Positions 1-33,466 of a DNA stretch of 33,466 nt are shown here, piece by piece. The position numbers and the translations under genes were made by a program. Position 1 is the first letter of the stretch, and every line of letters begins with the position of its first letter. Source of the stretch: Streptomyces glaucescens (GTDB lineage Bacteria; Actinomycetota; Actinomycetes; Streptomycetales; Streptomycetaceae). The notes below the pieces were generated by a model, which saw only the letters and a list, made by a program, of their open reading frames with translations, did not search any database and had not been told where the DNA came from. The stretch covers positions 1-33,466 of the forward strand of contig NZ_MUND01000311.1 of assembly GCF_002154375.1 (NCBI RefSeq), in the 5' to 3' direction.

Positions 1-66
1 GAACAGCCAGTTAGGCAGCCAATTTGACGCGAGCCTCGAAGATCATGGCCCAAAATCGGGCACTAA

Positions 67-90
67 CGGGCAGGCTCACAAACCTGCCCG
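67..90. terminator. Hairpin downstream of the DUF262 gene, possible terminator
   Basis: An 8-bp perfect inverted repeat (CGGGCAGG at 67-74, CCTGCCCG at 83-90) encloses an 8-nt loop about 100 bp past the stop of the DUF262 gene. There is no T-tract on either strand, which is common for Streptomyces terminators. It could end that transcript or one entering from the left; direction cannot be decided. Confidence 0.35.
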
Positions 91-187
91 ATCCGCGGGC
101 TAGCGTAATGGGCCATGACACTCGCGCCAAATCAGCTCCAGCCCAAAGCCGTTCCGCCGACCTAGCAGGGAATTCCTCACGTAGAAC

Positions 188-1678
188 CTACACCGCTAGG
201 GAATCCAGGTCTTCGGCGATCGCACGAAGAAGCGCCGCCTGCACGAGGGGGAAACGCTCGGGGGCCAAAGTAGAGGGCGAGGTCTCCCCCGAAGCGTAGC
301 GCGCAAACGCTTCGCCGATCTTCTTCCTCTTACTGGCGACCGCCCCTGACTTCCCGTGATCGACATCGTGTTGAAGTCCGGTACGGAGGAGGTTTACGTC
401 GACAAAGGATGGAGGGACGTTACCGTCGAGACGGGATCCCGGGCCCTCACGAAGAACAAAGTAGAGTTCTCCGATCAGCTTCGAGTAGGCGTCGAAGTTC
501 TCGATGGGCTCGCGAATCGATGTCATGGCGGCGAAGGTTCTGTTAGTAGGCTTGAACAGGTCGGATCCATTCTTGGCGGAGTACTGTTCGTTCTTCTGTG
601 AAATCAGGGCGCTGATCCTCCGCCCCAGGTTGTCAATTTCTTCTTGGATCGCTGCAGGAGCAGAGTCCTTGAGCGTCAGCACGCTCATCCATGCAGGATC
701 TGCAATTAGCAACTTACGCAGAAGAATCTCATGCCGATCTTTAGCACCGGACTTGACGTTCGCTGATAGCGTGCGCTGATACTCCAGATATGCAGTATCG
801 GTCGCCTTCGTGCCAAGCTCGTTTTGTTTCGCGAGCTGCGCGGTAAAATCCTCAAAGAATGAGTACAGGCGCTCCTCCGTCCCTTCAGACCGCCCACTCG
901 ACACAATAACTGCCGCGAGCGTGATGAACGATTGGATGGTACTCCTGTTACGCAGAGCCGAACTCCTCTTCGGGAAACAACGATCGAGGTAGTCAAGCGT
1001 ATTCAGGAGCCTTTTTGCTACCTGCGAGTCCTCCGAGAAATTACTCTGCGAGTCGGCCAACGCCTTCAGATCGTCGTATCGAAGACCAAGATCGAACCCT
1101 TCAATTTCGAGAGCGAGGGCCTTCAAAGCCATATCGAAGTAAGCTTTTCGCGTGTTGCTACTCGCCACTTTTTCAGCGAAGAACTTGTGGGTAGCCAGCT
1201 TCCGAGCATAGCCGATGAGGTTACTGTTTACCGAGTTGAGCCTCTCGGCGGAAGTGAGGGCCTTCCCGGCCTGGAGCCGCTGGAAAAACTCCTGAATATC
1301 ATCGTCAGTAGCTTCGGTGATCTCGTCGTACTGAATCTCAAAGTCGTCGAAATCGTCAGTGACGGACTCAGGGAGCTCAGAGTAAGTATACCCTCCAAAC
1401 CGCTTGGCAGTTTCATCGGAGAGCCTCAGCTTATCCTCGAAGAACTCCCAGATCGTAGCAAGACGCTGCTGCCCATCTACCACGTCGAACTCATCAGGGT
1501 CGCTCGACGTCTTGGCAAAATAGAACTTCGGAAGCTTCCATCCGTTCAGGATCGAGTCAATAAGAAGCCTCTTCTGTTGAGGCGACCACACCTCATCGCG
1601 CTGCCAGTCGGGGATGTCGTAGCGACCACGACGCTTGAACACCTTGTCGAGCGCCATGCTGCGTGGCTCCATTTTCAT
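188..1678 (-). CDS. DUF262 domain protein (ParB/GmrS-like nuclease fold), orphan
   Basis: The product is about 496 aa. Hallmarks of the DUF262 family sit at the N-terminus: an IPDWQRDEVW segment (residues ~22-31), a helix LLIDSILNGWKLP (~38-50) and the VVDGQQRLATI motif (~66-76), whose DGQQR is the conserved ParB/Srx-like active-site signature. No DUF1524 HNH motif is visible in the C-terminal half, so this is a stand-alone GmrS-like half rather than a GmrSD fusion. In related systems DUF262 proteins act in type IV restriction of modified phage DNA; that role is inference here. I chose ATG 1678 (or ATG 1672) because the homologous sequence starts there and a GGGGAGAG ribosome site lies just upstream. 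The open frame continues back to 2023 but reads as non-protein. The gene is visibly more AT-rich than the rest of the window, suggesting horizontal acquisition. Confidence 0.85.
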   Translation of the reverse strand: MKMEPRSMALDKVFKRRGRYDIPDWQRDEVWSPQQKRLLIDSILNGWKLPKFYFAKTSSDPDEFDVVDGQQRLATIWEFFEDKLRLSDETAKRFGGYTYSELPESVTDDFDDFEIQYDEITEATDDDIQEFFQRLQAGKALTSAERLNSVNSNLIGYARKLATHKFFAEKVASSNTRKAYFDMALKALALEIEGFDLGLRYDDLKALADSQSNFSEDSQVAKRLLNTLDYLDRCFPKRSSALRNRSTIQSFITLAAVIVSSGRSEGTEERLYSFFEDFTAQLAKQNELGTKATDTAYLEYQRTLSANVKSGAKDRHEILLRKLLIADPAWMSVLTLKDSAPAAIQEEIDNLGRRISALISQKNEQYSAKNGSDLFKPTNRTFAAMTSIREPIENFDAYSKLIGELYFVLREGPGSRLDGNVPPSFVDVNLLRTGLQHDVDHGKSGAVASKRKKIGEAFARYASGETSPSTLAPERFPLVQAALLRAIAEDLDSLAV

Positions 1679-1739
1679 TGACTCTCCCCGCACCCGAGAC
1701 TTTTCTCTGGAGCAGCCCTCACGGCTGTTCTGACGGCAA

Positions 1740-1782
1740 ATGGTAGTCATGTGTGGAGGTTGCTGCACCCTCATTTGTGCAG
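1740..1782 (-). promoter_or_regulatory. Candidate DUF262 promoter with a dyad over the -35 position
   Basis: On the minus strand a TACCAT -10-like hexamer (1740-1745) lies 17 nt from position 1763, where a perfect dyad CTGCAC-N8-GTGCAG (1763-1782) begins. The dyad takes the place of a -35 box, which is otherwise poor (GTGCAG). This arrangement would suit a regulator controlling the DUF262 gene about 60 bp downstream. It is inferred from sequence geometry only. Confidence 0.3.
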
Positions 1783-2085
1783 ATTCACGCACAGGCTGGG
1801 CAGCCCTGCTGAGTGGTGGCCCACCGTCTAGGCAACCACCTGGCCGACGGCTGTCGCCGGACGCCACGCACCTACCTACGGACCGTCGCGGCAGGCGGAG
1901 ACCTACCAGGCGCACGTCCTCCAGACGAACATGCCGTGCACTACATCCGGCAGTCAGACAACCAAGAAGGAGCGCCCTCCCGGGCCGTCCTCGGGCCGTG
2001 GAAGGGCGCTCAACGATGACCAACGTCGACAGCTACCGACAGCTCAGCAGCAGGTCAGGCCGTTGATCGATAAGGCGGTCGCAGG

Positions 2086-2101
2086 TCACGGCCGCCCGTG
2101 A
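2086..2101 (-). terminator. Small hairpin just after dapD
   Basis: TCACGG-CCGC-CCGTGA forms a 6-bp stem with a 4-nt loop immediately past the dapD stop codon. It is short and lacks a T-tract. Its position fits a dapD terminator, but the evidence is weak. Confidence 0.35.
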
Positions 2102-3103
2102 TCAGTTGTGGCTGTGCAGAATCTCGTTCAGGCCGCCCCACTCCGCGTTGTTCGGGCGGGCCTCCACCGTGCCGGTGACCGAGTTGCGGCGGAAGAGGAT
2201 GTTGGAGGCGCCGGAGAGTTCGCGGGCCTTGACGATCTGGCCGTCGGGGAGGGTGACGCGGGTGCCGGCGGTGAGGTAGAGGCCCGCCTCGACCACGCAG
2301 TCGTCGCCGAGGGCGATGCCGATGCCGGCCTCGGCGCCGACGAGGGAGCGCTCGCCGATGGCCACGCGCTCCTTGCCGCCGCCGGACAGGGTGCCCATGG
2401 TGGACGCGCCGCCGCCGATGTCCGAGCCGTCGCCGACGACGACGCCCTGGGAGATGCGGCCCTCGACCATGGAGGTGCCGAGGGTGCCGGCGTTGAAGTT
2501 GACGAAGCCCTCGTGCATGACGGTGGTGCCCGCGGCGAGGTGGGCGCCGAGACGGACGCGGTCGGCGTCGGCGATGCGGACGCCCGCGGGGGCGACGTAG
2601 TCCGTCATGCGCGGGAACTTGTCCACGCCGAACACGCTGAGGTGCAGGCCGCGGGCGCGGGCGGCGAGGCGGACCGTCTCCAGGGTGTCGACGGCGACCG
2701 GGCCGAGCGAGGTCCAGGCGACGTTGGCGAGCAGGCCGAAGATGCCGTCGAGGTTCGGCTCGTTCGGCTTGACCAGGCGGTGCGAGAGCAGGTGCAGCCG
2801 CAGGTAGGCGTCGTGGGTGTCGAGCGGCTTGTCGTCCAGGGAGGAGATGACCGTACGGACCGCGACGATCTCCACACCGCGGACGTCGTCCTTGCCGAGG
2901 GCGGCGACGCCGTGCTCGCCGAGCAGTTCGGCGGTGCGGTCGGCGTCCAGGCGCTCGGTGCCGGCCGGGCCGAGGCCCTCGGCGGTCGCATCGGTCAGCT
3001 CGGGCGCGGGGAACCAGGTGTCGAGAACGGTGCCGTCGGCGGCGATCGTGGCGAGGCCGGCGGCCACGGCGCCGGTGGTGCGGGGAGCAGTCGTGTCGGT
3101 CAT
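2102..3103 (-). CDS. dapD: 2,3,4,5-tetrahydropyridine-2,6-dicarboxylate N-succinyltransferase
   Basis: The 333-aa product is the actinobacterial type of DapD, which transfers succinyl from succinyl-CoA to tetrahydrodipicolinate in the diaminopimelate/lysine pathway that also feeds peptidoglycan. The N-terminal third is the alpha/beta domain. From about residue 170 the protein shows the hexapeptide-repeat left-handed beta-helix ([50 protein letters not shown]), followed by the active-site region and a C-terminal tail ending [16 protein letters not shown]. It is a single gene with no operon partner. The ATG at 3103 is preceded by TAGGTT only 6 nt upstream and no Shine-Dalgarno, so translation is probably leaderless. 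Confidence 0.95.
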
Positions 3104-3109
3104 GAGGGA

Positions 3110-3115
3110 AACCTA
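3110..3115 (-). promoter_or_regulatory. -10 box of dapD (leaderless promoter)
   Basis: TAGGTT on the minus strand (AACCTA on plus) ends 6 nt before the dapD ATG, so the transcript would start at or next to the start codon. No ribosome-binding site is visible and no convincing -35 was found. Confidence 0.5.
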
Positions 3116-3204
3116 ACGTGGGCCCGCCCACCCGGGCGAACCGGCCCGGCCTCCGTCTCACGTGCCGGGAGAGGACCGCGGGACGGTCTCGGCGCCGCTC
3201 GTCG

Positions 3205-3579
3205 TCATCGTCCACGACCCGGGTCGTGAGGCGGGCGCCGGTGATGATCACCTCGCCCCTCCAGGTAGCGGCAACCGCTGTAGAGGCGGGTCACGGGTCG
3301 AGGAGCGTCTCCTGCGCAGGCCCGAGCGGGGGCCGGGCCCTCCTGGTACAGGTACAGCGCGATCGCGTCCCGGCCCGCCGTGCCCGGGGCGTCCGCCGCC
3401 CGCACGCCTGGGATCGTGGCGAGGGCGCGGTACTCGTGCTCCGTACGGGTCTCGGACGCGTCCGTGGCGTGGAAGAAGGCGCGGACCCTCGCCCTGACCT
3501 GCCGCGGGTCGTCGGGGAGGCTCTGGGGGAAGGCGTACTGCTCGCGGGGCGAGTGGTCGTCGCCCGCCCCGCATGGCAC
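3205..3579 (-). pseudogene. Remnant of a CU044_5270-family gene, frameshifted
   Basis: One minus-strand frame reads SPREQYAFPQSLPDDP near its start, then EYRALATIPGVR and AGRDAIALYLYQEG. These resemble the C-terminal domain of CU044_5270-family actinobacterial proteins (often next to sigma-factor genes), where a 'RALATIPGVR ... AGR.G.AL' stretch is followed by a 'LLDP' turn and a final strand. Here the ETLLDP piece lies in a different frame and the frame returns at TRLYSGCRYLEGRG, so at least two frameshifts separate the pieces. The segment before RALATIPGVR also looks shortened. No intact N-terminal part, start codon or ribosome site is seen. The family assignment is from memory and moderately sure; a broken gene of some kind is likelier than a real short ORF. 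Confidence 0.55.
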
Positions 3580-3656
3580 CCGGCTGTTGCCCGAAGGCTC
3601 CGGCGAGCGTCAGGTATCCCATGCGGATGAGCCCAGCCGCGGCCCGCACACAGCGC

Positions 3657-3691
3657 AGTGGCCCCCCGGTGCGAACCACCGGGGGGCCACT
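3657..3691 (-). terminator. Strong terminator at the end of the suf operon
   Basis: A 15-bp perfect stem (AGTGGCCCCCCGGTG at 3657-3671, complement at 3677-3691) with a 5-nt loop CGAAC lies about 20 bp after the stop of the last suf gene. No T-run follows, as usual in Streptomyces. It also separates the operon from the pseudogene. Confidence 0.85.
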
Positions 3692-3711
3692 TCACGCATG
3701 TGCCGACAGGG

Positions 3712-4044
3712 TCAGACGTTGAACCCCAGCGCCCGCAGCTGCTCGCGGCCGTCGTCGGTGATCTTGTCGGGGCCCCACGGCGGCATCCAGACCCAGTTGA
3801 TGCGCAGCTCGTTGACCAGGCCGTCCGTGGCGGACTTGGCCTGGTCCTCGATGACGTCCGTCAGCGGGCAGGCCGCGGAGGTCAGGGTCATGTCGATCGT
3901 CGCGATGTTCGCGTCGTCGATGTGGATGCCGTAGATCAGGCCCAGGTTGACGACGTCGATGCCCAGCTCGGGGTCGACGACGTCGTACAACGCCTCGCGG
4001 ATCTCCTCCTCCGAGGCCGGCTTCATCTCAACGGTCTCGCTCAT
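3712..4044 (-). CDS. sufT: Metal-sulfur cluster assembly factor (SufT, MIP18/DUF59 family)
   Basis: The 110-aa product is a MIP18/PaaD-like protein implicated in Fe-S cluster maturation and transfer. The family core is clear: EEEIREALYDVVDPELGIDVVNLGLIYG (residues ~12-39) contains the DPE/LGIDVVNLGL signature, and the reactive Cys sits in LTSAACPL (~54-61). The tail is V.MPPWGPDKITDDGREQLRALGF. It is the last gene of the suf operon: its ATG overlaps the sufU stop by 4 bp (ATGA), implying translational coupling, and a strong hairpin follows. Confidence 0.92.
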   Translation of the reverse strand: MSETVEMKPASEEEIREALYDVVDPELGIDVVNLGLIYGIHIDDANIATIDMTLTSAACPLTDVIEDQAKSATDGLVNELRINWVWMPPWGPDKITDDGREQLRALGFNV

Positions 4045-4505
4045 GCCGTCTTCCTTTCGGCGTCGGCGCCCAGCGCCTGGGCCGTCGCGTCCTTCCACGC
4101 CATCCAGCTGAGGAGGGCGCACTTGACCCGGGCCGGGTACTTGGAGACGCCGGCGAACGCGACCGCGTCCTCCAGCACCTCCTCCATGGCGTCGTCGGGT
4201 TCGATCTTCCCCTTGGACTGCATCAGCTCCAGGAAGGTCTCCTGGATCTTCTGCGCCTCGGCGACGTCCTTGCCGACCAGCAGGTCGTTCAGCACCGACG
4301 CGCTGGCCTGGCTGATGGAGCAGCCCTGGCCCTCGTACGAGACATCGCTGATGGTCGTGCCGTCGTACTTCACGCGCAGTGTGATCTCGTCGCCGCACGT
4401 GGGGTTCACGTGGTGCACCTCGGCGTCGCCATCCCGCAAGCCCCGCCCGTGCGGGTTCTTGTAGTGGTCCAGGATGACGTCCTGGTACATGGAGTCCAGC
4501 TTCAC
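4041..4505 (-). CDS. sufU: SUF system sulfur-transfer protein SufU
   Basis: The 154-aa SufU accepts persulfide sulfur from SufS and passes it to the SufBCD scaffold. The zinc/sulfur ligands of the family are present: NPTCGDEI (Cys ~37, with the neighbouring Asp), EGQGCSIS (Cys ~62) and ARVKCALLSW (Cys near the C-terminus). The extra segment between the second and third Cys that distinguishes SufU from IscU is present. It starts 16 bp after the sufS stop and overlaps sufT by 4 bp. Gram-positive-type SUF systems use SufU in place of SufE. Confidence 0.95.
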   Translation of the reverse strand: MKLDSMYQDVILDHYKNPHGRGLRDGDAEVHHVNPTCGDEITLRVKYDGTTISDVSYEGQGCSISQASASVLNDLLVGKDVAEAQKIQETFLELMQSKGKIEPDDAMEEVLEDAVAFAGVSKYPARVKCALLSWMAWKDATAQALGADAERKTA

Positions 4506-4521
4506 CTTGTCAGCACGCCCC

Positions 4522-5774
4522 TCAGCCGAAGAAGTTCCGTACGTGCTCCAGGCCGTCCACCAGAGCGTCTATCTCGGCCGGCGTGGAGTACAGATAGAAC
4601 GACGCTCGCGTGGTCGCAGGAATTCCGTAGCGCAGGCAGACCGGGCGGGCGCAGTGGTGACCGACGCGGACGGCGATGCCCAGCTCGTCGAGGACCTGGC
4701 CCACGTCGTGCGGGTGGATGTCGCCGAGCGTGAAGGAGATCGCGGCGCCGCGGTCCTCGGCCGTGGTGGGGCCGATGATCCGCAGGTCGGGGACCTCGCC
4801 GAGACGCTTCACCGCGTACTCGGTGAGGGCGTGCTCGTGGGCGAGGATCTTGTCCATGCCGATCGAGTTGAGGTAGTCGATCGCCGCGCCGAGGCCGACC
4901 GCCTGGGCGATCGGCGGGGTGCCCGCCTCGAACTTGTGGGGGGCCGGCGCGTACGTCGACGAGTGCATCGACACGGTCTCGATCATCTCGCCGCCGCCGA
5001 GGAACGGAGGCAGGTCCTCCAGCAGTTCCTGGCGGCCCCACAGGACGCCGATGCCGGTCGGGCCGCACATCTTGTGGCCGGTGAAGGCCACGAAGTCGGC
5101 CTGGAGGGCCTGGACGTCCAGCGGCATGTGCGGGGCGGCCTGGGAGGCGTCGACGCAGACCAGCGCGCCGACCTCCTGGGCGCGGCGCACGATCGCCTCG
5201 ACCGGGTTGAACGTGCCCAGGATGTTCGACACCAGCACGAAGGAGACGATCTTCGTCTTCTCCGTGATGACCTCGTCGATGTTGGACAGGTCAAGGCGGC
5301 CGTCGTCGGTGAGGCCGAACCACTTCAGCTTCGCACCCGTGCGCTGCGCGAGCAGCTGCCACGGCACGATGTTGGAGTGGTGCTCCATCTCCGTGATGAC
5401 GATCTCGGTGTCCGCGTCCACCCGGTAGGGCTCGTCGGCCCAGCCGAGCATGTTGGCCACCAGGTTCAGCGACTCGGAGGCGTTCTTGGTGAAGATCACC
5501 TCGTCGCGGCTGGGCGCGTTGATGAACTCCGCGACCTTGTCCCGCGCGCCCTCGTACAGCGCCGTGGCCTCCTCGGCCAGCACATGCACGCCGCGGTGCA
5601 CGTTGGCGTTGTGCTGTTCGTAGTACTCACCGAGCACGTCGAGGACCTGGCGCGGAGTCTGCGAGGTCGCCGCGTTGTCCAGGTACACGAGCTTCTTGTC
5701 GCCGTGCAGCACCCGGTCGAGGATCGGGAAGTCCTTGCGGATCGCCTCGGTGTCGAGGAGGCCCGGCAGCTGTG

Positions 5775-5778
<4 letters not shown>
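4522..5778 (-). CDS. sufS: Cysteine desulfurase SufS
   Basis: The 418-aa PLP enzyme removes sulfur from cysteine as a persulfide for Fe-S cluster assembly. Family features seen: YLDNAATSQTPRQVLD near the N-terminus, TEMEHHSN with the cofactor-stacking His, the PLP-binding Lys in FTGHKMCGPTGIGVLWG, and the catalytic Cys376 in RVGHHCARPVC within the short lobe typical of group II (SufS/CsdA) desulfurases. It overlaps sufC by 4 bp (5775-5778) and is followed by its acceptor sufU. Confidence 0.97.
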
Positions 5779-6539
<761 letters not shown>

Positions 6540-6546
6540 GGGTGCC

Positions 6547-6864
6547 TCAGGACTCCTGGGTGAGGGAGACGAGCACGTCGTCCCCTTCGATCTTTACGGG
6601 GTATACGGGGACGGGGCGCGTCGCGGGGAGACCGGACGGCTTGCCGGTGCGGAGGTCGAACGCGGAGCCGTGCAGCCAGCACTCGATCTGGCAGTCCTCC
6701 ACCTCGCCCTCGGAGAGCGAGACGTTCGCGTGGGAGCAGATGTCGTGGATGGCGAACACCTCCCCCTCGGTACGGACGACCGAGACCGGCGTGCCGTCGA
6801 GTTCCACCCGCTTCGGGGTGTCCTCCTCCAGCTCGCTCAGCCCACAGGCGCGGACGAACGTCAT
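6547..6864 (-). CDS. Rieske [2Fe-2S] ferredoxin in the suf operon
   Basis: The 105-aa protein resembles small Rieske ferredoxin subunits of non-haem iron oxygenases. Both cluster motifs are intact: C43-x-H45 (CSHANVSLSEG) and C62-x2-H65 (CWLHGSAFD), giving the 2-Cys/2-His ligand set. Its ATG overlaps the sufD stop by 4 bp and it ends 7 bp before sufC, so it is co-translated with the assembly machinery. No oxygenase partner is encoded nearby. I infer an electron-donor role in cluster assembly or repair, or use as a client protein; such a gene in actinobacterial suf operons is common. Confidence 0.93.
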   Translation of the reverse strand: MTFVRACGLSELEEDTPKRVELDGTPVSVVRTEGEVFAIHDICSHANVSLSEGEVEDCQIECWLHGSAFDLRTGKPSGLPATRPVPVYPVKIEGDDVLVSLTQES

Positions 6865-8081
6865 GCGACCGACGCCTCCAGCTCCTCTTCGATCTTGGTG
6901 AGCAGACGCTCCTCGATGTCCGCGACGCCGATCTGCTGGACCAGCTCGGCGAAGAAGCCGCGGACGACGAGGCGGCGCGCCTCGTGCTCCGGGATACCGC
7001 GGGCCATCAGGTAGAACAGCTGCTCGTCGTCGAAGCGGCCGGTCGCGGAGGCGTGGCCGGCGCCGACGATCTCGCCGGTCTCGATCTCCAGGTTCGGCAC
7101 CGAGTCGACCCGCGCGCCGTCCGTGAGGACGAGGTTGCGGTTCATCTCGTAGGTGTCGGTGCCCTCGGCCTTGGCCTCGATCAGCACGTCGCCGATCCAC
7201 ACGGCGTGCGCGGCCTCGCCCTGGAGCGCGCCCTTGTAGACGACGTTCGACTTGCAGTGCGGCACGTTGTGGGTGACCAGCAGGCGGTGCTCCTGGTGCT
7301 GGCCGGCGTCGGTGAAGTACAGGCCGAACAGCTCGGCCTCGCCGCCGGGGCCCGCGTAGGTGATGCGCGGGTGCAGGCGGACGACGTCGCCGCCGAAGGT
7401 GACGACGACCGACTTGAAGGAGGCGTCGCGGCCGATCAGCGTGTTGTGCTGGCCCACGTGCACGGCCTTGTCGTCCCAGTCCTGGACGGAGACGACGGTC
7501 AGCTTGGCACCGTCACCGAGGACGTAGTCGACATTGGCCGCGAGCACCGCGTCACCGGTGTGGTCGATGACGACGACGGCCTCCGCGAAGGCGCCCAGCT
7601 CGATCACCTGGTGGCCGAAGGCGACCCCGCCCTGGCCGTGCACGGCGATCCGGATCGGCTCGGTGAGGACGGTCTCCTTGGGGACGGTCACGACCGACGC
7701 CTTCTCGAAGGCCGAGTACGCCTGCGCGGCGATCCGGTCCACGGGGGTGCCCGCCCTGCCGATCCGGGCGTCGTCCCGGCCGACGGTCTCGACGACGACG
7801 CCCTCGGGGGCGTCGACGGTGACCTTCACGCCGTCGCCGGTGGCGACCGCGGTGCCGTCGTGCAGCCCGCGCAGGCGCTCCAGCGGGGTGAACCGCCACT
7901 CCTCCTCACGGCCGTGCGGGACGGGGAAGTCCGCCACGTCGAAGGACGGGGGCGCGCTCATGCGCGAGACGACGGTGGACTCGGCGGCCACCGCGATCGA
8001 GCCGGCGGTGGTGGAGCCCACCGGTAGGGGTCCCCCCGCCCGAACGGAGTTGAGGACGGGGGAGTTCTGAGCCTCAGCCAT
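6861..8081 (-). CDS. sufD: Fe-S cluster assembly protein SufD
   Basis: The 406-aa product pairs with SufB in the SufBCD scaffold. Family features: PHGREEEWRFTPLERLRGL near the N-terminus, a long beta-helix core (VTFGGDVVRLHPRITYAGPGGEAELFGLYF), and the C-terminal SufBD helices GHASATGRFDDEQLFYLMARGIPEHEARRLVVRGFFAELV. It starts at ATG 8081, 60 bp after sufB, without a strong ribosome site; an internal ATG (MSAPPSFDVADF) is an alternative start. Residues ~7-20 (SPVLNSVRAGGPLP) come from a C/G-rich hairpin repeat that looks inserted. Confidence 0.96.
   Translation of the reverse strand: MAEAQNSPVLNSVRAGGPLPVGSTTAGSIAVAAESTVVSRMSAPPSFDVADFPVPHGREEEWRFTPLERLRGLHDGTAVATGDGVKVTVDAPEGVVVETVGRDDARIGRAGTPVDRIAAQAYSAFEKASVVTVPKETVLTEPIRIAVHGQGGVAFGHQVIELGAFAEAVVVIDHTGDAVLAANVDYVLGDGAKLTVVSVQDWDDKAVHVGQHNTLIGRDASFKSVVVTFGGDVVRLHPRITYAGPGGEAELFGLYFTDAGQHQEHRLLVTHNVPHCKSNVVYKGALQGEAAHAVWIGDVLIEAKAEGTDTYEMNRNLVLTDGARVDSVPNLEIETGEIVGAGHASATGRFDDEQLFYLMARGIPEHEARRLVVRGFFAELVQQIGVADIEERLLTKIEEELEASVA
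8032..8062. repeat. C/G-rich hairpin element inside the 5' end of sufD
   Basis: A hairpin with arms CCCCCGCCC (8033-8041) and GGACGGGGG (8054-8062), 8 of 9 paired, is embedded in the sufD start region. It encodes the SPVLNSVRAGGP stretch in frame. It resembles, from memory, the short C5/G5 palindromic elements scattered through Streptomyces intergenic DNA. Confidence 0.4.
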
Positions 8082-8141
8082 GGCTGTCGTAATGCTCGCT
8101 TTCCGTTGCGTAAGGGGCCTGATGGGATCGCGGGCCGGTGG

Positions 8142-9563
8142 TCAGCCGACCGCGCCTTCCATCTGGAGCTCGATCAGCCGGTTGAGCTCGAGGGCGTACT
8201 CCATGGGCAGCTCCTTGGCGATCGGCTCGACGAAGCCGCGCACGATCATCGCCATCGCCTCGTCCTCGGAGAGACCGCGGCTCATCAGGTAGAAGAGCTG
8301 GTCCTCGGAGACCTTGGAGACGGTCGCCTCGTGGCCCATGGACACGTCGTCCTCGCGGACGTCGACGTACGGGTAGGTGTCCGAGCGGGAGATCGTGTCG
8401 ACCAGCAGCGCGTCGCAGAGGACGTTGGACTTGGAGCCCGGGGCACCCTCGCCGATCTCGATCAGACCGCGGTACGAGGTACGACCACCGCCGCGCGCCA
8501 CCGACTTGGAGACGATGTTGGACGAGGTGTTCGGGGCCATGTGGACCATCTTGGCGCCGGCGTCCTGGTGCTGGCCCTCGCCCGCGAAGGCGATGGACAG
8601 GGTCTCGCCCTTGGCGTGCTCGCCCATCAGGTAGACGGCCGGGTACTTCATCGTCACCTTGGAGCCGATGTTGCCGTCGATCCACTCCATGGTCGCGCCC
8701 TCGTAGGCGACGGCGCGCTTGGTGACCAGGTTGTAGACGTTGTTCGACCAGTTCTGGATGGTCGTGTAGCGGCAGCGGGCGTTCTTCTTGACGATGATCT
8801 CGACGACCGCGGAGTGCAGCGAGTCCGACTTGTAGATCGGGGCGGTGCAGCCCTCGACGTAGTGCACGTAGGCACCCTCGTCGACGATGATCAGGGTCCG
8901 CTCGAACTGGCCCATGTTCTCGGTGTTGATCCGGAAGTAGGCCTGGAGCGGGATCTCCACGTGCACGCCCGGCGGGACGTAGATGAAGGAGCCGCCGGAC
9001 CACACGGCCGTGTTCAGCGCGGCGAACTTGTTGTCACCGGCCGGGATGACGGTGCCGAAGTACTCCTTGAAGAGCTCCGGGTGCTCCTTCAGCGCGGTGT
9101 CGGTGTCGAGGAAGATGACGCCCTGCTCCTCCAGGTCCTCGCGGATCTGGTGGTAGACGACCTCCGACTCGTACTGGGCGGCGACACCGGCGACGAGGCG
9201 CTGCTTCTCGGCCTCCGGGATGCCCAGCTTGTCGTAGGTGTTCTTGATGTCCTCGGGCAGGTCCTCCCAGGACTCCGCCTGCTTCTCCGTGGAGCGCACG
9301 AAGTACTTGATGTTGTCGAAGTCGATGCCCGACAGGTCCGAGCCCCAGTTCGGCATGGGCTTCTTCTCGAAGAGCTTCAGGCCCTTGAGGCGCAGCTTGG
9401 TCATCCACTCCGGCTCGGACTTCTTGCCCGAGATGTCGCGGACGACGTCCTCGTTCAGGCCGCGCTTCGCTGCGGCACCGGCCTCGTCGGAGTCGGCCCA
9501 GCCGTATTCGTACTTGCCCAGGCCCTCGAGCTCAGGGTGGGCAGTCTCCGTGGGGAGAGTCAT
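8142..9563 (-). CDS. sufB: Fe-S cluster scaffold protein SufB
   Basis: The 473-aa SufB is the scaffold on which the cluster is built with SufC and SufD. Highly conserved segments are present: [50 protein letters not shown] (with the conserved Cys), [21 protein letters not shown] and [27 protein letters not shown]. The start is ATG 9563, preceded by GGGAGGAA and overlapping the sufR stop by 4 bp (ATGA). The frame is open further upstream, but that part is only the shadow of sufR. Confidence 0.97.
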
Positions 9564-10351
9564 GCGGGGTTCCTCCCGGCCGTGCTTGCAGATGCGTTGT
9601 GGGTGGTGTCGGAAATCTTCGGAGTCCTCGCGGCCGTCGCCGTCGAGGCCTTCGTCGTGGAGGTCTTCGGGATAAACGTCGTGCACACGCCGTCGCCGTG
9701 GGCGATCGTGGCCAGCCGCTGTACATGTGTACCGAGCAGCTCGGCGAAAAATTCCGTCTCGGCCTCGCAGAGCTGCGGAAACTGCTCGGCGACGTGGGCG
9801 ACCGGACAGTGGTGCTGGCACAGCTGCTCGCCGGTGGGCGCGCTGCGCGCGGTAGCAGCGTACCCGTCCGCGCTCAAGGCCTTGGCCAGCGCTTCGGTCC
9901 GCTGTTCGGGGGCGGCCTGCTCGACCGCCTTCCGGTAGGCGGTGGACTGGGCGGCGATCCGGGCGCGGGCGAAGGCGGCGACCGCCTCGTCCCCGCCCTC
10001 CCGCTCGGCGATCCAGCGCAGGGCGTCCATGGCCAGCGTGTCGTACGACTGGTCGAAGGCGTCCCGGCCGCAGTCGGTCAGCGCGAAGACCTTGGCGGGG
10101 CGGCCCCGGGTGCGGGCGCCGTACACCCGCCGCTCGCGGGCTTCGACGACGCCGTCGGCGACCAGCGCGTCCAGGTGCCGGCGGACGGCGGCCTGGGTGA
10201 GGCCCAGCCGGCCGGCGAGTTCGGCGACGGTCGACGGACCGTGGTCCAGGATCGACCGCGCGACCCGGTTGCGCGTCGAGCGCTCCCCGGTCGCGAGCTC
10301 CTCCTGCGGGGCCCCCGCGGGGGTCTCCCGAGCTGCGCCGACGTTTTTCAC
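9560..10351 (-). CDS. sufR: Fe-S cluster-sensing repressor SufR
   Basis: The product is 263 aa from GTG 10351. An N-terminal winged helix ([45 protein letters not shown], then the [12 protein letters not shown] wing) is followed by a dimerisation/cluster domain with Cys178, Cys182, Cys195 and Cys223 (CQHHC, QLCEAE, GDGVC) as candidate [4Fe-4S] ligands. In Streptomyces SufR with its cluster is known to repress the suf operon through a CAAC-N6-GTTG palindrome. That exact element lies on this gene's own -10 and start codon, so autorepression is expected. The frame is open to 10423, but GTG 10351 is preferred: similarity begins there, and TTGTCA-N18-AACAAT ends 6 nt upstream. The C-terminal ~40 residues are a Ser/Thr/Ala-rich tail. 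Confidence 0.93.
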
Positions 10352-10364
10352 AACGCCATTGTTG
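10351..10364 (-). promoter_or_regulatory. SufR operator
   Basis: CAACGCCATTGTTG matches exactly the CAAC-N6-GTTG palindrome described for SufR in Streptomyces. It overlaps the proposed -10 (10358-10363) and touches the GTG start of sufR, so a bound repressor would block RNA polymerase. Confidence 0.88.
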
Positions 10365-10387
10365 CGTAATTCCCGAGAGCGTGACAA
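10358..10387 (-). promoter_or_regulatory. suf operon promoter (leaderless)
   Basis: On the minus strand a -35 TTGTCA (10382-10387) and a -10 AACAAT (10358-10363) are separated by 18 nt. The -10 ends 6 nt before the GTG of sufR, so the transcript should begin at the start codon with no ribosome site. Confidence 0.6.
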
Positions 10388-10423
10388 GCGGCGCCCGGTC
10401 CACCGGACGGTGCCCTGCGTCAC

Positions 10424-10437
10424 TTAGGCATACCTAA
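10424..10437. promoter_or_regulatory. Iron-box-like palindrome (possible DmdR/IdeR half-type site)
   Basis: TTAGG-CATA-CCTAA is a perfect outer 5+5 palindrome. It equals the inner/right two thirds (TTAGGCTAACCTAA pattern) of the 19-bp DtxR/IdeR/DmdR iron box; the left TTAGG is absent. It sits 37 bp upstream of the suf -35 and about 95 bp upstream of the AAC(3) gene, so it could serve either gene or act at a distance. Confidence 0.45.
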
Positions 10438-10440
10438 ACT

Positions 10441-10480
10441 GACCTGCGCAAACGATCTTTGATCGATCAAACCGCAGGTC
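10441..10480. promoter_or_regulatory. Nested palindrome between sufR and the AAC(3) gene
   Basis: The inner perfect 14-bp palindrome TTTGATCGATCAAA (10458-10471) is enclosed by outer 8-bp arms GACCTGCG (10441-10448) and CGCAGGTC (10473-10480). It looks like an operator for a dimeric regulator or a cruciform-forming element. No family match is recognised. Confidence 0.5.
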
Positions 10481-10530
10481 CGCCCGTGCGTAAAACCGGT
10501 GGCGCCCCCACCCCCCGGCCTGGACACTCC

Positions 10531-11337
10531 ATGATCATGTCCACCTCCGCTCCGACCGGCCCGCTCGTCACCCGCGACACCCTCGCGGCGGACCTCGCCG
10601 ACCTGGGCGTACGCCCGGGCGAGACCCTCCTCGCGCACACCTCCCTCAGCTCCCTCGGCTGGGTGTGCGGAGGCGCCGTCGCCGTCGTCCAGGCCCTCCT
10701 GGACGCCCTCGGCCCCGACGGCACCCTCGTCGTCCCCACCCAGACCGCCGACCTCTCCGACCCGGCCGGGTGGTCGAACCCGCCGGTCCCCGAGGAGTGG
10801 TGGCCTGCCATCCGGGCCGCCATGCCCGCCTACGACCCGCGGATCACGCCCACCCGGGGCGTCGGGGTCGTCCCCGAGACCGTCCGCACCTGGCCCGGCG
10901 CCCGCCGCTCCGCCCACCCCCACACCTCCTTCGCCGCCCTCGGCCCGCGCGCCGCGGAGATCACCGACGGCCACGCCCCCGACTGCCGCCTCGGCGAGCG
11001 CAGCCCGCTCGCGGCGCTGGAACGCCTCGGCGCCCGGGTGCTGCTGCTCGGCGCGGACTACGACGCGTGCACGAGCTTCCACCTCGCCGAGTACCGGATA
11101 CCGGCACCGCCGGTCGAGGTCGGCCGCCCCGGGCCGGACGGCTGGGAGGTGGTCACCGAGCCGTCGATCTCCTCGGAGCGGTTCGACGAACTGGGACACG
11201 ACTTCGAGCGCGACCGCCCCGTCGTACGCGGGACCGCCGGAGCCGCCGTGGCACGGCTCTTCCCCGTGGCCGACGCGGTGGCGTACGCCGAGCGCTGGCT
11301 GGCCCGGCACCGGCCCCGCGCGAGCGAACCCGAGTGA
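10531..11337 (+). CDS. AAC(3)-family aminoglycoside N-acetyltransferase homologue
   Basis: The 268-aa product (ATG 10531; ATG 10537 also possible) belongs to the antibiotic NAT family that acetylates the 3-amino group of aminoglycosides using acetyl-CoA. Seen: [38 protein letters not shown] near the N-terminus, the catalytic-His motif [35 protein letters not shown], and [10 protein letters not shown] containing the HLAE motif. The frame is open back to a TTG at 10459, but that part overlaps the palindrome and reads poorly. No clear Shine-Dalgarno is seen. The true substrate is unknown: many family members (YokD-like) are housekeeping enzymes, so a resistance role is not shown. Confidence 0.85.
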
Positions 11338-11399
11338 CGGAGCCGGCCGTCCCGGGGTGCACTTGCGCACCCGCCCGCCTGAGGCACCCCGCGGCTCCC

Positions 11400-11405
11400 T
11401 AGACT
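11400..11405 (+). promoter_or_regulatory. -10 box of the ABC exporter operon (leaderless)
   Basis: TAGACT ends 7 nt before the ATG at 11413, with no ribosome site in between. The spacing predicts a transcript starting at the ATG. The -35 region is weak. Confidence 0.55.
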
Positions 11406-11412
11406 CGGGACC

Positions 11413-12336
11413 ATGCGAAACGAGCCCGTGCTCCAGGTCCAGGCCCTGGTGAAGCGGTACGGCCCGAAGACCGCGGTGGACGGCCTCGACCTGGTGGCCC
11501 GGGCGGGCGTCACCGCCGTCCTCGGCCCCAACGGGGCGGGCAAGACGACCACGGTCGAGACCTGTGAGGGGTACCGCAGGCCGGACTCCGGCACGGTGCG
11601 CGTCCTGGGCCTCGACCCGGTCCGCCAGTCCCGCGAGCTGCGCCCGCGGATCGGCGTGATGCTCCAGTCCGGCGGCGTCTACTCCGGCGCCCGGGCCGAC
11701 GAGATGCTGCGCCACGTCGCGAAACTGCACGCCCATCCCCTCGACGTGGACGCCCTCGTCGAACGGCTCGGGCTCGGCTCCTGCGGCCGTACGACGTACC
11801 GGCGGCTGTCCGGCGGACAGCAGCAGCGGCTCGCCCTGGCGATGGCCGTCGTCGGCCGCCCCGAGCTGGTCTTCCTCGACGAGCCCACCGCCGGACTCGA
11901 CCCGCAGGCCCGCCGCGCCACCTGGGACCTGGTCCGCGACCTGCGCGCCGACGGCGTCTCGGTCATCCTCACCACTCACTACATGGACGAGGCCGAGCAG
12001 CTCGCCGACGACGTCGCCATCATCGACGCCGGCAAGGTCATCGCCCAGGGCTCCCCCGAGGAGCTGTGCCGCGGCGGCGCCGAGAACACCCTGCGCTTCA
12101 CCGGCCGCCCCGGCCTCGACGTGGGCTCCCTGCTCAAGGCGCTGCCCGCGGACTGCGCGGCGGCCGAGCTGACACCTGGCTCCTACCGGGTCGTCGGCAA
12201 GATCGACCCGCAACTGCTGGCGACGGTCACCTCCTGGTGCGCCCAGCACGGGGTGATGCCGGACCGGATCTCGGTGGAGCGGCACACCCTGGAGGACGTC
12301 TTCCTGGAGCTGACCGGCAAGGAGCTGCGCGCATGA
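11413..12336 (+). CDS. ABC transporter ATP-binding protein (ABC-2 exporter)
   Basis: The 307-aa ATPase subunit of an ABC-2 type exporter has Walker A GPNGAGKTT (~39-47), the signature LSGGQQQRLA, Walker B LVFLDEPTAGLD and the switch His in LTTHYMDEAEQ. The roughly 90-residue C-terminal extension ending HTLEDVFLELTGKEL is typical of drug- and haem-type exporters of the CcmA/DrrA class. It overlaps the downstream permease by 4 bp (ATGA). The substrate is unknown. Its place next to ctaA and the suf operon suggests a haem- or redox-related role, but that is only positional inference. Confidence 0.93.
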   Translation: MRNEPVLQVQALVKRYGPKTAVDGLDLVARAGVTAVLGPNGAGKTTTVETCEGYRRPDSGTVRVLGLDPVRQSRELRPRIGVMLQSGGVYSGARADEMLRHVAKLHAHPLDVDALVERLGLGSCGRTTYRRLSGGQQQRLALAMAVVGRPELVFLDEPTAGLDPQARRATWDLVRDLRADGVSVILTTHYMDEAEQLADDVAIIDAGKVIAQGSPEELCRGGAENTLRFTGRPGLDVGSLLKALPADCAAAELTPGSYRVVGKIDPQLLATVTSWCAQHGVMPDRISVERHTLEDVFLELTGKELRA

Positions 12337-13100
12337 CGACGGGGACCCACACGCCCAGGCCCGGAGCCGCCCCGCTCCCCCGCATGATCGCCGCCCAGGC
12401 CGCCCTGGAGACGAAGATGCTGCTGCGCAACGGCGAGCAGCTGCTCCTGACGGTGATCATCCCGACCCTGCTGCTCGTCCTGTTCAGCACCGTCGACATC
12501 GTCGACACCGGCGCGGGCGAGGCCGTCGACTTCCTCACGCCCGGCATCCTGGCGCTCGCCGTGATGTCGACCGCCTTCACCGGCCAGGCCATCGCCACCG
12601 GCTTCGAACGCCGCTACGGCGTGCTCAAGCGGCTCGCCTCCTCGCCCCTGCCGCGCTGGGGCCTGATGACCGCCAAGACGGTGTCCGTGCTGGTCACCGA
12701 GGTGCTCCAGGTGATCCTGGTGACGGTGATCGCCTTCGCGCTGGGCTGGTCGCCGCACGGCAGCCCGCTCGCCGTCCTGCTGCTCCTGGTGCTCGGCACG
12801 GCCGCCTTCTCCGGGCTCGGCCTGCTGATGGCGGGCACCCTCAAGGCGGAGGCGACACTGGCCGCCGCCAACCTGGTCTTCCTGCTGCTGCTCGTCGGCG
12901 GCGGGGTGATCGTGCCGCTCGACAAGTTCCCGCCCGCCGCCCAGGACGTCCTCGGCCTGCTGCCGATCTCCGCCCTCTCGGACGGACTGCGCGACGTGCT
13001 CCAGCACGGCGCCGGGATGCCGTGGGGGAACCTGGCGATCCTCGCGGTCTGGGCGGTCGCGGGACTGGCGGCGGCGGGGAGGTTCTTCCGCTGGGAGTAG
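12333..13100 (+). CDS. ABC-2 type transporter permease
   Basis: The 255-aa permease partners the preceding ATPase, with which it is translationally coupled. Six hydrophobic segments are visible (LLLTVIIPTLLLVLF; FLTPGILALAVMSTAFTGQAI; LVTEVLQVILVTVIAFALGW; AVLLLLVLGTAAFSGLGLLMAG; LAAANLVFLLLLVGGGVIVP; LAILAVWAVAGLAAAG). The cytoplasmic loop ERRYGVLKRLASSPLPRW after the second segment and the P.SALSDGLRDVL motif before the last are typical of ABC-2 exporters. The upstream open frame is a shadow of the ATPase gene. Confidence 0.92.
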   Translation: MTTGTHTPRPGAAPLPRMIAAQAALETKMLLRNGEQLLLTVIIPTLLLVLFSTVDIVDTGAGEAVDFLTPGILALAVMSTAFTGQAIATGFERRYGVLKRLASSPLPRWGLMTAKTVSVLVTEVLQVILVTVIAFALGWSPHGSPLAVLLLLVLGTAAFSGLGLLMAGTLKAEATLAAANLVFLLLLVGGGVIVPLDKFPPAAQDVLGLLPISALSDGLRDVLQHGAGMPWGNLAILAVWAVAGLAAAGRFFRWE

Positions 13101-13117
13101 CCCGTACCGCCTGATTC

Positions 13118-13157
13118 GCACCCCTCGTGAACGGGTGCACAAGCGGCCCCCTACGAT
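13118..13157 (+). promoter_or_regulatory. ctaA promoter region: leaderless -10 and a small hairpin
   Basis: TACGAT at 13152-13157 lies exactly 7 nt before the GTG at 13165, pointing to a leaderless transcript. Just upstream, GCACCC (13118-13123) and GGGTGC (13133-13138) form a 6-bp inverted repeat covering the -35 position, which could be an operator or end the preceding operon. Confidence 0.45.
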
Positions 13158-13164
13158 GGTGCGC

Positions 13165-14163
13165 GTGCCAAAGCTGACCCGCGCCGACGCCGCAGCGGCG
13201 CTGCGCAACCCGCTCGCCTTCATCGCCGCCCGCTGGACCCCGGACCCCCGGACGGTTCGGCGGGCCGCTCTCGCCGCGCTCGTCATGTCGGTGGTCATCG
13301 TGGTCACCGGCGGCGCGGTCCGCCTCACCGGCTCCGGTCTGGGCTGCCCGACCTGGCCGAAGTGCACGGAGGACTCGCTCACCGCGACGTCGGAGATGGG
13401 CCTGCACGGCGCCATCGAGTTCGGCAACCGCATGCTGACGTACGTGCTGTGCGCGGCCGTCGGCTGGGCGATCATCGCGGCCCGCTCGCAGAAGCCGGTG
13501 CGGCGGGACCTGACCCGGCTGGGCTGGATCCAGTTCTGGGTCGTGATGGGCAACGCGATCCTCGGCGGCATCGTCGTGCTGGTCGGTCTCAACCCGTACA
13601 CGGTCGCCGCGCACTTCCTGCTCTCCTCCGCGCTGATCGCGGTCGCGACCGTGATGTGGCAGCGCACCCGGGAGGGAGACGGGGTGCCCCGGCCGCTGGT
13701 CGGAAAGTCCGTTCAGCAGCTGGTGTGGGTGCTGATCGGCGTCACGGTGCTGCTGATCGCGGTCGGCACGGTCGTCACCGGTGCGGGCCCGCACGCGGGC
13801 GATTCCAGTGACGTGCCGCGGATGCCGCTGGACTGGGAGATGGTCAGCAAGCTGCACGCCGTGCTGGCGTGGATCGTGGTGACGCTGACGTTCGCGCTGT
13901 GGTTCGTGCTGAAGGCGGTCGACGCGCCGAAGGGCCCGCTGGACCGCACCCGGGATCTGTTCGTGATCCTGCTGCTCCAGGGCGTGGTCGGTTACGTGCA
14001 GTACTTCACCGACCTCCCCGAGGTCCTGGTCGGCGCGCACATGCTCGGCTCGTGCCTGGTGTGGATCGGCACCCTGCGGGTGCTGCTGGCGCTGCGCGAG
14101 CGGCCCGACGCCGCCCCGGCGGACCTTCCGGAGCAGCCGGACCGGGCGCTGACCACCGCCTGA
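13165..14163 (+). CDS. ctaA: Haem A synthase CtaA (Cox15)
   Basis: The 332-aa membrane enzyme oxidises the C8 methyl of haem O to give haem A for cytochrome aa3 oxidase. There are eight transmembrane helices in two four-helix halves. Four conserved haem-ligating His are visible in MGLHGAIEFGNRML, YTVAAHFLLSS, SKLHAVLAWIV and LVGAHMLGSC. The first outer loop carries a Cys pair (GLGCPTWPKC) typical of Gram-positive CtaA. I prefer GTG 13165 because TACGAT is placed for leaderless initiation there; ATG 13156 and GTG 13135 are in-frame alternatives. ctaB lies about 1.7 kb away on the other strand. Confidence 0.93.
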   Translation: MPKLTRADAAAALRNPLAFIAARWTPDPRTVRRAALAALVMSVVIVVTGGAVRLTGSGLGCPTWPKCTEDSLTATSEMGLHGAIEFGNRMLTYVLCAAVGWAIIAARSQKPVRRDLTRLGWIQFWVVMGNAILGGIVVLVGLNPYTVAAHFLLSSALIAVATVMWQRTREGDGVPRPLVGKSVQQLVWVLIGVTVLLIAVGTVVTGAGPHAGDSSDVPRMPLDWEMVSKLHAVLAWIVVTLTFALWFVLKAVDAPKGPLDRTRDLFVILLLQGVVGYVQYFTDLPEVLVGAHMLGSCLVWIGTLRVLLALRERPDAAPADLPEQPDRALTTA

Positions 14164-14175
14164 CCGGCCGTCTTC

Positions 14176-14188
14176 CGCCCGGAGGGCG
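14176..14188. terminator. Small hairpin between convergent ctaA and the amidohydrolase
   Basis: CGCCC-GGA-GGGCG forms a 5-bp stem with a 3-nt loop in the 26-bp gap between two convergent genes. It is short and without T-tracts; it could act weakly in both directions. Confidence 0.35.
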
Positions 14189-14189
14189 C

Positions 14190-15296
14190 TCACTCCAGCC
14201 CGTACACCCGCCGCGCGTTCCCCGCCGCGATCAGCCCCGCCACCCGCTGGGCGTCCCCGAGGGACCACGCGCCCTCGGCCACCCAGCCGCCGAGCACCCG
14301 GGCCAGCGCCTCGCGGAACAGCCGGGCGCCCACGACGTGCAGTTCGGGCAGCCCCTGGGCACCGCTGGAGAAGAGGACCTTGCCGAAGGGGGCGAGTTCC
14401 AGGATCTCCGCGAGGACGGTGGCGGCCCGGGCGCCGGTGCGGACCAGGGCGGCGCCGGAGTCGGCGTAGACGTGCGGGAAGACTCCGGCGAGGTGGGCGG
14501 CGTGCCGGTGGTACGGGTAGCCGTGCAGCAGCACCAGGTCCGTGCCCAGGCCCGCCGCGGCCCGGACGAAGTCGGTGAGCAGCACGGGGTCCGTCCGGTC
14601 GACCCGCAGTCCCGGCTCGCCGAGTCCGGCGTGCAGCTGGAGCGGCCGGCCGGTGGCGACCGCGATCCACAGCAGATGGCGCAGCAGCACGGGGTCGCTC
14701 AGCTCTCCGCCGACCGGCCGGGCGGCCAGCCAGCGCCCCGCCGCACCGCGTACCTCGCCGGGGCCGGGCGGTTCGGGCGCGAGGGCGAGTCCGTGGCGGA
14801 CGCCGGCCACGGAGGTGAAGGCGACCGCGTTCGCGGCGGCGCCGTGCACCGATTCGGCGAGGTTGGCGAGGAACGACTCGCAGGTGCCGGAGGTGTCGGC
14901 GACCTGCTCGGCCAGCAGTTCGAGCCGTACGACCTCCCGGGCCTCGGCGGCGGAGACGGCGGCCAGCTCGGCGGGGCCGGTGAGGTCGCCGGGCAGGCCG
15001 GTGTCGACGAGATACGTGGTGATGCCGCTGCCGCGCAGCAGCCGCCGGCCGGCCTCCAGGACGCCCAGTTCCCGGCGCCGGGCGAGGTAGCGGGCGGGCG
15101 GGCAGTGGGGTTCCAGGCCGAGCAGGGGCGGGCACCAGCGCCGTACGGCGAAGCCCGTCTGGGTGTCGAACAGGGTGGTGCCCGAGGCGGGCGGTCCCTC
15201 GGTGCGGGCCAGCTGGGTCTCGAAGGTGCCGAGGCCCAGCTCCGTTCTCAGTACGCCGTGGCAGTACTGGTCCACGAGGGACGGCGTTTCGATCAT
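14190..15296 (-). CDS. Amidohydrolase family protein (FluG N-terminal-like)
   Basis: The 368-aa protein resembles amidohydrolase-2/FluG-like TIM-barrel enzymes. Seen: an N-terminal DQYCHGV segment where the metal-binding region is expected, RPLQLHAGLGEPGLRVDRTDP, LVLLHGYPYHRHAAHLAGVFPHVYADSG, and the C-terminal GKVLFSSGAQGLPELHVVGARLFREAL ending in GNARRVYGL. The strict HxH of classical members is not obvious at the N-terminus and Ser-Ser replaces the usual S/T-D before GA.G.PE, so catalytic ability is uncertain. GGGAG lies 7 nt before the ATG. The substrate is unknown; its place between ctaA and ctaB implies no known haem role. Confidence 0.75.
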   Translation of the reverse strand: MIETPSLVDQYCHGVLRTELGLGTFETQLARTEGPPASGTTLFDTQTGFAVRRWCPPLLGLEPHCPPARYLARRRELGVLEAGRRLLRGSGITTYLVDTGLPGDLTGPAELAAVSAAEAREVVRLELLAEQVADTSGTCESFLANLAESVHGAAANAVAFTSVAGVRHGLALAPEPPGPGEVRGAAGRWLAARPVGGELSDPVLLRHLLWIAVATGRPLQLHAGLGEPGLRVDRTDPVLLTDFVRAAAGLGTDLVLLHGYPYHRHAAHLAGVFPHVYADSGAALVRTGARAATVLAEILELAPFGKVLFSSGAQGLPELHVVGARLFREALARVLGGWVAEGAWSLGDAQRVAGLIAAGNARRVYGLE

Positions 15297-15442
15297 CCGG
15301 GACTCCCGTGACTGGACCGCGTACTCCTACGAGTCCTAACGGGTGAACCGGGTGTCAGGTACCGCGGGCGCACACCCCGTGCGAACCGCCGACGACTGTC
15401 AGCCGTTCCAGGGCCGTCCCGGGGGCGGGGCGCCGGCCGGTG

Positions 15443-15775
15443 TCAGCCGTTCGAGGGGCCGCCGACCTGGATGCCCGCCATGCGGGTCCACTCGTACGGG
15501 CCGGTCCTCACCTTGGCGGCGAACTCGCCGTCGAAGTCCTCGTGGACGGTGATCCCGGCCTTCGCGACGGCCTGCTCGGCGATCGCGTAGGAGGGGGCCA
15601 CCAGGTCGCCCCAGCCGCCGTCCTCGCCCACGAGGACGATCCGGGCGCCGCGCTGCCCGAGGTACGCCACCTGGCCCTCGGCACCGCCGTGCGCCTTGGA
15701 GAAGGCGCCGATCCGCTTGGCGAGCCGGGCCACCGTGCGCTCGGCCTTCGCGTCAACCTGCTGCGTGTCTGCCAT
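15443..15775 (-). CDS. Conserved hypothetical protein, 110 aa
   Basis: A small soluble protein with no recognised domain. It starts with a charged helix (QQVDAKAERTVARLAKRIGAF) and continues with strand-like segments (ARIVLVGEDGGWGDLV, AGITVHEDFDGEFAAKVRTGPYEW). Composition and third-position GC are those of a real Streptomyces gene. A TAGCAT hexamer lies exactly 7 nt before the ATG with no ribosome site, which supports the start and a leaderless transcript. I believe homologues sit at this locus in other streptomycetes, but the function is unknown. Confidence 0.8.
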   Translation of the reverse strand: MADTQQVDAKAERTVARLAKRIGAFSKAHGGAEGQVAYLGQRGARIVLVGEDGGWGDLVAPSYAIAEQAVAKAGITVHEDFDGEFAAKVRTGPYEWTRMAGIQVGGPSNG

Positions 15776-15782
15776 GGCCAGG

Positions 15783-15788
15783 ATGCTA
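15783..15788 (-). promoter_or_regulatory. -10 box of the 110-aa hypothetical gene (leaderless)
   Basis: TAGCAT on the minus strand is separated from the ATG by 7 nt (CCTGGCC). A CTACC-CGTC-GGTAG inverted repeat overlaps it just upstream. Confidence 0.45.
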
Positions 15789-15819
15789 CCGACGGGTAGA
15801 TCAAACGGCGACGGGAGGG

Positions 15820-15890
15820 GTGCGTGGCCTTGACCACGTTCCCCCAGGCTCTCGGCCTCGACCGCTCACGGGGCACCCCCATCGCCCGGC
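15820..15890. repeat. Putative dispersed Streptomyces hairpin repeat
   Basis: The ctaB 3' intergenic region holds the hairpin CGTGG-CCTTGA-CCACG (15823-15838), then CCCCC (15841-15845) and GGGG...CCCCC (15870-15880). From memory, close variants of this arrangement recur in Streptomyces intergenic DNA. Here it may also serve as the ctaB terminator. Confidence 0.35.
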
Positions 15891-15913
15891 GTGCGGACGG
15901 TACGAAGGGGTGT

Positions 15914-16882
15914 CTAGCGCAGGAAGGGGTCCACCGCGACGGCGACGAAGAGCAGCGACACATAGGTGATGGACCAGTGGAACAGGCGCATCTCCTTCAG
16001 CTTCGCGCCCGTGACCTCGGCCTTCGCACGGTTCTGGAGCGCGTGCGCCTCCCACAGCCACCAGCCGCCCGCGACCAGGGCGACCGCGGTGTAGAACCAG
16101 CCGGTGTAGCCGAGCGGGGTCAGCAGCAGGGAGACCGCGACCATCACCCAGCTGTAGATCACGATCTGCTTGGCGACGGTCTTGTTGGAGGCGACGACCG
16201 GCAGCATCGGCACGCCCACGCGCGCGTAGTCCTCCTTGACCTTCATGGACAGCGGCCAGTAGTGCGGCGGCGTCCAGAAGAAGATCACCATGAAGAGGAT
16301 GACGGGGGCCCAGGCGAGCGAGTCGGTGACCGCGGTCCACCCGATCAGCACCGGCATGCAGCCGGCGATGCCGCCCCAGACGATGTTCTGCGAGGTCCGG
16401 CGCTTGAGGATCATCGTGTACACGACGACGTAGAAGAGGAGCGCGCCGAGGGAGAGCCAGGCCGACAGCCAGTTGACGGTCAGGCCGAACAGCAGGGTGG
16501 AGACCACCGCGAGGGTGATGCCGAAGACGAGGCACTCGCGCGGGCTGACCATGCCGGTGACCAGCGGACGCTGCGACGTGCGGTCCATCAGCGCGTCGAT
16601 GTCGCGGTCGATGTACATGTTCAGCGCGTTCGCGCCGCCGGCCGACAGGTACCCGCCGACGCAGGTGAGCAGCACCAGACCGAGGTCCGGCACGCCCTGC
16701 TCGGCGAGGAACATCACCGGCACCGTGGTGATCAGCAGCAGCTCGATGATCCGCGGCTTGGTCAGCGCCACGAACGCCTTCGCACGGGCCCCGAACGGCC
16801 GGCGACTCGGGCTCTGGCTCGTCCCGATAACCCCCGCAGGACGGGATTCAACGGCCGTCACGCACACCCCTGACAGAGACAT
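15914..16882 (-). CDS. ctaB: Protohaem IX farnesyltransferase (haem O synthase)
   Basis: The 322-aa UbiA-superfamily membrane enzyme adds a farnesyl group to haem B, giving haem O for CtaA and cytochrome oxidase. The first Asp-rich motif is [23 protein letters not shown] and the second region is [15 protein letters not shown]. Eight to nine transmembrane segments follow the opening [25 protein letters not shown] 16882 is chosen because GGGAGG lies 9 nt upstream. The frame is open to 16954 and a downstream GTG (16861) is an alternative. A minus-strand TACAGT (16937-16942) is a candidate -10. It diverges from tkt across the repeat array. Confidence 0.93.
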
Positions 16883-17020
16883 CCCAGCGAGCCTCCCGGT
16901 GTGAGGTGCCGGTAAAGGGCTCGCGCGTACCACGCCACTGTAGACGTTGCCCATACCCCGGCCTTCGCGGGGGTGGGGTCGTGTTGGGCGGCACGCTCCG
17001 GCGCGCGGACGGCGGGCCGG

Positions 17021-17204
17021 AAACGATCATCCGGACGATCACCGGGGCACCCCCGGACGATCATCGGAGCGGCCCCCCCGACGATCACCGCAGCGGCCCC
17101 GCGGACGAACTCCGGACGAACCCCGGACGAATAGTCCCGGACGGATTCCGGACGACCTCCGAACGATCTCCGGACGGTCGCCGGGGCGATCGTCGGACGG
17201 CCGT
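17021..17204. repeat. Array of ~16 tandem 11-bp units (CGGACGATCNC)
   Basis: Units begin at 17021, 17032, 17043, 17054, 17065, 17078, 17089, 17102, 17113, 17124, 17138, 17149, 17160, 17171, 17182 and 17194. Twelve of the fifteen steps are 11 or 12-13 bp and most are exactly 11. The strongest units read CGGACGATCAC, CGGACGATCAT, CGGACGAACTC, CGGACGAACCC, CGGACGGATTC, CGGACGACCTC, CGAACGATCTC and CGGACGGTCGC. In the first half CGGACGATCA units alternate with CGGAGCGGCCC-type units, giving a 22-24 bp higher-order repeat. The array fills much of the ctaB/tkt divergent intergenic region. An 11-bp period places each unit on nearly the same helix face. Confidence 0.8.
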
Positions 17205-17458
17205 TTTGCGGCCCCCTCAAATGGGCCGGTCGGGCGACGGTTGAGCGGTCAGATGAGCGCCTGCGTATTCACTTGGCGAAAGCCGGTACGGCCCAGTCAG
17301 GAGGCGGATTCCCGAGAGTCCCGGCAGTCTGTAATGACTCGAAAAAATGCACGTTCTCGCGGGGGTAGGCTCGACAAGGCCGGTGGGCGCGGAGTGCACC
17401 GGCGGTCGGTGTACGCCCACACCGGCATTCGACATGTGGAGAGGAGCCCTGACCCAGG
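17205..17458 (+). promoter_or_regulatory. tkt leader region
   Basis: About 250 bp between the repeat array and transketolase, less GC-biased than its surroundings, with an A-run at 17342-17347. TAGGCT at 17366-17371 is a candidate -10, with no good -35. GGAGAGGAG (17438-17446) is the ribosome site, 12 nt before the GTG. No conserved riboswitch fold is recognised. Confidence 0.35.
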
Positions 17459-19546
<2,088 letters not shown>

Positions 19547-19580
19547 CGCTCATATACGACACGTAGGAGATGCATTTTCC

Positions 19581-20699
19581 ATGACAGACGCACTGAAGCG
19601 CCTCTCCGAGGAAGGCGTCGCGATCTGGCTGGACGACCTGTCGCGCAAGCGGATCACCTCGGGCAACCTCGCCGAGCTGATCGACCAGCAGCACGTCGTG
19701 GGCGTCACCACCAACCCGACGATCTTCCAGAAGGCGATCTCCGAGGGCGACGGCTACGACCAGCAGCTGTCCGACCTCGCCGCCCGCAAGGTGACGGTCG
19801 AAGAGGCCATCCGCATGATCACCACGGCGGACGTCCGCGACGCCGCCGACATCCTGCGCCCGGTCTACGACGCGACCGGCGGCCAGGACGGCCGGGTGTC
19901 GATCGAGGTCGACCCGCGCCTCGCGCACGACACCAAGGCGACCGTCGCCGAGGCCAAGCAGCTGGCCTGGCTGGTGGACCGCCCCAACACGCTGATCAAG
20001 ATCCCGGCGACCGAGGCGGGCCTGCCCGCGATCACCGAGGTCATCGGCAACGGGATCAGCGTCAACGTCACGCTGATCTTCTCGCTGGAGCGCTACCGCA
20101 AGGTGATGGACGCCTACCTCTCCGGCCTGGAGAAGGCGAAGGAGAAGGGTCTCGACCTCTCGCAGATCCACTCCGTGGCGTCCTTCTTCGTGTCCCGTGT
20201 GGACACCGAGATCGACAAGCGGATCGACGCGCTCGGCACCGACGAGGCCAAGGCGCTGCGCGGCAAGGCCGCCCTCGCCAACGCCCGGCTCGCCTACCAG
20301 GCGTACGAGGAGGTCTTCTCCTCCGACCGCTGGAGCGCGCTGGAGAAGGCGGGCGCCAACAAGCAGCGTCCGCTGTGGGCCTCCACCGGTGTGAAGGACA
20401 AGGCGTACAAGTCCACGCTGTACGTCGACGAGCTGGTCGCGCCGAACACGGTGAACACCATGCCGGAGGCCACCCTGCTGGCCACCGAGGAGTCGGGCGA
20501 GATCACCGGCAACACCATCGCCGGCACGTACGAGCAGGCCCGCGCCGACCTCGACGCCGTCGAGAGGCTCGGGATCAAGTACGACGACGTGGTGCAGCTC
20601 CTGGAGGCCGAGGGCGTCGACAAGTTCGAGGCGTCCTGGAACGACCTGCTGAAGTCGACCGAGGCCGAGCTGAAGCGCCTCGCCCCCGCGGAGGGCTGA
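19581..20699 (+). CDS. tal: Transaldolase
   Basis: The 372-aa transaldolase is the long actinobacterial form. It transfers a dihydroxyacetone unit from sedoheptulose 7-phosphate to glyceraldehyde 3-phosphate. The Schiff-base Lys lies in [16 protein letters not shown]. Other signatures are [14 protein letters not shown] (~40-53), [24 protein letters not shown] and [19 protein letters not shown] 19581 follows TAGGAGA. The stop region contains the GGAGGG that serves the next gene, so tal and zwf are tightly linked. Confidence 0.97.
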
Positions 20700-20703
20700 C
20701 ACC

Positions 20704-22239
20704 TTGTCTCCCTCCGTCACAGGAGCGAATCCGCTCCGTGACCCCGCAGACCGACGGCTCCCGCGTATCGCGGGGCCGTCGGGCCTGGTCATCTTCGGCG
20801 TCACGGGGGATCTGTCGCGCAAGAAGCTGATGCCGGCCGTCTACGACCTCGCCAACCGGGGTCTGCTGCCGCCGGGCTTCTCGCTGGTCGGCTTCGCCCG
20901 CCGCGAGTGGCAGCACGAGGACTTCGCGCAGGAGGTCCACGACGCCGTCAAGGAACACGCCCGTACCCCCTTCCGCGAAGAGGTCTGGCAGCAGCTCATC
21001 CAGGGCATGCGGTTCGTCCAGGGCACCTTCGACGATGACGAGGCGTTCGAGAAGCTGCGCGCCACCATCGAGGAGCTGGACAAGGCACAGGGCACCGGCG
21101 GGAACTTCGCCTTCTACCTGTCCGTGCCGCCGCGCTCCTTCCCGGTGGTCATCCAGCAGCTGAAGAAGCACGGCCTCGCGGACCAGACCGGCGGCTCCTG
21201 GCGGCGCGCGGTCATCGAGAAGCCGTTCGGCCACGACCTGAAGTCGGCCGAGGAGCTGAACAAGGTCGTCCACGAGGTCTTCGCCCCGGACCAGGTCTTC
21301 CGCATCGACCACTACCTGGGCAAGGAGACCGTCCAGAACATCCTGGCGCTGCGCTTCGCCAACACGATGTTCGAACCGATCTGGAACCGGTCCTTCGTGG
21401 ACCACGTGCAGATCACCATGGCCGAGGACATCGGCATCGGCGGCCGGGCCGGCTACTACGACGGCATCGGCGCCGCCCGTGACGTCATCCAGAACCACCT
21501 GCTCCAGCTGCTCGCGCTGACCGCGATGGAGGAGCCCGCCTCCTTCGACGCGGACGCGCTGGCCGCGGAGAAGACCAAGGTGCTCGGCGCGGTGCGGCTG
21601 CCGAAGGACCTGGGCCGCGACACCGTGCGCGCCCAGTACTCGGCGGGCTGGCAGGGCGGCGCGAAGGTCATCGGCTATCTGGAGGAGGAGGGCATCAGCC
21701 CCGACTCCAAGACCGACACCTACGCCGCGATCAAGCTGGGCATCGACAACCGCCGCTGGGCGGGCGTCCCCTTCTACCTGCGCACCGGCAAGCGCCTGGG
21801 CCGCCGGGTGACGGAGATCGCGGTCGTCTTCCAGCGCGCCCCGCACTCCCCCTTCGACACCACGGCGACGGAGGAACTGGGCTCGAACGCGATCGTGATC
21901 CGCGTCCAGCCCGACGAGGGCGTCACGGTCCGGTTCGGCTCGAAGGTGCCGGGCACGTCGATGGAGATCCGGGACGTGTCGATGGACTTCGCGTACGGCG
22001 AGTCCTTCACCGAGTCCAGCCCGGAGGCGTACGAGCGGCTGATCCTGGACGTGCTGCTCGGCGACTCGAACCTCTTCCCGCGCACCGAGGAGGTCGAGCT
22101 GTCCTGGAAGATCCTCGACCCGATCGAGGAGTACTGGGACCAGAACGGCAAGCCGGCCCAGTACCCGGCCGGCACCTGGGGTCCGGTCGAGGCGGACGAC
22201 ATGCTGGAGCGAGACGGACGGAGCTGGCGCCGGCCATGA
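20704..22239 (+). CDS. zwf: Glucose-6-phosphate 1-dehydrogenase
   Basis: The 511-aa enzyme oxidises glucose 6-phosphate to 6-phosphogluconolactone with NADP reduction, the entry to the oxidative pentose phosphate pathway. Seen: the nucleotide-binding loop IFGVTGDLSRKKLMPA, EKPFGHDLKSAEELN, and the active-site motif FRIDHYLGKETVQN with the catalytic His region. The start is a TTG at 20704, preceded by GGAGGG with 8-nt spacing (20690-20695, across the tal stop), which decides it. It overlaps opcA by 4 bp. Confidence 0.96.
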   Translation: MSPSVTGANPLRDPADRRLPRIAGPSGLVIFGVTGDLSRKKLMPAVYDLANRGLLPPGFSLVGFARREWQHEDFAQEVHDAVKEHARTPFREEVWQQLIQGMRFVQGTFDDDEAFEKLRATIEELDKAQGTGGNFAFYLSVPPRSFPVVIQQLKKHGLADQTGGSWRRAVIEKPFGHDLKSAEELNKVVHEVFAPDQVFRIDHYLGKETVQNILALRFANTMFEPIWNRSFVDHVQITMAEDIGIGGRAGYYDGIGAARDVIQNHLLQLLALTAMEEPASFDADALAAEKTKVLGAVRLPKDLGRDTVRAQYSAGWQGGAKVIGYLEEEGISPDSKTDTYAAIKLGIDNRRWAGVPFYLRTGKRLGRRVTEIAVVFQRAPHSPFDTTATEELGSNAIVIRVQPDEGVTVRFGSKVPGTSMEIRDVSMDFAYGESFTESSPEAYERLILDVLLGDSNLFPRTEEVELSWKILDPIEEYWDQNGKPAQYPAGTWGPVEADDMLERDGRSWRRP

Positions 22240-23309
22240 AGATAGACCTCACGGACACCACGGCCAGCAAGATCAACAAGGCGCTGGTGCAGGGCCGCCG
22301 GGCCATCGGCACCCCGGCCGTCGGCATGGTGCTCACGCTGGTCATCGTCACGGACGAGGAGAACGCGTACGACGCCCTGAAGGCCGCCAACGAGGCCTCG
22401 CGCGAGCACCCCTCGCGCACCCTCGTGGTCGTCAAGCGCGTCTCGCGCACCCCTCGCGACCGCACCAAGTCCCGCCTCGACGCCGAGGTGCGGGTCGGCG
22501 CGGACGCGGGCACCGGTGAGACGGTGGTGCTGCGGCTGTACGGCGACGTCGTCGACCACGCCCAGTCGGTGGTGCTGCCGCTGCTGCTGCCCGACGCCCC
22601 CGTGGTCGTCTGGTGGCCGGTCGACGCGCCGCTGGACCCGGCGAACGACCCGCTGGGCGCGCTGGCCCAGCGCCGGGTCACCGACACCTACGCGGCCGAG
22701 GAACCGGTCCGGGACCTGACCGCCCGCGCCGGGACCTACACCCCCGGCGACACCGACCTGTCGTGGACCCGCATCACGCCCTGGCGCTCGATGCTGGCCG
22801 CGGCGCTGGACCAGGTGGTCTGCCAGGTGCGGGGCGTCGAGGTCGAGGGCGAGGAGTTCAATCCGAGCTGCGAGCTGCTGGCGATGTGGCTCGCGGACCG
22901 GCTGGACGTGCCCGTGCGGCGCTCGGTGTCCGCCGGGCCCGGGCTGACCGCGGTCCGGATGGACACCGACTGCGGCCCGATCGTGCTGGACCGCGCCGAC
23001 GGCTCGCTGGCGACGCTGTCCATCGAGGGCCAGCCGGACCGGGCGGTGGCCCTCAAGCGGCGGGAGACGGCCGAGCTGATCGCGGAGGAGCTGCGGCGGC
23101 TGGACCCGGACGACACCTACGCCTCGGCGCTGCGGTACGGGGTGGAGCGGCTGAACGCGAAGCCCGCGCGGCAGGAGCCGGAGGCCGGGCCGGACCCGGT
23201 CGCCTCCGAGGACCCGGTCGCCGTGCCGGAGCCCGTCGAGGAGGCCGCGAAGGCCCCCGCGAAGAAGGCCACCCGCAAGGCCCCGGCGAAGAAGGCGGCG
23301 GCGAAGTGA
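22236..23309 (+). CDS. opcA: Glucose-6-phosphate dehydrogenase assembly protein OpcA
   Basis: The 357-aa OpcA is the accessory protein that activates and assembles Zwf in actinobacteria and cyanobacteria. Seen: LTLVIVTDEENAYDALKAANEASREHPSRTLVVV (~30-65), the VVLPLLLPDAPVVVWWPVDAPLDP segment, LSWTRITPWRSMLAAALDQV and SCELLAMWLADRLDVPV. The last ~45 residues form a low-complexity tail (Glu/Pro/Val, then KAPAKKATRKAPAKKAAAK) resembling histone-H1-like tails, probably disordered and basic. Its ATG overlaps the zwf stop and its stop overlaps the pgl GTG, so the three genes are translationally coupled. Confidence 0.95.
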   Translation: MKIDLTDTTASKINKALVQGRRAIGTPAVGMVLTLVIVTDEENAYDALKAANEASREHPSRTLVVVKRVSRTPRDRTKSRLDAEVRVGADAGTGETVVLRLYGDVVDHAQSVVLPLLLPDAPVVVWWPVDAPLDPANDPLGALAQRRVTDTYAAEEPVRDLTARAGTYTPGDTDLSWTRITPWRSMLAAALDQVVCQVRGVEVEGEEFNPSCELLAMWLADRLDVPVRRSVSAGPGLTAVRMDTDCGPIVLDRADGSLATLSIEGQPDRAVALKRRETAELIAEELRRLDPDDTYASALRYGVERLNAKPARQEPEAGPDPVASEDPVAVPEPVEEAAKAPAKKATRKAPAKKAAAK

Positions 23310-24088
23310 GCACTCCGCAGCTGGTCGTGCACCGCGACAAGGAACTGATGGCACAGGCCGCGGCGGCCCGGCTGATCACGAAGATCGTGGACGCGCAGGC
23401 CTCGCGCGGCTCCGCGTCGATCGTGCTCACCGGCGGGCGCAACGGCAACGGTCTGCTCGCCGCGCTGGCCGCCGCGCCCGCGCGGGACGCGATCGACTGG
23501 ACCCGGCTCGACCTGTGGTGGGGCGACGAGCGGTTCCTGCCCGAGGGCGACCCGGACCGCAATGTCACCCAGGCCCGCGAGGCCCTGCTGGACTCCGTGC
23601 CGCTGGATCCGAAGCGGGTGCACGCCATGCCCGCCTCGGACGGGCCGTACGGCACCGACGTGGACGCGGCGGCCGCCGCGTACGCCGAGGAGCTGGCCCG
23701 CGCGGCCGGGCCGGAGAACCACGGCGCGGTGCCCACCTTCGACGTGCTGATGCTGGGCGTCGGCCCGGACACGCACGTGGCGTCGCTCTTCCCGGAGCTG
23801 CCCGCGGTGCGCGAGACCGAGCGCACGGTCGTCGGCGTGCGCGGCGCGCCCAAGCCGCCGCCCACCCGGGTCACCCTCACCCTCCCGGCGATCCGGGCGG
23901 CCCGTGAGGTGTGGCTGCTGGCGGCCGGCGAGGACAAGGCGAACGCCGCGGCGATCGCCCTCTCGGGCGCGGGCGAGATCCAGGCCCCGGCAGCGGGCGC
24001 CCACGGCCGTTCCCGCACCCTGTGGCTCCTGGACACGGCGGCGGCCTCCCAGCTGCCACGGTCGCTGTATCCGCCGGCTACGCCGTGA
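23306..24088 (+). CDS. pgl: 6-phosphogluconolactonase
   Basis: The 260-aa DevB/SOL-type lactonase hydrolyses 6-phosphogluconolactone, the Zwf product. Family motifs: SIVLTGGRNGNGLLAALA (~38-55), LDLWWGDERFLPEGDPDRN, VLMLGVGPDTHVASLFP and LPAIRAAREVWLLAAGEDKA. The GTG at 23306 overlaps the opcA TGA (GTGA), which sets the start. It is the last gene of the pentose phosphate cluster; a strong hairpin follows. Confidence 0.96.
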   Translation: MSTPQLVVHRDKELMAQAAAARLITKIVDAQASRGSASIVLTGGRNGNGLLAALAAAPARDAIDWTRLDLWWGDERFLPEGDPDRNVTQAREALLDSVPLDPKRVHAMPASDGPYGTDVDAAAAAYAEELARAAGPENHGAVPTFDVLMLGVGPDTHVASLFPELPAVRETERTVVGVRGAPKPPPTRVTLTLPAIRAAREVWLLAAGEDKANAAAIALSGAGEIQAPAAGAHGRSRTLWLLDTAAASQLPRSLYPPATP

Positions 24089-24111
24089 ACGGGTGAGCGG
24101 AGCACGGAAAA

Positions 24112-24142
24112 GGGCGGCGGAGAACCGGGTTCTCCGCCGCCC
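24112..24142. terminator. Bidirectional terminator between pgl and the sugar ABC operon
   Basis: A perfect inverted repeat (GGGCGGCGGAGAACC at 24112-24126, complement at 24128-24142) forms a 14-bp stem with a tight CGGG loop. On the minus strand it is followed by TTTT, a real U-tract for the ABC operon. It lies between two convergent operons. Confidence 0.9.
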
Positions 24143-24155
24143 CTCGTGTGTCCGG

Positions 24156-24995
24156 CTATTTGACCGACCCCGCCATCACCCCCTGCACGAAGTGCCGCTG
24201 GAAGGCGAAGAACACCGCCACCGGGACCACCAGGGAGAGGAACGCGCCGGGGGCCAGGACGTCGATGTTGCTGCCGAACTGGCGGATCTGGGACTGGAGT
24301 TCCACGGTCAGCGGCTGGGCGGTGCTGTCGGCGAACAGCAGGGCGACCAGCATGTCGTTCCACACCCAGAGGAACTGGAAGATGGCGAGGCTGGCGATGG
24401 CCGGGCGGCCGACGGGCAGGACGAGGCGGATGAAGATGCGCCACTCGCTGCCGCCGTCCATGCGGGCGGCCTCCAGCATCTCCTTCGGGATCTCGGCGAA
24501 GTAGTTGCGCAGCAGGAACACCGCGAACGGCAGGCCGTAGGCCACGTGGAAGAGGACCACGCCGGGGATGGTGCCGAACAGGCCGAGCTGGCCGAAGAGT
24601 TTGGCGACCGGGAGCAGGCCGATCTGCACGGGGACCACCAGCAGGGCCACCACCAGCAGGAACAGCGGTTCGCGCAGCGGGAAGTCCAGCCAGGCGAAGG
24701 CGTATCCGGCGAGTGCCGCGATCACCACGACCAGGACGGTCGCCGGGACCGAGATCAGCACCGTGTTCCAGAAGGCCTGGGTGATGCCCGAGTTGTCCAG
24801 CAGTGCCGAGTAGTTGTCGAAGGAGAGCTGGCCGGGGCTGGTGAAGACGGTCCACCAGCCGCCCGTCGCGGTGTCCTCTGCGGACCGCAGCGAGGAGAGG
24901 AACAGCCCGGCGAGCGGGGTCATCCAGACCAGGCCGGTCACCACGAGGAAGGCCTGGACGAGCCCGTTGCCCAGTCCGCGCCGGATCGCGTTCAT
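24156..24995 (-). CDS. Sugar ABC transporter permease (MalG-like)
   Basis: The 279-aa second permease of a carbohydrate uptake-1 family ABC importer has six transmembrane segments, starting FLVVTGLVWMTPLAGLFLSSL. The EAA loop EAARMDGGSEWRIFIRLVLPVGRP contacts the ATPase. The C-terminus ...FFAFQRHFVQGVMAGSVK is typical of MalG homologues. It overlaps the upstream permease gene by 4 bp (24992-24995), which fixes the start. It is the last gene of the operon and ends 14 bp before a strong terminator. No ATPase gene is present nearby. Confidence 0.94.
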   Translation of the reverse strand: MNAIRRGLGNGLVQAFLVVTGLVWMTPLAGLFLSSLRSAEDTATGGWWTVFTSPGQLSFDNYSALLDNSGITQAFWNTVLISVPATVLVVVIAALAGYAFAWLDFPLREPLFLLVVALLVVPVQIGLLPVAKLFGQLGLFGTIPGVVLFHVAYGLPFAVFLLRNYFAEIPKEMLEAARMDGGSEWRIFIRLVLPVGRPAIASLAIFQFLWVWNDMLVALLFADSTAQPLTVELQSQIRQFGSNIDVLAPGAFLSLVVPVAVFFAFQRHFVQGVMAGSVK

Positions 24996-26353
24996 CGCTG
25001 ACTCCTTCGGAAACGGCGGACGTTGAAGACCATCGCCGGGACGACCAGCAGCAGGAGCAGGACGCCGAGCGCGCTGCCGAGGCCCTGGTTGTTGCCGCCG
25101 CCGAACGACACCAGCCACATCTGCGTGGCGAGCACGGTCGCGTCCTCCTGTACCGGGCCGGGCGCGATGATGTAGACGAGGTCGAAGACCTTCATCACGT
25201 TGATGACGAGGGTCACGAAGACGACCGTGAGCACGGGGGCGAGCAGCGGGACCGTGATCCGGCGGAAGATCTGCCACTCGTTGGCGCCGTCCATCCGCGC
25301 CGCCTCCAGGGCGTCCCGGGGCAGTGTGGACAGGCCCGCGCCGATCAGCACCATCGCGAAGCCGGTCCAGATCCACAGGTACGCCCCGATGATCGCGGGC
25401 GTGACGAGCGCCGGGCCGAGCCAGGAGACGCCCTCGTAGGGCGGGGCGAAGTTCGAGGCGGGCAGTCGCACCGTGTAGGAGCCCTCGGAGAGGCCGTCGA
25501 AGCGGAACGATCCGTCGGACGCCGTGGTCGTGGAGGCGACCGCCTCGCCGTCGCGCACCGCCTCGACCCGCATCTCGGGCAGTCCGCTCTCGCGCCGGTC
25601 GACCCGGCCCTGCTCCCCTCCCCCGCCGGGCGTGAAGTCCAGGTAGACGACGCCGCGCAGCTCGTCGGGGCCGGGGGTGCGGCCGGCCGCGGCGTGGGCG
25701 GGTTCTGCGCCGCCGGGCAGGTCCTTCGGCTGGACGCCGACCAGGCCCAGCGTCACCGTGTCCCCCGGCGAGAGCGCCGCGGTCGTGCGGTAGGCGCCGT
25801 CCGGCTGCTTCGTCAGGCCCTGGCCGTCGCGGGCCCGGGCGGTCGGGTAGGAGGAGGTGCCGGTGAAGGCGTCGTGGACGGAGACCACGGCGGCGTTGAG
25901 CACGCCCTTGTCGGGGTCCTCGTCGTAGGCGAGCCGGAAGATGATGCCGGCGGCGAGGAAGGAGACCGCCATCGGCATGAAGAGCAGCAGTTTGAAGGCG
26001 GTGGCCCAGCGGACCTTCTCCACCAGCACGGCGAGGATCAGGCCGAGGCCGGTCAGCAGGGTCGGCGCGACGACGACCCAGATGGCCGTGTTGCGGACGG
26101 CCTTGAGGGTGGCGGGGTCGCGGAACATCTCGGCGTAGTTCTCGCCGCCGACGAACCGGGTCCCGGAGGCGTCGAAGAAGCTGCGGCCGACCGAGAACAG
26201 CACCGGGTAGACGACGAGGGCGCCCAGCAGGAGCAGCGCGGGGAGGACGAAGAGCAGGGCGATGATCCGGCCCCGGCGCCGCGGGCGCCGACGGACGTCG
26301 TCGGTGCTCGCGGCGGCCGGACGGCTCGCCTCTTTCACGAGGGTGGCGGTCAT
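24992..26353 (-). CDS. Sugar ABC transporter permease (MalF-like) with a large extracellular insert
   Basis: The 453-aa protein is about 150 residues longer than usual. TM1-TM3 lie at ~30-52, ~86-110 and ~119-142. Residues ~145-310 are a hydrophilic insert predicted outside the membrane, then TM4 resumes at ~312. The EAA loop EAARMDGANEWQIFRRITVPLL is at ~350-371. The insert ends in a segment (MRVEAVRDGEAVAS...DGSFRFDGLSEGSYTVRLP, ~261-298) typical of carboxypeptidase-regulatory/CnaB-like beta-sandwich domains. MalF of E. coli has an unrelated domain (P2) at the same place, after TM3, which touches the maltose-binding protein. It starts 1 bp after the binding-protein stop. Confidence 0.92.
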   Translation of the reverse strand: MTATLVKEASRPAAASTDDVRRRPRRRGRIIALLFVLPALLLLGALVVYPVLFSVGRSFFDASGTRFVGGENYAEMFRDPATLKAVRNTAIWVVVAPTLLTGLGLILAVLVEKVRWATAFKLLLFMPMAVSFLAAGIIFRLAYDEDPDKGVLNAAVVSVHDAFTGTSSYPTARARDGQGLTKQPDGAYRTTAALSPGDTVTLGLVGVQPKDLPGGAEPAHAAAGRTPGPDELRGVVYLDFTPGGGGEQGRVDRRESGLPEMRVEAVRDGEAVASTTTASDGSFRFDGLSEGSYTVRLPASNFAPPYEGVSWLGPALVTPAIIGAYLWIWTGFAMVLIGAGLSTLPRDALEAARMDGANEWQIFRRITVPLLAPVLTVVFVTLVINVMKVFDLVYIIAPGPVQEDATVLATQMWLVSFGGGNNQGLGSALGVLLLLLVVPAMVFNVRRFRRSQR

Positions 26354-26354
26354 G

Positions 26355-27680
26355 TCAGCCCCGGTACGCCTTGGCAGCCGCGGCCTCCAGCTGCGCCGCG
26401 GTGGCCTTCGGGTCCGACGGGTCGCGCAGGAAGTCCTGGAGGATCTTCCACTCGCCGGTGCCCTTGGTGCCGCCGAAGGCCGCAGGGGCCTGGTCGGACA
26501 TGTCGAAGCGGACCGAGTCCCCGGCGGCGACGAGGGACTTGGCGGTCGCCCGGGTGACGTCGTCGCCGTAGGAGGCGAGATCGAGGTTCTTGTTCGGGGA
26601 GAGGAAGCCGCCGGCCTCGGCCCACACGGCCGCGGCCTCGGGGGTGGCCAGGTACTCCACGAGCGCCATGGCGGCCTTCTGGTTCTTGCCCTCCTTCAGG
26701 ACGACGGCCGCGTCGCCGCCGCTGACCACGGGTGCCTTGCCGCCGCCGACCGCGGGGAAGGGGAAGAAGTCCGCGTCCTCGCCGATCGCCCTGCCGAACT
26801 GGTCCTTGGCGACTCCGGCCACGAAGTCGCCCTCGTAGACCATGCCCGCCTCGGGCTCCGGCCCGAACACCTTCTCCACCGAGCCGGGGAAGTCGGTGTT
26901 CAGGGCGCCCTTCTGGCCGCCCGCGATCAGCTGCTTGTCCTTGAAGAGCTTGCCGAGCGTGGTGAGCGCCTCGACGACGGAGGCGTCCGTCCACTTCAGC
27001 TCGTGCGCGGCGAGGGCGTCGTACTTCTCGGGCCCGGCCTGGGAGAGGTAGACGTTCTCGAACCAGTCGGTGAGGGTCCAGCCGTCCTGGCCGGCGACCG
27101 AGAAGGCGGCGAGTCCGGAGTCGGAGACGGTCCGTCCGGCCTTCAGCATCTCGTCGTACGTCTTCGGCGGCTTCACGCCCGCCTGGGCGAGGGCGTCGGG
27201 GCTGTACCAGACGGTCGACTTGTGGGCGGCCTTGAAGTAGAGGCCGTACAGCTCGCCGTCGACGCTGCCGTACTTCTTCCAGACGGGGGCGAAGCCCGCG
27301 TCCACGGACTGCTCGGTCTTCTCCGACAGCGGCTTGAGCCAGCCCTGTTCGGCGAACTGCTTCAGGACGCCGACCTGCGGGACCATCACGACGTCGGGGG
27401 CGTTGCCGCCCTCGATCTTGCTGCCGACGACGGTGGAGACGTTGTCGCCGGTGGACACGAACTGGGTCTTGGCGCCGGTCTTCTCGGTGAAGGCGTCCAG
27501 CACCTTCTGGAAGTTCCGCTGCTCGGTGCCGGACCAGACACCGGCCACGGTGACCGTCTGGCCGCTCAGCGCCTGGTCGCCGCCGCCGGCGCTGACGGGC
27601 CCGCCCCCGCAGGCGGTCGCGCCGAGCGCCAGGGCGAGGGCGGTGCAGGTGGTGAGGAGGGTGGTACGTCGTCGCATCAT
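26355..27680 (-). CDS. Sugar ABC transporter substrate-binding lipoprotein
   Basis: The 441-aa family 1 extracellular solute-binding protein has a lipoprotein signal: a positive start (MMRRRT), a hydrophobic core and GATAC with Cys24. The mature part shows LDAFTEKTGAKTQFVSTGDN, NAPDVVMVPQVGVLKQFAEQGWLKPL, LYGLYFKAAHKSTVWYSPDALAQAG and VVSGGDAAVVLKEGKNQKAAMALVEYLATPEAAAVWA. It probably binds alpha-glucosides, judging by the alpha-glucosidase 25 bp upstream and the two permeases downstream; the substrate is not directly shown. Confidence 0.94.
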   Translation of the reverse strand: MMRRRTTLLTTCTALALALGATACGGGPVSAGGGDQALSGQTVTVAGVWSGTEQRNFQKVLDAFTEKTGAKTQFVSTGDNVSTVVGSKIEGGNAPDVVMVPQVGVLKQFAEQGWLKPLSEKTEQSVDAGFAPVWKKYGSVDGELYGLYFKAAHKSTVWYSPDALAQAGVKPPKTYDEMLKAGRTVSDSGLAAFSVAGQDGWTLTDWFENVYLSQAGPEKYDALAAHELKWTDASVVEALTTLGKLFKDKQLIAGGQKGALNTDFPGSVEKVFGPEPEAGMVYEGDFVAGVAKDQFGRAIGEDADFFPFPAVGGGKAPVVSGGDAAVVLKEGKNQKAAMALVEYLATPEAAAVWAEAGGFLSPNKNLDLASYGDDVTRATAKSLVAAGDSVRFDMSDQAPAAFGGTKGTGEWKILQDFLRDPSDPKATAAQLEAAAAKAYRG

Positions 27681-27705
27681 CGTCGATGTCCCTTCGCAGG
27701 TTGTC

Positions 27706-29343
27706 TCAGGAGGAGACGGGGAGGTCGTTGATCCACCAGGCCGCCGTCGAGCCGGGCAGTTCCCCGGCCGGGCAGGCGCCGCTGGACAGCAGCGGGGTGC
27801 CGGAGACCGGCGCGGGTACGCAGGCCGTGCCGAAGTTGACCGCGCAGACCAGGTCGTCGCCGCGGACGAAGGTCAGCACGCCGGGCGGGGAGTCCAGCCA
27901 GCGCAGGGTGCCCTCGCCGAGCTGGGGCAGGGCGGCGCGCAGCTGGAGGCCGTCGCGGTACAGGTGCCAGAAGGAGCGGGTGTCGGCGAGGGCGCGCTCG
28001 GTGGCGTACTCGGCGAAGTAGTCGGGCTGCGGCAGCCACGGCTTGGCGCTCTCGGCGCCGGAGGTGAAGCCGAACGGCGAGGCCTGTCCGGACCACGGCA
28101 GGGGCACCCGGCAGCCGTCGCGGATCCGGGCGCGGCTGCCGGTGCGGCGGAAGATCGGGTCGGTGAGGACGTCGTCGGGCAGGTCGACGACCTCGGGCAG
28201 GCCCAGTTCCTCGCCCTGGTAGATGTAGGCGGCGCCGGGGAGGGCCAGCATCAGCAGGGCGGCGGCGCGGGCGCGGGCGGCGCCGAGGCCGCTGCCGCCG
28301 GGGGCGGGTTCGCCGTAGCGGGTGACGGTGCGGACCTGGTCGTGGTTGTTGAGGACCCAGGTGACGGTCGAGCCGGTGCCGGCGATGTCGTCCATGGCCT
28401 CGGAGATGACCTTGCGGAAGGCGTCGGGGTCCCAGGGGGCGCCGAGCAGGTCGAAGAAGAAGGCCTGGTGGAGTTCGTCGGGGCGGACGTACAGGGCGTG
28501 CTCGCGGGCGGTGGGCACGGACACCTCGCCGACCAGCAGGCGTTCGCGGCCGTCGCGGGCGGCGTACTCGTCGCACACGGACCGCCAGTGCCGCCACACG
28601 TCGTGCACCTCGGGCTGGTTCCAGGCGAGCGGGTTGACCGAGTCGCGGGTGCGGGCGTCGGCCTCGGGGTCGTCGGAGTCGGGCAGCGCCGGGTGCTTGA
28701 ACAGGCCGGCGGCGACGTCGATGCGGAAGCCGTCGACGCCCCGGTCGAGCCAGAAGCGCAGGATCCGGTCGAACTCGGCGGGTATCGCCGGGTTGCGCCA
28801 GTTCCAGTCGGGCTGCTCGGGCGTGAACATGTGCAGGTACCACTGGCCGGGGCGGCCGTCCGCCTCGGTGACCCGGCTCCAGGCCGCCCCGCCGAACATG
28901 GCGTGCCAGTTGTTGGGGGGCTCGCTGCCGTGGGGTCCGCGTCCGTCGGCGAAGTGGAAGCGGGCGCGGGCCGCGCTGCCCGGCGGGGAGGCGAGCGCCT
29001 CGCGGAACCACGGGTGGGCGCTGGAGCAGTGGTTGGGGACGATGTCGAGCAGCACCTTGATGCCGAGCCGGTGCGCGGCGGCCACCAGCCCGTCGAACTC
29101 GGCGAGGTCGCCGAAGAGCGGGTCGACGTCGCAGTAGTCGGCCACGTCGTAGCCGTGGTCGGCCTGCGGGGAGGGGTAGAACGGGCTCAGCCAGATCCCG
29201 TCGACCCCGAGCTTCTTCAGGTACGGCAGCCCGGCGCGGACGCCCGCGAGATCGCCGACGCCGTCGCCGGTGCTGTCCAGGAAGCTGCGGACGTAGACCT
29301 GGTAGATCACCGCGTCCCGCCACCAGTGGTACTTACTCAACAT
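27706..29343 (-). CDS. GH13 alpha-glucosidase (oligo-1,6/alpha-glucosidase type)
   Basis: The 545-aa glycoside hydrolase 13 is likely intracellular, as no signal peptide is seen. Conserved regions: DIVPNH (region I, ~100-105), GVDGFRIDVA with nucleophile Asp209, LLVGEV with acid/base Glu273, and NNHDQ with Asp335. The opening WWRDAVIYQVYVRSFLDSTGDGVGDL is that of exo-acting alpha-glucosidases and trehalose-6-phosphate-hydrolase relatives. The C-terminal beta domain is present. It is the first gene of the sugar operon and would hydrolyse the imported oligosaccharide. There is no ribosome site; TAACAT ends 6 nt before the ATG, so translation is probably leaderless. Confidence 0.95.
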   Translation of the reverse strand: MLSKYHWWRDAVIYQVYVRSFLDSTGDGVGDLAGVRAGLPYLKKLGVDGIWLSPFYPSPQADHGYDVADYCDVDPLFGDLAEFDGLVAAAHRLGIKVLLDIVPNHCSSAHPWFREALASPPGSAARARFHFADGRGPHGSEPPNNWHAMFGGAAWSRVTEADGRPGQWYLHMFTPEQPDWNWRNPAIPAEFDRILRFWLDRGVDGFRIDVAAGLFKHPALPDSDDPEADARTRDSVNPLAWNQPEVHDVWRHWRSVCDEYAARDGRERLLVGEVSVPTAREHALYVRPDELHQAFFFDLLGAPWDPDAFRKVISEAMDDIAGTGSTVTWVLNNHDQVRTVTRYGEPAPGGSGLGAARARAAALLMLALPGAAYIYQGEELGLPEVVDLPDDVLTDPIFRRTGSRARIRDGCRVPLPWSGQASPFGFTSGAESAKPWLPQPDYFAEYATERALADTRSFWHLYRDGLQLRAALPQLGEGTLRWLDSPPGVLTFVRGDDLVCAVNFGTACVPAPVSGTPLLSSGACPAGELPGSTAAWWINDLPVSS

Positions 29344-29354
29344 GCATGCATGTT
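29339..29354. promoter_or_regulatory. 16-bp perfect palindrome over the GH13 start codon
   Basis: AACATGCATGCATGTT is a perfect palindrome covering the ATG (29341-29343) and part of the -10 of the sugar operon. It overlaps dyad site A. A bound protein would block transcription start directly. Confidence 0.5.
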
Positions 29355-29360
29355 AGGTAG
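29346..29360. promoter_or_regulatory. Dyad site A (TTACYTGTTAGGTAA-like)
   Basis: ATGCATGTTAGGTAG matches the right half AGGTA and the central TGTT of the other two sites; the left half is degenerate. It lies on the -10 region of the GH13 operon. Confidence 0.55.
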
Positions 29361-29380
29361 GCGTGTCAGAGGGGTGTCAA
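29350..29380 (-). promoter_or_regulatory. Promoter of the GH13-ABC operon
   Basis: On the minus strand TTGACA, a perfect -35 (29375-29380), is followed after 19 nt by TAACAT (29350-29355), which ends 6 nt before the ATG. A 15-nt spacing to TACCTA is the alternative. The -10 lies within sites for two palindromes, so strong repression is likely. Confidence 0.6.
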
Positions 29381-29463
29381 CGAAGAGAACGGAAGATACT
29401 GGTTGGTTGGGGCGTCAAAGCGGGACCAATCCGGGCATGCTGAAGTCAGTTGAGATGTCGCCG

Positions 29464-29478
29464 TTACCTAACAAGTAA
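29464..29478. promoter_or_regulatory. Dyad site B (TTACCTAACAAGTAA)
   Basis: A 15-bp dyad with one mismatched pair, read on the minus strand as TTACTTGTTAGGTAA. It lies about 120 bp upstream of the GH13 start and directly after the stop of the second binding protein. Together with site A it could allow DNA looping. Confidence 0.6.
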
Positions 29479-30753
29479 CTAGCGGGCGGAGACGGCCGCC
29501 AGCTCCCGCGCGAGCCTGCGCACCGCGGCCTCGGGCGTCTGCCGCCCGGTCAGCGCGTCCTGCACGGCGGCCTGCACCACCAGGCTGACCTGGTCGTAGT
29601 GCGGGCTCTTGGGGCGCGGCGCGGCCCTGAGCACGCTCTCGCGCAGGGTCGGCAGGTAGGGGAAGGCCCGCACGAGGGCCGGATCGTCGTAGAGCGCGGC
29701 CCGTACGGGCGGCAGCGCGCCACGCGTGAGGACCTGGCGCTGCACGGACTCGCTGGTGAGGTACGCGATCAGGCGCGCGGCCGAGTCCGGATGCCGGGCA
29801 TGGCTGCTCACGGCCAGGTTGGAACCGCCGAGCACACTGGTCCCCGGCCCGTCCGGACCCGGCAGCGGTACGGCGCCGATCTTCCCGGCGACCTTCGATC
29901 CCTCGCCGGAGGCGACGGCGTACGCGTACGGCCAGTTGCGCAGGAAGAGCAGCCGGCCGTCCTGGAAGGCCTGCTTGGACTCCTCCTCCTTGTAGCCCAG
30001 CGCCGCCTTCGGGATCCAGCCCTCGCGCACCCCGCGCGCCAGGAACCCGATGCCCTCGCGGGCCGCCGCCGAGTCCACGGTGACCCGCTCGCCCTCGTCA
30101 CCGAGGATCGTGCCGCCCGCCGAGTAGACGGCCTCGGCCGCGTTGACGGTCAGGCCCTCGTACGGCAGGAACTGTCCGGCGTAGCCGCCGAGCCCGTGCC
30201 GGGGGGCGATCGTCTCGGCGTGGCGCTCCAGCTCGGCCCAGGTGCGCGGCGGCGGGACGCCCTCGGCGGCGAGGACGTCCTTGCGGTAGAGGAGCAGCCC
30301 GGCGTTGGTGACGTACGGGACGGCGTACAGCCGCCCGTCGTAGGTCGCCGTGTCGACGACCGGCCGCAGGAAGCTCTCCAGCGCGAACCGCTCACGCGGC
30401 AGGGGGCGGATCCAGCCCGCCGCGGCGAACTCCGGGGTCCAGTTGACGTCGATGTTGAGGACGTCGAACCGGCCGCCACCACCGGCCCGCAGGTCGGTGG
30501 CCATCTGGGCCCGGGTCTCGTCGGCCGAGTCGGGCAGTTCCACGAGGGTGACCCGCTCACCGGGGTGGTTGCGGTTCCAGCCGTCCAGCAGAGGGCCGAG
30601 ATAGCCGGTGAGATCGCCCGCGGTGGCCAGGGTGAGCGGACCGCGTCCGCCGCCGCTCTGCCCCTCCCGCGCCTGCGCGCCGAACGTGACGTAACCGGTC
30701 AGCAGGACCACGAGGACGAGGAGGCCCCTACCCGCGGCACGCGTCCACCGCAT
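29479..30753 (-). CDS. Extracellular solute-binding protein, cysteine-free
   Basis: The 424-aa family 1 solute-binding protein is distantly like the trehalose/maltose binders. Start ATG 30753 has GGGAGGAA 4 nt upstream; the frame extends to 30771. The N-terminus (MRWTRAAGRGLLVLVVLLTGYVTFGAQA) is a signal peptide or anchor with a possible AQA cut, but no lipobox Cys, and I see no Cys in the whole protein. Binding-protein landmarks include RFDVLNIDVNWTPEFAAAGWIRPL, LYAVPYVTNAGLLLYRKDVLAAEGVPPPRTWAELE and SVLGGSNLAVSSHARHPDSAARLIAYL. No permease is directly attached; it precedes the GH13 operon on the same strand, separated by 135 bp. Confidence 0.9.
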   Translation of the reverse strand: MRWTRAAGRGLLVLVVLLTGYVTFGAQAREGQSGGGRGPLTLATAGDLTGYLGPLLDGWNRNHPGERVTLVELPDSADETRAQMATDLRAGGGGRFDVLNIDVNWTPEFAAAGWIRPLPRERFALESFLRPVVDTATYDGRLYAVPYVTNAGLLLYRKDVLAAEGVPPPRTWAELERHAETIAPRHGLGGYAGQFLPYEGLTVNAAEAVYSAGGTILGDEGERVTVDSAAAREGIGFLARGVREGWIPKAALGYKEEESKQAFQDGRLLFLRNWPYAYAVASGEGSKVAGKIGAVPLPGPDGPGTSVLGGSNLAVSSHARHPDSAARLIAYLTSESVQRQVLTRGALPPVRAALYDDPALVRAFPYLPTLRESVLRAAPRPKSPHYDQVSLVVQAAVQDALTGRQTPEAAVRRLARELAAVSAR

Positions 30754-30808
30754 AGGTTCCTCCCTGTACACCGGCCACGGGCGCCCTCGCCCGGGTCAGA
30801 GGCCATGT

Positions 30809-30823
30809 ATACCTGTTAGGTAT
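30809..30823. promoter_or_regulatory. Dyad site C (ATACCTGTTAGGTAT)
   Basis: A perfect 6+6 dyad with GTT centre in the divergent region between the second binding protein and padR. It shares TGTTAGGTA with sites A and B. It could control either or both genes; a GATACT at 30828-30833 is a candidate -10 for padR. Confidence 0.65.
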
Positions 30824-30882
30824 GGGCGATACTAGGGCCTGGAACACATTACGCACAGGGTGAGGACAGGAGGACTGCACGA

Positions 30883-31416
30883 GTGCGCCTGCCCCTCCTG
30901 GCACTCCTCGCGCGCGGCCCGGCCCACGGCTATGAGCTGAAGCAGGACCTTGAGCAACTGCTGGGGTCCGCGTACCCTCAGCCGAACGTCGGCCAGATCT
31001 ACGTCACCCTCGGCCGCCTCGAGAAGCAGGGACTGATCGAGGGCGAGGACGTCGCGCAGTCCAGCCGGCCCAACAAGAAGGTCTACCACCTCACCGACGC
31101 CGGGCGGACGGCGCTGCGCGCCTGGTTCGAGGAACCCGAGGACGAGCCCCGGGTGCGGGACGAGTTCTTCATGAAACTGGCCCTCGCCCCGCAGACCGGC
31201 ATCGCCGACCAGATCGCTCTCATCAACAAGCAGCGGCGCCAGTACCTGAACACCATGCGGCAGCTGTCGAAGCTGGCCGCCGCCGAAGACCGGGACAACC
31301 GCATCGCGCATCTGCTGATCGAGGGCGCGATGCTGCACCTCCAGGCCGACCTCGACTGGCTGGAGCGGTGCCAGGAAGAGCTGGAGGAGTCGGTGAAGTC
31401 AAAGGAGCTGGAATGA
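30883..31416 (+). CDS. PadR-family transcriptional regulator
   Basis: The 177-aa PadR-like regulator carries the winged helix MRLPLLALLARGPAHGYELKQDLEQLL...YPQPNVGQIYVTLGRLEKQGLIEGE (residues ~1-57), the wing RPNKKVYHLTDAGRTALRAWFEEP, and a C-terminal Vir/PadR helical domain for dimerisation ending in a coiled, Glu-rich helix (LDWLERCQEELEESVKSKELE). GTG 30883 follows AGGAGG by 9 nt. It overlaps the ABC ATPase by 4 bp, the usual arrangement in which the PadR regulator controls the transporter it is cotranscribed with; a drug or cell-envelope stress signal is inferred. Confidence 0.93.
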   Translation: MRLPLLALLARGPAHGYELKQDLEQLLGSAYPQPNVGQIYVTLGRLEKQGLIEGEDVAQSSRPNKKVYHLTDAGRTALRAWFEEPEDEPRVRDEFFMKLALAPQTGIADQIALINKQRRQYLNTMRQLSKLAAAEDRDNRIAHLLIEGAMLHLQADLDWLERCQEELEESVKSKELE

Positions 31417-32165
31417 GCGACGGTTCCGCTCCCGTGCTGCGCGCCGAGGCCCTGGTGAAGACGCACCACGGCGAGGGCGCGCCCGCCCGCGCGGTGCGCG
31501 GGGTCGGCCTGTCCGTGCGGGGCGGCGAGTTCGTGGCGATCACCGGGCCCTCCGGCGCCGGCAAGTCGACCCTGCTGCACCTGCTCGGCGGGCTCCAGCG
31601 GCCGGACAGCGGCAGCATCTGGCTGGACGGCGAGTGCGCGGACGCCTGGAGCGAGGCCCGCTGGGCGGTGGAGCGGCGCAAGCGGATCGGGATCGTCTTC
31701 CAGTTCTTCAACCTGGTGTCGAACCTGTCCGTCGCCGACAACGTGGAGCTGCCCGCCCTGCTCGCCGGCGTGCCGCCCAGGCGGGCCCGCGCCGAACGCG
31801 AGGACCTGTTGGCCGAGCTGGGCCTCACCGGCAAGGAGCGCAGCATGCCCGGTGAGCTGTCCGGCGGCGAGCAGCAGCGGGTCGCGCTCGCCCGCGCCCT
31901 GGTCAACCACCCGCCGCTGCTGCTCGCCGACGAACCCGCCGGCAGCCTCGACAGCAAGGGCACCCGCGAGGTGATGCGGCTGCTGTCCCGCTTCCACCAG
32001 CGCGGCCAGACGATCCTGCTGGTGACGCACGACGCCCGGCTGGCCAGTGCCGCGGACCGGGTGATCAGCTTCTTCGACGGACGGATCGCCGACGACGCGG
32101 AACTGGACGGCGGTTCCTCGCCCCGCCGGTCCGGGATATCCGGTGTGCTGGAGCTGAAGGACTGA
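31413..32165 (+). CDS. ABC transporter ATP-binding protein (LolD/MacB type)
   Basis: The 250-aa ATPase has Walker A GPSGAGKST (~46-54), the LolD/MacB-typical stretch RRKRIGIVFQFFNLVSNLSVADNVELPALLAGV, signature LSGGEQQRVALARAL, Walker B LLLADEPAGSLDSK and switch His in LVTHDARLA. The ATG overlaps the padR stop (ATGA). It partners the FtsX-like permease that starts 1 bp after its stop. Such pairs act as mechanotransmitters or extruders of peptides and lipoproteins; the substrate is unknown. Confidence 0.94.
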   Translation: MSDGSAPVLRAEALVKTHHGEGAPARAVRGVGLSVRGGEFVAITGPSGAGKSTLLHLLGGLQRPDSGSIWLDGECADAWSEARWAVERRKRIGIVFQFFNLVSNLSVADNVELPALLAGVPPRRARAEREDLLAELGLTGKERSMPGELSGGEQQRVALARALVNHPPLLLADEPAGSLDSKGTREVMRLLSRFHQRGQTILLVTHDARLASAADRVISFFDGRIADDAELDGGSSPRRSGISGVLELKD

Positions 32166-32166
32166 G

Positions 32167-33466
32167 ATGCCGGTGCACGACCGCCGCCCGGCACCCGGGC
32201 CGAGGGGCTTCAGGCCCGTGCGAGCCACCCTGCGCTGGGCGCACTCCGATCTGCGCACCCACCGCGGCGAGGCGGTGTTCCTCGTCCTCGCCACCGCCGG
32301 CGTCGTCGCCTCCCTGCTGCTGGCCACGGCCCTGTTCGGATACGCCACCAACCCCTGGCAGCGGGTCTTCGCCCAGGCGCGCGGCGCCCACGTGTGGCTG
32401 CACACCGACGAGTCGGCCGACCTGCGCGGACTGGCCCGGCTGGACGGCGTCGAGTCCGTCGCCGGGCCCTACCCCACCGCCTCCGCCACCGTCGCCGCGC
32501 GCGGCAGCCGCGCCTCCGTCGAACTGCGCGCCGGCTCCGCCGAGGTGCCGTCCGTGGGCCGCCCGCTGCTCGTCTCCGGTCGCTGGCTCGACCCGGCCGT
32601 CCCCGACGGCGTGGTCCTGGAGAGCCGGCTCGCCCGCGCGCTGCTCGCCGAGCCGGGCGACACCCTGACCCTGCCCGGCACCGCCCGCAGGCTGACCGTG
32701 GTGGGCGTCGCCGACAGCGCCGAGCCGCGCTACCGCCCGGGTGAGCAGCCGGGCCTGGTCTGGGCGCTGCCGTCCGCGGTACCCACCCCGGACGCCCAGG
32801 CCGTCGGGCTGCGGCTGACGGATCCCGGGGACACCGGGTACGCCGTCCAGCGCGCCGTGACGGTGCTGGGCGCGGGGGCGATCGGCGAGGTGTCCACCTG
32901 GCAGCAGGCCCGCGCCGAGGCACAGGGCGGCAACCGGCTCCTCGGGCAGGTGCTGGGGCTGTTCGGGCTCGGCGCGCTGATCGCCGCCGGGTTCGCCGTG
33001 CACGGGGCGATCAGCACCCGGATCCGCGGCCATCTGCGGGACATCTCCGTGCTGAAGGCGATCGGCTTCACCCCCGGCCAGGTGGTCCGGATCTTCCTCC
33101 TCCAGCATCTGGCGTACGCCGTGCTGGGCGCCGTGGCCGCCGCCGCGCTCACCGAGGCGCTGGGCAGCCGGATACCGGGGCGGCTCGGGGACGCGGTCGG
33201 GGTGTGGCAGGGGCTGCCCGGTCACACGGCGGCGCTCGTCGCGGTACCGGTGGCCGCCGTGCTGTTCATCGGCGCGACCACCGGACTCGCCGCGTGGCGG
33301 GCGGGCCGGGTGCCGCCGGTGCCGGTGCCGCTGCCCGCCACGCCGCTGGGCGGGCGGGCAGCGGGAGCACCGGGCCGGGGGCCGGGCCCGCGGACCGCCG
33401 TCTCCCCGGCCGCCGCGCCGGAGGACCGGCGACCGGGCGCGGCGCGCCGGTTCCTCGGGGCGGTCC
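32167..33466 (+). CDS. FtsX-like ABC transporter permease (partial, runs off the window)
   Basis: The frame is open from ATG 32167 to the window end, 433 codons without a stop. After a cytoplasmic start and TM1 (VFLVLATAGVVASLLLATALFGYA, ~38-61), a long extracellular MacB-like region follows (DGVESVAGPYPTASATVAARGS..., RWLDPAVPDGVVLESRLARALLAEPGDTLTLPG). Next come the FtsX core with TM segments LFGLGALIAAGFAVHGAI, IFLLQHLAYAVLGAVAAAAL and ALVAVPVAAVLFIGATTGLA, and the motif RDISVLKAIGFTPGQVVRIFLLQH. A Pro/Gly-rich linker begins near residue 380, and a second FtsX domain probably follows outside the window. Confidence 0.9.
   Translation, partial: MPVHDRRPAPGPRGFRPVRATLRWAHSDLRTHRGEAVFLVLATAGVVASLLLATALFGYATNPWQRVFAQARGAHVWLHTDESADLRGLARLDGVESVAGPYPTASATVAARGSRASVELRAGSAEVPSVGRPLLVSGRWLDPAVPDGVVLESRLARALLAEPGDTLTLPGTARRLTVVGVADSAEPRYRPGEQPGLVWALPSAVPTPDAQAVGLRLTDPGDTGYAVQRAVTVLGAGAIGEVSTWQQARAEAQGGNRLLGQVLGLFGLGALIAAGFAVHGAISTRIRGHLRDISVLKAIGFTPGQVVRIFLLQHLAYAVLGAVAAAALTEALGSRIPGRLGDAVGVWQGLPGHTAALVAVPVAAVLFIGATTGLAAWRAGRVPPVPVPLPATPLGGRAAGAPGRGPGPRTAVSPAAAPEDRRPGAARRFLGAV

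Follow-up and report, generated by a model that had tools for sequence, protein, structure and literature searches.

Operator phasing in the lac loop is one described system with which the locus analysed here can be compared. Fits to lac looping gave in vivo helical repeats of 11.60 and 11.08 bp (PMC1762422), and an in vivo helical repeat of about 11 bp is given in another report (PMC8501960). Among the described operators, those of SARP/AfsR regulators have direct repeats 11 or 22 bp apart with the 3' repeat 8 bp from the -10 box (PMC10936776), Streptomyces PHO boxes are 11-nt direct repeats of two to five units (PMC7866108), BldC sites are made of tandem 9-bp units, AATTXXXX(C) (PMC5859096), and for MtrA a site consensus, GTAACCNNNNNGTAACC, has been published (PMC12323332).

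The ctaB/tkt region has already been reported as a joint control region. In S. avermitilis OhrR binds the tkt2/ctaB intergenic region in EMSA, and in the ohrR mutant ctaB, tkt2 and the downstream genes rise; OhrR is reported to repress both sides (PMC6034001). The likeness to the present case is that it is the same intergenic region; the difference is that OhrR is a MarR-family repressor with an inverted-repeat box, which alone does not explain a variable spacer of direct repeats. Neither the lower amount of TktA1 that was reported for S. coelicolor lacking a functional argR (PMC3293853) nor the lack of a glucose effect on the SCO1935-SCO1942 cluster (PMC4848846) bears on the array described below. 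We found no account in print of this array or of the ladder of spacer lengths, in a search that covered few subscription journals.

The window, by which we mean the whole stretch of 33,466 bp that was analysed, comes from a draft assembly of 8.43 Mb in 1135 contigs. In it ctaB (minus strand) and tkt (plus strand) are divergent, with 591 bp between their GTG starts at 16867 and 17459. The features of the region are as follows.

15917-16867, minus strand: ctaB, a UbiA-family protoheme IX farnesyltransferase that starts with GTG at 16867; Pfam UbiA, 3e-70
16926-16953, no strand assigned: anchor A, conserved block on the ctaB side; A-E distance 51-53 bp in 207 of 217 intergenics
16978-16986, no strand assigned: anchor E, GTCGTGTTG, edge of the spacer on the ctaB side; among 110 sequences of the 52-bp class, 7 of 9 columns do not vary
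16987-17240, no strand assigned: length-variable spacer; E-B distance 272 bp here, while 139 of the 217 distinct intergenics have 51-53 bp
17006-17204, plus strand: the array, from the unit scan, TRF and lag-11 identity
17241-17258, plus strand: direct repeat TTGAGC-N6-ATGAGC, copies 12 bp apart; across 110 sequences the GAG of either copy has a conservation of 91-100%
17250-17281, plus strand: anchor B, conserved block on the tkt side; B-D distance 109-111 bp in 215 of 217 intergenics
17361-17376, plus strand: anchor D, GGGGGTAGGCTCGACA, at a near-fixed distance from B
17438-17458, plus strand: tkt ribosome binding site and end of the leader, conserved in the alignment and part of anchor R
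17459-19546, plus strand: tkt, transketolase, GTG start; Pfam Transketolase_N, 2e-141

By eye and by comparison with the consensus, we take TACAGT in anchor A (minus strand, 16942-16937) to be the -10 box of ctaB, and TAGGCT in anchor D (17366-17371) to be that of tkt. Promoter and terminator scans of 16850-17480 found none. The array fills the E-B interval, which is the strongly length-variable stretch between the two putative -10 boxes; the tkt leader, 3' of the putative -10 box, is also variable (42-98 bp). For ctaB, the best 80 relatives among the matches listed are at 88-96% identity. On the ctaB side GTCGTGTTG is adjoined by an imperfect inverted repeat (16955-16974, ACCCCGGCCTTCGCGGGGGT), which is largely kept in the aligned relatives. 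The same genome (G000) has a second transketolase-like stretch with 82% DNA identity on another contig (C377:647-1884).

A chained scan for CGGACGATCAC found 17 degenerate copies of CGGACGATCNC at 17006-17204 on the plus strand, with a mean step of 11.75 bp; ten steps are of 11 bp and two each of 12, 13 and 14 bp, and in four units (at 17006, 17043, 17065 and 17089) only 5-6 of 11 letters are matched. This chain is a result of the scan on its own, the shuffle statistics refer to lag identity. Lag-11 identity in the array is 0.52, while dinucleotide shuffles give 0.296 and none of 2000 came up to the value of the array (z 6.1); lag-22 identity is 0.42, and TRF reports a period of 11 with 14 copies and 64% matches. 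When lag-11 identity was taken in 150-bp windows, the array had the highest value of the whole 33 kb (0.553), the next separate place reaching 0.433. The array thus has the tandem units of a minisatellite (VNTR). A preliminary description had counted about 16 diverged tandem units, with runs at 17102/17113/17124 and 17138/17149/17160/17171 and a super-repeat of 22-24 bp in the first half; the runs were found again, the super-repeat is seen at 17032, 17054, 17078 and 17102, and the units are indeed diverged. Its statement that the units recur almost exactly every 11 bp holds for the period, which is far above that of the shuffles, and fails for the spacing, because the steps range from 11 to 14 bp. 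It had also proposed a DNA-binding protein, DNA curvature or insulation as possible roles: OhrR is reported to bind the homologous region of S. avermitilis (PMC6034001), and the array itself is a candidate seat.

Arrays with an 11-bp period are uncommon, not unique, and the one in the window is not strictly of this period. When TRF was applied to 400 kb of a related genome, it listed two repeats with a period of 11, and one of these exceeds 60 bp (in L334, lag-11 identity 0.54); the highest raw lag-11 identity in those 400 kb was a run of N. The longer one is a second degenerate 11-bp array in the nearest sampled relative (G380; L334:14519-14640), with a unit close to CGACCGGYGTC and 11.3 copies, situated between a predicted ORF of 389 amino acids and the next ORF. 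In the window itself a GC-rich repeat of 53 bp is present in two copies near the end (33288-33391).

The sequence of the array is not conserved. A search for the CGGACGATC array in 149 other genomes of the genus gave matches in 23 only, all short, with a best E value of 4e-5. Of the 139 taxa with flanks, the one closest to the window diverges from it by 4.6% in the flanks, and its spacer of 133 bp is without the array of the window. A lag-11 z of at least 2.5 was seen in only three of 80 named relatives (8.9 in L097, S. spiralis; 3.4 in L091; 2.5 in L033). The units of S. spiralis are closer to CTTCCGGCACC, and unit sequences in general differ widely between species. Conservation of the array sequence was therefore rejected, on account of the few short matches and the absence from the nearest sampled relative. 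A coding origin was rejected as well, since the 11-12 bp steps are not all multiples of three, and so was an RNA element: Rfam gave no match at E 1 in 16800-17600 and the folds of either strand are ordinary (z -1.4 and -1.6). The location of the array between divergent genes and its quasi-helical period would suit an insulator or a curvature element specific to this species and placed between both promoters. We consider this very improbable: 17021-17204 has 70% GC and, up to 17200, no run of four A or T, the relatives manage without the array, and the ordinary folds just mentioned also count against it.

What is shared between relatives is not the array but the way in which the length of the spacer varies. 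The sample consisted of 290 intergenics, including that of the window. L284, L300 and L305 were dropped before any counts because of a weak anchor, and merging of 24 identical sequences reduced the 287 anchored intergenics to 263 distinct ones; near-identical sequences and possible repeats of one species were kept. Both blocks were present in 217, which were usable, and 46 were set aside, 41 of them lacking a recognisable B block. The distances within the flanking blocks (A-E and B-D) are nearly fixed. In eight sequences the A-E distance was 47 bp and the anchor was shifted by 5 bp; L046 has 64 bp, and the two intergenics that deviate in B-D have 121 bp. The near-fixed B-D distance rules out that B was placed one unit off. 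Besides the 139 intergenics with an E-B distance of 51-53 bp, there are four with 41, four with 62, ten with 64-65, 15 with 74-76 and 12 with 86-88 bp; the others have 19 (three), 81 (one), 84 (one) or 95-315 bp (28). After re-anchoring none of the 217 falls at 54-61, 66-73 or 77-80 bp, and off-ladder lengths do occur (81, 84, 95, 100, 106, 107, 117, 125 and 186 bp). With 272 bp the window has the third longest spacer, behind 315 and 310 bp. Members of the 52-bp class are unlike each other at 50% of the positions in mid-spacer. In some intergenics the region has changed in other ways: in L102 (S. echinoruber) the same spacer is expanded by a 25-bp repeat (approximately ACCACCGGTCCCGGGTCCTCACCCC), unlike the unit of the window, and in L099 and L103, and by eye in L231, it is the TGAGC direct-repeat block that has been multiplied, to about three units with a period of 33 bp.

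Changes of spacer length were reconstructed on two trees. The better one was built from the ctaB and tkt flanks and has 139 of the 217 taxa, the other 78 having been left off because their flanks were too short. On this tree all 21 changes of 2-40 bp were of 11 (five), 12 (four), 22-24 (five) or 33-35 bp (seven); for one of the 21 the ancestral length, 19, is uncertain. The quantum is 11.45 bp (bootstrap 95% 11.29-11.61), and the mean cosine of these changes is 0.92 at a period of 11.5 bp as against 0.39 at 10.5 bp. Changes of 1 bp numbered 12; no change was of 2-8 bp, or one to two under size-dependent costs. The first tree was made from short flanking blocks and has all 217 taxa; it gave 36 changes of 3-40 bp, of which 31 were within 1.5 bp of multiples of 11.65, the exceptions being 9, 10, 10, 32 and 33 bp. 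Hence the ctaB/tkt gap in Streptomyces changed mostly by steps of about 11.5 bp, roughly one helical turn in vivo. The quantum lies within the published values of 11.08 and 11.60 bp for the lac loop (PMC1762422), but those were derived from a series of engineered spacers in E. coli, whereas the ctaB/tkt series is natural, extends across species, and would involve a putative looping protein.

Two other stretches served as controls on the same flank tree. The tkt leader had 41 changes of 2-40 bp, only 3 of them at ladder sizes (mean cosine -0.22 at 11.5 bp), and the spacer between ctaB and the next gene had 69, with 17 at these sizes (mean cosine 0.11); compared with the ctaB/tkt spacer, Fisher's test gave 1e-13 and 2e-10, respectively. 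The second control included 133 taxa, 6 of the 139 being left off, and its start codons were extrapolated from protein matches. The divergent pair at 3252-3657 was dropped as a third control because the right-hand ORF had no Pfam match.

These data have to be confronted with the main rival, mutational slippage without selection: a degenerate array of 11-12 bp units would slip by whole units as an ordinary minisatellite, the ladder would be purely mutational and the array would have no role. Slippage of this kind yields unit steps without selection, and variation of copy number in unit steps between relatives, as in a VNTR, is what we found for the spacer. In 68 spacers of 60-200 bp lag-11 identity has a z of 4.4 and lag-12 identity one of 10.1 (kinship ignored), and three insertions, +12 bp upstream of E in L046 and +11 bp downstream of B in L149 and L276, look by eye like tandem duplications of 11-12 bp. 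The 25-bp repeat in the same gap of L102, the other 11-bp array elsewhere in a relative and the absence of the window's array from the nearest sampled relative also fit. Bacterial minisatellites share with the spacer the tandem degenerate units and the varying copy number; in the spacer, however, changes of 2-8 bp are missing or rare, and lengths are quantised even where the units are barely alike. A neutral VNTR would be expected to have small indels, and the spacer has none of 2-8 bp (one to two under size-dependent costs) as against 29 and 22 in the controls. Slippage leaves unexplained why these changes are missing though 1-bp changes occur (2-8 bp to 1 bp, 0:12 in the spacer, 29:18 and 22:15 in the controls; Fisher 1e-4 and 2e-4), why 51-53 bp was kept in 139 of 217 intergenics despite the 50% divergence of the middle, and why phase is partly kept in intergenics without the B block (see below). 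We regard slippage without selection as less likely than not.

It must be noted that the period and the on-ladder sizes were picked after seeing the same data, and that the result depends on the parsimony costs, as the ladder counts vary across cost schemes. On the better tree flat costs gave 21 of 21 and 23 of 23, costs growing with size 23 of 28 and 27 of 34 (mean cosine 0.73 and 0.79), and over the other cost schemes the mean cosine at 11.5 bp ranged from 0.73 to 0.93. The short-block tree gave 27 of 35 with standard costs and 36 of 51 and 41 of 60 with size-growing costs (mean cosine 0.71 in both). The control counts of 3/41 and 17/69 stem from the original costs, not from the size-growing ones.

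The 46 set-aside intergenics provided a test set that was partly independent of the main one, and they back the phase rule moderately. In 42 of them the E-D distance is in phase with that of the main group at 11.5 bp, with a mean cosine of 0.41 (0.36 for 30 clusters, z 2.8). For the 40 without a recognisable B block it is 0.38 (0.32 for 28 clusters, z 2.4; clusters assumed independent), and the same test gives z 1.1 at 11.25 bp and a negative value at 10.5 bp. Strict phasing at 10.5 bp was rejected, given the low cosine on the better tree and the negative value in the test set.

Restriction of the changes to whole turns, as in a loop or a wrap, is thus found for changes of 2-40 bp. Changes larger than 40 bp number 18, and in six of these the starting length, 19, is uncertain. 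Their trend is no more than weak (mean cosine 0.24, z 1.5), so that phase keeping would be at most putative for an expansion like the +220 bp of the window. The preliminary description had suggested that phasing seems to be kept; this stands for the step size in relatives, with all 21 changes of 2-40 bp being whole steps of about 11.5 bp, and does not extend to the sequence of the array or to changes as large as that of the window.

The spacer is also in register with the TGAGC repeat. Across 59 non-redundant spacers of 62-200 bp, the dinucleotides GA, AG and GG keep in phase with B at 11.5 bp (none of 200 shuffles as good in each of nine tests), and the phasing persists at offsets of -110 to -52, where GG is barely above the best shuffle (4.19 vs 4.09). 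In the 52-bp class conserved GA steps lie at 22, 45, 57 and 80 from the start of E, that is one or two times approximately 11.6 bp apart. The spacer is thus made up of degenerate units which share their register with the TGAGC pair. Such a register would also be expected if each 11-12 bp unit were a candidate subunit site of a direct-repeat regulator (OmpR- or SARP-like), which would polymerise head to tail from the conserved TGAGC pair, with extra units tuning occupancy. The spacing of SARP repeats, 11 or 22 bp (PMC10936776), and the 11-nt units of PhoP boxes, variable in number and about one turn apart (PMC7866108), are compatible with this. BldC filaments have a likeness to the locus in their sites of varying length, bound head to tail.

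The consensus sequences of such regulators were compared with the array, with the TGAGC block and with relatives. TTGAGCG and ATGAGCG of the block resemble the SARP heptamer assumed here, TCGAGCG. A pair of this heptamer fits 17230-17247 with 2 mismatches, and none of 100 shuffles did as well; elsewhere, at 11-bp spacing, the pair is unremarkable (63 of 100 shuffles as good in the array, 53 of 100 in L026). If a 12-bp spacing is allowed, the SARP pair in the TGAGC block reaches 1 of 100. The PHO box heptamer is GTTCACC-like. Using this assumed heptamer at 11-bp spacing, the best pairs have 4-6 mismatches in 14 positions (19-74 of 100 shuffles as good), and at 12-bp spacing 2 of 100 shuffles are as good in the array, 1 of 100 in the block and 26 of 100 in L026. 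PHO boxes thus differ from the locus in their core motif, which is not found at 11-bp spacing, and in that the ctaB/tkt spacing is 11-12 bp. These standouts are a few of 21 motif/stretch tests, two of the motifs are assumed forms and the 12-bp spacings were chosen here; at the published spacing the array is no better than shuffles for any tested 11-bp motif. In SARP/AfsR operators the 3' repeat is close to the -10 box, while in the window ATGAGC (17253-17258) and the putative -10 box at 17366 are far from the 8-bp arrangement, the block being located about 100 bp upstream. The best MtrA sites in the tested stretches have 5-6 mismatches (66-100 of 100 shuffles as good), the best BldC sites 4-5 (50-100 of 100); the 9-bp units of BldC were not found in the ctaB/tkt stretches tested. 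For the OhrR operator, ACAATTNAATTGT, with about 3 mismatches allowed, the best site between anchors A and R of the window has 5, and relatives have mostly 5, some 4. None of the consensus sequences of PhoP (at 11 bp), MtrA, BldC and OhrR is therefore matched. The wide divergence of the units between species and the lack of a recognisable B block in 41 of the 263 distinct intergenics also argue against an iterated operator, which we consider improbable. As these intergenics (L220-L224, L250-L252 and others) are without the B block, the genus has either lost or gained this control element in the course of its history.

The explanation that we find best, although we hold it with a confidence slightly short of even, combines duplication with selection for rotational phase. 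Tandem duplication of 11-12 bp would change the length of the spacer by whole steps, and selection would purge those changes which rotate the ctaB-side block against the tkt-side block, as would be required if the two sides had to lie on the same helical face for a putative nucleoprotein complex that they share, be it a loop, a wrap or a regulator that binds direct repeats. A change of 1 bp rotates the blocks little, changes of 2-8 bp much and changes of 11-12 bp hardly, which would be why 2-8 bp changes are missing and 1-bp changes present. Selection for phase would also account for the 139 of 217 spacers that remain at 51-53 bp in spite of their divergent middle; duplication accounts for the origin of the steps, not for this constancy or for the missing 2-8 bp changes. 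The array would then be a length allowed by the phase rule, in which the sequences of the individual units matter little. As part of the same explanation, and with the same slightly less than even confidence, the array of the window would be a species-specific expansion of about 19 steps (+220 bp) above the usual spacer length.

A bolder reading, which seems to us possible but rather doubtful, is that the spacer is a natural evolutionary ruler, in which selection recorded the helical repeat in vivo (about 11.5 bp) and which the array of the window lengthened by about 19 turns. The quantum agrees with the helical repeat in vivo, not with that in vitro. Phase-dependent regulation is usually shown with engineered spacers; here a whole genus provides the series, at a promoter pair of core metabolism. 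The ladder points to a putative architectural complex that would span ctaB and the operon of the pentose phosphate pathway. Quantised spacer lengths are a simple test that can be applied to other promoters.
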